This document shows positions 1-57,142 of a stretch of 57,142 nt of DNA, piece after piece (the stretch's first letter is position 1; each line of letters begins with the position of its first letter). Under the pieces are notes generated by a model. It ran no database searches. It was not told the DNA's origin and worked only from the letters and a program-made list of their open reading frames with translations. The stretch is from Oscillatoria sp. FACHB-1407 (GTDB lineage: Bacteria; Cyanobacteriota; Cyanobacteriia; Elainellales; Elainellaceae), in the NCBI RefSeq assembly GCF_014697545.1, contig NZ_JACJSA010000031.1, positions 1-57,142 of the forward strand, in the 5' to 3' direction. The position numbers were made by a program, and so were the translations under genes.

Positions 1-143
1 GATTCACCTGCCTTAACAGCAGTCTCAAAGCTAGATATATTGCCGTGAAAGGTTTTCAGGCGATATGACCCTTTTTCGTCAGAATCGTTGCCATACCCCA
101 ATTTGTAGTATTCAGTTTGTGTAAGAGATTGAAATTTAATCAA
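1..143 (-). CDS. Hypothetical protein, 5' part, runs off window
   Basis: An open frame on the minus strand runs from a possible TTG start to the window edge, about 47 codons. Its composition looks protein-like, with aromatic residues, charged residues and Gly spread evenly (for example YYKLGYGNDSDEKG). An in-frame stop lies a few codons upstream of the TTG, and an AAGG lies just before it. I recognise no family. The gene would diverge from the tRNA cluster that follows. It is short and partial, so it could be chance. Confidence 0.35.
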   Translation of the reverse strand, partial: MIKFQSLTQTEYYKLGYGNDSDEKGSYRLKTFHGNISSFETAVKAGE

Positions 144-182
144 ATTTTGAGCCTTAAACTATAGGCTCGAAGCGCAGGGATT

Positions 183-277
183 TGTCCTCTATGCACTGTG
201 AAAAGTGCAGGACACTTATTTTTGTCCTGTATGGCAGAAGTCAGACATACAGCAGCACTCACACATACAGGACAAAA
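183..277 (+). repeat. Two adjacent hairpins ahead of tRNA cluster
   Basis: The first hairpin has TGTCCT (183-188) pairing with AGGACA (209-214), with an inner GCAC/GTGC stem. The second is a perfect 14-bp inverted repeat, TTTTGTCCTGTATG (220-233) with CATACAGGACAAAA (264-277), around a 30-nt loop. Both share the TGTCCT/AGGACA core. They lie directly before a tRNA 3'-end remnant. They could be a structured RNA, a terminator or a relic of an inserted element; the sequence does not decide. Confidence 0.55.
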
Positions 278-286
278 TTTTTGTTA

Positions 287-316
287 CATAAGGTTCAAAT
301 CCTGTCGCCAGCCCCA
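287..316 (+). pseudogene. tRNA 3'-end remnant (T-loop and acceptor strand)
   Basis: A canonical T-loop, GGTTCAAATCC, is followed by a seven-base acceptor-like strand and a CCCCA end, five bases before the tRNA-Gly. The outer T-stem pairs are lost, and no D-arm or anticodon arm is found upstream, where the 14-bp hairpin sits instead. It is either a decayed tRNA or the tRNA-like tail of a hairpin RNA. Confidence 0.45.
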
Positions 317-320
317 GAAT

Positions 321-394
321 GTGGACATGGTGTAGTGGTAGCATGTGAGGCTTCCAACCTCTTGGTGTGGGTTCGAGTCCCACTGTCCATACCA
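321..394 (+). tRNA. tRNA-Gly(TCC)
   Basis: The acceptor GTGGACA pairs with TGTCCAT with one G-T wobble. The D-arm holds AGTGGTA, the anticodon loop is CTTCCAA (anticodon TCC), and the T-arm is GTGGG-TTCGAGT-CCCAC. The discriminator A and CCA are encoded. The outermost anticodon-stem pair is a T-T mismatch. First complete tRNA of the cluster. Confidence 0.85.
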
Positions 395-397
395 AAC

Positions 398-469
398 GCG
401 ATCGTGATGTAGCGGCGAGCATCTGAGTGCGCCACACTCAGCGCATGGGTTCGAGTCCCATCGCGCTGC
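398..469 (+). pseudogene. Degenerate tRNA-Gly(GCC)-like
   Basis: It has a good T-arm (ATGGG-TTCGAGT-CCCAT), a D-arm-like AGCGGCGA loop and an anticodon stem TGAGT/ACTCA around loop GCGCCAC, which would place GCC as anticodon. Base 33 is C instead of the near-invariant T, only about three of seven acceptor pairs form, and no CCA is encoded. Probably a decaying or non-canonical glycine tRNA. Confidence 0.5.
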
Positions 470-500
470 TTCGCAGATACCCGCAAGGGGTCGCTCTCGT

Positions 501-575
501 AGTCCTGTAGCTCAACGGTGGAGCATCTGTCTTACAAACAGAGGGTTGCAGGTTCAAATCCTGTCAGGACTACCA
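501..575 (+). tRNA. tRNA-Val(TAC)
   Basis: The cloverleaf is complete. Acceptor AGTCCTG pairs perfectly with CAGGACT, the D-stem is GCTC/GAGC, the anticodon loop CTTACAA carries TAC, and the T-arm is GCAGG-TTCAAAT-CCTGT. ACCA is encoded. This is the best preserved tRNA of the cluster. Confidence 0.93.
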
Positions 576-579
576 ATTC

Positions 580-656
580 AAGGACTGAGTAACGAGGACT
601 GAGGACTGGGAAAAAGCTGTACTCAGCACTTAGTCCTCAGCACTCAGCACTCACTT
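580..656 (+). repeat. Short tandemly repeated sequence (ACTGAGG / CTCAGCA type)
   Basis: The spacer between tRNA-Val and tRNA-Ala is made of imperfect GGACTGA units followed by complementary ACTCAGC / TCAGTCC-like units, so it can also fold back on itself. This heptamer-based low-complexity style is typical of dispersed cyanobacterial repeats. Confidence 0.7.
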
Positions 657-733
657 GGGTCTGTAGCTTAACTGGGAAAGCGTCTGCCTTGCAAGCAGAA
701 AGATGTCGGTTCAAATCCGACCAGAATCCACCA
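657..733 (+). tRNA. tRNA-Ala(TGC) with one extra base in the acceptor stem
   Basis: Anticodon loop CTTGCAA gives TGC. T-arm GTCGG-TTCAAAT-CCGAC, and CCA is encoded. The acceptor 5' strand GGGTCTG would pair perfectly with CAGATCC, including the G3-T70 pair that marks alanine tRNAs, but the gene reads CAGAATCC, one A too many. The bulge may impair function. The following interrupted tRNA-like gene has the same acceptor strand without the extra A, suggesting common descent. Confidence 0.8.
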
Positions 734-738
734 AACCT

Positions 739-904
739 GGGTCTGTAGCTCTAGTGGCAGAGCACCTAAACCACCTTGTACCCTAATCAGCAAAGCTTAC
801 ATACTAACTTCCTGTTAAGAAGCAAAAAACTGCTTTGTGAACTTGTACGAGGGATGAGTGCAATTCTCATCGGGAGGTGATCGGTTCGATTCCGATCAGA
901 TCCA
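739..904 (+). other. tRNA-like gene interrupted by a Y-type hairpin
   Basis: The 5' part has acceptor GGGTCTG and D-arm GCTC-TAGTGGCA-GAGC. The 3' part has T-arm ATCGG-TTCGATT-CCGAT and acceptor CAGATCC, a perfect seven-pair match to the 5' strand. Between them, where the anticodon arm belongs, lies hairpin RNA unit A (775-851) followed by a second small hairpin, GATGAG-TGCAATT-CTCATC. ACCT (764-767) can pair with AGGT (875-878) as a short anticodon-stem-like helix. No CCA is encoded. There are no group I or group II intron features. Either a tRNA was invaded, or this is a composite tRNA/Y-like RNA. Confidence 0.65.
775..851 (+). ncRNA. Y RNA-like unit A (short form)
   Basis: The outer helix CTTGTAC (775-781) pairs with GTACGAG (845-851), and the inner helix GCAAAGC (790-796) pairs with GCTTTGT (832-838). 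It shares 5' strand motif GTACCC-TAAT and the AAGCTTACATACT block (793-805) with units B-D, and 3' strand motif AACTTGTACG. The tRNA-like module is replaced by a small CTTC/GAAG hairpin. The whole unit sits inside the tRNA-like gene 739-904. Ro binding is inferred from the neighbouring rsr gene. Confidence 0.7.
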
Positions 905-906
905 CT

Positions 907-983
907 GTGACTGAACCCGAAGTGGTGGAGGGGCTGGTCTGTGACACCAGTGTTAGCGAGTTCGACTCTCGTCAGTCACCCCA
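907..983 (+). tRNA. tRNA-His(GTG)
   Basis: Acceptor GTGACTG pairs with CAGTCAC. The anticodon arm is CTGGT-CTGTGAC-ACCAG (GTG) and the T-arm GCGAG-TTCGACT-CTCGT. C73 is followed by an encoded CCA. The base before G1 is T, so the extra 5' G expected of a bacterial tRNA-His is not in its usual place. It starts three bases after the interrupted tRNA-like gene. Confidence 0.85.
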
Positions 984-986
984 AAT

Positions 987-1070
987 GGAAACTGCGGCTG
1001 AAGGTCAGCAACCTGCCTCGAAAACAGGCGTGCAGTTCATGCTGTAGAGGTTCGATTCCTCCAGTTTCCG
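987..1070 (+). tRNA. tRNA-Ser(CGA)
   Basis: Class II tRNA. Acceptor GGAAACT pairs with AGTTTCC, the anticodon loop CTCGAAA gives CGA, there is a long variable arm, and the T-loop is TTCGATT. Discriminator G, no encoded CCA. The last anticodon-stem pair and the first T-stem pair are C-A or A-C mismatches, so it is somewhat degenerate. Confidence 0.8.
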
Positions 1071-1075
1071 CTGAT

Positions 1076-1162
1076 GGAAGGTGCGGCTGTGTGGACGGCA
1101 ACTGGCTTGGAAGCCCAGAGGATAGTTTTAATGCTATCGAGGTTCGACTCCTCCTCCTTCCG
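1076..1162 (+). tRNA. tRNA-Ser(GGA)
   Basis: Class II tRNA. Acceptor GGAAGG pairs with CCTTCC, anticodon loop TTGGAAG gives GGA, and a long variable arm has stem GATAG/CTATC. T-arm GAGG-TTCGACT-CCTC. Discriminator G, no encoded CCA. Position 7-66 is a T-T mismatch. Its body resembles the preceding serine tRNA, suggesting local duplication. Confidence 0.8.
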
Positions 1163-1181
1163 CTGTTTTATCGATAAGTAA

Positions 1182-1394
<213 letters not shown>

Positions 1395-1401
1395 TTATTC
1401 A

Positions 1402-1542
1402 ATTCCGCACCCTGACTTGAAAAGCTTACATACTTAGGGATCAGAAGGTTGCAGGTGCGATTCCTGCTTACTCCGATTGGGGTGATAGCTCAATGAGTAG
1501 AGCATCTGAATGTATTAACCGCTTTTCTAACTTGTGTGGAAT
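1402..1542 (+). ncRNA. Y RNA-like unit B with circularly permuted tRNA-like module
   Basis: The outer helix ATTCCGCAC (1402-1410) pairs with GTGTGGAAT (1534-1542), nine pairs. Next is an internal loop with CCTGACTT opposite TAACTT, then GAAAAGC (1419-1425) with GCTTTTC (1521-1527) and ATAC with GTAT. The enclosed module is a tRNA in permuted order: anticodon-stem strand TCAGA (1441-1445), T-arm GCAGG-TGCGATT-CCTGC, acceptor TTACTCC closed through loop GATT onto GGGGTGA, D-arm GCTC/GAGC, then TCTGA (1505-1509) closing the anticodon stem. This matches the published architecture of bacterial YrlA RNAs, where a tRNA mimic caps the Ro-binding stem. It lies 477 bases upstream of rsr. Confidence 0.85.
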
Positions 1543-1560
1543 CGCAAATTCAATCTGCAC

Positions 1561-1680
<120 letters not shown>

Positions 1681-1694
1681 ATGATCTTTATCTA

Positions 1695-1794
1695 ATACCA
1701 ATTTGAATTGGCTTCGCTGCACATGATTCCGTAAGGGCGTTTCGCGAAACGCCCCTACCCAGTGATCTGCCACAATCAAACATTAAATCGGTAT
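1695..1794 (+). repeat. 100-bp MITE-like repeat, copy 1
   Basis: Near-identical copies lie at 12727-12826, 23960-24059 and 55697-55796. The ends are inverted (ATACC...GGTAT), and the centre is the palindrome GGGCGTTTCGCGAAACGCCC. The TA within ATACC/GGTAT could be a TA target duplication as left by IS630/mariner-type elements. It lies between Y RNA units C and D. Confidence 0.85.
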
Positions 1795-1812
1795 AAAATT
1801 TGGCAGTTGTTG

Positions 1813-3452
<1,640 letters not shown>

Positions 3453-3541
3453 CACCAAAGGTGCGTAAGGGTAATACCAAGCGCACCTTTACTCTTTCAA
3501 TGGAACTGAGTTTAGAATAGAACTCAAAACATCTTGAATGT

Positions 3542-3829
3542 ATGGGTGCTGAGGTTGAACAGAAACAGAATCGCGAGGCTGTGTTTCAGCCTGAGTTTAT
3601 TGAAGATCTGGAATATTGGGTTGAAACCGATCGCAAGATGGCACTCCGCATTATCAAGTTGGTTAAAGAAATTCTCCGCGAACCTTTTGAAGGAACTGGC
3701 AAGCCAGAGCCTCTGAAATACGATTTAGCTGGATGCTGGTCACGTCGCTTGAATAAAGAACACCGAATTGTTTATAGGGTCAGCGATCGCCAGATTGATT
3801 TTCTGCAAGCACGGTATCACTACGAGTAA
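3542..3829 (+). CDS. yoeB: Txe/YoeB family toxin
   Basis: This 95-residue ribosome-dependent mRNA endonuclease has the full YoeB signature. PFEGTGKPEPLK holds the catalytic Glu, SRRLNKEHRIVY the Arg, and the C-terminal ARYHYE the His-Tyr pair. The family is normally about 84-90 residues, so the start may lie a few codons further in; no clear ribosome-binding site marks ATG 3542. It precedes its antitoxin by 21 bases, the reverse of the usual yefM-yoeB order. It appears functional. Confidence 0.9.
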   Translation: MGAEVEQKQNREAVFQPEFIEDLEYWVETDRKMALRIIKLVKEILREPFEGTGKPEPLKYDLAGCWSRRLNKEHRIVYRVSDRQIDFLQARYHYE

Positions 3830-3850
3830 CACAATTGAGAGGTTAAAACT

Positions 3851-4150
3851 ATGTCAACCCAAATTTCTTATGTTGATGCTCAAGTCAATCTCGGTGAATT
3901 GTGCGATCGCGTTGTTGAGACAGGTGAAGCCGTGATCATCACTCGCCCTGATGGTAAAAATGTTGCTCTAGTTTCTGAAGCTGAATTGTCGAGTTTGCTG
4001 GAAACGCTTTATTTGTTGCGATCGCCTGCGAATGCATCTCGTTTAGCCACAGCGTTAGAGCGATCGAAATCAGGTGAAGTACAACCGCAAGCGATCAATG
4101 AGTTGTATCAGAGATTTGGGCTTGAAGAGAAAGATACTAACGATAATTAG
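3851..4150 (+). CDS. yefM: Phd/YefM family antitoxin
   Basis: This encodes 99 residues with an N-terminal Phd/YefM fold. ISYVDAQVNLGELCDRVV is the dimerising DNA-binding half, and VIITRPDGKNVALVSEAEL the conserved turn. An acidic, flexible C-terminal tail (FGLEEKDTNDN) would wrap the toxin. It is preceded by GAGAGG. It should neutralise the YoeB encoded upstream and autoregulate the pair. Its tail is longer than in E. coli YefM. Confidence 0.9.
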   Translation: MSTQISYVDAQVNLGELCDRVVETGEAVIITRPDGKNVALVSEAELSSLLETLYLLRSPANASRLATALERSKSGEVQPQAINELYQRFGLEEKDTNDN

Positions 4151-4167
4151 GTTTCGCGTTTTGAACT

Positions 4168-4956
4168 ATGCTGACAGTAAGTGAGGTTGCTCATATTTTT
4201 GGTGTAGATCGAAATACTATTAAGAAGTGGGCTTATAAGTTTCGAGATTACTTGAGTTCCAAGGCCAATCCTTCTAAAGGAGAAATACGCTACTTCACGC
4301 AAGAAGATTTAATGGTATTAGCCTTGGTTTCTTACTACTGGGAAGAAGAACCAGATTATGAGCATATTTATGCTCATCTAAATAGTAAAGACCATTATTC
4401 GGATTGTTATGTAGCAGTCGCGTATGTGAATACACCAATCTTTCAAGACATCCCTGATGATTTTGAAGGGGGTGAATACCCAGCATTAATAGGGTTCGGT
4501 GGATGGAAACAAGATGAAAGTGACCTTAGCTTCAGAATAGCAAATGCCTACAAAATAGCAGGCGATCAGTTAGTAGAAACAGCCATATCTTCTCACACAG
4601 CATACGAATTGTTTTATCCGATTGTTTTTGCATATCGTCATGCGCTGGAAGTGTATCTAAAAATTCTCCTCTACCCTAATAAATATGAGAAAACTCATGA
4701 GCTATCGCCCCTAATCCATGCTTGTCAAATCAAGTTTGGAAAGGAGTTTTCTAAATGGTCTAAAGACCGTTTATACGAATTTGAGGAGATGGATTGCTAC
4801 TCCGATGCTTTTCGCTATGCAGATAGCAAGACTCCTTATCCTACTAGAGAAACGATCGTTAATCTTAGACAACTGCGAGTTGTTGTAGATCATCTATGTA
4901 CAGATATGAAGAATTTGGCTCGTAATATCAACATACCTCCAGTTTATTTGTCTTAG
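4168..4956 (+). CDS. MerR-type HTH protein with HEPN-like C-terminal domain
   Basis: This encodes 262 residues. The N-terminus MLTVSEVAHIFGVDRNTIKK is a MerR/excisionase-type helix-turn-helix. The middle is acidic and unassigned. The C-terminal part has a helical segment (YPIVFAYRHALEVYLKILLY) with the R-H-A-L-E pattern seen in HEPN-type helical domains, though I do not see a clear RxxxxH nuclease motif. It begins 17 bases after yefM and may be cotranscribed. Codon use is more AT-rich than in its neighbours, consistent with recent acquisition. The defence or toxin role is only inference. Confidence 0.7.
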   Translation: MLTVSEVAHIFGVDRNTIKKWAYKFRDYLSSKANPSKGEIRYFTQEDLMVLALVSYYWEEEPDYEHIYAHLNSKDHYSDCYVAVAYVNTPIFQDIPDDFEGGEYPALIGFGGWKQDESDLSFRIANAYKIAGDQLVETAISSHTAYELFYPIVFAYRHALEVYLKILLYPNKYEKTHELSPLIHACQIKFGKEFSKWSKDRLYEFEEMDCYSDAFRYADSKTPYPTRETIVNLRQLRVVVDHLCTDMKNLARNINIPPVYLS

Positions 4957-5002
4957 CTTTAAAGCATTCTCGTTTTTACAGAGTAGATGCTTTAGAGAAG
5001 TT

Positions 5003-5227
5003 TCATACTTGAATTGTCAGGGTTTGTCCTTCGCGATCAGCCGCATAGCCCAAGCAAGCGAGAATATCTTCCTGAGTTAGATAAGGAAAGTCATCCAAAA
5101 TTTCCTCATACGTCATGCCTGAAGCCAAATAGGACAGCACATCATAAACCGTGATTCGCATTCCGCGAATGCAGGGTTTGCCTCCACGTTTTCCAGGCTC
5201 AATCGTGATGATGTCTTGATATCGCAT
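5003..5227 (-). CDS. DUF433 antitoxin-like protein
   Basis: This encodes 74 residues. IITIEPGKRGGKPCIRGMRI and SYLASGMTYEEILDDFPYLTQEDILACL are the hallmark DUF433 signatures, a winged-helix fold usually encoded next to a PIN-like DUF5615 toxin. No such toxin gene follows on the minus strand; the next gene there is the convergent MerR-HEPN gene. It is therefore an orphan, or the partner has been lost. Confidence 0.85.
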   Translation of the reverse strand: MRYQDIITIEPGKRGGKPCIRGMRITVYDVLSYLASGMTYEEILDDFPYLTQEDILACLGYAADREGQTLTIQV

Positions 5228-5403
5228 AGTTTTCTTTGAGCTTGAAACATGACTATCTTAACGGTTGCAGTGGTGGCAGCCCTATTTTCAGGAATTTCCT
5301 GACACTACTTGTAGTGCATTGTAGTGTAAATTGTATTATGGATTTAACTGATCGCTCAATCGAGGAGGTGATTCTGATGAGCGACAGGTCGAAAGCGTAG
5401 GTC

Positions 5404-5660
5404 GTGGCGGCGATCGCCCTTAAGAAAAATTTTGGTAAAAAGGCAGTTCTGCAAAAGTTTAGAACCCATGCAGATATCCGAGAAATACTGCTGGCAACTG
5501 GGGATAAAGTGCTAGTGGAGAACTCTCCGATCGATTACTACTGGGGCTGTGGCAAAGATGGCAGCGGCAAAACAAATTGGGGCAAATTTTGATGGAAGTC
5601 CGTGAGATTTTACGCCACGAAAATGATAGATACGAGTTAGGGGAGGGGAGGAGTCGATGA
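5404..5660 (+). pseudogene. NADAR (YbiA-like) domain remnant, frameshifted
   Basis: The first frame gives the C-terminal half of a NADAR domain: KKNFGKKAVLQKFRTHADIR, then a TGD..LVENSPIDYYWGCG segment, the conserved DYYWG core of the family. At about 5570 the frame breaks. The next frame continues with NKLGQILMEVREILRHEN, the normal NADAR end. One base has been lost in GGCAAAACAAATTG. The N-terminal half of the domain is absent upstream. NADAR enzymes act on ADP-ribose-related N-glycosidic bonds; this copy cannot make a complete one. Confidence 0.8.
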
Positions 5661-6241
5661 TGAACTTAACTCAATACGATTACTATTTAGCCCTTGATTT
5701 AGAAGCGACCTGTTGTAACCAAGAAACGATCAAGCGGCACCAGATGGAAATTATCGAAATCGGAGCCGTAATGGTTGCAGCACAGGATTTAACTGTGATT
5801 GATCAATTCCAAACATTCATCAAACCCGTTCGTTATCCTGTCCTCACACCGTTCTGCAAGTCATTAACCACAATTACCCAGAAACAAGTTGATCAGGCTC
5901 CGGGTTATGTAGAGGCGATCGCCCTCTTAAAACAATGGCTGTCCAATTACCCCAATGCGGTGTTTGGTTCCTGGGGTGATTATGACCGCAACCAATTCAA
6001 ACAGGACAGTAAGTTTCATAACGTTCCTTTCCCTATTGCTTATCCGCACGTCAACCTTAAACAGTTGTTCAGTGAGGCTCAAGGTTTACCCAAGCGATAT
6101 GGCATGGCAGAAGCCCTGCAACTGGCGGGCATTGCACTGGAGGGAACTCATCACCGGGGCATTGATGATGCCAGAAACATTGCTAAATTGCTGCCGTTTA
6201 TTCTGGGTAAACAGCAACTAACTCAGCCCTCAACCGCTTAA
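5657..6241 (+). CDS. DEDDh 3'-5' exonuclease (Eri1/KapD-like)
   Basis: This encodes 194 residues. ALDLEAT supplies the first Asp and Glu, the SWGDYDRNQF segment the second Asp, and HHRGIDDARN the catalytic His and final Asp, so the active site is complete. The family includes single-domain RNA or DNA exonucleases such as Eri1 and KapD. GGAGG lies before the start. It overlaps the next gene by one base (TAATG), so the two form an operon. Given rsr and the Y RNAs upstream, a role in RNA turnover is plausible but unproven. Confidence 0.88.
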   Translation: MMNLTQYDYYLALDLEATCCNQETIKRHQMEIIEIGAVMVAAQDLTVIDQFQTFIKPVRYPVLTPFCKSLTTITQKQVDQAPGYVEAIALLKQWLSNYPNAVFGSWGDYDRNQFKQDSKFHNVPFPIAYPHVNLKQLFSEAQGLPKRYGMAEALQLAGIALEGTHHRGIDDARNIAKLLPFILGKQQLTQPSTA

Positions 6242-7080
6242 TGACAATGACCAACATCCACAAGCTACTCAACCAGATTGCGAGTGCTGAAGCACAACTG
6301 CAAACAACCCAATTTCTCGCACCTTGCGTCAAAGGTGGACGAGTTCGCACACGGGTAGCAGGGATGCTCTATACCTTTACCCCTAAACCTCGCCAGTTTG
6401 AAGGATGGGGTATTTTTCAGCCTATGGATGAACAAACCGCAACGCTCGTTGAGGTAGCAGATTTACCCCAAATTTCAGCTTACTTGCAGCAGTTTCCAGC
6501 AATTCGATTGCGGTTGGCGTATCCCTTACAAAATCGAAGCTGGTTAGCGTATCCAATCAATGAAGCGGATATGTGGCAACGGTTTAAGACGGTTAGACCT
6601 TTTGCTGTGCATCTGGTGACAGAAGGCGTTGCCTTTGAGCAAATCCTCACACGTTGGAATGGCAACTCCTGCTGGTTTGAGGAAGTCGATCGCCGTGCTG
6701 ACCCTGCGATCGCCGAAGCCCTACAATCCAATCTCAAACAATTGGCTCCCATTGAGGAATTGCAGTTTAAGGGGATAACTCCAGAGATGCGAACCCTCTA
6801 TGAATTAGCGACTCAGCAGATAGAGGAGTTTGCCCAACCTCAACGGGATGAGAAGCGACTGCGGCAGGCTCTCAAACTGGGTGGCGGTGAACTCCACCAG
6901 TTCCAGGATCGGGGTGACTACTGGACAGTGGATTGGACAACAGCGGATGGCGTGCGTCATACCAGTGCGATCGCCAAAGAGGATCTGACCGTTGTCAGTT
7001 CTGGTATTTGCTTGAGTGGACGCGATCGCGATTTTGACCTGCAATCGTTAGTGGGTGTGATGGAACACCAAGAGTGGTGA
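6241..7080 (+). CDS. Conserved hypothetical protein coupled to exonuclease
   Basis: This soluble protein of 279 residues has no signal peptide or membrane segment. Its start overlaps the stop of the exonuclease gene, implying translational coupling. An early segment reads CVKGGRVRTRVAGMLYTF, and the C-terminal part is a beta-rich DYWTVDWTTADGVRHTS segment followed by a conserved-looking GICLSGRDRDFD motif. I do not recognise the family. The coupling suggests it works with, or recruits substrate for, the nuclease. Confidence 0.75.
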   Translation: MTMTNIHKLLNQIASAEAQLQTTQFLAPCVKGGRVRTRVAGMLYTFTPKPRQFEGWGIFQPMDEQTATLVEVADLPQISAYLQQFPAIRLRLAYPLQNRSWLAYPINEADMWQRFKTVRPFAVHLVTEGVAFEQILTRWNGNSCWFEEVDRRADPAIAEALQSNLKQLAPIEELQFKGITPEMRTLYELATQQIEEFAQPQRDEKRLRQALKLGGGELHQFQDRGDYWTVDWTTADGVRHTSAIAKEDLTVVSSGICLSGRDRDFDLQSLVGVMEHQEW

Positions 7081-7160
7081 GACTATGACCATCTGGCGGT
7101 GTTCCAGACCTGTGGATTTAAGGCACAATTAAAAGTAGTCTGATTCCCCTAATTCTGCCA

Positions 7161-7439
7161 ATGGTTCGAGAACCCATCCACTGTCCTAGTTGTAATTGCA
7201 CTAACATCGTTAAACACGGAAAGTCACCAGAAGGAAAACAACGATACAAGTGCCGCAATACCGATTGCCCCCGTTCTACTTTCCTCTTGCAATACGCTTA
7301 TCAAGGATATTTGCCAGACGTTAAGCAGAAGATTAGCGATATGGCAGTCAACGGCAGTGGTATTCGGGATACCGCACGAGTCCTCCACATTAGCCCAACC
7401 ACCGTAATTGAAGAATTAAAAAAAAGAACACGCGATTGA
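7161..7439 (+). CDS. IS1-family InsA-type protein
   Basis: This encodes 92 residues. The N-terminal zinc ribbon is CPSCNCTNIVKHGKS..GKQRYKCRNTDCPR and the C-terminal helix-turn-helix GSGIRDTARVLHISPTTVI. This is the DNA-binding first frame of IS1-type transposases. It ends just after a run of eight A (TTAAAAAAAAG) like the slippery site where IS1 shifts to InsB. Here InsB lies in the +1 register relative to InsA rather than -1, suggesting the A-run has changed length. Confidence 0.85.
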   Translation: MVREPIHCPSCNCTNIVKHGKSPEGKQRYKCRNTDCPRSTFLLQYAYQGYLPDVKQKISDMAVNGSGIRDTARVLHISPTTVIEELKKRTRD

Positions 7440-7440
7440 A

Positions 7441-7779
7441 GTGGTTAATCGACTGTTGTTGGAGCAGTTAGAGAATAGATCAGAACTCATGATGATTGTT
7501 CGAGTGGAGGAGGCTGAAATGGGTCGCTTTGTCGGGTCTAAGAAACGACAGCGTTGGTTGTGGTCTGCGATCGAGCATCAAAGCGGCCAGATGCTAGCTT
7601 ATGGTTTGGCACCACATGAGGATGATGCTTGAGTAAAGCTCAAAGCGTTATTACAACCGTTTGGGTTAACTCGCTTTTACACGGATGCATGGAGAGCCAC
7701 TACCAACGGGACGATTCCGATGGCTCTCTGCAAATCCATGTCAATGCGGGCGATCGCTCGGCTCAGTCCACCCCGTTGA
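7441..7779 (+). pseudogene. IS1-family InsB transposase, broken
   Basis: The frame carries the DDE transposase start (VVNRLLLEQL, then a KKRQRWLWSAI segment), then an in-frame TGA at 7630-7632, then resumes with LKALLQPFGLTRFYTDAW. After that the similarity stops, and the C-terminal third (the usual IERKHLTLRTR region) is missing. With the preceding InsA it marks a dead IS1-type element of about 650 bases. I could not identify terminal repeats. Confidence 0.8.
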
Positions 7780-7970
7780 TTACTCGCTCAGGTCGCCCCA
7801 TAGCGCAGCAGTCGGATTAGTTTAAACTTATCAAGCCAAGCAAAGGCTAAATTATTTACAATTAACTTTGTAAAAATCGATACTTCTTGTAAATTCTTTA
7901 GTACTTATTTACCTCCGTGTGGCGGTGGGGTGAATACTACAAATATCCCTGACAGCGACCGTTTTGACCT

Positions 7971-10900
7971 ATGTCATTGCATCCTACCCTATCTTTTTTG
8001 GAACAGGTTTTGAGTCAGATCCGTCATGTGTCTCAAGAGATTCAGTGCGCTTCTGGTTTAGATACTGCTTTAGCGGCTGCAACTGTTGGTGCTAGAAAGA
8101 TTTTAGGAAGCGATCGCGCCATTATTTACCAGTTCTTGCCAGGTGGAGATGGGGTCGTACTGGCTGAATCTGTCGGGCGGGAATGGCAACCGATTCAGGG
8201 GCAATTGATTTATGATCCCTGCTTTGAGACGAAATGGAATTTGCTCTACCAGCAGGGGCGAACTAGTGCGATCGCCGATCGAGAAACGGCAAACCTTGCT
8301 CCCTGCTACTTGGAACTCCTCACCCGCTTGCAAGTACGAGCCAATCTGGTCGTACCAATTTTGCTACAGCCTAGAGATAAAGCTTTATTGCCGGAACTCT
8401 GGGGGTTGTTGATTGCCCATCAATGCGGCAGCCCACGTCAATGGCAATCGCTTGATGTCGAAGTCTTGCGTCACCTTGCGATGCAACTGGGATGCAAGGT
8501 TCAAAGTTTGAGTTCTCATTCGACCGTCATTCTGCATCACGAACAGCCCCACCTTCCAGGTGAACAGGCTGCTGGAGCTAAAACAGGAAGCGATCGCCCT
8601 ACAACCCATCAGGCTTCTGAAGCAGTTGATAGTGATTGTGGTGAAGGGGTATCCCTCAAAGCATTTGACTACTTACAAAATCCAGTTTGGGTGTTTGATA
8701 TTGAGCGGTTGCAGATGCGATGGGCAAATCCGGTATCTCTACACCTGTGGAATGCAACCAGTCGGGATGAGTTACTGAGCCGTGACTTCAGTGATGCCTC
8801 AGAAACGACACGAATTCGGTTACAGAGCTACCTGCGACAGTTTGAACAGGGTAAGACGCTGATTGAGCAATGGACATTTTATCCAGAGGGGCAGCCTGTT
8901 TCAGTTCAATGTCGCTGCTCTGGTATTCCCCTAGAGCAGGGGCGTTTGGCGATGCTGGTAGAAGGTTCCGTTGAGACAGATTACCTGATTGACCAAGACA
9001 CACTGCGATCGCTCGAAGCCCTACGCCATACCAGTGTCATGATCTCGCTTTACACGCTGGACGGTGTGCCTCTACTGCAAAACCCAGCCGCATTGCGGTG
9101 CTATGGCGATACATCCCATCCCAACATCGGCAACGAAAATGCCTTCTTGCGCCACTTCGTTGATCCAATCATCGGACAACGAGCCATGACGGCACTGGAG
9201 GCTGGAGGAGTTTTCAGCATCGAAACCCAAGTATTCACGCTAGAAGGCATTCGCTGGCATGGCATGGATGCACGTCGGGTGAATGACCCGGTAACGGGTA
9301 AATCTACAATCCTGGTAAATGAGAAAGATATTACCGCTCAACAAGCTGCCTTGAGCGATCGCCTGCAAGTAGAAGCTGAACTCGATGCCCAACAAACATT
9401 TCTCCGTCAAATTATTGATACCGTTCCCAGTTCAATCTATGTGAAAGATAAAGAAGGACGACTTCTGGTTGTCAATCAGGCAAGCACCGAGATTCACGGT
9501 AGTACTGTTGAAGCCATGTTGGGGAAACGGGAAACCGAATTTAATCCCAATTTTGATCCAGAGCAACTGAAAGAATTTTTGACGAACAATCGAGCGATTA
9601 TGGAGAGTCGTCAGGCTTGTCAGCAAATTCAACAAATTACAACGTCAAATGGGGAGCGACGTTGGTATCAAACCGTGATTCGTCCCTGGATCGACGCAAA
9701 TGATCAGATTCAAGGCATTATTGGTAACTCGGTTGATATCACCCAGTTGAAGCAAGCAGAAGCAGCACTTCAACAAAAGTCTGAGCGGCTTGCCACTATC
9801 ATTACGGTGCAGCAAGATATTGCCCTGAGTCATCCCGATCTGGATGCGGTCATGGCATTGATCGTGGAACACGCGCAGCAATTGACCCATGCAAGTGGGT
9901 CAGTGATTGAACTGCTAGAAGGAGATGAACTAGTTTATCGAGCAGTGAGTGGTGTTGCGGCACCTCATTTAGGGTTTCGGTTGAAAGCCGCAACGAGTTT
10001 ATCAGGGCAGTGCATTACAGAAGGAAAGATTTTGCGATGTGATGATGTGGAAATTGACCCACGAGTCGATCTAGCGGCCTGTCGTCAAATTGGCGTGCGA
10101 TCGATGGTGGTAGTTCCCCTACTCACGTCAAGCGGGTGTACGGGCGTACTGAAGGTGTTTTCTCAGGCGATCGCGGCGTTTACTGAGCAAGATATTCAAA
10201 CCTTGCAACTAATGGCAGGGTTCCTCGCCGCCTCAATTCAACTGGCGAGTGAATTTGAGTCTAAGAATACGCTCCTGCAAGCATTCCAGGAGAGTGAGGA
10301 ACGTTACCGCTCTGTTGTGTCGGTAATGGCAGAAGGAATCGTGCTTCAACAAGCGGATGGACAGATCACGGCTTGTAACACTAGTGCCGAACGAATTTTA
10401 GGGCTGACTCAGGATCAAATGATGGGGCGCACCTCCATTGATCCACGTTGGCAGGCAATTCATGAAGATGGCTCTCCGTTTCCGGGTGAAACCCATCCGG
10501 CCATGGTGACACTGCGGACAGGAGAACCGCAGTCAAACGTGATTATGGGGGTTCATAAACCCAATGGCAGTCTCACCTGGATCTCCATTAACTCTCAACC
10601 TCTGATCTGTCCAGATCAATCACTTTCCTATGCCGTCGTCACGTCATTTGTTGACATCACGGTTCAGAAGCAGGCAGAAATTAATCTCCGATACCAGACA
10701 GAACGGGAACGGATGATCGCGACCATCTCCCAACACATTCGCGAATCCCTCGATTTGAATTCTATTCTCAATACGACGGTGAGCGAGGTGCGTCACTTCT
10801 TACAGTGCGATCGCGTCATCATTTACCGCTTCAACCCCGATTGGAGTGGAACTGTGGTGACAGAATCCGTCGCTCCGGGTTGGAACTCTATCCTAAACAT

Positions 10901-12533
10901 GGAGATTCGGGATACCTATTTTGTCGAAAATCGTGAGCAAGCCTACGCAAAACGAACCAGTTATGCACGAGACAACATCTACACCACAGGATTAAGCCCA
11001 TGCCATATTGAGTTACTGGAAACACTGCAAGTGAAAGCCAAACTGGTCGTTCCGATCTGGCAGGGCGATACCCTTTGGGGCTTGTTAGTTGCCCACCAGT
11101 GTCAGGCTCCGCGCCACTGGCAATCGTTGGAGCAAGATCTCCTGTTACAACTCGCAACCCAGGTGGCGATCGCCATTCAACAATCTGAGCTTTATCATCA
11201 GGTGCAGCACTGGAATACTCATCTAGAACTCCAGGTGCAGGAGCGTACCGCACAACTTCAGCAGGCATTAGACTTTGAAGCTCTGTTAAAACGCATCACT
11301 GATAAGGTACGTGACAGCCTGGATGAACAGGAGATTTTGCGTTCTGCCGTACAAGAACTGGCACTGGGGTTAGAGACTGTTTGCTGTGACACAGGCATTT
11401 ATAACGCCGATCAGACGACCTCTACAATCGCTTACGAATTCAGTCATCACCTGTCTTCAGCCAAGGGTAAAACCTTTGCCATCTCAAGTGCGCCTCACAC
11501 GGAAGTTTATCAATTCTTGCTGCAAGGGCAGGTTTGCCAATTTTGTGATGTGGCTCCTAACCCACTGCGCTCGGATCAGCAGTTGCTAACGGTGCTTGCC
11601 TGTCCCATCATGGATGATCAAGGGGTACTGGGTGATCTCTGGTTATTCAAGCCTTCGGATTTAGAGTTTAATGATCAGGAAGTGCGATTGGTGCAACAGG
11701 TTGCTAATCAATGTGCGATCGCCCTTCGTCAATCTCGCTTGTACCACGCTGCCCAGTCGCAGGTCGAGGAATTAGCACGACTCAATCAACTCAAAGATGA
11801 TTTTCTGAGCACTGTCTCCCATGAGTTGAAAACACCCATGTCGAGTATGAAAACGGCAATTCAGATGTTGGAGATTTGTTTGCACCCGTTAGGTGTTTTT
11901 GAGCCAGAAACGAATCCCATTAATCGCTACTTCCAAATTCTGCAAACTGAGTATCAGCGGGAAATGGGACTGATTAATGACCTGTTAGACTTGACTCGAA
12001 TTGATTCTGGAACAGAGCCTCTAAACCTTTCTCCCATTCATCTCCAATATTGGATTGCTCATGTGTTAGAACCCTTTGTGGAACGCACCTATCATCAAGA
12101 GCAACACCTGGAAATCGTGATTCCAGACGACTTACCACCGCTGACAACAGATCTTTCCTATCTCGAACGGGTTATCACAGAGTTACTCCACAATGCCTTC
12201 AAATACACACCTTCGGGAGAAGAGATTACCGTTTCAGCCCGTTTATCCCCCAATCAGGATAGAGACTTTATCCGCATTGAAGTGAGCAATACAGGGGTAG
12301 AAATTCCTGAATTGGAGCGCGATCGCATCTTCGATAAGTTTTACCGCATTCCCAACAACGACCCATGGAAACATGGGGGTACGGGGTTAGGATTGTCCCT
12401 TGTCAAGAAGATCGTTCAACGACTGGGTGGTGCAATTTGGGTGGAGAGCAGCCATTCTCTCACCCAGATCATCTTGCAACTCCCCCTCGATCAACACCCT
12501 GCTAGATCAATTGACGGTTCTCAAGAATTGTAG
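7971..12533 (+). CDS. Multi-domain sensor histidine kinase with two cyanobacteriochrome-type GAF domains
   Basis: This encodes 1520 residues. The first GAF (about 20-190) has a DPCF motif (Cys84) and APCYLELL (Cys112), the two cysteines of DXCF-type cyanobacteriochromes. PAS domains follow (about 220-330, 340-450, 465-590), then a plain GAF (about 610-760) and another PAS. A second bilin-type GAF (about 905-1075) has SPCHIELLE (Cys1011) and DTYF where the first has DPCF, so only one cysteine. A further GAF comes before HisKA (SHELKTP, His1284) and HATPase ([16 protein letters not shown]). It is cytoplasmic, with no membrane segment and no receiver domain. It probably senses light and signals to an unlinked regulator. 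Bilin binding is inferred from motifs. Confidence 0.9.
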
Positions 12534-12726
12534 CTTTGGTCAGAAAGAAGGCAATGGCAATGGCTCAAACCCGAATGCTGGGAAAGCTTCCGACTTGCCT
12601 CTGCCCCACTGAAGCGATAATGATTAACTTTCGCAACCTCTGTTCAGTCTGCAATCCAACAAGGCTCTCTTACGCAAGATTAAATTTCAGGGATTTAAAG
12701 GGTGATATTTCATCTGCTGCGAGGTA

Positions 12727-12826
12727 ATACCGATTTAATGTTTGATTGTGGCAGATCACTGGGTAGGGGCGTTTCGCGAAACGCCCTTACGGAATCAGGT
12801 GCAGCGAAGCCAATTCAAATTGGTAT
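12727..12826 (-). repeat. 100-bp MITE-like repeat, copy 2
   Basis: Inverted copy of the element at 1695-1794, same length, ends ATACC/GGTAT, same central palindrome. It differs from copy 1 at only a few bases, for example AGGTGCAG in place of ATGTGCAG on this strand. Confidence 0.85.
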
Positions 12827-13097
12827 CAATTCAAATCTCTAGCGGCAGGTGGTTCCTCAAGTAGCTGGTGAGGTAGGGCAATGCTTTGCAGTTGTGGAGG
12901 CGATATCACCCCTGTTGCAATCGTTCGGCGGTTTGACCCATCATCGGCAGCGGAAAACAGCAGACCCCTTGGGCTTGATTGAGTGGGCGCGGGTTCGGTA
13001 ACTGGCAGCTTTAGCATCGGTAATGTAGACAAAGTGGCGATGTCCTATGCCAAAACTGAGCCAATTACTATTCGTGCCTGAGTAAAAAAGCTTAAGT

Positions 13098-13181
13098 CTC
13101 GTTCCTAGCTTCTAGCTAGGAATGTACTCATGGAGGCAGAGCCTCCGTCACTCCATTTCCAAGCTTCTGCTTGGAAACGAG
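13098..13181. repeat. Three-hairpin palindromic repeat
   Basis: Three adjacent palindromes: TTCCTAGCTTCTAGCTAGGAA, GGAGGCAGAGCCTCC and TTTCCAAGCTTCTGCTTGGAAA. The whole is bounded by CTCGTT (13098) and AACGAG (13176), which are themselves complementary. This design is a common dispersed intergenic repeat style in cyanobacteria. It may act as a transcript end or be a passive mobile repeat. Confidence 0.75.
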
Positions 13182-13244
13182 GTTTGTATAAGATTTGTTG
13201 ACGAAGAGAGTGACAGAAGAGGGGTAAAAAAGCTTTATATCAAT

Positions 13245-13279
13245 TTGACTATTCATTTTATAACTATATAGTAATATGG
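13245..13279 (+). promoter_or_regulatory. Promoter and ArsR-type operator of the sqr operon
   Basis: TTGACT (13245-13250) with a 16-base spacer to TATAGT (13267-13272) forms a plausible promoter. CTATATAGTAATATGG (13264-13279) covers the -10 region. The same 16-bp motif, read on the other strand as CCATATTACTATATAG, recurs before arsR (26948) and psbA (25297). Repressor binding here would block polymerase. Confidence 0.7.
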
Positions 13280-13303
13280 TTTAACATGGTTTTATAGAGG
13301 GCA

Positions 13304-13510
13304 ATGCTGAAACCGATGATTGACCGGAGACAGTCGTGGACTCTACACCAGTGGATCAGATTTGTTGCAGGTGGCATGGTGCTCATTAGCCTTTTGCTTT
13401 CGCTGACTCACTCAAGCTGGTTATTTTTAACTGCTTTCGTAGGAGTGAACCTGCTGCAATCAGTGACTAAAAACTTACACTTAGGGGCGCACGTATGGCT
13501 CATGTTGTAG
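13304..13510 (+). CDS. DUF2892 membrane protein
   Basis: This encodes 68 residues. Two membrane segments (FVAGGMVLISLLLSL and SWLFLTAFVGVNLLQSV) match the DUF2892 / YgaP-type transmembrane domain, which is often linked to rhodanese and sulfide genes. It is first in the operon. Its 3' end overlaps the SQR gene by 16 bases in another frame, so translation is probably coupled. Function unknown; association with sulfur metabolism rests on context. Confidence 0.85.
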   Translation: MLKPMIDRRQSWTLHQWIRFVAGGMVLISLLLSLTHSSWLFLTAFVGVNLLQSVTKNLHLGAHVWLML

Positions 13511-14793
13511 TCATTGGGGCTGGATTAGGAGGATTACCAACGGCTTATGAACTCAGGCATCTATTGCCATCTAAGCATCAGGTTACGTTAATTTCCAATA
13601 CGCCTAAATTCACATTCATCCCTTCCTTGCCCTGGGTTGCTCTCGATCTGATGTGTCTAGAGCAAATCCAAATTGATCTTCCAACCCTTCTCCCTTCGCA
13701 GGGAATTCAATGGGTGCAAGGAACTGTAAAACAAATTGACCCGATCGCCCGCACGTTGAGAGTTGCAGAGCAAATCATCACCTATGATTATGTTGTGATT
13801 GCAACAGGAGCCGACTTAGCTCTAGATGCGGTCCCAGGTCTGGGTCCCGAAGAGGGTTACACCCAGTCGGTTTGTAATCCACATCATGCAGAACTCGCCC
13901 ATGCCGCATGGCTTAAGTTTCTAGAAAAGCCAGGGGAGTTAGTAGTGGGTGCCGTACCAGGAGCCAGTTGCTTTGGTCCTGTGTATGAGTTTGCCCTGTT
14001 AGCTGATTTTGTCTTGCGAAAGCGGGGATTGAGAGAGCAAGTTCCGATCACAATTGTCACTCCAGAGCCTTATGCAGGGCATCTGGGAATTGGTGGGATG
14101 GCAAACTCAGCCCAACTCGTGACCCAACTGCTACAGCAGCGGCAGGTCAACCTGATTGAAAATGCTGCAATTACAGGTATTTCAGCCGATCATATCCAGT
14201 TAGCCGATGGGCGAGTTTTACCATTTTGCTATTCAATGCTCCTCCCTCCCTTTAGAGGTCCCCGTTTCCTACGTGATGCTGTAGGGTTGGCTGATCGTAA
14301 GGGCTTTTTACCCGTTTTACCCACCTATCAGCATCCTGATTTTGACTCGGTTTATGGGGTTGGGGTCATTACTCAACTGGCTCCACCTGAGGCCACACCC
14401 CTTCCCATCGGTGTACCCAAAACAGGGCAAATGACCGAGGCAATGGGAATGGCAGTGGCACACAACATTGCGATTAAGTTGGGCGCGATCGCGGCTACTC
14501 CCGTCAAACCCACATTAGAGGCAATTTGCTTTGCTGACTTTGGCGATACAGGAATTGTGTTTCTCGCCTCTCCCGTTTTACCTGACCCTGAACTCGGTAG
14601 ACGGCGACGGGCGATCGCGCTAAAGGGACGGTGGGTTAGTTGGGCAAAGACAGGGTTTGAGCGGTATTTTCTGGCAAAGATGCGATTGGGAGCAGCCGTT
14701 CCCTGGTTTGAACGATTGGGCTTACAGGGGTTGGGGTTGTCATTGGTAGAACCCATCCAACCCAAAAAAGAAATTTCAACTGTAAGGCAATGA
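13495..14793 (+). CDS. sqr: Sulfide:quinone oxidoreductase
   Basis: This 432-residue flavoprotein would oxidise sulfide and reduce membrane quinone. The N-terminal FAD fold is VVVIGAGLGGLPTAYELR. A second nucleotide-type site begins with VVIATGAD. VPGASCFGPVYEF contains the redox cysteine next to the flavin. The C-terminal part has an amphipathic helix (FERYFLAKMRLGAAVPWFER) typical of monotopic membrane attachment. It sits behind an ArsR-type operator with DUF2892, SCP2 and rhodanese genes, the classic sulfide-detoxification set. It could also support sulfide-driven anoxygenic electron flow. Confidence 0.92.
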   Translation: MAHVVVIGAGLGGLPTAYELRHLLPSKHQVTLISNTPKFTFIPSLPWVALDLMCLEQIQIDLPTLLPSQGIQWVQGTVKQIDPIARTLRVAEQIITYDYVVIATGADLALDAVPGLGPEEGYTQSVCNPHHAELAHAAWLKFLEKPGELVVGAVPGASCFGPVYEFALLADFVLRKRGLREQVPITIVTPEPYAGHLGIGGMANSAQLVTQLLQQRQVNLIENAAITGISADHIQLADGRVLPFCYSMLLPPFRGPRFLRDAVGLADRKGFLPVLPTYQHPDFDSVYGVGVITQLAPPEATPLPIGVPKTGQMTEAMGMAVAHNIAIKLGAIAATPVKPTLEAICFADFGDTGIVFLASPVLPDPELGRRRRAIALKGRWVSWAKTGFERYFLAKMRLGAAVPWFERLGLQGLGLSLVEPIQPKKEISTVRQ

Positions 14794-14838
14794 TCCAGAA
14801 CTGGAATGAACTGAAAACCTTAGCAAAGAGAATCACTT

Positions 14839-15381
14839 ATGAGATGTCGAATTCGACAAGTTTTTTCGTGGTTATTGTTGTTGGGAGCGATCGTATTAGG
14901 GATTTTGCTGACACTAGGAGTTTTTAATCCTTCTAATGCAATGGCAACGATTCGACAATTGGAAGAAGCACCAGGACAGGTTGTTTATCAATCTCGTCAA
15001 ACGCTCAAGGATCAGCATGGCAATGCGTGGCAGACAATTGCATTTAAACGAATGCGCTCGGATGGAACTACAAGTTTTGAGTTGCGGTTAGTCGGCTTTC
15101 CAGGCGTGGTGGAAATCGATCGCTCCCAACCCCTAACCTTAACGAACTCATTAAGTGAAACACTAACTGCAACGGATACTTCTAGTCGCATCTTCACTGA
15201 AGCAACTAAACCTGAACCCAATGTGGGGCAATACGATCTTCAACCTTTATTGCCACAGCTACAGGTGGGAATTCCACTGAAGTTGACATTACCAGTCATC
15301 AATAGCGAAGCGATAAATCTGTCCATTTCACCGTCGTTGGTTGAAGAATGGCAAACCGTTGCAAACGAGAATCACACCTGA
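14839..15381 (+). CDS. DUF3122 exported protein
   Basis: This encodes 180 residues. An N-terminal hydrophobic signal (WLLLLGAIVLGILLTLGVF, ending near NAMA) is followed by a beta-rich domain of the cyanobacterial DUF3122 family, recognisable by the VVYQSRQTLKDQHGNAWQ start and the F-R-LVGFPG core. It is probably periplasmic or lumenal. It lies 45 bases after sqr in the same operon. Function unknown. Confidence 0.8.
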   Translation: MRCRIRQVFSWLLLLGAIVLGILLTLGVFNPSNAMATIRQLEEAPGQVVYQSRQTLKDQHGNAWQTIAFKRMRSDGTTSFELRLVGFPGVVEIDRSQPLTLTNSLSETLTATDTSSRIFTEATKPEPNVGQYDLQPLLPQLQVGIPLKLTLPVINSEAINLSISPSLVEEWQTVANENHT

Positions 15382-15403
15382 TTTACACACTTGGAGAATT
15401 TCA

Positions 15404-15799
15404 ATGGCAGATTTATTTTCACCGGACTGGATGCAAACATTTGGTGAGCAATGGAATGCAGAACCAGAGCTTGCTGATGCTCTTGCCAAAATTCATTTCA
15501 ATTCAGTCATTGGTTATGGTTTTGAGAACGAACCCAATCCAACAGGAGTTTTGACTGTACAAGATGGAAGGGTCATTGCTGCGGGAGCCTACGACGGACA
15601 GTCGTTGAATTGGGATTTACGTGCCGATCGCGACCATTGGCAACAGTGGAGAACCAAAGGGCTGAACATGATGGGATTGGGCATGGCATACATGAGTCGC
15701 AAGTTGCAATTCCGTGTGGGAGATTACGCCTCCATGATTAAAGATCCACGCATGGCAGGTCCCTTCATCAAATCATTTGCTGTTATGAGTCGAGTTTGA
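15404..15799 (+). CDS. SCP2 sterol-binding domain protein
   Basis: This encodes 131 residues. I chose ATG 15404, preceded by TTGGAG, because the longer upstream reading overlaps the DUF3122 gene. The fold matches the small SCP-2 lipid-transfer type, with a VLTVQDGRVIAAGAYDG hairpin, and the sequence ends in a hydrophobic helix. Such proteins occur beside sqr in sulfide-responsive operons; the ligand is unknown. Confidence 0.75.
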   Translation: MADLFSPDWMQTFGEQWNAEPELADALAKIHFNSVIGYGFENEPNPTGVLTVQDGRVIAAGAYDGQSLNWDLRADRDHWQQWRTKGLNMMGLGMAYMSRKLQFRVGDYASMIKDPRMAGPFIKSFAVMSRV

Positions 15800-15819
15800 A
15801 TAAGGCTAACAATCGCAAC

Positions 15820-16155
15820 ATGAAATCCACTAAGAAACAAACTGGAAATCCGATTTTACTCACTCCTGCTCAACTTAAATCGAGACAAAATCAACTTTTA
15901 GTCGTTGATGTCAGAGGTTGGTTTGAATACTGGATGGGACACATTCCGGGAGCACAGCGGATGAATCAAAATCGCATTCTGAAAGATATTCCAAAAAACA
16001 AGCTAATTGTTGTCACTTGCCTGTCAGGTCATCGCAGTGCGATCGCTGCACACTGGTTAGTTACCCAAGGCTATCAACACGTCTATAACCTGCAAGGGGG
16101 ATTAATGGCATGGCAAGGAGCAGGTTACTCTGTGCGGCGCGGCAATCAACCTTGA
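15820..16155 (+). CDS. Rhodanese-like sulfurtransferase
   Basis: This encodes 111 residues. A single rhodanese domain has active loop CLSGHRS with catalytic Cys, preceded by VVDVRGWFEYWMGHIPGA and followed by GYQHVYNLQGGLMAW. I chose ATG 15820; a TTG at 15796 overlapping the previous stop would add eight residues. It is single-domain and cytoplasmic, and probably accepts sulfane sulfur produced by SQR. Confidence 0.9.
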   Translation: MKSTKKQTGNPILLTPAQLKSRQNQLLVVDVRGWFEYWMGHIPGAQRMNQNRILKDIPKNKLIVVTCLSGHRSAIAAHWLVTQGYQHVYNLQGGLMAWQGAGYSVRRGNQP

Positions 16156-16167
16156 AGGAGAAACGCC

Positions 16168-17487
16168 ATGACTTACAGCATCTCAGATGAATCGCTGGAT
16201 GAATCGCACGATGAAACAATGGATGGAGCAGTTGAGCAAAAACAACCTTCTGCGCCGAGGCTGTCTCAGAAAAGGTGGGGACTGTTACTAGGCGGTACAT
16301 TATTGCTGGCGGGAGGTGCTTGGAGTGTTTTGCAATTTAGCCATTCAACCCACGCACCAGAAACCACCTTAGCTCCTGCTATCACCGTTGAAACATTAAC
16401 CATTCGTGCTCGACCAATCGCCAATACCCTGCAACTTTCCGGCACCATTCGTCCAGTTGAGCAGGCAACCTTGTCAACACGAGTCATGGGACGAATTACC
16501 CAATTATCTCTAGAGGCAGGCGATCGCTTTCAGAAGGGGGACGTTCTCGCCCGTATTGACGTAATGGATATGGCTGCTCAAACCAGTCAGGCGGAAGCAG
16601 GTGTAGCCCAGGCACAGGCAGAAGTTGCTCGTTCTCAAGCAACGCTCAATCAGCTAGAATCACAGCGGTTGGAAGCACAAGCCGCCCTGCGATTGGCACA
16701 AATTAATCAATCTCGCATGGCGCAACTGCAAGCAGAAGGAGCCGTTTCCCAATCGCGGTTGGATGAAGCAAACACGGCTCTGGATGAAGCAAGGGCACGA
16801 GTTGCCCAGAGTGAAGCCGGAATTCGACAGGCACAGGCAGCGATCGCCCAATCCCGTGCAGCAGTTAACCGAGCAGAATCCGGTGTGACTTCAGCATCCG
16901 CCAGTGAAAGCTATGGAACTGTGATTGCGCCCTTTGATGGTGTGGTTGTCCAAAAACTCGCCTATGAGGGCGAGATGACATCTCCTGGAACAGCCCTTTT
17001 GAGAGTTGAGAATCCTGATCGGCTTCAGCTAGAGATTTCTGTACCAGAGGAAAACCTGCGCTTTGTACAGGTTGGGCAATCCGTTCAGGTCAGAATTGAT
17101 GCTGTGAATCAAACCCTCAATGCCAGGATTGAACAAATTGTTCCAACCGCCGATCCCAACTCTCGCAGTTTTCTGGTGAAAATTCCGTTGAACAATTCTG
17201 ACAGACTAATTTCTGGGATGTTTGGACGCATTGCCTTACCGCTTGGTGAGCAACAGGAGACGATTCTTATTCCCACAAGTGCCCTCATTCAACGGGGTCA
17301 ATTACAAGGGGTATATGTGGTGAATACAAATGATACCCAAGCCACTGCTGTTCTGCGTTGGGTGAAAAGTGGACAACAACGAGACGGAGAGATTGAGATT
17401 GTATCTGGGTTGATGGAGGGCGATCGCATCATTACCAACCACATCAATCAACTCAGCGATGGACAACCTGTTAGCCCGCAATCTTAG
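16168..17487 (+). CDS. RND efflux periplasmic adaptor (MFP)
   Basis: This encodes 439 residues. One N-terminal membrane anchor (about 35-55) precedes the lipoyl/barrel-sandwich half [17 protein letters not shown] long Ala/Gln-rich coiled-coil hairpin with repeating [15 protein letters not shown]-type heptads follows, then the second lipoyl half ([17 protein letters not shown]) and beta-barrel domains. It joins the inner-membrane pump encoded 23 bases downstream to an outer-membrane channel encoded elsewhere. A GAAGGAG site precedes the start. Confidence 0.92.
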
Positions 17488-17510
17488 ATGAACGGGAGAA
17501 TGAGATAGAT

Positions 17511-20500
17511 ATGAATAATGGCTCACAACAGATTGACCAAAATCTGACGAAAGTACACAGGTTGGGTTTTGTCGGCAATCTTGCAAAACAATTTATCGAC
17601 TCTAAACTCACTCCCCTGATCATTCTGGTGGCACTACTATTAGGGATTGGCGCAACCTTAATTTTGCCACGCGAAGAAGAACCACAAATTACAGTGCCAA
17701 TGGCAGATGTATTCGTGCAAATGCCAGGAGCCTCTGCAAAAGATGTAGAACAGCGAGTCACTGCGCCAATGGAGAAGTTGATTAAGGAACTCCCTGGGGT
17801 GGAATACGTTTACTCGACTTCGCGCTCCGGTTCATCCCTGGTCATTGTCCGATTTCTGGTAGGACAAAACACCGAAGATTCGATTGTCCAACTTTACAAT
17901 AAACTCTACGCAAACTTTGACAAGATTCCACCAGGAGCATCACAACCTCTCATCAAATCGCGTTCTATTGATGATGTTCCAATTCTGACGCTGACATTGT
18001 GGGGAGAACAAAGTACGGGAGCAGAGTTACGGCAAATTGCAGCGCAATTAGATGAACAGATTAAACAAGTTCCTGACGTTTCAGAGACAACCATTATCGG
18101 TGGACAAAAACGACAACTGCGCGTCGATCTTGATCCAGTCCGATTGAATGCCTTTGGATTAACACCGCTAGAAATATCACAGGCATTACAATCTCAAAAT
18201 GCTGAGCTTGCCAGCGGTACCTTAAACCAAAATAACCAATCCTTCTTAGTCAGAACTCGAAGTTTTATTCGATCGGCGGAAGATGCGAAAGGATTAGTCG
18301 TTGCAGTTGCGAATGGGCAGCCAGTCTACCTACGGGATGTCGCAACCGTCACAGATGGCTCAGAAGAACCTGCGAGTTATGTGTTTTTTGGGCAGGGAAA
18401 ACAAACCGAAACTCATCAGAGGCAACCAGAACAGTCTACTGGAGAAACCGAAGCAGTAACCATTGCGATCGCCAAACAATCTGGTGCAAATGCGATTCAA
18501 GTCTCTCATCGAGTTCTTCACAAGCTGGATCAAATTAAGCGAAACTACATTCCCAGTAATGTTCATTTAACGGTCACTCGTGACTACGGAGAGACTGCCG
18601 CAGAGCGGTCAAACGAACTGTTATTCCATATGCTAATTGCAGTCGGTTCGGTGACACTTTTGATGTGGTTTGTCATGGGCAAAAAAGAGGCAATCGTGGT
18701 GGCAGTATCGATTCCCGTTACCTTGTCACTGACCCTTGCCAGTTTTGTCTTTTATGACTTCACGTTGAATCGAGTCACCTTCTTTGCGCTGATCTTCTCC
18801 ATTGGGATTCTGGTGGATGATGCGATCGTCGTTGTCGAAAATGTGGGTCGCCATCTGCAATTACCCGAAAATAAAACGCGCTTGCAACTGTCTCCCAATC
18901 GTCGGCGCACGTTGCAACAAATTGTGCTAGAAGCGGTGGATGAAGTCGGCAATCCTACCATTCTGGCAACCTTAGCAGTGATTGCAGCCATTCTACCGAT
19001 GGCGTTTGTCGGTGGTTTGATGGGACCCTACATGCTCCCCATTCCACTGGGTGCCTCTGCTGCCATGATTTTCTCAGCACTGGTAGCATTCATTGTCGTT
19101 CCCTGGACAACGATGCGGATCTTTAGTGGGTCGAGTCACTCCCATGCCCACGATCATGGAGAAGACGCTCTAACTCGCCTATATCGTCGGTTTATGTACC
19201 CATTGGTGCATTACCCACATCGAGGAACTACATTCCTGGTTGCAACAGTACTGGCTTTGGTATTCATGGTGGGCGGACTGGCAGGCTTTAAGCTGGTGAT
19301 TCTCAAGATGCTGCCCTTTGACAATAAGAGCGAATTACAGGTTGTGGTGAATATGCCAGAAGGCACAACGCTGGAACAAACGGCTAGAGTAACGCGAGAA
19401 ATGGGAGCATATTTGGCAACAGTTCCCGAAGTGGTCAACTATCAAAGTTATGTTGGGACTGCATCCCCCTATAACTTCAATGGTTTAGTACGACATTACT
19501 TTTTGCGATCGGGTGCGAATGTTGCTGATATCCAGGTGAACTTTTTGCCGAAGGGAGAACGCAAACGCCAGAGCCACGAGATTGCTAAAGCGATTCGTCC
19601 GCAGCTGAAAGAAATTGGCGATCGCTACGCTGCCCGGATTCAAGTGGCTGAAATTCCCCCTGGTCCTCCAGTACTGCAAACGCTGGTAACTGAAATCTAC
19701 GGACCCGATTATCAAGGACAGATTGACCTCGCCACCCAAATTCGGCAATTATATCAATCCACCGATGGGGTTGTAGATGTGGACTGGTATGTGGAAGCAC
19801 CGCAGATTGACTATCGATTGGTGATCGATCGCGAAAAGGCAGCACTAAATGGCATCAGTCCGGCTCAAATTTCTGAAGTGTTACAAATGGCATTGTCCGG
19901 TCAAAACGTTGGGCTACTGCATGACGAAAATGCCCGTGAGGATGTCGCCATCCATTTACGCTTTAGCCAATCTCATCGCACTGGTTTAGAGGATCTCAAA
20001 TCTCTCAATCTCAAGGGTACAAATGGCAGTCTAGTTCCTCTGAGTACTCTAGTGAAAACAGAAACAACTACGGCGGATACCAGCATTTATCACAAAAATC
20101 TACAGCCTGTTGTTTACGTCCTGGGGGATGTGTCAGGCAGAGTTGAGAGTGCCGTCTATGCCATGCTCAATTTACAACCTCAGATCGATAAACTGGTTCC
20201 GCAAGCTGGCACCAAAATCCAGACCTACTTGACCCAACAACCACCAACTAATGAAACCTATGCCATGAAGTGGGATGGCGAATGGCAAGTGACCTATGAA
20301 GTCTTCCGCGATCTGGGGATTGCCTTTGCGGTGGTGCTGGTGCTGATTTATGCGCTGGTGGTGGGCTGGTTCCAGTCGTTTACAACTCCACTCGTGATCA
20401 TGGCAGCGATTCCATTCTCACTGATCGGCATTATGCCTGCTCACTGGCTGATGGGGTCGTTCTTCACCGCAACCTCAATGATTGGGTTTATTGCCGGAGC

Positions 20501-20855
20501 CGGAATTGTCGTGCGAAATTCGATTATTCTGGTGGATTTCATTGAGTTGCGTCTGAAAGAAGGGATGCCGTTAGAAGAAGCCGTCATTGATGCGGGAGCG
20601 GTACGGTTTCGTCCAATGTTATTAACGGCTGCGGCTGTGGTTGTAGGCTCGGCAATTATTCTAACTGACCCCATCTTTAAGGGGTTAGCGATCTCGCTGA
20701 TGGCAGGGGAAGTTGCCTCGTTATTGCTGTCGCGATCGGCAGTTCCAATTCTGTATTACAAACTCTGGCGTAATCGAAAAGGAAATGAAAAAAACTTGGA
20801 AATTGAAGTGAGTCAATCTATCACCAACATGACACGTGATGGAATGACAGGATAA
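17511..20855 (+). CDS. RND family efflux permease
   Basis: This 1114-residue permease has AcrB architecture: TM1 near residues 35-55, a first periplasmic loop with porter subdomains, TM2-6 from about 375, a second large loop from about 590 to 910, and TM8-12 at the end. TM4 has [20 protein letters not shown] with the paired Asp of proton-coupled RND pumps. An unusual His-rich cytoplasmic stretch ([11 protein letters not shown], near residue 545) may bind metal. It is last in the sqr operon run; substrate unknown, possibly sulfur compounds or metals. Confidence 0.92.
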
Positions 20856-20912
20856 TAGGACAACTCAATCACACCACTTTCCCCTCTCTCATTTTCTTAT
20901 TCTCAAAGTATT

Positions 20913-21590
20913 ATGGAACCTATTCGCATCTCCTATTTCTCCGATGTGCTCTGTGTTTGGGCTTACATTGCTCAGATTCGCCTGGATGAGTTGAACACAA
21001 ACTTTCAAGACAAGATTGCGATCGATTATCACTTTGTCTCGGTCTTTGGGAATGCTCGTGAAAAGTTAGAGAACCGCTGGCGCGATCAAGGTGGCTTCAA
21101 GGGCTATAGTGACCATGTTCACGACGTTGTGCAGAAGTTCAATCACATCACCGTCCATCCTGATATCTGGACTGATATGATTCCTCCCTCTTCCATGTCC
21201 TGCCATCTATTTCTCCATGCCATCCAGTTGCTAGAAATTAAGGGCATTGTTCCGAAATCAGAAAAGATGTTTGAAAAGGCAACCTGGACATGTCGTGAGC
21301 GATTTTTCAAAGACCTGGCTGATATTAGCGATCGCACTGTCCAATTTGAAATTGCGGAAGCTTTAGGACTACCGATCGCGGCGATTCAAGCGCAGATCGA
21401 TAGCGGTGAAGCCTACGCTCAACTGTCCAAAGATTTTGATCTAGTAAAGGAACATACAGTATCCGTCAGTCCAACTCTAATTTTTAATGAAGGGCGACAA
21501 AGACTCAATGGGAATGTCGGCTATCGAGTGATTGAAGCCAATATTCGAGAATTGCTAAATAACCCATCCGATGAGCAATCCTGGTGTTAG
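20913..21590 (+). CDS. DsbA-family (FrnE/HCCA-isomerase-like) protein
   Basis: This encodes 225 residues with a thioredoxin fold and helical insert. The start IRISYFSDVLCVWAYIAQ is the DsbA/2-hydroxychromene-2-carboxylate isomerase signature, but the second cysteine of CxxC is missing (CVWA). The C-terminal HTVSVSPTLIFNEGRQRLNG is the cis-Pro region. It is probably a glutathione-S-transferase kappa-type or disulfide-handling enzyme. It lies 57 bases after the RND gene and may belong to the sulfide-response unit. Confidence 0.85.
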   Translation: MEPIRISYFSDVLCVWAYIAQIRLDELNTNFQDKIAIDYHFVSVFGNAREKLENRWRDQGGFKGYSDHVHDVVQKFNHITVHPDIWTDMIPPSSMSCHLFLHAIQLLEIKGIVPKSEKMFEKATWTCRERFFKDLADISDRTVQFEIAEALGLPIAAIQAQIDSGEAYAQLSKDFDLVKEHTVSVSPTLIFNEGRQRLNGNVGYRVIEANIRELLNNPSDEQSWC

Positions 21591-21613
21591 CATTCTACTT
21601 GCTCCTGGCTCAG

Positions 21614-22213
21614 TTAGACGTGTTGTTCTGCTTTAGCATCTCGAATAATATCGATGCCACCTCGTAATACTAATCCAGTAATCAGCAGACCCATGATCAG
21701 GTCGGGCAAACGGGAGTGAAATAGGAGTACCAGCACTCCAGCCACAATAACTCCCAGATTAGCGATGACATCATTTCTGGAGAAGATCCAGCTTGCCCGC
21801 ATATGAACGTCGCCTTGACGATGTTTGGAGATCAAGAATAAACAACACACATTTGCCAAAAACGCGATCGCCCCAATTCCCATCATCCAGAAAGGCTCTG
21901 GATCGCTCCCCCAAACAAATCGTCGCACGACATCCACCAGAACCAGCACTGCCAGCGTGATCTGAAATACACCGCTCATCAGGGCTGCCCGAATCTTACT
22001 GCCTTTCGTGCCGCCGACCGCCGCTAGCGAAATACCATAAACAGTCGCGTCTGCCAGCATATCCAGGGAGTCTGCCAGCAGTGCGGTTGAGTGAGCCAGT
22101 AGCCCAGTGATCATCTCAAGCACGAACATCATGGCGTTGACTGCCAGCAGCAAGCGCAGCGTTTTACGCTCGGCAGCATTCCTGGCTTTCATTTCACACC
22201 CGCAGTCCGCCAT
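21614..22213 (-). CDS. CDF-type cation transporter
   Basis: This encodes 199 residues. I start at ATG 22213, preceded by AGAGGG, giving MADCGCEMKARNAAERKTL; a longer reading from 22234 is possible. There are six membrane segments, with HSTALLADSLDMLADA in TM2 and SRNDVIANLGV in TM5, the metal-coordinating Asp positions. It lacks the C-terminal cytoplasmic domain of full-length CDF proteins. It probably exports a divalent metal. Confidence 0.85.
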   Translation of the reverse strand: MADCGCEMKARNAAERKTLRLLLAVNAMMFVLEMITGLLAHSTALLADSLDMLADATVYGISLAAVGGTKGSKIRAALMSGVFQITLAVLVLVDVVRRFVWGSDPEPFWMMGIGAIAFLANVCCLFLISKHRQGDVHMRASWIFSRNDVIANLGVIVAGVLVLLFHSRLPDLIMGLLITGLVLRGGIDIIRDAKAEQHV

Positions 22214-22315
22214 GATAATCCCTCTGCTGATCATTATTCTTCATCCTACCCTCTCACCCTCTCACGTCTCCTGTCATACTGTTAATACCTCTTAACTCAA
22301 CGTTCAATCTTAAAG

Positions 22316-22687
22316 ATGCTGAACTTGTTAAAGAAACTCCGAGGTGGCGCAATGGTCGGAATTGGCTATATGCTGTCTCCTCTCTCCTGGTGGAACGATT
22401 TATTCTTCAACCTGCCGATCGCCCTGGCGTTTGGCTATGCAGCAAGTTGGGTCAATTCAAACTGGTTCTTGTCTGGAACGATTGTTGGTTATTGGCTCTC
22501 AAACGTTCTTGGGATTCTGATGATGCAGTTTGGGGCAATGGATATGCTCGTCAATGATGAGAAGCGCAACCTCAAGCGTGATTTGCTCATTGGAATAGGC
22601 GGTTCAACGCTTTATACCTTGGTCGTTGCAGCCCTTGCCTATTTTCATGTGTTGGAAGTGCCAGATTTCCTGGCGGCTAAGCCTTGA
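22316..22687 (+). CDS. Small integral membrane protein, unknown
   Basis: This encodes 123 residues with three or four hydrophobic segments (for example LPIALAFGYAASWV and LLIGIGGSTLYTLVVAALAYF). A short basic N-terminus, MLNLLKKLRGG, is followed by a W-rich turn (LSPLSWWNDLFFNL). I recognise no named family. Its 5' end is 102 bases from that of the divergent CDF gene, so they may share a regulatory region. Confidence 0.75.
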   Translation: MLNLLKKLRGGAMVGIGYMLSPLSWWNDLFFNLPIALAFGYAASWVNSNWFLSGTIVGYWLSNVLGILMMQFGAMDMLVNDEKRNLKRDLLIGIGGSTLYTLVVAALAYFHVLEVPDFLAAKP

Positions 22688-22792
22688 CTTGACATCCGCA
22701 AGATTTCACGAGTACTGAAACCGATTTGGCTTAGTGCTTTTCTCATTATTCCAATATCTTAAATTACACGATCAATCGGTGTGTATAGCATT

Positions 22793-23380
22793 ATGTGGGA
22801 CGAACGATACAGCCAAGCTGAATATGTATACGGTAAGAACCCCAATGATTTTCTGGTGAGCGTTATTCAGCAGATTCCTAAAGGGCGGGTTCTTTGTCTG
22901 GCAGACGGAGAAGGCAGAAATGGGGTATATCTGGCACAGCAAGGATGCCAGGTGACGGCAGTTGATGGTTCTTCTGTCGGATTGGAGAAAGCTCAAAAAT
23001 TGGCAGCAGAGCGTTCTGTAGAGATAGAAACGATTGTCGCAGATCTGGCTGAATTTTCCATTCAACCGAATTCCTGGGATGCGATCGTCTCGATCTTCTG
23101 TCATCTCCCCCCAACGGTTCGCGCTCATGTTCATCGGCAGGTGGTTTCTGGATTGCGATCGGGCGGAGTATTTGTGTTGGAGGCATACACACCCCGTCAA
23201 CTCCAATTCAAAACGGGAGGACCACCCACTGCTGAGTTGACGATGGAATTAACCGCCCTCCAGCAAGAATTAGATGGATTGGAGTTTAAGCACGCTGTTG
23301 AATTGGAGCGAGAAATCCAGGAAGGTCTATTTCATCAAGGACACAGTTCGGTTGTGCAAGTTGTTGCTGTTAAACCCTAA
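22793..23380 (+). CDS. SAM-dependent methyltransferase
   Basis: This encodes 195 residues. ATG 22793 gives MWDERYSQAEYVYG, the usual start of this class I methyltransferase group (TehB/thiol-methyltransferase-like); an upstream in-frame GTG at 22781 is less likely. Motif I is VLCLADGEGRNGVYLAQQG, the acidic end of strand 2 AVDGSS, and motif IV WDAIVSIFCHLP. It may methylate toxic anions or thiols; the context of sulfide genes is suggestive only. Confidence 0.88.
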   Translation: MWDERYSQAEYVYGKNPNDFLVSVIQQIPKGRVLCLADGEGRNGVYLAQQGCQVTAVDGSSVGLEKAQKLAAERSVEIETIVADLAEFSIQPNSWDAIVSIFCHLPPTVRAHVHRQVVSGLRSGGVFVLEAYTPRQLQFKTGGPPTAELTMELTALQQELDGLEFKHAVELEREIQEGLFHQGHSSVVQVVAVKP

Positions 23381-23390
23381 CTAACTTGAG

Positions 23391-23945
23391 ATGCAACCCA
23401 ATGTAGAACAAGCCTGGCAGGTGCGCGATCGCTTTCTAGAACTACATTCGCGCTGGATGACGCTAGTCGGAGAGCATTTACAAGACCAACAGGGAGAAGT
23501 TCTGGAATACTGGCGAATTGAAAAGGCAGATTCGGCTATTGTTTTGCCGATTCAAAATGATCAATTTCTGCTCCCACCTCCAAGCTATCGTCCCGGTGTC
23601 GGACAGGTGACATTAGATTTTCCCGGTGGTCGAGTACCAGAAACACAAACGCCTGAACAGGCAGCGATCGCAATACTAAAACGAGAGTTAGGAATTGAAG
23701 CAACCTCAGTTACTCAGTTGCTTCCGCTGAATAATGAAGGTTGGGCAGTCAATAGTTCCTTCTCTAATCAAAATCTTTATGGTTTTGTGGCTCACCTGGA
23801 CAACGTTGAGAATACAAAGCAATATTCTGAACAAGGTGTTATCACCTATCCTGTTACTTCATCAGGCGTTCAAGATTTACTACAAAGGCTCACCTGTTTA
23901 CAGTGTCGTGCTGTATTGCTGGAATGGTGGCTAACTTGTAGATAA
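23391..23945 (+). CDS. NUDIX-fold protein with degenerate catalytic box
   Basis: This encodes 184 residues with the fold of ADP-ribose pyrophosphatase-type NUDIX proteins (LDFPGGRVPE start of the box). The catalytic part reads AAIAILKRELGIEA, where the family expects AAxREvxEExG, so the Arg-Glu and at least one metal-binding Glu are missing. It may be inactive or a regulator. It starts 10 bases after the methyltransferase gene, so the two are an operon. Confidence 0.75.
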   Translation: MQPNVEQAWQVRDRFLELHSRWMTLVGEHLQDQQGEVLEYWRIEKADSAIVLPIQNDQFLLPPPSYRPGVGQVTLDFPGGRVPETQTPEQAAIAILKRELGIEATSVTQLLPLNNEGWAVNSSFSNQNLYGFVAHLDNVENTKQYSEQGVITYPVTSSGVQDLLQRLTCLQCRAVLLEWWLTCR

Positions 23946-23959
23946 CTTCGTTTAGGGTG

Positions 23960-24059
23960 ATACCAATTTGAATTGGCTTCGCTGCACATGATTCCGTAAG
24001 GGCGTTTCGCGAAACGCCCCTACCCAGTGATCTGCCACAATCAAACATTAAATCGGTAT
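23960..24059 (+). repeat. 100-bp MITE-like repeat, copy 3
   Basis: Same orientation as copy 1 and essentially identical over the full 100 bases, ends ATACC and GGTAT. It lies between the NUDIX gene and the psbA terminator. Confidence 0.85.
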
Positions 24060-24081
24060 GAGTTCAAAATGAAGCCGATAA

Positions 24082-24104
24082 ATAAAAACGCCTGTTACCA
24101 GGCG
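24082..24104 (-). terminator. psbA rho-independent terminator
   Basis: Read on the minus strand, CGCCTG pairs with CAGGCG around a GTAA loop (24089-24104) and is followed by a T run. It lies about 50 bases after the psbA stop. Confidence 0.8.
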
Positions 24105-24154
24105 CAATTGATCGAGCACTCATTAAAGATGTGAAAGCAGAAAAGCGACTGTAA

Positions 24155-25237
24155 CTAGCCAGTGATTCTTGGTGCTACCAAAGCAATTGGCTGCGCTTCA
24201 CCAGAAGCTAAGTCTAGCGGGAAGTTGTGAGCATTCCGCTCATGCATGACTTCAATCCCTAAATTGGCACGGTTCAGGAAATCTGCCCAGGTAGGAATTG
24301 CCTTACCCTGACTATCCAGAATAGATTCATTAAAGTTGAATCCATTGAGGTTAAATGACATCGTGCTGATACCCAGCGATGCAAACCAAATACCAATCAC
24401 AGGCCATGCTGCTAAAAAGAAATGGAGCGATCGCGAGTTATTGAAAGAAGCATATTGGAAGATCAACCGACCAAAGTAACCGTGAGCCGCCACGATGTTG
24501 TAAGTCTCTTCCTCTTGACCGAACTTGTAACCGTAGTTTTGAGACTCACCCTCAGTTGTTTCGCGGACAAGCGAGGATGTCACCAGAGAGCCGTGCATGG
24601 CAGAAAACAAAGCACCACCAAATACACCGATTACCCCCAGCATGTGAAACGGATGCATCAGCACGTTATGTTCAGCTGTGAACACGATCATGAAGTTGAA
24701 TGTGCCGGAAACGCCCAGCATCAAACCATCCGAGAAACTACCCTGTCCGATTGGATAGATTAATAGAACAGCCGTTGCCGCAGAAGCCGGAGCCGAAAAC
24801 GCCACTGGAATCCAGGGACGCATTCCCAACCGATAGCTCAATTCCCATTGACGACCCATGTAAGCGTAGACCGCAATCAGGAAGTGAAGAATGATCATCT
24901 GGTAAGGTCCACCGTTGTAAAGCCACTCATCCATGCTGGCAGCTTCCCAGATGGGGTAAAAATGCAATCCAATTGCATTGGAAGTTGGAACAACGGTTGC
25001 TGTCATCAAATTGTTGCCATAGAGCAAAGAACCGCTAACAGGTTCACGGATACCGTCAATATCGACGGGAGGTGCAGCGATAAACGCGATGATAAAGACG
25101 ATCGCAGCGACCAGGGCAGTTGGGATCAGCAATACTCCAAACCAACCGATATAGAGTCGATTCTCAGTGCTGGTGATCCAGTTACAGAATCGCTCCCAAA
25201 TATTACCGCCAGAGCGGCGTTCTAGAATTGAAGTCAT
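24155..25237 (-). CDS. psbA: Photosystem II D1 protein, D1' (low-oxygen) type
   Basis: This is full length, 360 residues, matching standard D1 numbering. All ligands are present: Tyr161, Asp170, Glu189, His190, His198, His215, His272, His332, Glu333, His337, Asp342 and Ala344 at the processing site. It carries Ala80, Leu158 and Ala286, the three substitutions that define D1', the form known from microaerobic induction in Synechocystis and Thermosynechococcus. Gln130 is of the D1:1 kind. An ArsR-type motif sits in the promoter spacer, the same motif as before sqr and arsR, suggesting control by sulfide, redox or low oxygen. Confidence 0.97.
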
Positions 25238-25290
25238 GATTGCGATGAAATAATGTCAGAGATAAGACGCAAGATTTCTTGCAAAATCAT

Positions 25291-25319
25291 TTATAACTCT
25301 ATAGCTATATAGTTGTCAA
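25291..25319 (-). promoter_or_regulatory. psbA promoter with operator in the spacer
   Basis: On the minus strand TTGACA (25314-25319) and TTATAA (25291-25296) are separated by exactly 17 bases. Sixteen of those bases (25297-25312) are CTATATAGCTATAGAG, the shared motif of the arsR and sqr promoters. A protein bound there would sit between -35 and -10 and block transcription. The leader to psbA is about 50 bases. Confidence 0.78.
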
Positions 25320-25417
25320 TGAATATGCAGTGGATCTATTGAATTAAATTTCGTGCAACCTGAAAGGACGTGCAAAACGACATTGAGCGATCAGATAGTG
25401 CCCTGGAGGGAAGGATG

Positions 25418-25458
25418 GTGAGTGAGTGTGCGAAATGCCCACGCTCACACTCTCACTC
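25418..25458. repeat. Inverted repeat downstream of permease gene
   Basis: GTGAGTGAGTGTG (25418-25430) is imperfectly complementary to CACACTCTCACTC (25446-25458). It lies between the permease stop and the psbA promoter and might end the permease transcript, but no T run follows. Confidence 0.4.
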
Positions 25459-25526
25459 TCTTAATCCCCGTTCGTTCTTAAATAGGACTACCAGCGATCG
25501 CTCAACTTATTGAGGAAGGTGTTAAA

Positions 25527-26519
25527 TCAGTGAAGCAAGGCATTGAAGAGATAGCCAATGCTAATAATGCCGAGAGTCACTAACGTAATAAATACACTCA
25601 ATAGTTGAGGACGGAGCACCTTTCGCAAAATCACCATTTCTGGCAATGAAAGTGCTGTTACTGCCATTGTGAATGCCAACACCGTTCCGAGTGGCATTCC
25701 TTTGTTCACCAACGCTTCGGTAATTGGCAAGACTCCAGCAACGTTGGCATAGAGTGGAATACCGATCGCGACTGCTAACGGCACTACAAACGGATTTTCT
25801 GCCCCTGCCAATTGAGTGATTAATGCTGTGGGAACATATCCATGAATGACAGCACCGATCGCAATACCAAGCACGACATAGAGCCAAACAGATTTAAAGA
25901 TTTCAGTGGATTGGAATTGTCCCTGTTGTAATCGTTGTTTCCAGGTGAGCGTCGTTTGTAGATCATCACCATCATTCACTGGATATTGATGAAGCTTCTG
26001 CAATTCCCACACAAATGGCTCTACCCATTTCTCTAATTGCAGTAATCCCAGAATGTAGCCACTGGCGATCGCCAGTCCGACTCCAAACCCGATATAAAGC
26101 AGCGTCACCTTGAGTCCAAACAATCCCAAGAGCAACACTACGGCTACTTCGTTCACCATTGGTGCCGCAATCAAATAGGAAAATGTGACTCCTAACGGCA
26201 CACCTGCTTCTAAAAAGCCGATAAACAACGGTACGGCAGAACAAGAACAAAAGGGTGTCACCACACCCACCAGTGCTGCTAATGTATTTCCCAAAACCGT
26301 TCGTTTTCCGTTTAACCAATGTCGAACATGCTCTGGTTGTAAAAAGCTTTGCACCGTACCGACGATAAAACTAATCGACAGCAGTAAGGTTAAAACTTTA
26401 GGTACGTCATAGAGGAAGAAATGGAGGCTAGCTCCTAATCGAGATTCTAATGAAAGGTGCAATCCTTGAGTGACAATTTGAGTTGCTAGCCAGTCAAAAG
26501 GGTAGAAGAGATCAAGCAT
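25527..26519 (-). CDS. ArsP/DUF318-type permease
   Basis: This encodes 330 residues with eight or more membrane segments. VTPFCSCSAVPLFIGF contains the conserved Cys-Ser-Cys-Ser of the permease family that includes ArsP. A charged cytoplasmic loop lies near residues 170-200. It is six bases after the mini-thioredoxin gene, a common pairing. The substrate could be an arsenical, a metal or a sulfur species; the shared ArsR-type operator suggests thiol or metalloid stress. Confidence 0.88.
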   Translation of the reverse strand: MLDLFYPFDWLATQIVTQGLHLSLESRLGASLHFFLYDVPKVLTLLLSISFIVGTVQSFLQPEHVRHWLNGKRTVLGNTLAALVGVVTPFCSCSAVPLFIGFLEAGVPLGVTFSYLIAAPMVNEVAVVLLLGLFGLKVTLLYIGFGVGLAIASGYILGLLQLEKWVEPFVWELQKLHQYPVNDGDDLQTTLTWKQRLQQGQFQSTEIFKSVWLYVVLGIAIGAVIHGYVPTALITQLAGAENPFVVPLAVAIGIPLYANVAGVLPITEALVNKGMPLGTVLAFTMAVTALSLPEMVILRKVLRPQLLSVFITLVTLGIISIGYLFNALLH

Positions 26520-26524
26520 GGTTT

Positions 26525-26767
26525 CTACTCTCTCAACAAAGGCTGAATCTGCTCAGGTGATAGGACTTGCCCTTTACTCACCACCTTGTTATTCACGACC
26601 AGCGCAGGTGTAGACATCACCCCCCGTTTGGCAATTTCAACCACATCCGTGATATGAGATATTTCAGCCTCAATGCCCAGTGTCGCGATCGCCGTTTTTG
26701 CGTTTGCCTCTAACTGCTGGCACTTCTTACAACCAGAACCCAACACTTCAATTTTGAATGTTGTCAT
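26525..26767 (-). CDS. Small thioredoxin-like protein (redox-active disulfide family)
   Basis: This encodes 80 residues. The start IEVLGSGCKKCQQLEANAK has a CxxC centre, and VMSTPALVVNNKVVSKGQVL is the cis-Pro strand. This MTH895/TM0996-type mini-thioredoxin is usually paired with the permease encoded next. It diverges from arsR across a 244-base region holding the operator at 26948. Confidence 0.9.
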   Translation of the reverse strand: MTTFKIEVLGSGCKKCQQLEANAKTAIATLGIEAEISHITDVVEIAKRGVMSTPALVVNNKVVSKGQVLSPEQIQPLLRE

Positions 26768-26947
26768 TGTCTATTCCCTATCAATCTGTAGCGATTTGAA
26801 TTCTCGAGTTCTTCTGAAACACGGTACACTACCGCTCTGAGGATTGTTCTAAACCTTTCTGACACTGGTTGAGTAGTGGAGTGAGTTGTGTTTCAGAGCT
26901 TGTAATTTATGAATCGTCTCTTCAACTTGCGCTTATTAACTATACTA

Positions 26948-26963
26948 CCATATAGCAATACAG
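26948..26963 (+). promoter_or_regulatory. ArsR-type operator in arsR/permease intergenic region
   Basis: CCATATAGCAATACAG matches the sites at 13264-13279 (as CCATATTACTATATAG) and 25297-25312 (as CTATATAGCTATAGAG), consensus CYATATWRCWATANAG. It lies 49 bases before the arsR start, suggesting autoregulation and possible control of the divergent thioredoxin-permease genes. Confidence 0.68.
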
Positions 26964-27011
26964 TCGGCAGGTTAAAATACATAGTAAGATAGTAAAAATT
27001 ATTCTTCTCCT

Positions 27012-27404
27012 ATGACATTGCCACCTTCTGCCCTGGCTCAAGTTGCTGATTATTTCAAAGTGCTATCTGAACTCAGTCGTTTGCAGGTGTTGTGTTCCCT
27101 CAAATCAGGCTCGAAGAATGTAACGGAGATTATGGAGGAGACGGGATTAGGACAAGCGAATGTCTCGAAGCATTTGAAGATTCTGGCTCAAGCAGGAATT
27201 GTCTCTCGCACACCTCAAGGAGTGAGTGTCTATTACGAGATTGCTGAACCGTTCATTTTTGATTTGTGTGAATTAGTGGGCGATCGCCTTTCAATTCGGT
27301 TGGAGGAGCAATCTCAACAACTAAAGCAACTGGAAGGACTGCGAAAGCCTGCAACTGTCGAGACACGGAGAAAAAATTCTAGAGTAAAAACCAACGTGGG
27401 ATAG
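27012..27404 (+). CDS. ArsR-family winged-helix repressor
   Basis: This encodes 130 residues. VLSELSRLQVLCSLKSGSKN, NVTEIMEETGLGQANVSKHL (recognition helix) and ILAQAGIVSRTPQGVSVYYE (wing) are textbook ArsR. The only cysteines are Cys34-like (VLCSL) in helix 2 and one in DLCELV near residue 88. This two-cysteine pattern resembles BigR/SqrR persulfide sensors rather than the CxC arsenic site. It probably represses sqr, psbA and itself through the shared 16-bp motif. Confidence 0.9.
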   Translation: MTLPPSALAQVADYFKVLSELSRLQVLCSLKSGSKNVTEIMEETGLGQANVSKHLKILAQAGIVSRTPQGVSVYYEIAEPFIFDLCELVGDRLSIRLEEQSQQLKQLEGLRKPATVETRRKNSRVKTNVG

Positions 27405-27420
27405 GGCTTGTCTTCAATTA

Positions 27421-27522
27421 TTAGCCCGTGATAAAAACATCCGTGTCGCTGACCCGTTTTATAGACCACTCAACCATACTCGCAAGGAATGTGAAGGCGA
27501 TCGCTACGAGAGGTAAAATCAT
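27421..27522 (-). CDS. 33-residue single-span membrane protein
   Basis: A very short frame has an excellent start: GAGGAGG lies a few bases before ATG 27522. The product begins MILPLVAIAFTFLASMVEW, one membrane helix, and ends with a polar tail SIKRVSDTDVFITG. Two stop codons follow in tandem. It resembles in size the small photosystem or transporter subunits but matches none that I know. It converges on arsR 16 bases away. The ribosome-binding site is the main evidence. Confidence 0.6.
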   Translation of the reverse strand: MILPLVAIAFTFLASMVEWSIKRVSDTDVFITG

Positions 27523-27613
27523 AGAACCTCCTCAAGTACAAATACCCAGTGTTGGTCTATCTCTGCCACACTAACAGCGTGATTCAACTTCTACAACATT
27601 CTTTAATAAATAA

Positions 27614-27961
27614 AGCCAAACTGGTCTATTCGAGGTGGTTCAGGGACAACCGCTCCCTGATTTTGCCAGGGAAATTGGCTGTGAGAACTGGGCACAGTTT
27701 TTTCTCAAATATGTGATCTCCCATCCAGCTGTTACAGCTGCCATTCCTGCCACCACAAATCCCGATCATGTGGCTGAGAATCTGGGAGCATTGAGAGGTT
27801 CCCTTCCTGACAATCAGATGCGAACTCGCATGGTGCAGCATATGAAAAGCCTTTCGGGGTTCGATCGCATTGCTCAAATGCCCTGGTATCCAGGAAAACA
27901 GTTTGCTGGACTGGTTCGCCTACCCGGCTTGGCTGCGACTCAAAATGCCGAGCTGAGTTAA
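27614..27961 (+). pseudogene. Aldo/keto reductase remnant
   Basis: The frame reads GLFEVVQ and then jumps directly to QPLPDFAREIGCENWAQFF and HPAVTAAIPATTNPDHVAEN, the C-terminal NADPH-binding part of aldo/keto reductases. The catalytic N-terminal two thirds are missing. The last 30 residues have no clear counterpart. Internal deletion has removed the middle of the barrel, so it is dead. Confidence 0.8.
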
Positions 27962-27968
27962 AGAGTGT

Positions 27969-28074
27969 TCAGTTTATTACAGAACCATTCACCTATGATC
28001 CTCCTGGGTATCGAGTTGTGTTCTTCCGAGATCTTGAAGGCAATATTCTAGAACTCTATCAAGAGAATCTCTGA
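27969..28074 (+). pseudogene. Glyoxalase/VOC protein C-terminal remnant
   Basis: The frame FITEPFTYDPPGYRVVFFRD, then LEGNILELYQ, is the final metal-ligand strand of a glyoxalase/bleomycin-resistance (VOC) domain, with the conserved D-x-E-G-N-x-x-E-L. Nothing of its N-terminus is upstream; the aldo/keto reductase remnant abuts it. Confidence 0.7.
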
Positions 28075-28134
28075 GGCAACATCATACTCGACCAATTCAT
28101 TGAGGTCTGTCGTATTTCAGCACAGAGAACTCTA

Positions 28135-28542
28135 ATGGCTAAACTCAGCCGAAGGATAGCGATCGCACTCCTCGTTGTGATTGGTATGCTAACTGCCTCT
28201 CCAAGCATCACGGCATTCCATTCGAGCGGCATCACGGCTTTGTACGGGGTTGTGCTTGAAAATAATGCTGCTTTGTTACTGGTTAGACATCGCCAAATCA
28301 TCTTAGGATTGCTCGGTGCTACTTTAATTTGCGGAGCATTTTTTGACTCTCTCCGAATGATGGCAATTACTGTCAACGTATTGAGTAAATCTGTGTTTCT
28401 TGCACTTTCTCTCACAACATCTACTCTAACACCAGGTCTTCAGCAGATCGTTTACTTCGATGTCGTTTCGATCGTGCTCTTGCTCATATCTGCTTTTATC
28501 TTTTTGCAGCTTATTTTCCAAAGTCGCCGCAAATCAACTTGA
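28135..28542 (+). CDS. Four-span membrane protein, unknown
   Basis: This encodes 135 residues with four hydrophobic helices (about 8-25, 52-70, 78-95 and 108-130). A conserved-looking RHRQIILGLLGA follows the second loop. There is no catalytic motif. It lies alone between decayed genes, but the frame is intact. Function unknown. Confidence 0.7.
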   Translation: MAKLSRRIAIALLVVIGMLTASPSITAFHSSGITALYGVVLENNAALLLVRHRQIILGLLGATLICGAFFDSLRMMAITVNVLSKSVFLALSLTTSTLTPGLQQIVYFDVVSIVLLLISAFIFLQLIFQSRRKST

Positions 28543-28625
28543 TCAAGTTCAAACAGTTTTTATTTGTCAGCGGTATAATATGAGCCTCAACCTCTCTGTC
28601 GAAACTAAACGTTAACGGTATAATC

Positions 28626-28961
28626 ATGGGCGCAGATTTCAGTAACCACCAATGTTTTGTAGGGGAAGCCCAACCGACAGAGGTGCGCTCCGCCATCATT
28701 CGTCAAATCCAGATTGCGATGAGCGAGATGGGCTACCAATAGATCTCTTCTGACAATCAAGCGGAGCGTAGCTTTGTTATTGGGCCATCCGAACGATGGA
28801 TTTGGATTGGTGATTCTGCGGGTAGTACGGAGACTGCCGATTCTGAGGCTTTTCATCGGCTATCGCTCAGGCTTTCCGAGATTGCCCCCGTAGTGGATGT
28901 GCTGATGAGCGACAGTGCAGCCATTCACCTCTACTTGTATATTGGCGGTGGGCGTTGCTGA
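28626..28961 (+). pseudogene. Hypothetical gene with internal TAG, cut by an IS
   Basis: The ATG 28626 frame runs 38 codons to a TAG at 28740-28742 (after MGYQ), then continues with good coding character (PSERWIWIGDSAGS, AIHLYLYIGGGR) until the IS end GGCGTTGCTGAAA supplies the final stop. The 3' part of the gene is missing beyond the IS. I recognise no family. The TAG and the insertion both indicate decay. Confidence 0.65.
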
Positions 28962-29425
28962 AACTGTAATGAGCTAAGCTGGCAGAGGCACTGTTCGATA
29001 CTTCAGGTAGTGAAGCAGCAAATGCAGCGAGCACTTCAATATCTCGATTGATTTGGAGTAGCACAAGGTTTTACGGTGCAGTCGCGCCAGGTAATGCCGT
29101 AAGCGAGTCTTCTCCCTTTCCACCCGAGTCATATAGGTCTTGCTCACAATCTGATCCCCCTCATCGATTGGTGTGATGAATCTCGGTGACTCGTTCGATG
29201 CCACGCAATCCCATCCCATTGAGATAGATTTTGATACACAGTTGCTTGACATCATCAGAGTAAGCCCAAGGACGGTAGGATTCGAGGAATTGCCGACCGC
29301 AATGCTTGCATTTGTAGCATTGTCTGCCTCGTCGATGTCCGTTTTTAACGGTTTGAGTAGAGTTACGCTGAGGACGTTTCATATCCCCATTATGCCAAAC
29401 CCACCATTACTCTTTCAGCAACGCC
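28951..29425. mobile_element. Shrunken IS1-like element, 475 bp
   Basis: Perfect 13-bp inverted ends GGCGTTGCTGAAA (28951) and TTTCAGCAACGCC (29413) flank transposase fragments. I see no convincing target duplication. Internal deletion has removed most of the catalytic domain. The intact ends could still be mobilised in trans by a full-length relative. A matching end sequence lies at 30875-30888. Confidence 0.8.
28974..29382 (-). pseudogene. IS1-like transposase, internally deleted
   Basis: The N-terminal frame (from 29382) has a zinc ribbon (KNGHRRGRQCYKCKHCGRQF) and RGIERVTEIHH. After a frame change the C-terminal end is RLRHYLARLHRKTLCYSKS, the last helix of this family. The DDE core between them is missing. 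Confidence 0.82.
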
Positions 29426-29679
29426 GCATTCGTTTCAATGTGCGTTGAAATAACTGAGATATGGTTAGCAAATGCCATGCTTCTACACCTGTCAGGTGAC
29501 AAATTGAACGTTTCAAACACCCTACAGGCAATTTGAAGTTGCATAAAATATAGATGAACTCTGAATAAAACTTAAGTGAAGTTTACCTATAAATCATTAA
29601 CTCTAGATGTTTACTAAGTAAGATCCGTGGTGTGTGTTTCCCAAGTATGTACAACTTGTCCATATACAGCACACCCACT

Positions 29680-30885
29680 ATGGCAACTACAAAACACTTA
29701 CCTTCAATCACCTTAGCTAGCTTGGGTCTTGTCTTATCTTTGGGAAGTAGTGCTCAGGCATTTACTTTCGTTGAGATTGCAAATACAAACACATCTGGCT
29801 TCACGAGTATCGACAGCATTGTTTATTCAATTAATGATTCAGGCTCAGTTGCGTTCTCTGCAAATGTTGGTGGTCAAAGTGGTATCTTTTTGGGTAATGG
29901 TGGAGCGATTGATACACTTGTAGATCCGAGTGAAGGGTTTGTTAACTTCTCTTTCATTGATATTAATAGTATCGATACTGCTGTTTTTATCACAGGTGGA
30001 AACGATGCAATTTTTAGAACTGAGGGCGGTGTAATCTCCTCTGTGATAGATATTCCTAGCTCTCTGGGACTGCTTGGCTTTGATGCCGGAGGGTTTCCGC
30101 CCTTTTCTGAACTGTTCATTAATGAATCTGGTACCATTGCCTTCAAAGTCAATGGGGCTGGAGGCGAAGGAGGGATCTTTACCGCTAATGGAGGCGTTTT
30201 TACCCCGATCGCTGAGTTGCCTGACTTTGACACCTTCCGATTTTCACTTAATAACAATGGGGAGGTAGGTTTCTTTGCCATTTCGCCTCTGGCTCCGGAT
30301 GGCGATGCTCTATTCATCGGTGATGGTACCGGAATGCCTACACTTTTGGCTGACCCATTAGGATTTGGAACCGTTGAAGGACCATCTCTCAATGACGCTG
30401 GCACAGTAGTCTTTGATGCTTTGTTCGTCGATGAAATGGGAAATGCGCTCCAAGGCATCTTTAAGCAAAGCGGAGGAGATCCGCAGCTACTAGTTGATAC
30501 CAGTACCGATTTCTCCAGTTTTGATAGGCAAGCAATTAATAACTCAGAAACTATCGTATTCGATGCATCCCTAGATGCAGGGTTCACAGCAATATTTGCT
30601 GGACCCGATCCAGTTGCTGATAGGGTGATTGGCGTGGGCGATATACTCTTTGGTTCAACCATCGTGAGTCTTAGCTTTACCCATCAAACAGGACTAAACA
30701 ATCAGGGTCAGTTTGCCTTTACTGCAACGTTTGATGATGGATCAGTTGGTATTTTTCGAGCAGACCCAGACGATTCAGACCCACAACCTGTGCCTGAGCC
30801 AATGTCACTATTAGGTTTATTTTTGCTTGGTGCTACTGGTGTAGTTTCTCGGCTAAGGGACTCCATCAGAAGAAGGCGTTGCTGA
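29680..30885 (+). CDS. PEP-CTERM secreted protein with tandem N-x-x-G repeats
   Basis: This encodes 401 residues. I choose ATG 29680 because it starts the signal peptide (TLASLGLVLSLGSSAQA). About six repeats of 55-65 residues follow, each with an INDSGSVAFSA-type core (also INESGTIAF, LNNNGEVGFF, LNDAGTVVF, LNNQGQFAF) and a GIF strand, probably a beta-propeller. The C-terminus has VPEPMSLLGLFLLGATG, the PEP-CTERM sorting signal, and a basic tail. The last codons (RRRRC) overlap an IS-end-like GGCGTTGCTGAATC, so the tail may be altered. Export and exosortase processing are inferred. Confidence 0.88.
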   Translation: MATTKHLPSITLASLGLVLSLGSSAQAFTFVEIANTNTSGFTSIDSIVYSINDSGSVAFSANVGGQSGIFLGNGGAIDTLVDPSEGFVNFSFIDINSIDTAVFITGGNDAIFRTEGGVISSVIDIPSSLGLLGFDAGGFPPFSELFINESGTIAFKVNGAGGEGGIFTANGGVFTPIAELPDFDTFRFSLNNNGEVGFFAISPLAPDGDALFIGDGTGMPTLLADPLGFGTVEGPSLNDAGTVVFDALFVDEMGNALQGIFKQSGGDPQLLVDTSTDFSSFDRQAINNSETIVFDASLDAGFTAIFAGPDPVADRVIGVGDILFGSTIVSLSFTHQTGLNNQGQFAFTATFDDGSVGIFRADPDDSDPQPVPEPMSLLGLFLLGATGVVSRLRDSIRRRRC

Positions 30886-30888
30886 ATC

Positions 30889-31360
30889 AAGAGATGGTGG
30901 CGGAGAAGTAACCATCTATCTCTAACCTGAGTTAGTGAAGAGCCTTGCTGACAACATTCACGTGAAAACTGCTACAGCTGTTTCAGCACTGCGATCGCCC
31001 ACAAAGTAACCAGCCCTTTGAAACACTCATCTCCTTGCTTCGCCGCCATCTTTTCACCTGTCTGTATCCTTCTTTCCCTATCTAGCAGTTGGGAATTCTG
31101 TGTATTCGGCGACAAGAACCTTGGCTGGATCGGAAGCAACAACTTGACCGATTATCAGATCGCAATTTGACATTAGATCGCAAGGACAATCTGCATTGAA
31201 GGTGGGGTCTGGTCAAACCGTAAAAAAGCACTAGTACAATAGCAAGAAAGTTCTACAACATGGCTAGCAGATATGAGATGAGTTGAGGTCTGCTGAGATG
31301 CTCAGTTATGCACACCATTCATATAAGATGTCTGGACAATTTTCTTCATTTTCAGAACCA
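30889..31360. other. Gene-free stretch with probable transposon residue
   Basis: It begins with an IS-end-like GGCGTTGCTGAATC (30875-30888). On the minus strand the next 160 bases read like a decayed transposase C-terminus (LKQL..QFSRECCQQGSS) with a stop codon in it. The remainder, to the rhodopsin gene, shows no gene. Confidence 0.4.
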
Positions 31361-32077
31361 TTAGATTCTGGGGGTTGTAGCCATAGCCCGCGTCCTAACA
31401 CTATTCAAACGCCGTAGACCATTTAAATCCAGATAGCTGAAACCAACCTTAGAGAAAAAGGGCAACACACAAAATAGTAGTGTTTCAATTGTCTGATTGA
31501 CTAAACCTAAACCAGAAGGACCAATCAACCAAGTAATCGGATAGCTAATCCACAATACCGTGAAGTAGATTAGCAGTTTGTCATAATGTCTAGATAGCTC
31601 TACACTTTGCCCACGAGCTTTAGCTCGCAGAGGCACCCAAACTCCCCAGAGGACGACCAAGAACGCTACAACACCACAGATGTACCAGAGAAATCGTGTT
31701 CCATCCGTTGTGGATAAGTCAGCCACCAATCCACTCGCAATGACGACAACCTGGGTCGCCATCAATGAAGCAATCAATGTCCAATCTTTGACCATGAAAT
31801 ACATGGCTGTGGAAGAGAGGGATAGCAACAGTAAGGGAGTAGTGACAATCCAGTCAATGTAACGAGCATAATGGGTAATTTGACCTGCCACTTCGACTTT
31901 GCCTTGATCGAGTGCCATTGCCGTATAGGCAAGACCTGACCAGATGGGAATAAAAGTAGCAATTAAATACTCATGTTTATGAATGCCACGCGGGTTAGTG
32001 CCCAGTAAGATGAAATAAAGTGCCCCGATCGCCATTGCAGCCACATAAACCCAATGAAACAAGGATTGTAAATTCAT
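31361..32077 (-). CDS. Anabaena-type sensory rhodopsin
   Basis: This 238-residue microbial rhodopsin has seven helices. Helix C reads RYIDWIVTTPLLLLSLSSTA, giving Asp at the Schiff-base counterion, Thr, and Ser where proton pumps have Asp96. Helix G reads LFCVLPFFSKVGFSYLDL, with the retinal Lys and Pro where bacteriorhodopsin has Asp212. Both replacements match the Anabaena sensory rhodopsin, so it is likely a photosensor rather than a pump. The soluble transducer gene usually next to it is not present here. Confidence 0.92.
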   Translation of the reverse strand: MNLQSLFHWVYVAAMAIGALYFILLGTNPRGIHKHEYLIATFIPIWSGLAYTAMALDQGKVEVAGQITHYARYIDWIVTTPLLLLSLSSTAMYFMVKDWTLIASLMATQVVVIASGLVADLSTTDGTRFLWYICGVVAFLVVLWGVWVPLRAKARGQSVELSRHYDKLLIYFTVLWISYPITWLIGPSGLGLVNQTIETLLFCVLPFFSKVGFSYLDLNGLRRLNSVRTRAMATTPRI

Positions 32078-32218
32078 TATCTACCTCCATTTCCTTCAGT
32101 ATCAAACACAACAACTTGGATAGAACAGTTTCGAGATGAGGCGATCGCACAGAAAACAAAAGCTTTAGTTTGATCCAGCATGGATTTGCCCGTCACCAAT
32201 AACCGAGAATGATAGGTT

Positions 32219-32737
32219 TCAAGTTCTCCAACTTTGCGCTAATAGCCATAGAGCCAATCGTTCCAATATCACTAACATTGCAGTGATGCCCACAGCCAAA
32301 CTAAACAGCACTAAATTACTTTCATTACCTGCACGTAAGGCAAAGCTGAGTGAGGTTGCAACAGCAGGGGGGTGAACGGCATCAAGCAGAATCATTAAGG
32401 CGATCGTGACCACCATTGCACAGCCAGCGGAGACATATCCAGGTCCGAGCAGTAAATAAGCCAAAAAGCCAAGCGTGGCTGCCATGACCTGGGCAGTGAT
32501 TAACGTACGAACCGAGTTTGTACCATGCTGCGGATCAAGGTAAATCAAAAATGCACTCGATGCAAGCGATGCAAAGAGTAATCGTTGCCGACTCAGAACT
32601 TCCACCAATGCTAAAACTGCCAGGATGATGGTGGTTGGTGCTAGTGCCAAAGCGAACTCACCCTTGAGCGTTAACCGCCGCCGGAGTGATCGATTGGCTC
32701 CCTCAATTGGTTTTAAGCTAGTCCGGTCTTGACTCAT
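32219..32737 (-). CDS. HPP family membrane protein
   Basis: This encodes 172 residues. Four hydrophobic segments and the DAVHPPAVATSLSFALRAG signature place it in the HPP family, some members of which transport nitrite in plastids. A conserved AFLIYLDPQHGTNSVRTLI segment comes before it. It follows the Na+/H+ antiporter gene by 19 bases, so they are an operon. Confidence 0.9.
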   Translation of the reverse strand: MSQDRTSLKPIEGANRSLRRRLTLKGEFALALAPTTIILAVLALVEVLSRQRLLFASLASSAFLIYLDPQHGTNSVRTLITAQVMAATLGFLAYLLLGPGYVSAGCAMVVTIALMILLDAVHPPAVATSLSFALRAGNESNLVLFSLAVGITAMLVILERLALWLLAQSWRT

Positions 32738-32756
32738 CCCGTCACTCCATTGTCCA

Positions 32757-34349
32757 TCATTTGCCTACATCCTCCTGAAAAACAATCTGGAGTAGAGGAG
32801 CAAGTTCCCGATTCAGACGACCCGCTTGAACGAACTCTGCATAGGTATCTGCTTCGATTGCCAGCAATTCCTCACGCAGTTGCTCAGTTGTGAAGCCTTG
32901 TAAGTTGGGATATTCATCCTGGAGTTGATCAATCTCTTGCTGCAAACGGTCAAGCTCCCCCTTCACAAGGGTTTCCTGATAGCGATAAAACTCTGGCTCA
33001 ATGCCTGGACGTTGCTCGGCTTGGGACAGGTGTTTCAATACTCGATTGAGAGCGACTTGATGAGCAACCCGTTCCATGTACTGCTCACGTATGGGTTGAT
33101 CTCCCAAGAGATGAAGCCGTTTCAACAAGGGTTGAATGGTCAAGCCTTGTACGAGCAGCGTAAACAAAACTACACCGAACACGGTTGCAATAATGCTTTC
33201 TCGATCAGCAAGAAGGGTAGGAATGCTTAACGCCAGCGCGATCGAGACGGACCCCCGCAATCCACCCCACCAAAGGATAGTTTGTTCACGCAGTGGAATA
33301 TCAGAATAAGTGAGCCGATTGCTAAGAAAGCCCAAACTGTAAATGGCTGCTGCCCGTGTTAGCAGCATTGCTCCTAAGGTCACTGCAATGATGCTCAAAT
33401 TATTTCCCAAAACAAGGAAATGGACCTGATCTCCAATTAGCAGGAAGACAATGGAATTAACAAAGAAAGCGAGAAAATCCCAAAACTCAGTCACAATGAT
33501 GCGAGTGCGAGGATTCATGCCAATGCGAGAGCCAAAGTTGCCCAAAATCAGCCCAACGGTGACAACTCCGATCACGCCTGATCCGCCCAAGTCTTCCGTA
33601 ATTAAGTACGTTCCGTAGGCGGACATGAGAGTCAGTGATTGTTCTACTAGAGGCAAATCAAACCGCTGAGTCAGGTAAGAAATACCAAACCCAATCAAGC
33701 TACCAACTCCGAACCCAATTCCTACAACGGCGAAGAACTGAACGAGAATCGACTGCACTTGAAATTGAGCCGTCTCTAAGGCAAACGACGAGAGAAAGCT
33801 GAAGGCAACGATCGCCATTCCATCATTAAACAGACTCTCTCCTTCCATGAGAGTAGAAAGACGTTTGTCCACTCCCAGTTCTCGAAATAGTGCCACAACG
33901 GATACTGGATCAGTCGCAGAGAGACTCGCTCCAATTAATAGAGCCGTAGGTAGGGAAAGCCCAGCAAGCTGGTTCAGTCCCAACGCGATACCTGCAATGG
34001 AAATCAGTACCCCGACAACGGCAAACAGACAAATGGGCACGAGATCTTGTTTTAAGCGTGACCATTGCAGATTCCAGGCTGCCTCAAAGACCAGGGGTGG
34101 CAGGAAAATGGAGAGAATTAACTCTGGTGAAAGATGAACCAGGCGCACGTCGAGAAAGGCTAAGCCCAAACCCACAATGACCAGCAGCAAGGTGTAAGGA
34201 ATTTTACGGAACCAAGTCACGATTTTGGGCAGCGTTGCGACACTGAGGGAAACAGAAAGCACCAAAAGAAATTGCTTCAAGTTGGTCTCAATGGTGACTT
34301 CTCTCATTGCAGACTCGACCTGACTAATCAGCACTTGTGCGATCGCCAT
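32757..34349 (-). CDS. CPA1-type Na+/H+ antiporter
   Basis: This encodes 530 residues. About twelve membrane segments include SLSATDPVSVVALF and the adjacent MEGESLFNDG, the TDP and END-type ion-binding motifs of NhaP/NHE antiporters. A cytoplasmic tail of about 110 residues (from 420) is charged and helical. It stands next to HPP and DUF389 genes in an ion-homeostasis cluster. The start may be a few codons further in. Confidence 0.92.
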   Translation of the reverse strand: MAIAQVLISQVESAMREVTIETNLKQFLLVLSVSLSVATLPKIVTWFRKIPYTLLLVIVGLGLAFLDVRLVHLSPELILSIFLPPLVFEAAWNLQWSRLKQDLVPICLFAVVGVLISIAGIALGLNQLAGLSLPTALLIGASLSATDPVSVVALFRELGVDKRLSTLMEGESLFNDGMAIVAFSFLSSFALETAQFQVQSILVQFFAVVGIGFGVGSLIGFGISYLTQRFDLPLVEQSLTLMSAYGTYLITEDLGGSGVIGVVTVGLILGNFGSRIGMNPRTRIIVTEFWDFLAFFVNSIVFLLIGDQVHFLVLGNNLSIIAVTLGAMLLTRAAAIYSLGFLSNRLTYSDIPLREQTILWWGGLRGSVSIALALSIPTLLADRESIIATVFGVVLFTLLVQGLTIQPLLKRLHLLGDQPIREQYMERVAHQVALNRVLKHLSQAEQRPGIEPEFYRYQETLVKGELDRLQQEIDQLQDEYPNLQGFTTEQLREELLAIEADTYAEFVQAGRLNRELAPLLQIVFQEDVGK

Positions 34350-34438
34350 GACAAAATTTGAATAGCTATTTGGCTCATCATAGTCAGCCCCTCTCTAGAT
34401 GACACCTGCCAAAAGAGAAGACTTCAATTGAGGGATAT

Positions 34439-35500
34439 TTGGGTAAAAGTAGGGTTGTGTTTGGATTAAATGGCATTCGACATCGCTTCCGCCGCCTGAG
34501 TAACCGCCAAGTCGAGGCAAGTCAGCTTCAGCAGTTACAGACAGAACTGTTGGAAGAGTCAGGTTTGAGTGTAAGCTATGTGGTTTTGATTGTTGGTTCC
34601 TGTGCGATCGCCACCTTGGGGTTGCTTGCCAACAGTACGGCTGTGATCATTGGTGCGATGATTATTGCTCCACTGATGCTGCCAATTCGAGGATTGGCGT
34701 TTGGGGCACTGGAGGGAAATGTTCTTTTGTTTCGTAAAGGATTGTTCTCGGTTGTTGTGGGAACGCTACTGGCGATCGCATTAGCCTGGAGCTTAGGGCT
34801 GCTGGTCGGACTTCCCGACTTTGGCAGTGAGGTATTGTCTCGCTCTGAACCAACCTTGCTAGATTTAGGCATTGCAGTTGCCGCAGGCGGCATCAGTGGT
34901 TATGCCAAAGTACAGCCTAAGATTTCGGGGAGTTTAGCAGGAACGGCGATCGCCGTTGCCCTGATGCCTCCCATTTGTGTGATTGGATTAGGTCTATCCC
35001 AAGCAGACTGGTCACTCAGCATAGGAGCAAGTCTACTTTACCTGACGAACCTGTTAGGTATCACGCTGTCTTGTATGCTGACATTTCTCCTGACCGGCTG
35101 TACTCCATTGCGGCGGGCGAAGCAAGCCTTGGGTTGGGCGATCGCACTTACCTCCATGCTCCTCATTCCACTCAGTATTGGCTTTGCTGAACTAATCCGG
35201 CAGAGTCGATTAGAAAATAGCCTCCAAGCGGCATTGGTCAATCGAACGGTCACGTTCCAGCGCATTGAACTGTTAGAGATTAATACCAATTGGTTGACCC
35301 AACCTCCACACGTACGACTGAGTGTACGCGCCCAAGAAGTAATTACTCCAAAGCAAGTACAGCTATTAGAAGCATTTGTAGAACGGGAGATGGGACAACC
35401 CTTTACCCTCATTTTCACAGTTAGTCAGGTGGAAGAGGTGACACGGGACGGTACGAGCCGATCAACAGCTCAACCTAAACTCGGAACTAGTTTAGATTGA
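34439..35500 (+). CDS. DUF389 membrane protein
   Basis: This encodes 353 residues from a TTG start at 34439. A cytoplasmic N-terminus leads into SVSYVVLIVGSCAIATLGLL and STAVIIGAMIIAPLMLPIRG, the hallmark of the DUF389 (TIGR00341-like) family. More helices follow, and a C-terminal soluble domain of about 100 residues. Function unknown. It diverges from the antiporter gene over 89 bases. A second DUF389 gene begins 508 bases downstream. Confidence 0.85.
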   Translation: MGKSRVVFGLNGIRHRFRRLSNRQVEASQLQQLQTELLEESGLSVSYVVLIVGSCAIATLGLLANSTAVIIGAMIIAPLMLPIRGLAFGALEGNVLLFRKGLFSVVVGTLLAIALAWSLGLLVGLPDFGSEVLSRSEPTLLDLGIAVAAGGISGYAKVQPKISGSLAGTAIAVALMPPICVIGLGLSQADWSLSIGASLLYLTNLLGITLSCMLTFLLTGCTPLRRAKQALGWAIALTSMLLIPLSIGFAELIRQSRLENSLQAALVNRTVTFQRIELLEINTNWLTQPPHVRLSVRAQEVITPKQVQLLEAFVEREMGQPFTLIFTVSQVEEVTRDGTSRSTAQPKLGTSLD

Positions 35501-35536
35501 TGCTCGTTATAGTGGCAGGGGGAAGTAATCTATTTT

Positions 35537-35740
35537 TTAATTTTGTTGATTCATCAGCTTTTCTACTGAGTTCGCTAATCGGTCTAAAGCATCAGTTTGT
35601 TTTTCCAGCTGATGGGTCTGCTTCTGGAGTTCCTCAATTTGCTGGGTTTGAGAAAGGGCACTACTTGTACTGGGTGTAATAAACTCACAGCCAGATAGCA
35701 AAGTACAAATTAAGAGTCCAATGATTAAGATGAAACGCAT
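35537..35740 (-). CDS. Small lipoprotein with coiled coil
   Basis: This encodes 67 residues. The signal IIGLLICTLLSGC has a good lipobox with Cys at about residue 18. The mature part is a heptad-repeat coiled coil (QIEELQKQTHQLEKQTDALD). It resembles small Lpp-like or spacer lipoproteins. It is convergent with the first DUF389 gene, 36 bases apart. Confidence 0.78.
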   Translation of the reverse strand: MRFILIIGLLICTLLSGCEFITPSTSSALSQTQQIEELQKQTHQLEKQTDALDRLANSVEKLMNQQN

Positions 35741-36008
35741 TGAATTCCTCGCTTTTCACCAGTAACAATTGAGGGCTAAATTTAAAGAGCTGAATTTGAG
35801 AAGCACACATTAACCGTCATTAACGAACGAACCCACTACTGTGCTTCTAAACGAGCCCCTCTAGAGTCACACAGGTTAGTCACAATATCATCTGTCAATA
35901 GATTTACCCTCAAATTCTAGTAACTTTCCATCGGATAAATGTTAAATCTATCTCTTGTTAGAGATGGAACTTACAGCGAATACGAGATGGTGAGTGAAGG
36001 GGGGTATT

Positions 36009-37295
36009 ATGCGTCAACTCATCATTCAAGTGCCTCGTGGCTGTGGCAAAAAGGTTTTTGACTTAGCGACAACTCATCAGGGAGTCAATCTCTCCCAAAC
36101 TGAGGCGATGTCAGGCGAAGATGCGATCGATCTGGTAACGGTTCACTTACCCAATCGAGCAGTTGAAGAGTTTTTAGAGCAAATCCAAGACTTACCTGAC
36201 GTTCACACTACACTGCTACCATCCGGAGTGATTGCCCTACGACCGCCTGCTGATGAAGCCCCAGAACAGGTGAAACAGGTGCAGGTGCGTAGCCCGATCG
36301 AGGTTTTTCTTTCGGGTCTGCAAAGTGTTGGCTCTTGGACAGGGTTTCTGTCATACGCTGCGGTTGCAGGGGTCGTGGTCTGGATTGGGTTATATACCAA
36401 CACCAGTTATTTACTGGTTGCTGCCATGTTGATCGCACCATTTGCCAGTCCAGCCATGAACACGGCGATCGCAACAGCACGGGGGGATTGGCATTTGCTC
36501 TGGCGCAGTATTCTCCGATATTTTGCCGCCCTGATGGTCACGATTTTGGTGGCTGGCGGGTTGAGTCTAATTTTACGGCAAGCGATCGCTACAACGTTAA
36601 TTGTAGAACGCAGTCAGATTTCAACCGTTGCAGTGTTACTTCCCTTAGCAGCAGGTGCGGCGGGTGCAATTAACCTGGTTCAGTCTGAGCGCAGTAGTTT
36701 AGTGTCTGGAGCCGCGACAGGGATGCTCGTTGCTGCGTCTCTGGCTCCGCCTGCGGGCATTGTCGGTATGGCAACTGCGATTGGACGCTGGGATATGGTG
36801 ATCAATGGGCTGTTCCTACTATTGCTGCAACTCTTCGGCATCAACGTTTCAGCCGCTTTGCTGTTTCGCTTGTATGGGTTATCGGTTCGAGAGAGCCGCT
36901 ACAGTCGAGGTAAGAAGGGGGTGTTTCCCATTGCCGTGACCGTGACGGCGATCGCCCTTGCAGGATTGCTAACCTGGCAGTTTTCTAGCCCTCCCGAACT
37001 GGAACGCTCCAGTCGTGCCCAACGCGCCAATGCCGAAATCCAGGATGTAATCCAGCAAGAGAAACTGGCAGACCTGGTAGAGGCAAATATCCGCTTTACA
37101 CGTCCCAGTATTCCAGGACAAAACACCTTGCTGTGTGTGGTGTATGTACAGCGAGCAGAGGGAGTTACCCTGCCCTCTGAGGAAATTCGTTCTCGCTTGA
37201 CGGAAGCAATTCAAACTCGATTACGAGAGCGAGGATTTAACGTCACTCCTTTAGTCGATGTCAGTGTCCTTGAGCCACCCAATCGCAATCCGTAG
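36009..37295 (+). CDS. DUF389 membrane protein with N-terminal soluble domain
   Basis: This encodes 428 residues. ATG 36009 follows AAGGGGGG. The N-terminal 90 residues (RQLIIQVPRGCGKKVFDLA) resemble an ACT/ferredoxin-like domain found in this subfamily. The membrane part has TSYLLVAAMLIAPFASPAMN, the DUF389 core, then ATGMLVAASLAPPAGIVGMA. The C-terminal soluble tail is about 110 residues. It is the paralogue of the gene at 34439, with a different domain order. Confidence 0.87.
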   Translation: MRQLIIQVPRGCGKKVFDLATTHQGVNLSQTEAMSGEDAIDLVTVHLPNRAVEEFLEQIQDLPDVHTTLLPSGVIALRPPADEAPEQVKQVQVRSPIEVFLSGLQSVGSWTGFLSYAAVAGVVVWIGLYTNTSYLLVAAMLIAPFASPAMNTAIATARGDWHLLWRSILRYFAALMVTILVAGGLSLILRQAIATTLIVERSQISTVAVLLPLAAGAAGAINLVQSERSSLVSGAATGMLVAASLAPPAGIVGMATAIGRWDMVINGLFLLLLQLFGINVSAALLFRLYGLSVRESRYSRGKKGVFPIAVTVTAIALAGLLTWQFSSPPELERSSRAQRANAEIQDVIQQEKLADLVEANIRFTRPSIPGQNTLLCVVYVQRAEGVTLPSEEIRSRLTEAIQTRLRERGFNVTPLVDVSVLEPPNRNP

Positions 37296-37305
37296 AGTGA
37301 ATTCT

Positions 37306-38127
37306 ATGAGTCAGGTAAATCTTTCCCCCAAACGTGCCCTTGAACAGGAGCAGAGTGAAATTCTGCAACAGCTTGAGGATTGGCTCGAAATTCCGATGCT
37401 AATGCTCAGCTTTATCTGGTTGGCACTGTTTGTAGTGGAGCTAATTTGGGGGCTTTCACCGCTACTCGACGCGCTGGGGATCACGATCTGGATTCTATTT
37501 ATCCTTGATTTTGGGCTGAAGTTTTTCCTGGCTCCTCGTAAACTGGCTTACCTACGACAGAACTGGCTAACGGTATTCTCATTGATGCTACCAGCCCTAC
37601 GGGTTCTGCGAGTGGTGAGAGTAGCACGGGCACTGCAAACGGCTCGGGCTGTCCGGGGGCTGCGGCTATTGAGAGTCATGACTCGAACTAATCGCGGGAT
37701 GCGGGCGTTAGCGGCAAGTGTCAATCGACGAGGGTTTAGCTATGTAGTAGGGCTAACGGCGATCGTTGCACTCATTGGAGCCGCTGGAATGTATGCCTTT
37801 GAAAGCGATGTTCCGGAGTCTGCTTTGACTGATTACGGCACAGCATTGTGGTGGACAGCAATGGTGATGACCACCATGGGATCAGACTACTTCCCAAAAA
37901 CGCCAGAAGGGCGGGTACTGTGCTTTTTGCTAGCCCTCTATGCGTTTGCTGTATTTGGTTATGTCACAGCAACCCTTGCCACTTTCTTTGTCGGTCGAGA
38001 TGCTGAGAACCCAGCAGCGGAGGTGGCAGGAGCAAAGGAAATTGCAGCGTTGAAAGCAGAAATTGCTGAATTGCGAGTAGAGCTTCAAGTGGTATTACAG
38101 CAGAGACAAGACAAAGGAAATCTGTAA
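37306..38127 (+). CDS. Voltage-gated ion-channel-like protein with unusual filter
   Basis: This encodes 273 residues from ATG 37306. Four S1-S4 type helices include an S4 with regularly spaced Arg (LRVLRVVRVARALQTARAVR), followed by S5, a pore helix and S6. The filter region reads TTMGSDYFPKTPEGR where potassium channels have TVGYGD, so selectivity may differ. The C-terminal tail is a coiled coil (EIAALKAEIAELRVELQVVL). It follows DUF389 by 10 bases and ends at a strong bidirectional hairpin. Confidence 0.85.
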   Translation: MSQVNLSPKRALEQEQSEILQQLEDWLEIPMLMLSFIWLALFVVELIWGLSPLLDALGITIWILFILDFGLKFFLAPRKLAYLRQNWLTVFSLMLPALRVLRVVRVARALQTARAVRGLRLLRVMTRTNRGMRALAASVNRRGFSYVVGLTAIVALIGAAGMYAFESDVPESALTDYGTALWWTAMVMTTMGSDYFPKTPEGRVLCFLLALYAFAVFGYVTATLATFFVGRDAENPAAEVAGAKEIAALKAEIAELRVELQVVLQQRQDKGNL

Positions 38128-38133
38128 AAAAAT

Positions 38134-38174
38134 GTTTTTGTGGAGTACAGACTGCACCCATACTCCACAAAAAC
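38134..38174. terminator. Bidirectional terminator
   Basis: GTTTTTGTGGAGTA (38134-38147) is perfectly complementary to TACTCCACAAAAAC (38161-38174) around a 13-base loop, with T and A tracts at the stem base. It separates the convergent ion-channel gene and the 68-residue gene. Confidence 0.82.
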
Positions 38175-38200
38175 ACGGCTCGTTCAGAATCATGTACGTA

Positions 38201-38407
38201 TTACACATTTCGTTTAATCGTTTGTTCAACTCGCTCCCACAGCGAAACTAGATCCTCCACAAATATATGTTGGCTAGCCATTATATGACTAACTTTGACA
38301 CAAATGGTTGGTTGATAAGTCCCATCAACAATTTGATGCCCATAAGCAACAACCTTTCCAGCATAGCCAGACAGCTTATGTGATACGTGCTCATCCAGGT
38401 TAAACAT
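38201..38407 (-). CDS. Small hypothetical protein
   Basis: This encodes 68 residues, soluble, beta-rich start (HKLSGYAGKVVAYGHQIVDG) then a helical end (IFVEDLVSLWERVEQTIKRN). I recognise no named family, though composition and clean convergence on a terminator suggest a real gene. Confidence 0.6.
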   Translation of the reverse strand: MFNLDEHVSHKLSGYAGKVVAYGHQIVDGTYQPTICVKVSHIMASQHIFVEDLVSLWERVEQTIKRNV

Positions 38408-38474
38408 ACTTGTCCTCTAAGATGGGTTGTTCTGAAATGCACAGGATGGACTCTATGTAGTTTGTGTTTTACTC

Positions 38475-39755
38475 TCAGCCAGCACTTCTAATGGAGCTGA
38501 ATGGAGCAACACATTGATATATTTGATGAATTTGGGCTGCAACCGCTGAAACACTAAAGCGAGATTGCACACGCTGTTGTCCAGCTTCTGCAAGTATTTT
38601 CCACCTTTCTGGATTAACAAACACGTCGGCGATCGCCGCTGCTAAATGAGCTGCATTTCGAGGAGGTACGAGTACTCCAGTTTCGTTGTGAACAATGCTA
38701 TACTGCAATCCTCCAACATCACTGGCAATGACTGGGGTTTTAGCTGCCATCGCTTCGATCGCCACTAACCCAAATGGTTCATAATAACTGGGGACAACAC
38801 ACACGTCAGCTGCCGCATAATAAGGTGGTAAATGTTTTTGTGGGATCGGTCCAGTAAACGTTGTAACGGCTTCCAGTCCCAGATCTTTGACGATCGCTCT
38901 AATCCGCTGTTGCTCCTGAGCATCACTGCCGTGACTACGGCTACCACCCACTAGATAGAGTTGAAATGGTTGCAACAATTTACCACACGCTGCGACAAGC
39001 GTTTCAATGCCTTTACGACCATCAAACCGTCCGACGTACAAAATCATTCGAGTTTCGGGCTTAATCTGCAATAATTGGCGGGCCGCAGTTTTAGACACAG
39101 ATGCAAAGTGTTGGATATTAATACCGCAAGGAATTACCCGGATCTGCCCTTTGCGTGAAACAGCCTGTCGCAATGTGATCGCTTCTTGAGGACTGGTAGC
39201 AATCACACAATCTACCTGCTCTAAGCACTGTTGCTCAACATTCAAACGAGTTTGAGCGATGAATGGAAGTGTTCCAATCGTCCCGTATTTTACAGCCCCA
39301 ATGGAATGGAACGTGTGCACCTGCGGTAAACCTAAGCTGAATTTGATCTGTAACCCAACCCAACCAGAAAGCCAATAGTTGGTATGAATCAACTCGTAAG
39401 TTTGTCCCGATTGCTGTACGAACAATAACCAAGCTTCAACAAACGCTGGCAGGTATTCAAACAACTCCGTTCTAGGAATAAAGCGAGCGGGACCCGCATC
39501 TAACCGAATTGTTCTGCATCCAGGAGCCAATTCTACGATCGCCTCCTGATCTGGCGATTCCCGCCGGGTAAACATATCGACCTGACATCCCCGTCTTGCC
39601 AGTGCTAACCCAAGCGATCGCACATACAAGTTTTGTCCTCCTGCTCCCTCTCTACCCAATTCAATCGAGGGATCACCATGAACTGAGATTAGTGCATAGG
39701 CTGGCTTGTTTTGCGCAGTTTGATAAATAGGTATGACTGGATAGAATTGATCCAT
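38475..39755 (-). CDS. Family 4 glycosyltransferase, sucrose synthase/SPS-like
   Basis: This encodes 426 residues. ATG 39755 follows AAAAGGA; an upstream ATG at 39827 is less likely. The N-terminus ISVHGDPSIELGREGAGGQN is the HGD..GGQ signature of sucrose-phosphate synthase and related GT4 enzymes. The C-terminal Rossmann half has VGRFDGRKGIETLVAA and a YEPFGLVAIEAMA donor-binding motif. It uses a nucleotide-sugar to extend or form a glycoside; the acceptor is uncertain. It may be involved in sucrose or compatible-solute synthesis. Confidence 0.85.
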   Translation of the reverse strand: MDQFYPVIPIYQTAQNKPAYALISVHGDPSIELGREGAGGQNLYVRSLGLALARRGCQVDMFTRRESPDQEAIVELAPGCRTIRLDAGPARFIPRTELFEYLPAFVEAWLLFVQQSGQTYELIHTNYWLSGWVGLQIKFSLGLPQVHTFHSIGAVKYGTIGTLPFIAQTRLNVEQQCLEQVDCVIATSPQEAITLRQAVSRKGQIRVIPCGINIQHFASVSKTAARQLLQIKPETRMILYVGRFDGRKGIETLVAACGKLLQPFQLYLVGGSRSHGSDAQEQQRIRAIVKDLGLEAVTTFTGPIPQKHLPPYYAAADVCVVPSYYEPFGLVAIEAMAAKTPVIASDVGGLQYSIVHNETGVLVPPRNAAHLAAAIADVFVNPERWKILAEAGQQRVQSRFSVSAVAAQIHQIYQCVAPFSSIRSAG

Positions 39756-39932
39756 TGTTCCTTTTACCTCTAGCGTTGGATATAAATTGGGATCGCCCAA
39801 AAGATGGCAATAGCAATTTACTCTCAACGTTATCTAATCGAGGTTTAGGAATTGGGGGGAATTCGGGTAGATTTTGGGTAGGCAAGCCATTCTCCATCTC
39901 GATCGCCACGTTTAATAATTAGAAGCTTTGTC

Positions 39933-40610
39933 TTATTCCAATTGCTTTAAGCGATATCCCATACCATGCACCGTTTCAATAAAATCTTCAGGAGCACCTG
40001 CTTCCCTTAATTTTTGACGCAAGGTTTTAACGTGAGATTTCACCGTTTCCTCTGTGGGCGGATCTTCTAAAGACCAAATTCGCTCAATAATTCCAGGTCT
40101 ACTCAATACCCGCCGACCGCTTGACACCAAAAGCTCCAGAAGGGCATACTCTTTTGGAGTTAAATGTAGCGGGCGTTCATCAAAAGTAACTTCGTAAGTA
40201 GAAGGATTAAGGTACAAGCTACCCCAACTTAAGGTTGCTGTAGAAGCAGAACTGCCCCGCCGCAACAATGCCCGAATGCGAGCCATAAGTTCCCTTAAGT
40301 CAAAGGGTTTGACCATGTAGTCATCGGCTCCAGCATCTAGCCCAATGATTTTGTCCTCAATTGTGTCACGGGCGGTCAGCATGAGAACTGGCAGGGAGAA
40401 GTGGCGATCGCGCAACTGTTGACATAACCGAATTCCATTCAACTTAGGTAAGGTAATGTCTAACAAGACCAAGTCATATTCTAAAGTTTGAGCATAATTC
40501 CAAGCTTCTTCACCATCCTGCGCCACATCTACTACATACTGTCGATTGGTGAGTGCCTCTATTAACATATCTGCTATCTGGACATCGTCTTCAACAATCA
40601 AGATACGCAT
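39933..40610 (-). CDS. OmpR/PhoB-family response regulator
   Basis: This encodes 225 residues. The receiver domain (MRILIVEDDVQIADM, phospho-Asp in LVLLDITLP near residue 51, VKPF Lys) is followed by a winged-helix domain (LHLTPKEYALLELLV, TVKSHVKTLRQKLREAGAP). It is divergent from the histidine kinase gene across 130 bases and is probably its partner. RppA-like in organisation; the targets are not shown by the sequence. Confidence 0.93.
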   Translation of the reverse strand: MRILIVEDDVQIADMLIEALTNRQYVVDVAQDGEEAWNYAQTLEYDLVLLDITLPKLNGIRLCQQLRDRHFSLPVLMLTARDTIEDKIIGLDAGADDYMVKPFDLRELMARIRALLRRGSSASTATLSWGSLYLNPSTYEVTFDERPLHLTPKEYALLELLVSSGRRVLSRPGIIERIWSLEDPPTEETVKSHVKTLRQKLREAGAPEDFIETVHGMGYRLKQLE

Positions 40611-40740
40611 TGATCTTTGAAATTCTACAACTTAAGCTTTACCTTTTAGTGTAAATTGAAAAACCTGCTCGGCTCAACTTGCTAAGCTGAAAGGATACAA
40701 AGTACTTCGTTAGGTATAGTAAGTCACCTGTGAATGGGTC

Positions 40741-42114
40741 ATGAAATGGTCACTTGAGGGTAAATGGATTGCTGCTGGATTTGGTGTAGTTATGGTGTTG
40801 ACGGGAGGAATCAGTTTCACCTCATACCAAAACTCAACCCGTCTGGCAGAAAGTGCAAATAAGGTAAGGCAGACCCATGAAGTGCTAGAGACATTGATTG
40901 GTATTCTCTCTGTTCTTAATGAATCTGAAGCTGGAAGGCGAGGGTACATTCTTTTTAATGACCCATCAGAACTCGATCGCTATCATCAGGCAATCCAAAC
41001 ACTCACTCCTCGATTAGATCGGCTGCAAAAACTAACGGCTAATGACGCAACTCAACAACAACAACTAACAATACTTAAGGCTCTCATTGCTCAACGACTG
41101 ATCCTGGCACAGCAATCAATTCAGTTACATCAGCAGGATCCTTTAGCGCGATCGGCACAAACTAACCGGATGATCGCCAGCACTCGCAATCGGCAAGAAA
41201 TTCAAAAACTTGTTTCTGCTATGCAGGAACAGGAAGAGCAAACTCTTGAGCGTTGGGTCAAACAATCTCAAGCTAGTATTAAACTTCGAATGTTACTTGA
41301 ATTTGTCGGAACTTTTCTCACATTTCTAATTCTCTCTGGTATTTTTGCTCTTTTGTACCGACAAATGATAAAACGCCAACAAGCAGAAGCATTACAGCAA
41401 AAACTAGCCCAGGAAAAGGAGTTAGGCGAACTCAAGTTGCAATTCTTCTCCATGGTTTCCCATGAATTTCGTACACCATTGAGTAGCATACTGGGTTCGG
41501 CTCAGATTCTTGACGAAACGCTTCAACCGTTAGTTGAAAAACAAAAGCTAAAGAGCCTTTATCGCATTCGCTCTGCGGCTCAGTTAATGACTCAGCTTCT
41601 ATCAGACATTCTAACTTTGGCAAGAGCAGAAGCAGGCAAATTGGAGTTCAATCCTAAATTAGTTGAGATGCAAACTTTTTGTCTTAATTTGTTGGAGGAT
41701 GTGCAGCCATTGAATAAATCTCAGCATAAAATTCAATTCACGATGCAGGGTCAATGTACTTATGCTTATGTAGATGAGAGGCTGTTATATTCCGTTCTGA
41801 GCAACCTAATTTCAAACGCAATTAAATATTCACCGAATGGGGGCACGGTTGATTTTATGTTGGCTTGTGAAACTGATGTCCTAACGTTCAAGGTTAGAGA
41901 TGAAGGAATTGGCATTCCACAAGAAACTCAAAAGATCTTGTATGAGCCCTTTAGACGAGGAGAAAATGTTGGAGGAATTTTAGGTACTGGACTAGGATTA
42001 GCAGTAGTTAAGAAGTGCATCGATTTGCATCATGGAAAAATTTCTGTTGAAAGTGAGGTAGATATGGGGACAACATTTGTAGTTAAAATTCCTCAGGAAA
42101 ATATTCAGTCTTAA
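40741..42114 (+). CDS. CHASE3 sensor histidine kinase
   Basis: This encodes 457 residues. TM1 is at about 10-28. A periplasmic CHASE3 domain (about 35-180, with LNESEAGRRGYILFNDP) leads to TM2 at about 185-205, then HisKA (FFSMVSHEFRTPLSSI, His241) and HATPase (NLISNAIKYSPNGG, GTGLGLAVVKK). It senses an external signal through the membrane and should phosphorylate the divergently encoded regulator. Its 3' end overlaps the convergent AI-2E family gene by four bases. Confidence 0.93.
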   Translation: MKWSLEGKWIAAGFGVVMVLTGGISFTSYQNSTRLAESANKVRQTHEVLETLIGILSVLNESEAGRRGYILFNDPSELDRYHQAIQTLTPRLDRLQKLTANDATQQQQLTILKALIAQRLILAQQSIQLHQQDPLARSAQTNRMIASTRNRQEIQKLVSAMQEQEEQTLERWVKQSQASIKLRMLLEFVGTFLTFLILSGIFALLYRQMIKRQQAEALQQKLAQEKELGELKLQFFSMVSHEFRTPLSSILGSAQILDETLQPLVEKQKLKSLYRIRSAAQLMTQLLSDILTLARAEAGKLEFNPKLVEMQTFCLNLLEDVQPLNKSQHKIQFTMQGQCTYAYVDERLLYSVLSNLISNAIKYSPNGGTVDFMLACETDVLTFKVRDEGIGIPQETQKILYEPFRRGENVGGILGTGLGLAVVKKCIDLHHGKISVESEVDMGTTFVVKIPQENIQS

Positions 42115-43190
42115 CCCTGAAATTCCGATGGTTTCTGCCAATCATTCATAATATCTTCAACCAGCACTTCCTTCAAACAAACTTGAGCGACAACCAGAAG
42201 AGGAAGTGCCAACAATAAGCCCATGAACCCAAAAAAGATTGAGAAAGCCAATTGAGATAGAAGTGTTATGGCTGGTAATAAAGATACCTGATGCCTCATT
42301 ACCAACGGAGTCAGAATGTTGCTTTCGACTTGTTGAATCAGAACGTATAGCCCAATGACTGCTAATGCTTTCCAGGGAGATTCGAGCAATGCCAGAGCTG
42401 CTGGAGGAATAACACTTAACGTTGGTCCGAGATTGGGGATAAATGTTAATAAACCTGCCAAAGAAGCATTAGCAAGGGGTAGTGGCACGCCTAACAACCA
42501 TAAACCCAACCCGCTAAAGACAGCAATGACGGTCATGTTGAATAGAATGCCGATTAGCCAGCCTGTTAAAGCAACTTCACATTTCAAGAGAATGTTATTA
42601 ACACGTTGACGATAAAATTTGGGAAAGATCAACAAGAACACTCGACGATATGCATTTGGACTCGCGAGCAGCATAATTGTGACAATTAAAACCAGAAGCA
42701 AGCTTAAGATGATTTCAACAGAGTTGGTAAACAAGCTATAAAAATTGCCAAATAATTGGTTGATAAAATCTGGTAGTTGTTGCGTCAAACGGGTAAGAAT
42801 ACCAGTGCCATCTCCTAACTGTCCTGGAATCTGATCACTCAATCTCTCGATCCAGACTCGTAATTGATCTAACCCCTGAGGAACAGCACTAATCAGTTGT
42901 GGGAGTTGATCAAAAAAAGGAGGAATGATCAGTGCAAAAAGAACAGCAAAAACAACGAGGAGAGTTGTTATTGAGACAGCAATACCGAAACCTCGATGTA
43001 ACCCCTTCTGCTCAAGGCGTTTCACAAGTTGGTTGATCACCGTGGCTAGAATAACAGCTGTAAACGCCAACAATAGAACTTGATGAATCCTCCAAAGGAT
43101 GTAGATAGAGATGATTAGGGCAAGAAACCCAACCCATTGTCCCAAACGCACAAGTTTAATCCTCCCTATTGACGATTCATTAACCTTCAT
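42111..43190 (-). CDS. AI-2E family transporter
   Basis: This encodes 359 residues with about eight membrane segments. The large family includes AI-2 exporter TqsA and Na+/H+ exchange-linked members. The diagnostic regions are the NPNAYRRVFLLIFPKFYR-like loop and the LLTFIPNLGPTLSVIPPAAL segment with the conserved PxLGP. The substrate cannot be read from the sequence. It converges on the kinase gene. Confidence 0.9.
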   Translation of the reverse strand: MKVNESSIGRIKLVRLGQWVGFLALIISIYILWRIHQVLLLAFTAVILATVINQLVKRLEQKGLHRGFGIAVSITTLLVVFAVLFALIIPPFFDQLPQLISAVPQGLDQLRVWIERLSDQIPGQLGDGTGILTRLTQQLPDFINQLFGNFYSLFTNSVEIILSLLLVLIVTIMLLASPNAYRRVFLLIFPKFYRQRVNNILLKCEVALTGWLIGILFNMTVIAVFSGLGLWLLGVPLPLANASLAGLLTFIPNLGPTLSVIPPAALALLESPWKALAVIGLYVLIQQVESNILTPLVMRHQVSLLPAITLLSQLAFSIFFGFMGLLLALPLLVVAQVCLKEVLVEDIMNDWQKPSEFQG

Positions 43191-43559
43191 CCTAGAACTC
43201 TACCTTGTGTTAGTGCGTCCTCTAAAATAGCGAATTTTAGCTATTTAAACCTTCTACGACATTAGTAACAGATTAGAACTACTCGATATCTACCCGTTTT
43301 CTACTCCCTCTTCTTACATCTGATAAATATTCTTGAGACATGGCCTGTAGTAGAGGATGATTTCGTCGTTCAAACTAAACTTCAGGTTCTACTTAAGTAG
43401 ATGATATTTTCTACTTAAGCAGGTAATTGATTAAGTTCTTTAGGTGAAAGTAGATTTCTAATTAAACGAATTTTGAAGCAATTAATAAAGTGCTAACTAT
43501 GCTAATCACACAAGTCGAGAGATAGTTTGCTTAAAAAACTGGCACCTCTAGGAGGATTT
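43191..43559. other. AT-rich intergenic region
   Basis: No gene is seen. At about 43390-43425 CTACTTAAGTAG and a second TCTACTTAAG form overlapping palindromes. The AGGAGG before 43560 is the ribosome-binding site of the following frameshifted gene. The start region of the AI-2E family gene lies at the left end. Confidence 0.5.
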
Positions 43560-44158
43560 ATGATTCGGTATTGTTATCCCAACAAACGAACATTTGAGAG
43601 ATTTAGAATGCTAGCCGTGGTTTCAATGGTTAGCTTAGTAGGCTTTTCTTTTGTTGTCCCAGCAATCTCTGCTACTCCCCTCAATCCCTGTCCAAATATT
43701 TATTACGAGGAACCTTTTAATAGTGCACGCTTGGTTCCTAGAGGATGTTCACCCAATATTGCAACCCAGTTGTCATACAGGAAGAACAAACAGTTGAAGT
43801 TCCCTACATTGATGTTAATGTTCCCAATGCAGAACGCCAAGAGAGAATCATCACAACTGAGGTTGAAGTTCCCTCCGATGGCTATGCCCTCAATATTCAA
43901 GGAGTATATGTCGTTGATAATCAGCTTTGGGTTGTTTCTCGTTTAGAAGAAACTGATCCAAATGCTCCAGGAGCGACCGTTCGAGCATCTGACCGAATTG
44001 TCATTCATGCGCCAGATATTCCAGTTCGCCAGTTCATTATTGGAGAGCGTCCACCAGGTAGCTTTAACGAACAGTATACGTTCATTAGCGATCGCCAGCA
44101 AATCGCTTCTGAGTTACAGTCAGGACGACAACTCTATCGAGAAGAAGCAACCAGCTAA
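43560..44158 (+). pseudogene. Exported hypothetical protein, frameshifted
   Basis: ATG 43560 follows AGGAGG. The first frame gives a signal peptide (MLAVVSMVSLVGFSFVVPAI) and CPNIYYEEPFNSARLVPRGC. Around 43740-43790 coding sense moves to another frame, which continues TQYCNPVVIQEEQTVEVPYI and then an acidic periplasmic domain to 44158. The two parts make one plausible cell-envelope protein. The frame may be broken, be a sequencing error, or be recoded; no classic slippery site is visible. Confidence 0.7.
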
Positions 44159-44217
44159 ACCGCTGCAATAGTAGCTTATTTCTTCCTACAAAAGAAAGAA
44201 TTTTAAGGAGATGCAAG

Positions 44218-44760
44218 ATGAAAGGACACAAATGGAACCGAATTGGAGTAACAGCAGTTGCTCTCATAGCCAGTGCAATTTCACTTCAAAATCACTCTGC
44301 TGCATTAGCAGAACCATTGCTAGCTCAACAAGAATATCAACTGGCACAGATTCCAGATAACTGCCGTCAAGTTACTGCAAGCAGTGGGTTATATGTGCGG
44401 CAAGAACCAACGGTTTATAGCCAGGCATTAGGAGTTATTGGTTCTGGGCGGTATGTAACTATCAAAAATCCAGGAACAAATGGTTGGGCACCTATTTCTG
44501 CTCCTCTAGAAGGGTATGTTTATACTGGCTTTCTCGGTACTTGCCAAGAAACAACGCCTCCCCCCAGTAATTGCCGGAGAGTTCAGGCAGATGAAGAGTT
44601 ATTGGTGCGGCAAGAACCAAGCGTGAATGGAACTGTTGTAGGGACGGTTACAGATGGGCGCAGAGTCACGATCGCGAACTTGGGTGTGAATGGATGGGTT
44701 CCGATCACGGTTCCTCTGGTTGGATATGTCTCATCCGATTACTTAGCCTACTGTCAATAG
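44218..44760 (+). CDS. Secreted SH3b-repeat protein
   Basis: This encodes 180 residues. A signal peptide (to about residue 40) is followed by two bacterial SH3 repeats: CRQVTASSGLYVRQEPTVYS and CRRVQADEELLVRQEPSVNG, each ending in a G-Y-V..YL strand. SH3b domains bind cell-wall peptides. It lies 60 bases after the frameshifted exported gene and ends before a hairpin (44774-44811). Confidence 0.85.
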   Translation: MKGHKWNRIGVTAVALIASAISLQNHSAALAEPLLAQQEYQLAQIPDNCRQVTASSGLYVRQEPTVYSQALGVIGSGRYVTIKNPGTNGWAPISAPLEGYVYTGFLGTCQETTPPPSNCRRVQADEELLVRQEPSVNGTVVGTVTDGRRVTIANLGVNGWVPITVPLVGYVSSDYLAYCQ

Positions 44761-44773
44761 TTCTTAAACTTCT

Positions 44774-44811
44774 AAGCTACACACCTTAGATGGAGGTTGA
44801 TTGTGTAGCTT
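44774..44811 (+). terminator. Putative terminator after SH3b gene
   Basis: AAGCTACACA (44774-44783) pairs with TGTGTAGCTT (44802-44811), ten bases, followed by TCTTAATAAC. It separates the SH3b gene from the MscS gene. The T run is weak. Confidence 0.5.
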
Positions 44812-44850
44812 CTTAATAACGTTAGCCGTGAATGGATTGAGAGTGAATTC

Positions 44851-45855
44851 ATGAACATCCAGATATCTGCTGCTTGGGAAAAAGTGCAAGGCATGATCAA
44901 TGGATTTATCGCCTTGCTACCCAACATGGTACTGGCATTGATCGTTTTTGCTATCTTCTTCATTGTTGCTGGAACCATTCGACGGCTGGTCAGACGCTTA
45001 ACCCGCGATCGCCGTCATGCTCGTAATTTGGGGCTAATTTTAGGACGGCTTGCCCAATGGACAACGATTCTGATTGGTTTGTTTATCTCGCTATCGATCG
45101 TTATCCCTACCCTGCGAGCCGGGGACTTGGTGCAACTCTTGGGAATTAGTGGAGTCGCAATCGGTTTTGCTTTCCGCGACATTCTGCAAAACTTCCTCGC
45201 TGGAATTCTAATTCTGCTCACTGAACCCTTTCAACTGGACGATCAAATTGTTTTCAAAGACTTTGAGGGAACGGTTGAAAACATTCAAACCCGCGCTACC
45301 ACCATTAGAACCTACGATGGTCGTCGGATTGTCATTCCCAATTCAGAGTTATTCACCAACTCGGTCACAGTTAATACTGCCTTTGAAAATCGCCGCCTAG
45401 AGTATGACGTGGGTATTGGATATGGCGATGACATCGACGAAGCCAAGCAATTGATCCTGGAAGCCATCCGCGAGACAGAAGGGGTATTACACGAACCTGC
45501 TCCCGATGCGCTTGTTATGGATCTAGCCGGAAGTACGGTTAATATTCGCGCTCGTTGGTGGGTAAAACCGCCGCGCCGCGCTGAAGTATTGGATTTGCAG
45601 GACGAGGTGTTAACCGCTATTAAGAAGAAACTGACTGCAAACGGCATCGATCTACCCTTCCCCACGCAGCAAATTCTCTTCCATGACCAGACTGAGGAAA
45701 CGGATGGCGATCGCGCTCGACAGCGAGAAGGATGGCCCGCAGGCAAGAAGGAAGTTCCTAAGCCCCGCAGTATCAGCAGTTCATTGCGAAAATTGGCAGA
45801 GATGCGGTCACAACGCGATCGTAATGGACATTCTCAGTCGGCAAATGACGTATGA
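44851..45855 (+). CDS. MscS-like mechanosensitive channel
   Basis: This encodes 334 residues. An N-terminal membrane pair leads to the pore helix region GISGVAIGFAFRDILQNFLA and the beta-domain start LTEPFQLDDQIVFKDFEGTV, followed by RTYDGRRIVIPNSELF, the MscS signature. The C-terminal cage domain is followed by a basic tail of about 50 residues. It releases solutes on hypo-osmotic shock. It overlaps the DUF2254 gene by four bases. Confidence 0.92.
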   Translation: MNIQISAAWEKVQGMINGFIALLPNMVLALIVFAIFFIVAGTIRRLVRRLTRDRRHARNLGLILGRLAQWTTILIGLFISLSIVIPTLRAGDLVQLLGISGVAIGFAFRDILQNFLAGILILLTEPFQLDDQIVFKDFEGTVENIQTRATTIRTYDGRRIVIPNSELFTNSVTVNTAFENRRLEYDVGIGYGDDIDEAKQLILEAIRETEGVLHEPAPDALVMDLAGSTVNIRARWWVKPPRRAEVLDLQDEVLTAIKKKLTANGIDLPFPTQQILFHDQTEETDGDRARQREGWPAGKKEVPKPRSISSSLRKLAEMRSQRDRNGHSQSANDV

Positions 45856-47174
45856 GAAACGTCAAACTGAGTAAACTTTGGGATTCACTGCGATCGAGCT
45901 ACTGGTTTTTACCCGGTTTAATGGCAGTCGCAGGGATGGCTCTGGCGTTTGGAATGCTGGCACTAGATCAGGCAGAAGCAATCAAGACCGGAGAACTCAG
46001 TTGGATCTATACAGGTGGTCCAGAAGGAGCAAGAGGATTGCTTTCTGCGGTTGCTAGTTCAATGGTGACGGTTGCCGCAACTGCTTTTTCCATCACGATT
46101 GTGGCTTTACAACTGGCTGCATCTAACTTTGGACCTCGGTTGCTGCGGAATTTTATGCAGGATACGGGCAATCAAATCGTATTGGGCACATTCATTGCTA
46201 CGTTTCTGTATTGCTTGCTGGTGCTGCGAACGATTCATGGAGAGGATTACAATCTCTTCGTACCCCAGCTTTCGGTCACAGTTGGTATTGGACTAGCGAT
46301 CGCCAGCATCGGGGTGCTGATCTACTTTATTCATCATGCGTCAACCATCATTCAAGCCTCTCATGTGATTGCAGGTGTAGCTGATGAACTGGATGACGCG
46401 ATCGATCGCCTATTTCCTGAAGAGATAGGACAGGCAGAGTCAGAGAAACACCCAGCGATCGCCACTATCCCTGAAGATTTCGATGTTCAAGCATGCTTTA
46501 TTCGATCGACTCACACAGGTTACTTGCAAGCCATTGATAATCAATTGCTATTAAAGCTTGCCTGTAAATACAATTTGCTGTTGCGCCTTACGACCAAGCC
46601 AGGAGATTTTATTGCAAAAGGCAATTGTTTGGTGCTGGCATATCCAGAAAAACAGGTCACTCCCAAAACGATCAAAGAAATTAATCAAGCTTTTTTACTG
46701 GGCAAAGAACGAACGGAGCAGCAAGATATTGAGTTTCCCATTAATCAATTAGTGGAAATTGCTTTGCGTGCGCTCTCTCCTGGAATTAACGATCCATTTA
46801 CAGCGATTCGGTGTATCGATCGCCTCAGTGCCGGATTGTCTCATTTGGCTGAACGCCAATTTCCATCTGCTTACCGCTACGACGATAACCATAAGTTACG
46901 AGTCATCGCTGAACCTATCGCGTTTGAACAACTTGTTGACACGGCATTTAATCAAACTCGCCACTATGGAAAATCGGACGTAGCGGTAACGCTGCGTTTA
47001 TTGAAAGCGATCGCTCAAATTGCTAGCCATACTCACCGCCCACGCCATCGACTCGCTTTAGAACAACAGGCTGAAATGATTTTACAAGGAAGCCGCGAGG
47101 GGTTGCCTCAACAACGAGATCAGCAAATGGTGGAAGACTCATATCGTCAAGTTGCAGCGACTTGGAGGACGTGA
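45852..47174 (+). CDS. DUF2254 membrane protein
   Basis: This encodes 440 residues. Four N-terminal membrane segments (for example FLPGLMAVAGMALAFGMLAL and VTVAATAFSITIVALQLA) with the LRNFMQDTGNQIVLGTFIA loop mark the DUF2254 family. The C-terminal cytoplasmic half contains the SPGINDPFTAIRCIDRL motif. Function unknown. Coupled start (ATGA) to the mechanosensitive channel, and TGATG overlap with the next gene, indicate one operon. Confidence 0.9.
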   Translation: MRNVKLSKLWDSLRSSYWFLPGLMAVAGMALAFGMLALDQAEAIKTGELSWIYTGGPEGARGLLSAVASSMVTVAATAFSITIVALQLAASNFGPRLLRNFMQDTGNQIVLGTFIATFLYCLLVLRTIHGEDYNLFVPQLSVTVGIGLAIASIGVLIYFIHHASTIIQASHVIAGVADELDDAIDRLFPEEIGQAESEKHPAIATIPEDFDVQACFIRSTHTGYLQAIDNQLLLKLACKYNLLLRLTTKPGDFIAKGNCLVLAYPEKQVTPKTIKEINQAFLLGKERTEQQDIEFPINQLVEIALRALSPGINDPFTAIRCIDRLSAGLSHLAERQFPSAYRYDDNHKLRVIAEPIAFEQLVDTAFNQTRHYGKSDVAVTLRLLKAIAQIASHTHRPRHRLALEQQAEMILQGSREGLPQQRDQQMVEDSYRQVAATWRT

Positions 47175-47428
47175 TGCAACACACAAATTGGAAAGGCTAT
47201 CGCATTGCGGCCTGGATTGGACAGGCTTTACTGGCGATCGCAATCATTCTGGCAATCGGTCAAGGAAAGTGGCAAAACGCCCTTGCGCTTACCCTCTTTC
47301 TCGTTGCATCCTTTAGCTTTGTCATTCGAGGTGATCGGTTACCTACCCTATTTGATTTTCTCTTTGTTCTAGCTGCGTTACTGAATACGGGTGGTTGGAG
47401 CCTCTGGGCATTGCAAGAGGCGAAATGA
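47174..47428 (+). CDS. Small three-span membrane protein
   Basis: This encodes 84 residues from ATG 47174, with GGAGG just upstream and overlap with the DUF2254 stop. Hydrophobic segments are AAWIGQALLAIAIILAIG, ALALTLFLVASFSFVI and LFDFLFVLAALLNTGGW, with ALQEAK at the end. It resembles small membrane domains at the N-terminus of some sensor proteins. The stop overlaps the start of the broken kinase gene (ATGA), suggesting translational coupling. Confidence 0.72.
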   Translation: MQHTNWKGYRIAAWIGQALLAIAIILAIGQGKWQNALALTLFLVASFSFVIRGDRLPTLFDFLFVLAALLNTGGWSLWALQEAK

Positions 47429-49044
47429 GAGCCTTGATGCGAGCACGCTTCGCGTGTGCCGAAGGCAACGCTGACTGGTCGCAAACGCCATTGGGTGCGG
47501 TAGAAACCTGGTCGCCTTCTCTGGTCATGATGGTTCGCTTTCTCCTGACGAATCGATTTCCCTTGATGTTGTGGTGGGGACCGGATTACATCCAGTTTGA
47601 TAACGATTCCTACTGTCCCATTTTGGGTACAAAGCATCCAAACTCGTTGGGGCAGGCAGGCAGCCAGTGCTGGACGGAAATTTGGCAGGTGATCAGTCCG
47701 TTGATCGATCGTCTCTTCCAGGGGGGAACGGCAACCTGGATGGAGGACATTCTGCTCGAAATCGATCGGCACGGCTTCGTTGAGGAAACTCACTTCACCT
47801 GCGATCGCCAACGCCCGCGCTTACGAAGAGGAACGTCAAAGAGCCGGAGCCCTGGCAGAACTCGATCGCGCCAAAACCGCTTTCTTCAGCAATGTCTCCC
47901 ATGAATTTCGCACCCCGCTCACCTTGATGCTGGGTCCTGCCACAGATGCGTTAAGCGATCGCTGGCAGGTAGAGGCGGTTACGAATGGGGCGATCGCCCT
48001 CAATATGATCCAACAACAGCTTCCCGATCTGGTGCTGACGGATGTGATGATGCCAGAGATGGATGGTTTCCAACTATTGAGTGCATTGCGGGCAAACCTC
48101 ATTACCCAAAGTATTCCGATTATTCTCCTCTCAGCACGAGCAGGCGAAGAAGCAACGGTGGAAGGACTGGAAGCGGGAGCCGATGATTACCTGATTAAAC
48201 CCTTCTCTGCTCGTGAACTCATCGTGCGGGTAGAAACACAACTGCAAATGTCTCGCCTTCGCCAGGAGCTATCCGCCAACCGTTTCAAGAATGAGTTTCT
48301 CATGCCCGTTACCCATGAACTGCAATCTCCCCTGGCAAGGATTCTCGGCCGGGCACGATTTCTCCAAACCAAATATCTTGAACCTGATGCAATGACCCGA
48401 GCACTTGCTACGATCGAGCGCAATGCCACGATTGAGGCAAACCTGATCAAGAATTTGCTGGACATGGCAAGCATTCTCTCTGGAAAGCTGCGCCTGAAGT
48501 CTCAAATTGTTGATCTGGCTTCTCTGGTTCGGAACGTAGTAACAACCTTTCGAGAAACGGCTGAGGCAAAGAATATTCAACTGATAAAAACGATATCTGA
48601 CCAGATGCCGAGCAATGTGGTTACCGATGGCGATCGCCTCAGACAAGTGATTGCTAACTTATTAGAAAAGGCCATCAAATTTACATCCGCAGGGGGAGGG
48701 GTTACGGTACAGCTACAAGTAATGGGAATGGGGAATGGGGAATGGGGAGTAGGGAAGCACCAAGCTACTCCTTACTCCCTAATCCCTAATCTCCTACCTA
48801 TGTTCAAATCAGGGTGAGCGATACGGGGATTGGCATTCGTCCTGATTTTCTGCCCTCTGTGTTTGATCGCTTCACCCAGGCAGAAGTGCCCAGTCGCCAT
48901 ACACCCGGAGGAGTTGGATTGGGGCTGGCGATCGCTCGTTACCCGGTTGAATTACACCACGGTACGATCGAAGTAGCCAGTGAGGGAGAAGGACAGGGCA
49001 CAACTTTGACTGTCCGTTTGCCGTTACGACTGGATAATTCGTAA
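47425..49044 (+). pseudogene. Decayed hybrid histidine kinase
   Basis: Three frames together make a reduced version of the downstream kinase. From ATG 47425 comes a PAS start (PLGAVETWSPSLVMMVRFLL, RFPLMLWWGPDYIQFDNDSY), broken at about 47797 just where GAF would begin. The second frame resumes with AIANARAYEEERQRAGALAE, HisKA (FFSNVSHEFRTPLTL), then jumps to mid-receiver (LPDLVLTDVMMPEMDGF), a second degenerate HisKA-like helix and the start of HATPase. A low-complexity insertion (48718-48797) shifts the frame. The last frame gives SDTGIGIRPDF to the end. Both breaks lie beside GCGATCGC octamers. Confidence 0.82.
48718..48797 (+). repeat. Low-complexity repeat inserted in ATPase loop
   Basis: Tandem GGGGAATGG / GGGAGTAGGGA units then complementary TACTCCCTAATCCC units interrupt the ATPase coding region between VTVQLQ and YVQIRVSDTG. 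The insertion breaks the reading frame. Confidence 0.8.
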
Positions 49045-49103
49045 CTCGAAATTGCTACTTCCCAATTCCGAATTACGAACTACGAATTCCAAATTGACTT
49101 GCC

Positions 49104-52100
49104 ATGCAACGCTCAAATCCTGAAACCGTCACCCTAAACGACATTTTGATTACGGAGGAGCTATCGCGACGTGCTCCTCGCTCCCCAAACTGGCAGGCGG
49201 AAGCCGAGGCAATGCGATCGCTGGCTCAGCAGATGGCGCGAGATTCACAAAGCCTGATGCAAACGCTGGCAGACACGGCACTGAAATTATGTGAGGCAGG
49301 AACAGCAGGCGTGAGTTTGCTGGAAACCACACCGGACGGAGAAGAAATCTTCCGCTGGGCTGTGTTAGCTGGAACCTTGGCGCACCACGTTGGAGAAACG
49401 ATACCCCGCAACTTTAGCCCCTGTGGCGTGTGTCTTGACCAGGGTTCTCCCGTTCTCTTCTCCCATCCTGAACGCTATTTCACCTCCTTTCAGGAAGCCA
49501 ATACCCCAATCGTCGAAGGGTTAGTGTTGCCTCTGATTGCCGACAACCATGTCTTTGGCACGATCTGGATCATGTCCCACGATGAGGGGCGGCAGTTTGA
49601 TGCAGAAGCTGTGCGAGTGATGACGAGTCTGGCAGACTTTACCACCGCCGCGTTGCTGTTGCAGCAGCGTCAAACCGCAGACGTGCTGGCTACCAATGCG
49701 GCGTTAGAGACAGAAACTGTAGAACGTCAACAGGTAGAAGATCAAACTCACGCTTTGATCGCCAATCTTCCGGGTGGAGCCGCGTTTGTGGTCGATCGCG
49801 ATTTGCGCTATTTGCTGGCGGAAGGAGAAGCACTGGCGATCGCCGGATTCAAATCGGACGATTTCGTTGGGCGCACAATTTTTGAAGCGTTGCCGCCCGA
49901 ATTAGCCACAAATTACGAACCGATGTACCGTAAAGCATTGGTGGGTGAGCCATTTGAGGATGAGCATCAATCACACGGTCACACTTACATCTCACGCGGA
50001 ACACCGCTTCGGGCTGAGAATGGAGAGATTTATGCAGTGCTGGTGGTTTCTTATGACATTAGCGAGCGCAAGCGCGTCGAAGACGAACGCAAACAAACTG
50101 AAGTAGCTCTGCGCGAATCGGAAGCCCGCTTGCAAGCGATCGCCAACCTTGTTCCCGATCTGCTGTGGGACAGTGAACCGGACGGCTCAACCAACTGGTA
50201 CAACCAGCGATGGATGGAATACACGGGGCAGACCTTCGAGCAGGCGATCGGGTGGGGTTGGATCGATGCCATTCACCCGGACGATCGGGAAGGGTCAGCG
50301 CGGCGTTACCGGGAAGTCGTCGAACAGGGGATGCCGCTGCAACAGGAACACCGCATTCGGCGGCATGATGGAGTCTATCGCTGGTTTGTCGTCAAGGCTT
50401 CGCCGCTCAAGGATGAGAGTGGCAAGGTGATCAAGATGTACGGTGCGGCGACCGATATTCATGAGCGACGGGTCGCCCTGGAAGCATTGCGCGAGTCGGA
50501 AGCCAGGTTTCGCACCCTGGCGGACACGGCACCTGCGCTGATCTGGCATAACGACGCGCAAGGTAACAATCTTTTTCTTAACCAATATTTCCTCGACTTC
50601 ACAGGTAAGAGTGTTGAAGAGATTCGCGGCGAGGGTTGGCATGAACTGGTTCATCCTGAGGATGCCGCCGCCTATATCGCCGATTATTTAGCGGCAGTGC
50701 GTGAGCAGCGATCGTGGCATAACCGCAACCGGATTCGGCGGCATGATGGGGTGTGGCGATGGCACGACAATTATGCCCAACCCCTCTTCGGTGGCGACGG
50801 CGTTTATCTGGGTCATGTGGGCGTGACGATTGATAATACGGATGCCATTGAAGCCGAAATCAACCTGCGCGAGTCAGAAGCCAAATATCGATCGCTGTTT
50901 GAGTCGATCGACGAAGGCTTCTGCATCATTGAGCGGGTGACGGTCGAGCCGTTGGATTTTCGTTATTTGGCAGCAAATTCGGCATTCGTGGCGCAATCGG
51001 GTATTCCAGATGTGGTTGGGAAAACCATTCGACAAGTCGTTCCCAGCGAACCGGAGGAATGGTTTGAGATTTATGACCACGTTCTCAGAACCCATGAGCC
51101 GATCAGATTCGAGCGCGAACTGGTTACTGTGGGGCGCGAGCTTGAACTCTACGCCTTTCCAGTCACCGATCATTCGGATAACCAGCTCGCAGTCATTTTC
51201 AAAGACATCACCGAGCGCAAGTGCCACGAAGCGAACCTTGCCTTTTTAGCCGAAATCAGTCAAGACCTGGTGCATCTGACGAACATCGACGAAACGATGG
51301 ACGCGATCGGCGCAAAAATCGGCGAGCACTTCAACGTCGCCCGCGTCATTTTCTCCGAAATCAGCGGAGATCAGCGGACGGGGTGCGTCAGCCACGAATG
51401 GCATCAGCCAGATTTGCCAGATATGAAAGGCACTTACGCGATCAAAGACTATTTCTCGCCTGAATTTGAACTGCTCCACTGCGCTGGCGAAATTGCCGTT
51501 GTCCACGATACTGCGACGGACGAGCGGGTTGACGGCGATCGCTATGCTGCGCTGGGCGTCGGCGCGTTTGTCGGCGTGCCACTCATTCGTCAGGACAAGT
51601 GGCGTTTCTATTTCAGTCTGCTTGATTCTAAACCGCATGACTGGCGCAACAACGAAATTGAGTTGCTGCGGGAACTGACGACTCGGATCTGGACGCGACT
51701 GGAACGCGCCCGTGCCGAAGTTGCCCTGCGGCAGTCGGAAGCCAAATATCGATCGCTGTTCGACTCGATTGACGAAGGCTTTGCGATCGCCGAAGTGATT
51801 TACGACTCGGCAGGACAACCCGTTGACCTGCTTTATCTCGAAGCCAATCCTGCGGCTTCGCGCCTGACGGGTGTTCCCGATTACACGGGTCGGAGGCTCA
51901 GCGAGTTTTCGCCTGATTTCAAGTCGTATTGGGTGGAACTCTACGATCGCGTAGCCAAAAGTGGCGTGAGCGAACGAACCGAACAATATGCTGCGCCACT
52001 CAATCGCTGGTATGACTTTTACGTTTTCCGCGTCGAAGCGGCAGAGCCTAGCGGAAGCTGCCAGGTTGCTGTGGTTTTTCAGGACATCACCGAACGCAAA

Positions 52101-55100
52101 CTGCACGAACGACAGCAGAAGTTTCTCTTACAACTCTCCGATGCACTGCGACCGATCGCAGACCCGATCGCCATTCAGGAGACTACCAGCCGCATGGCCG
52201 CCGAACATCTGGACATCGGTCGAGTTGCCTATTGCGAAATCCGTTACGAGCCGGACATCGTGGTGATCGTTGAGCATGATTGGCCGAGGCGAGGGATGCC
52301 CCTGATTGCAGCGGGACGATACCGAATGAGCGATTTTGGCAGCTTCCTGGCGGAGGAATTTGCCGCCGGTCGCCCTGCGATCGTCGCGGATGTCGCGACC
52401 GATCCCCGAATTCCACCAACCGATCGCGAAAACTGGAGTGTATTCGAAATAACAGCATCCTGCGGTCTTCCTGTGATCAAGGAAGGGCGATTTGTTGCCT
52501 ACCTCGTTGCTCAAGACAATCAGCCTCACGATTGGACGGATCGGGAAATCGAGCTTTTGCGCGAACTGTCGGAACGCACCTGGGCGGCAGTTGAACGTGC
52601 CCGCGCTGAAGCTGCTTTACGGGAAAGTGAACAACGCCTATCCGTCATCTTCGCGCAAGCAGCCGTCGGGTTGTCCGAAATTTCCCTCGATGGACACTTT
52701 GAGCAGGTGAATGATGCTCTTTGCCGCATGTTGGGGCGATCGCGTCAGGAACTCCTCGCAGCAACCGTCCCTCAAGTCACGCACCCCGAAGATATTTCCA
52801 AGAGCTTAGACGCTTTAGCGCAACTGCTGGAAACCGGAGAATCCATTTCCCTCGACAAACGGTATCTCCGTTCCGATGATACGGTTTTCTGGGCAAACAG
52901 CATTTTGACCCGTCTAGACGATGAACACGGGCAACCCCGTCATATTTTGGCGGTTACCGTTGACCTGAGCGATCGCAAACAGGCTGAAGCCAACCAGATG
53001 CAACTCATTCGAGAACAATCCGCCCGTGAAGAGGAACGCCAACGCGCCGAATCTCTGGCAGAACTCAATCGCGCCAAAACCGCCTTCTTCAGCAACGTCA
53101 GCCATGAGTTTCGCACACCCCTGACGCTATCTTTGGCTCCACTGCAAGATGCCTTGAGCGATCGCACCCACCCCCTCGATCCGGTTCATCGAGAACGGTT
53201 AGAACTGGTTCACCATAACAGCCTCCGCTTATTGAAATTGGTCAACACTCTGCTCGACTTCTCCCGCATTGAAGCCGGACGAATGGAAGCGGTGTATGAA
53301 CCGACGGATCTAGCTACATACACCGCAGAACTTGCCAGTGTATTCCGTTCGGCGATCGAACGAGCAGGTTTGCAGTTAGTTATCGATTGCCCACCGCTAC
53401 CTGAACCCGTTTTTGTAGATCGGGAGATGTGGGAGAAGATTGTTCTAAATCTACTCTCTAACGCCTTTAAGTTCACCTTCGAGGGCGAAATCAGAGTGGA
53501 GTTGAGAATGAAGAATAAAGAATGCAGAATGAAGACAAATCAAAATTCTGAATTCTCCATTCCCACTTCTCAATTCCCCTACGTTCAACTCACAATTAGC
53601 GACACCGGAGCCGGAATTGCTCCTGAACACCTGCCTCATTTGTTTGAGCGGTTCTATCAAGTCCGAGGCACCCAGGCACGGACTCATGAAGGATCAGGAA
53701 TCGGTCTTGCCCTGGTCAATGAACTCGTGCAATTACAGGGTGGCACGATTGAGGTCAGTAGCACCGTGGGAGAGGGTACTTACTTTACAGTCTCCCTTTT
53801 GCTGGGAACAGACCATCTACCGAGCGAACGTCTACGACGCGACGGAACCGGACACCTTCAAGATGAAGGCGCGCCGCGAAGCGGATCCGTTCCGGGTCGC
53901 CAACCCGTTCGCACCCTAGCCTCAACTGCAATGAGGGCTACCACTTATGTGGAAGAAGCTGAGCGATGGCTACCCGCAGAGGGGAATAGGGAATGGGGAA
54001 TGGGGAATGGAGAAGAGGTTTCTACCCCTCCTCCCTCCTCCCTCCTCCCTCCTCCCCCTTTGGCTCATGTGCTTGTAGTCGATGACAATGCCGACATGCG
54101 GGAGTATTTGACCCGTATCCTCAGTGAACATGTCCCGGTGGAAGCTGTCGCAGATGGAGCAACGGCTCTGGCAGTGGCGCAAGAACGAGTCCCCGATCTC
54201 ATCCTGAGCGATGTGATGATGCCTGGACTGGATGGGTTTGAATTGCTTGAGACGTTGCGAGCAGACCCACTCACCAGAGATATTCCCATCATTCTGCTCT
54301 CGGCTCGTGCCGGAGAAGAAGCGATCGTCGAAGGTCTGGAAGCCGGAGCCGATGATTACTTGATCAAACCCTTCTCCGCTCAAGAACTCGTCTCTCGTGT
54401 TACGGCTCACCTTCAAATGGCACAGCTACGTGGAGAAGCCCTTCAAGAAGCAAGAAGCACGCTTCGCAGTAGAGATGAATTCATCTCCGTCATTTCCCAT
54501 GAACTGAATACTCCTCTGGTATCCATTCTCGGCTGGACACGCATGTTGCGAAGTAGTCCATCCAACCCGGTGATGCTGAACAAAGCGTTAGACACGATCG
54601 AGCGTAACGCTACTCTGCAAGGCAAGCTGGTACAAGATCTTTTGGATCTCTCCCGTATCAGTGCAGGCAAACTTCATCTCAATCCTCAACCCATTGAACT
54701 CAAGCCTGTGATTGAAACCGCGATCGCAACAGTAGCTCAACCCGCAGCCGATAAAGGAATCAACTTAATTTGGCAAGACGCTGTTACAGAACCTATTGTC
54801 GTAAAGGGAGATAGCGATCGCCTTCAACAGGTCATCTGCAATCTCCTGACCAACGCCATCAAATTTACGCCAGAAGCCGGCAGTGTTAGGGTTGAACTGT
54901 CAGTAGAAGAAGGGGGGGTGAGAGAGTATGAGGGTGAGATCTCGCCAAATTCCTTGCTCTCCCACTCCCCTACTCTCCCCTATGCTCAAATCACCATCAC
55001 AGATACAGGCATTGGGATTGCGGCTAATTTTCTTCCCTATGTGTTTGAGCGATTCCGTCAAGCCCAAGGGGCACATTCAACAAAGGGACTGGGGTTAGGG

Positions 55101-55223
55101 TTGGCGATCGCCCATCACATTGTCGAACTCCACAACGGCACAATTCATGCTGACAGCGCAGGAGAAGGACGAGGAGCAACCTTTACAGTCAGATTACCGC
55201 TCTTACAGGACGGTGAGAGTTAA
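49104..55223 (+). CDS. Giant hybrid histidine kinase with two kinase cores
   Basis: This encodes 2039 residues, probably cytoplasmic. Domains in order: GAF (about 30-195); PAS (about 215-330, 340-460, 470-590); PAS (600-715); GAF (725-875); PAS (885-1000); GAF (1010-1165); PAS (1175-1300); HisKA (SNVSHEFRTPL, His1334); HATPase with SDTGAGI; receiver (HVLVVDDNADM, phospho-Asp1703 in ILSDVMMP); second HisKA (VISHELNTP, His1799); second HATPase (TDTGIGI, GLGLGLAIAHH). No bilin Cys is seen. The PAS-rich sensor suggests redox, ligand or gas input. It carries low-complexity insertions at about residues 1467-1492 and 1935-1959. Confidence 0.93.
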   Translation: MQRSNPETVTLNDILITEELSRRAPRSPNWQAEAEAMRSLAQQMARDSQSLMQTLADTALKLCEAGTAGVSLLETTPDGEEIFRWAVLAGTLAHHVGETIPRNFSPCGVCLDQGSPVLFSHPERYFTSFQEANTPIVEGLVLPLIADNHVFGTIWIMSHDEGRQFDAEAVRVMTSLADFTTAALLLQQRQTADVLATNAALETETVERQQVEDQTHALIANLPGGAAFVVDRDLRYLLAEGEALAIAGFKSDDFVGRTIFEALPPELATNYEPMYRKALVGEPFEDEHQSHGHTYISRGTPLRAENGEIYAVLVVSYDISERKRVEDERKQTEVALRESEARLQAIANLVPDLLWDSEPDGSTNWYNQRWMEYTGQTFEQAIGWGWIDAIHPDDREGSARRYREVVEQGMPLQQEHRIRRHDGVYRWFVVKASPLKDESGKVIKMYGAATDIHERRVALEALRESEARFRTLADTAPALIWHNDAQGNNLFLNQYFLDFTGKSVEEIRGEGWHELVHPEDAAAYIADYLAAVREQRSWHNRNRIRRHDGVWRWHDNYAQPLFGGDGVYLGHVGVTIDNTDAIEAEINLRESEAKYRSLFESIDEGFCIIERVTVEPLDFRYLAANSAFVAQSGIPDVVGKTIRQVVPSEPEEWFEIYDHVLRTHEPIRFERELVTVGRELELYAFPVTDHSDNQLAVIFKDITERKCHEANLAFLAEISQDLVHLTNIDETMDAIGAKIGEHFNVARVIFSEISGDQRTGCVSHEWHQPDLPDMKGTYAIKDYFSPEFELLHCAGEIAVVHDTATDERVDGDRYAALGVGAFVGVPLIRQDKWRFYFSLLDSKPHDWRNNEIELLRELTTRIWTRLERARAEVALRQSEAKYRSLFDSIDEGFAIAEVIYDSAGQPVDLLYLEANPAASRLTGVPDYTGRRLSEFSPDFKSYWVELYDRVAKSGVSERTEQYAAPLNRWYDFYVFRVEAAEPSGSCQVAVVFQDITERKLHERQQKFLLQLSDALRPIADPIAIQETTSRMAAEHLDIGRVAYCEIRYEPDIVVIVEHDWPRRGMPLIAAGRYRMSDFGSFLAEEFAAGRPAIVADVATDPRIPPTDRENWSVFEITASCGLPVIKEGRFVAYLVAQDNQPHDWTDREIELLRELSERTWAAVERARAEAALRESEQRLSVIFAQAAVGLSEISLDGHFEQVNDALCRMLGRSRQELLAATVPQVTHPEDISKSLDALAQLLETGESISLDKRYLRSDDTVFWANSILTRLDDEHGQPRHILAVTVDLSDRKQAEANQMQLIREQSAREEERQRAESLAELNRAKTAFFSNVSHEFRTPLTLSLAPLQDALSDRTHPLDPVHRERLELVHHNSLRLLKLVNTLLDFSRIEAGRMEAVYEPTDLATYTAELASVFRSAIERAGLQLVIDCPPLPEPVFVDREMWEKIVLNLLSNAFKFTFEGEIRVELRMKNKECRMKTNQNSEFSIPTSQFPYVQLTISDTGAGIAPEHLPHLFERFYQVRGTQARTHEGSGIGLALVNELVQLQGGTIEVSSTVGEGTYFTVSLLLGTDHLPSERLRRDGTGHLQDEGAPRSGSVPGRQPVRTLASTAMRATTYVEEAERWLPAEGNREWGMGNGEEVSTPPPSSLLPPPPLAHVLVVDDNADMREYLTRILSEHVPVEAVADGATALAVAQERVPDLILSDVMMPGLDGFELLETLRADPLTRDIPIILLSARAGEEAIVEGLEAGADDYLIKPFSAQELVSRVTAHLQMAQLRGEALQEARSTLRSRDEFISVISHELNTPLVSILGWTRMLRSSPSNPVMLNKALDTIERNATLQGKLVQDLLDLSRISAGKLHLNPQPIELKPVIETAIATVAQPAADKGINLIWQDAVTEPIVVKGDSDRLQQVICNLLTNAIKFTPEAGSVRVELSVEEGGVREYEGEISPNSLLSHSPTLPYAQITITDTGIGIAANFLPYVFERFRQAQGAHSTKGLGLGLAIAHHIVELHNGTIHADSAGEGRGATFTVRLPLLQDGES
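53503..53578 (+). repeat. Low-complexity repeat inserted in first ATPase domain
   Basis: GAATGAAGAATAAAGAATGC-type units followed by complementary TTCTGAATTC- and CCATTCCC-type units encode a stretch beginning RMKNKECRMKTNQNS. It lies between IRVEL and YVQLTISDTG, a surface hairpin loop. It is in frame. Confidence 0.8.
53983..54059 (+). repeat. Low-complexity repeat in linker before receiver
   Basis: GGGAATGGGGAATGG units followed by CCTCCCTCCT units, in frame between the first ATPase and the receiver domain (encodes REWGMGNGEE, then a Ser/Pro run). Same style as the repeats at 48718 and 53503. Confidence 0.8.
54905..54978 (+). repeat. Low-complexity repeat inserted in second ATPase domain
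   Basis: GGGTGAGAGAGTATGAGGG units then complementary CTCCCACTCCCCTACTCTCC units encode a segment between VRVELSVE and YAQITITDTG, the same loop as in the first ATPase and in the broken upstream kinase. In frame. Confidence 0.78.
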
Positions 55224-55966
55224 TTCGATGATTATTATCAGAAACTTGTCTGAAATGAGTTTCCGATTCTCGTAGGGCTGCTTCAGCCTGTTAACGATTG
55301 GTGTTGTCATAGGAGACAACAAGCACCGCATAAATTCTCAAGTCCTGTGTGTGACCAGAGTGATCGCATGAGATCCGGCTCTAACAATGACGATATCAAT
55401 GGAGTGAGGCAAAATCAGGGCTGATACGAGTCTGTCCACCCGCATTTGCTTCAACCAATAGCACGGCATGCGGTTGCGGCTCATTATCTAATCCCGATTT
55501 AAAGAGTTTTGCGAACAAATCAGAGTTACGGAGGGGTTTGGCACTGCCAAACCCGTACAAGCATTCGTCGCGTTTCCAATTCAAATGAGTATAACGTCCT
55601 CAGCATCTCCATCCGATCGCCCTCTGCTAACGGGTGTTCCTATGTCCGCTGCATTGAAGCCGAAGAACTTCTACAAGGGCAATCTCCTGCTTTCTAATAC
55701 TGATTTAATGTTTGATTGTGGCAGATCACTGGGTAGGGGCGTTTCGCGAAACGCCCTTACGGAATCATGTGCAGCGAAGCCAATTCAAATTGGTATAAGC
55801 AGATTGATTCATAATCAGGTGCTGGAGGATTTGTTTAATGCAGTCAGTTTAGTGATATTGCGCTAAATTTGTCTTGGTTTGAGTATGTTGCTCCAAGTTA
55901 GCAAGATCTCAAATGACAAATTGAATCTATACTGAACTCAACTTTCAGTTTAAGGAGCCTGTTTGC
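55224..55966. other. Gene-poor stretch
   Basis: It contains MITE-like copy 4 (55697-55796). The rest shows no convincing gene; short frames lack start signals and family features. The promoter of the exported Cys protein probably lies between 55900 and 55966, ending with AAGGAG before ATG 55967. Confidence 0.55.
55697..55796 (-). repeat. 100-bp MITE-like repeat, copy 4
   Basis: Inverted orientation like copy 2, with the same palindrome and near-identical sequence. The left end reads ATACT instead of ATACC, so one terminal base has diverged. Confidence 0.85.
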
Positions 55967-56425
55967 ATGAATCTTCGCCTAAGCTTAAAGTTAATGACAA
56001 TTCCAACCCTGATGGGTTCAGTATTGGCTTTTGGAATTCTGGCGCAATTAGCATCTGCGACTGACACAAGTTCTTTAACTGTGCTTACCAGTCAGTCTAC
56101 TTGTGATTCGCCTTCTGACCGTGAACTTGAATTATCAACCATTCGACATCAAAAAGGGATTGCGATCGCATCAGCAGACATCGCTTCTGGTGAAACTGCA
56201 ATGCTTGATTTCAGCGAAGCAGAGAGTGATGCTGCCGCTGTGTTGTTTGGTTGTGATTGTCCTTCTTGTATTAATGCACTGCGGCAACTGCGAAGTCAGC
56301 CGTTGCTTGACAGTGGTAGTAGTACCGGGCATTGTTTAACCTCTCTGCAACGCCGTGTGTCACCTCAGAGAATGCAAGAAGTACTCCAGAATTTAGATAT
56401 GAGAGAAGCTGAACAAACTCGTTAA
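55967..56425 (+). CDS. Exported cysteine-containing protein, unknown
   Basis: This encodes 152 residues. A signal peptide (IPTLMGSVLAFGILAQLASA, cleavage near residue 32) is preceded by AAGGAG. The mature part has FGCDCPSCINALRQLR, a CxCxxC cluster that could bind metal or form disulfides, plus two more cysteines (TCDSP and HCLTS). Probably periplasmic. I recognise no family. Confidence 0.72.
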   Translation: MNLRLSLKLMTIPTLMGSVLAFGILAQLASATDTSSLTVLTSQSTCDSPSDRELELSTIRHQKGIAIASADIASGETAMLDFSEAESDAAAVLFGCDCPSCINALRQLRSQPLLDSGSSTGHCLTSLQRRVSPQRMQEVLQNLDMREAEQTR

Positions 56426-56534
56426 GTTGTTAAATAACAGTGACAATCAGGGTTTGTAATTAAGAATGCTACGAGCGAATTCAGTGCTGTCGCTGTCAGT
56501 AGCCCGCCACCCAACGTCCCCTCGATCGTGATGA

Positions 56535-56720
56535 AGGGCACCCCGATCGCATCAGCAACGCCTTGGCAAGAATAGCGATCGCCCCGAAGGTGAGATCCGG
56601 GATGTGGTGACCTTCCCGGATCAAACCTATGCTCAGGGGGAACAGGTTCAATGCACGTACATCCAGATTCCCCAGGTTGAACACACCTGTGGGATCATTC
56701 TTGCGGCACTGGTCTTTTAG
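56535..56720 (+). pseudogene. Coding-like remnant next to transposase
   Basis: An open frame without a good start has coding character (EIRDVVTFPDQTYAQGEQ, then CTYIQIPQVEHTCG) and ends ILAALVF at 56720, overlapping the end of the convergent transposase. It looks like the tail of a gene cut by an insertion. I do not recognise it. Confidence 0.35.
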
Positions 56721-57142
56721 TTAGTGAGAGCTGCAAAGCCGCTTAGATTGAGGAATTCTTCCATCTTGACGGGGCGTTGAGCAAACCCCATGACCATTGC
56801 TGGAGTTATGTGCTTGCCTAAACTCTGGTGGGGCCTGACCCAATTGTGAATTAGTCTTTGAAATGTCACTGCTTGCTGGAGTCCTGGTCTGGTTCTGGCA
56901 TCATGATCCTGCCGTCGTCGGTAAGCACTGCATCGTCTGCGAATACTGCTGTTAAGAGCTTCACTATGATTGGCATGAACTTCTGATTTCGCACTAATAG
57001 CACTCCAAGGATGTTCTGGTTTAACCCATTCGACTCGTCGATTTCCCTGTGAACCTTTGACCTTGATTGCGACCTCTAACCCTTCTCGCCATACTTTGCG
57101 CTAACGACGGTTGGGATACTCTCGGTAACTTAAATAGACACT
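56717..57142 (-). pseudogene. DDE-type transposase, C-terminal part, with internal stop
   Basis: Read from the right edge, the frame gives YREYPNRR, a TAG stop, then RKVWREGLEVAIKVKGSQGN, EWVKPEHPWSAISAKSEVHA and the C-terminus NHSEALNSSIRRRCSAYRRR, ending LTN. The conserved H-A-N-H-x-E-A-L-N-S-x-x-R-R-R-C and RLIHNWVRPH segments mark an insertion-sequence transposase. The internal stop at about 57100 implies the copy is dead, unless it is read through. It runs off the window. Confidence 0.8.

What the first reader, a model, noticed from the sequence alone, without database searches (positions are those of the whole stretch)
1402..1542. Circularly permuted tRNA-like module capping unit B
The tRNA 3' half (anticodon strand, T-arm, acceptor strand TTACTCC) comes before the 5' half (GGGGTGA acceptor, D-arm, TCTGA). 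The acceptor stem is closed by the tetraloop GATT, with seven of seven pairs. The anticodon stem opens into the Y stem. This matches the published idea that YrlA RNAs mimic tRNA. Alternatively, if processed at the acceptor loop, it could be a source of a permuted tRNA as known in some algae and archaea.
Basis: partly seen in the sequence, partly recalled or inferred. Interest (0 to 1): 0.85.

Follow-up and report, generated by a model that had tools for sequence, protein, structure and literature searches.

The report
Inside-out tRNA mimic on Y RNA
Next to a gene for a distant relative of the human Ro60 protein, this cyanobacterium carries a small non-coding RNA whose top is a tRNA with its two halves swapped and its end sealed; relatives carry whole sets of such stems displaying pieces of tRNAs and of ribosomal RNA, perhaps as baits for agents that attack translation.

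Summary
At 1402-1542 a Y-RNA-like stem opens into a tRNA module in the order 3' half, GATT cap, 5' half, with 7 of 7 acceptor pairs (two G-T). It is not chance: 0 of 20,000 shuffles pass. Of 311 homologous stems in 80 loci plus the window, 53 have T-arm before D-arm; 49 of these pair 7/7 at the acceptor, which was not used to select them. The gene about 480 nt downstream folds like Ro60 (Z 23.6, 15% identity).

The permuted order is that of Rfam YrlA, which unit B matches below cut-off (33.1 of 69 bits): a known kind of architecture. "Source of a permuted tRNA" is not supported: CCA follows the acceptor in 0 of 53, and linkers and a Y stem replace the anticodon loop.

What is new lies around it: arrays of such stems beside the divergent Ro60 gene, carrying ordinary-order tRNAs, permuted tRNAs, a 23S GTPase-centre/sarcin-ricin module (32 elements) and a helix 69-71 module (21), also in phage records. 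Best guess: Ro60-bound baits for agents that attack translation RNAs; bait function about 0.4.

The parts
1402..1410 (+). P1, 5' strand of basal Y stem (ATTCCGCAC)
   Evidence: 100% of cells paired in 26 aligned elements, 6 of 9 pairs with double changes (elements were found by a scan that asked for at least 5 P1 pairs)
1411..1425 (+). 5' side of internal loop (CCTGACTT; with the last C of P1 the conserved CCCTRAC) and P2 5' strand (GAAAAGC)
   Evidence: conserved in the family; P2 93.4% paired
1426..1440 (+). TTACATACT consensus motif of the family and linker to the tRNA module
   Evidence: repeat D2 has four copies in the window; found in relatives
1441..1467 (+). tRNA 3' half: anticodon-stem 3' strand 1441-1445, variable region, T-arm 1451-1467 (loop TGCGATT: G at position 55)
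1468..1485 (+). acceptor stem in permuted order: TTACTCC, cap GATT 1475-1478, GGGGTGA
   Evidence: independent test; all 7 pairs show double changes, whose rows from the 80 loci had been picked with at least 6/7 acceptor pairs
1486..1509 (+). tRNA 5' half: positions 8-9, D-arm 1488-1503 (loop AATGAGTA), anticodon-stem 5' strand 1505-1509
1510..1542 (+). 3' linker, P2 3' strand 1521-1527, TAACTT 1528-1533, P1 3' strand 1534-1542
739..904 (+). unit A: ordinary-order tRNA whose anticodon loop holds a Y stem (774-852)
   Evidence: Y stem by scan; tRNA halves read by eye; the energy fold does not form its acceptor and anticodon stems
1561..1680 (+). unit C: Y stem fused to the acceptor end of an ordinary-order tRNA-Lys(UUU)-like module (ARAGORN 1584-1656)
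   Evidence: fold energy weak, z -1.64
1809..1960 (+). unit D: Y stem with hairpins and no tRNA match, last element before the Ro60-like gene
2019..3452 (+). divergent Ro60-like protein (HEAT-like helices plus vWA, 477 aa)
   Evidence: AlphaFold model pLDDT 87.6; Ro60 1yvp Z 23.6, rmsd 4.0 over 441 residues
1194..1394 (+). small conserved ORF (66 aa, MVHIRFEG...RPEAVYG)
   Evidence: tblastn match in 66 of 80 loci; fold search inconclusive
321..1163 (+). ordinary tRNA genes of the array (321, 501, 657, 907, 1076), cut off at the contig start
   Evidence: 907 by Rfam only, 1076 by ARAGORN only

Best explanation
Unit B encodes a Y-RNA-like non-coding RNA. Its basal stem (P1, the loop CCCTRAC / AACTT, P2, and TTACATACT) is the handle held by the divergent Ro60 protein encoded just downstream (inferred, about 0.8). 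Its top is a tRNA body (T-arm, D-arm, elbow, acceptor stem) grafted onto the handle through its own anticodon arm, so its natural ends are sealed by GATT and it can be neither charged nor used in translation (the architecture is shown from sequence and covariation, about 0.95; the loss of charging is inferred). It is one of a set of such handles, each holding a piece of the translation machinery's RNA: a tRNA held by the acceptor end with the anticodon free, a permuted tRNA held by the anticodon end with elbow and acceptor free, or, in relatives, pieces of 23S rRNA. The most likely purpose is bait: the Ro60 particles soak up or sense proteins that attack tRNAs and the ribosome's functional centres, while the neighbouring ordinary tRNA genes resupply tRNAs (inferred, about 0.4).
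For: Structure: 53 of 311 inserts have T-arm before D-arm; selected without using the acceptor, they pair 7/7 in 49; 26 distinct acceptor pairs give 176 of 182 paired cells against at most 135 in 10,000 shuffles. In 26 aligned elements 95.7% of cells pair and no shuffle of 500 reaches that; slid controls reach 36-46% (see the Against line on how these rows were picked). Elbow: of 164 modules examined, T55 goes with G18 in 135 and G55 with A18 in 24, plus the window by eye. Partner: Ro60 fold; 311 stems in 79 of 80 loci plus the window, 0 on the opposite strand by the same scan; across 292 genomes, 11 of the 18 with the protein and 5 of the 274 without it match the stem pattern, and the reversed control pattern hits 4. 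Bait: 53 of 311 inserts match 23S rRNA by BLAST, 32 at the GTPase centre and 21 at helix 69-71; all 32 of the former, and no other insert, hold the sarcin-ricin sequence AGTACGAGAGG; an Rfam LSU model hits L001 at E 1.1e-13, just under its cut-off, and L014 above it. Anticodons in ordinary-order modules vary widely. Phage-type records carry the same pair of protein and stems. A different cyanobacterial tRNA array is induced by antibiotics that hit translation (PMC10272220, passages), and tRNA-like YrlA was proposed as a competitive inhibitor of a tRNA nuclease (PMC7790460, passages).
Against: No expression, binding or cleavage data exist here. Rfam YrlA is matched below its cut-off. The 20 rows of the 26-row alignment that come from the 80 loci were hand-picked from a list that required at least 6/7 acceptor and 4/5 T-stem pairs, so the paired percentages lean towards the structure; one search is the unbiased test. 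In one search one element (L080:4183) pairs only 4/7 and three pair 6/7; two of the 53 entries are two elements run together by the scan (L007:3167, L053:3809). RNAalifold does not predict the anticodon stem; it is the weakest helix (80.2%) and P2 is 93.4%. The anticodon variability is matched by the variable loop, so drift is possible. The own genome shows no rRNA-type element by the pattern used. 7 of 18 genomes with the protein lack the strict stem pattern. In YrlA the tRNA-like part is modified by tRNA enzymes, which fits a recruiter as well as a bait.
Confidence: 0.6

Rival explanations
1. Recruiter, as proposed for known YrlA and RYPER: the tRNA-like top docks a tRNA-binding or RNA-degrading enzyme (PNPase, modification or processing enzymes) onto Ro60 for quality control of RNA, and is not a bait.
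For: YrlA is a DusA and TruB substrate and the Y RNA tethers PNPase to Rsr in published work (PMC8394870, passages; PMC7790460, passages). Architecture and Ro60 fold agree.
Against: The 23S modules are not expected to dock tRNA enzymes; unit B and its closest homologues have G at position 55, so the TruB target base is absent; one locus can hold up to seven elements of several kinds (L051).
Confidence: 0.33
2. Source of a working tRNA through permuted-gene processing, as in red algae and some archaea.
For: The order of halves is the same; intervening sequences of 1 to 74 bp are known in such genes (PMC3978253, passages), so a 4-nt cap alone does not exclude it.
Against: That route is described as starting at a BHB motif cut by the tRNA-splicing machinery; here linkers and a Y stem stand in place of the anticodon loop, and the same stem carries non-tRNA cargo in other elements; CCA follows the acceptor in 0 of 53; caps differ in length and sequence; G55 replaces U55 in unit B.
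Confidence: 0.03
3. Chance fusion or decayed pieces of neighbouring tRNAs in an array.
For: Adjacent ordinary tRNAs can fake the T-then-D order (tiles 501-701); a truncated half-copy of unit B lies in another array of the genome.
Against: Acceptor co-change in elements from records of several phyla, not selected on the acceptor; 0 of 20,000 shuffles; Y arms on both sides in homologues.
Confidence: 0.01
4. The stems are processing punctuation or scaffolds that help mature the polycistronic tRNA array, with no trans-acting role.
For: Unit A sits inside a tRNA anticodon arm and the elements lie among tRNA genes.
Against: Elements also lie downstream of the Ro60-like gene (32 of GAC/SRL type); rRNA-like modules do not need tRNA maturation.
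Confidence: 0.06
5. A two-piece (permuted) tmRNA-like RNA.
For: Cyanobacterial two-piece tmRNA also has a permuted order (recalled).
Against: No tmRNA hit in 1170-2020 at E up to 5; the genome has a separate tmRNA at C2:115264-115646, 125 bits; no CCA end.
Confidence: 0.01

Closest known systems
YrlA / bacterial Y RNAs with a tRNA-like domain (Rfam RF02553; Salmonella YrlA)
   Same: basal stem plus T-arm, capped acceptor, D-arm in permuted order (model structure line); encoded beside a Ro60-fold protein
   Different: 33.1 bits against a gathering score of 69; 5' internal loop CCCTRAC and motif TTACATACT; G55 with A18 elbow; part of a multi-element array with ordinary tRNAs, acceptor-fused tRNAs and, in relatives, 23S modules; the protein is missed by Pfam TROVE
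Ro60 / Rsr / TROVE proteins (1yvp, 2nvo, phage phiLo 9l5y)
   Same: whole-length fold, Z 23.6, 20.7 and 19.4; Pfam vWA_Ro60 matches 3 of 25 family members, best E 0.0047
   Different: 14-17% identity in the Ro60 rows, no TROVE profile hit; best profile match to a solved TROVE sequence only E 0.049
Circularly permuted tRNA genes of algae and archaea (PMC3978253)
   Different: no anticodon loop or splice junction recognised, no CCA; held on a Y stem
Cyanobacterial tRNA arrays (trn operon of Anabaena 7120, PMC10272220)
   Same: clusters of many tRNA genes, also on plasmids (Kovacikia plasmid pA, 33 ARAGORN calls)
   Different: Y stems and a Ro60-like gene inside the cluster; the word Ro60 occurs 0 times in the main text of that paper

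Membership tests
Rfam YrlA (RF02553) | covariance model score at or above gathering (69 bits) | tested here: not met
   33.1 bits, E 3.2e-5, model 1-114; L053 33.6; L070, L072, L079 (two places) and L080 (one of two permuted elements) 31.3-35.1 bits; permuted elements of L064, L049, L014 not listed at E 0.05
Rfam YrlA (RF02553) | tRNA-like domain in the order T-arm, capped acceptor, D-arm | tested here: met
bacterial Y RNA (functional class) | encoded next to a Ro60 orthologue | tested here: met
   Ro60 fold of the gene at 2019-3452, though no TROVE profile match; fold, not orthology, is what was tested
bacterial Y RNA (functional class) | binds Ro60 through the basal stem | not testable with these tools
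   needs binding assay
bacterial Y RNA (functional class) | tRNA-like domain is a substrate of TruB and Dus enzymes | tested here: inconclusive
   position 55 is G in unit B, so the TruB target base is absent; Dus not testable
permuted tRNA gene | CCA after the acceptor 3' strand, or evidence of a mature tRNA | tested here: inconclusive
   0 of 53 encode CCA there; CCA can be added afterwards, and no RNA data
permuted tRNA gene | intact anticodon arm with splice junction | tested here: not met
   in unit B the anticodon loop is replaced by 15 and 11 nt linkers and a Y stem; no BHB search program was run
tmRNA | match to tmRNA models | tested here: not met
   no hit in 1170-2020; own tmRNA elsewhere
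Pfam TROVE (PF05731), for the protein | profile match over cut-off | tested here: not met
   0 matches in the genome; not among the families listed for the protein nor among the 25 of 26 families shown for 25 members

The most novel reading that the evidence does not exclude
A Ro60-centred bait system: a divergent Ro60 protein holds an array of Y-stem RNAs, each displaying one vulnerable piece of the translation machinery (tRNA anticodon arms with rapidly changing anticodons, sealed permuted tRNA elbow/acceptor bodies, a fused GTPase-centre plus sarcin-ricin module, a helix 69-71 module). It protects cyanobacteria, and the phages that carry it, from tRNA- and rRNA-cleaving toxins and defence nucleases, with the adjoining tRNA array as resupply.
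Probability: 0.4. Interest if true: 0.95.

Novelty: new variant of a known kind. Interest (0 to 1): 0.8.

Why it matters
What the effector ends of bacterial Y RNAs do is, as far as I could read, still open. This family turns that into a testable comparison: one conserved handle, many different translation-RNA cargoes, with acceptor-free and anticodon-free versions of tRNA side by side. If the bait reading holds, it would be a new type of RNA-based defence and counter-defence; if the recruiter reading holds, it would widen the known cargo of Ro60 from tRNA mimics to ribosomal RNA mimics. Either way, the protein is missed by the Pfam TROVE profile, and no YrlA match reached Rfam's gathering score in the window or the loci scanned.

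Tried and rejected
Energy of the single-sequence fold was too weak as evidence (z -2.16), so I used homologues. Looking for the parent tRNA of unit B among 66 tRNAs of the genome gave no clear parent: the top three (Val of the window, Arg, Thr) score 32, 32 and 31; the two halves were aligned separately. The 66-aa ORF: fold search gave only weak rows, best E 0.26. The idea that helix 69-71 modules are also permuted, opened at the helix 69 loop, rests on strong head matches in 6 of 6 elements and short tails that exceed the 95% shuffle level in 2 of 6 (one of them at another place) and the highest shuffle in none; L066 seems to keep the whole helix 69 loop. I report it as a lead only. The 12-nt sarcin-ricin match of L001 alone only ties the best of 500 shuffles; its weight comes from recurring in all 32 inserts that BLAST picks by the GTPase centre. 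Selection on the anticodon: the three anticodon columns (1.66, 1.52, 1.15 bits) are among the most variable, but variable-loop columns reach 1.53 and 1.48, and that group of 39 was picked by a pattern that fixes the stem and restricts the loop flanks, so constancy there is by construction. Tombus_3_III, SNORA7 and similar sub-threshold Rfam rows were taken as chance. The regex read position 18 of the window's D-loop as T; by alignment with homologues (AATCAGTA, AATTAGCA) it is A. Five of the 16 genomes matching the stem pattern have no protein hit; four of those matches lack the AAGCTT context and look like chance, one (G278) lies 288 bases into its contig. Viral scan with the phage protein found nothing; the scan with the alignment found 4, of which L154 showed no stem. 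L079:4736-4839 matches YrlA but is not among my 311 elements, so the scan misses some. Literature: Chen 2014 (RNA), Wang 2018, Sim and Wolin 2018, Boccitto 2019, Sim 2020 and Burroughs and Aravind 2016 are not held; what I say of them is recalled or second-hand. My ten searches listed, by title and start of abstract, no paper on rRNA-mimicking Y RNAs, but the main papers are outside that library and the lists were capped.

Full report
What was checked. The window is the first 57,142 bases of contig C31 of an 8.1-Mb genome whose closest relatives by the neighbouring protein, in the collection searched, are cyanobacteria. It begins inside a tRNA array: ARAGORN finds five tRNAs and Rfam five, six places in all, all before 1,660. 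Two of its seven acceptor pairs are G-T.

More than chance. The fold energy alone is weak, and the energy fold does not form the anticodon stem. A detector asking for T-arm, at least 6 of 7 acceptor pairs and D-arm in permuted order passes 0 of 20,000 dinucleotide shuffles. It does fire at tiles 501-701 of the window, where two ordinary tRNAs stand side by side, so order alone is not proof. The proof is comparative.

A family of stems. Four stems in the window share CCCTRAC...GCTTACATACT (with small departures) on the 5' side and GCTT...AACTTG or GACTTG on the 3' side. A scan that asks for these motifs plus at least 5 P1 and 4 P2 pairs gave 315 hits on the gene strand and 0 on the other strand in 80 loci plus the window; 311 remain after overlap removal, in 79 of 80 loci and the window (the one without is L059). 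The 80 loci are the best of 125 from one protein search and many are Nostoc, so counts are not independent. By content: ordinary-order tRNA 115, permuted tRNA 60, short loop 55, GTPase-centre/sarcin-ricin 32, helix 69-71 14, other 35. By BLAST to the genome's own 23S rRNA, which is the more sensitive test, 53 of 311 match: 32 at the GTPase centre and 21 at helix 69-71. The 32 picked by the GTPase centre are exactly the 32 that hold AGTACGAGAGG. One entry (L007:3167-3499) is a helix 69-71 element and a permuted one run together, and is counted in both tests.

Permutation test. Selecting inserts with a T-arm followed by a D-arm, without looking at the acceptor, gives 53 of 311. Acceptor pairs: 7/7 in 49, 6/7 in 3, 4/7 in 1. 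The 26 distinct acceptor pairs have 176 of 182 cells paired; 10,000 reshufflings of partners reach at most 135. The set includes metagenome records titled Blastocatellia, Armatimonadetes, Deltaproteobacteria, Acidobacteriota and Sandaracinus. RNAalifold, unconstrained, returns P1, P2, T-arm, permuted acceptor and most of the D-arm, not the anticodon stem, with 21 of 31 pairs showing a double change. Counting the full structure gives 95.7% paired cells and 27 of 37 pairs with double changes; none of 500 shuffles reaches either, and slid structures pair 36-46%. The anticodon stem is the weakest helix (80.2%) and P2 has unpaired cells (93.4%). Because of how the rows were picked, one search carries the weight for the acceptor.

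Elbow. Of 164 modules examined, T at position 55 comes with G at 18 in 135 and G at 55 with A at 18 in 24. One has A18 with T55, three could not be read, and the window was misread by the pattern but is A18/G55 by alignment. This joint change crosses permuted and ordinary-order modules and suggests the tRNA elbow contact is kept. It also removes the U that TruB would modify in unit B.

Partner protein. The 477-aa product of 2019-3452 has no TROVE match, weak vWA matches, and no PDB sequence match at E 0.1; with a family profile the best solved TROVE sequence reaches E 0.049. Its AlphaFold model (pLDDT 87.6, pTM 0.83) has Ro60/TROVE proteins as the top 13 Foldseek rows and the top 10 VIA rows: 1yvp Z 23.6, rmsd 4.0, 441 residues; Rsr 2nvo Z 20.7; phage phiLo Ro60 Z 19.4; the next rows are isolated vWA domains at Z 15.7. 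In 292 genomes drawn from the phylum 18 have the protein and 16 the strict stem pattern, with 4 hit by the reversed control pattern; 11 have both protein and stem pattern.

Relation to YrlA. The Rfam YrlA model has the same T-arm, capped acceptor, D-arm order and covers all of unit B at 33.1 bits, E 3.2e-5, below its gathering score of 69. Matches in L053, L070, L072, L079 and L080 score 31.3-35.1; permuted elements of L064, L049 and L014 were not listed at E 0.05. So unit B works like YrlA in build, but I do not file it as a member. The review PMC8394870 (passages) describes YrlA's likeness to the D, T and acceptor arms and its modification by DusA and TruB.

Not a tRNA source. Published permuted tRNA genes are described as maturing by splicing at a BHB motif to a circle, after which RNase P and tRNase Z remove the intervening sequence (PMC3978253, passages). 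Unit B has no anticodon loop to restore, CCA follows the acceptor in 0 of 53 elements (2 hold CCA elsewhere in the cap), and the stem in place of the anticodon loop is the same as in elements with no tRNA at all. A tmRNA origin is made very unlikely by the separate tmRNA.

Surroundings. Unit A reads as an ordinary-order tRNA with the Y stem in its anticodon loop; unit C is a tRNA-Lys-like cloverleaf whose acceptor end is fused to the Y stem; unit D has other hairpins. So the same handle is attached at two different ends of a tRNA. In Kovacikia minuta plasmid pA a fuller layout is seen: about 32 tRNA genes, a T-arm/acceptor element, units A, B and C, the Ro60-like gene, and downstream a GTPase-centre/sarcin-ricin element. 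That last kind folds in RNAalifold with P1, P2 and the GTPase-centre hairpins in 16 aligned elements of the 32 and hits LSU models in both loci of that kind that were scanned (L001, just under cut-off; L014, above it).

Phages. A 595-kb record labelled uncultured phage has a 48% identical protein and seven stems by the wider scan, one of them a permuted tRNA. Four IMG/VR contigs have the protein, three of them with stems, one permuted. That these are viral is the collections' labelling.

Mechanism. Shown: the architecture and its conservation, and the genetic link to a Ro60-fold protein. Inferred: binding by that protein (about 0.8). Inferred and open: function. I favour bait or sensor (about 0.4), because the cargoes have in common only that they are exposed working parts of tRNA and 23S rRNA, several of which are, from memory, targets of bacterial toxins, and because phage records carry the set. 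The chief rival (0.33) is recruitment of RNA enzymes to Ro60 as in RYPER. PMC7790460 (passages) raises a competitive-inhibitor role for the tRNA-like part of YrlA.

Novelty. The permuted tRNA-like module is a known kind. The divergent Ro60, the array, the opposite attachment of ordinary and permuted tRNAs, the A18-G55 elbow and the 23S modules did not appear in the titles and abstract starts that my ten searches listed; the main Y RNA papers were not readable here, so this is not a claim that none of it is in print.

Noticed in passing
L001:9272-9488, L152:9194-9410 and others (32 elements): Y-stem RNAs carrying the sarcin-ricin sequence AGTACGAGAGG together with a 23S GTPase-associated-centre module, downstream of the Ro60-like gene.
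   Followed up: partly
L053:3133-3318, L051:1053-1243, L009:2902-3081 and others (21 by BLAST): Y-stem RNAs carrying the 23S helix 69-71 region; the order suggests opening at the helix 69 loop, but the tail match is short.
   Followed up: partly
ordinary-order tRNA modules of 80 loci: In one group of 39 the anticodon takes 14 different triplets on the same arm; in another group CTA, which would read a stop codon, is common.
   Followed up: partly
164 tRNA modules; unit B 1456-1462 and 1492-1499: Joint change of elbow positions 18 and 55 (G18/T55 or A18/G55) in permuted and ordinary-order modules.
   Followed up: partly
L151 (LR756511.1), L153, L155, L156: Phage-type records with the Ro60-like protein and Y stems, two of them (L151, L156) with permuted tRNA modules.
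   Followed up: partly
window 1194-1394: 66-aa ORF matched in 66 of 80 loci, ending in RPEAVYG; model has two strands, helix, two strands; fold search inconclusive.
   Followed up: partly
window 739-904: Ordinary-order tRNA with a Y stem in its anticodon loop, the reverse of unit B's arrangement; read by eye, not formed by the energy fold.
   Followed up: partly
window 1809-1960: Unit D, last stem before the Ro60-like gene, with hairpins that match no family; 54 of 80 sources with elements have a short-loop element somewhere, often at this place.
   Followed up: no
G000:C13:62095-64917 and 99189-99761: A second tRNA array and, about 35 kb on, a degraded copy of units B and C in the same genome.
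   Followed up: partly
L079:4736-4839: A further YrlA-model match (34.3 bits) that my stem scan did not list.
   Followed up: no
window 3542-4150: YoeB-like toxin and Phd/YefM antitoxin genes beside the Ro60-like gene.
   Followed up: no
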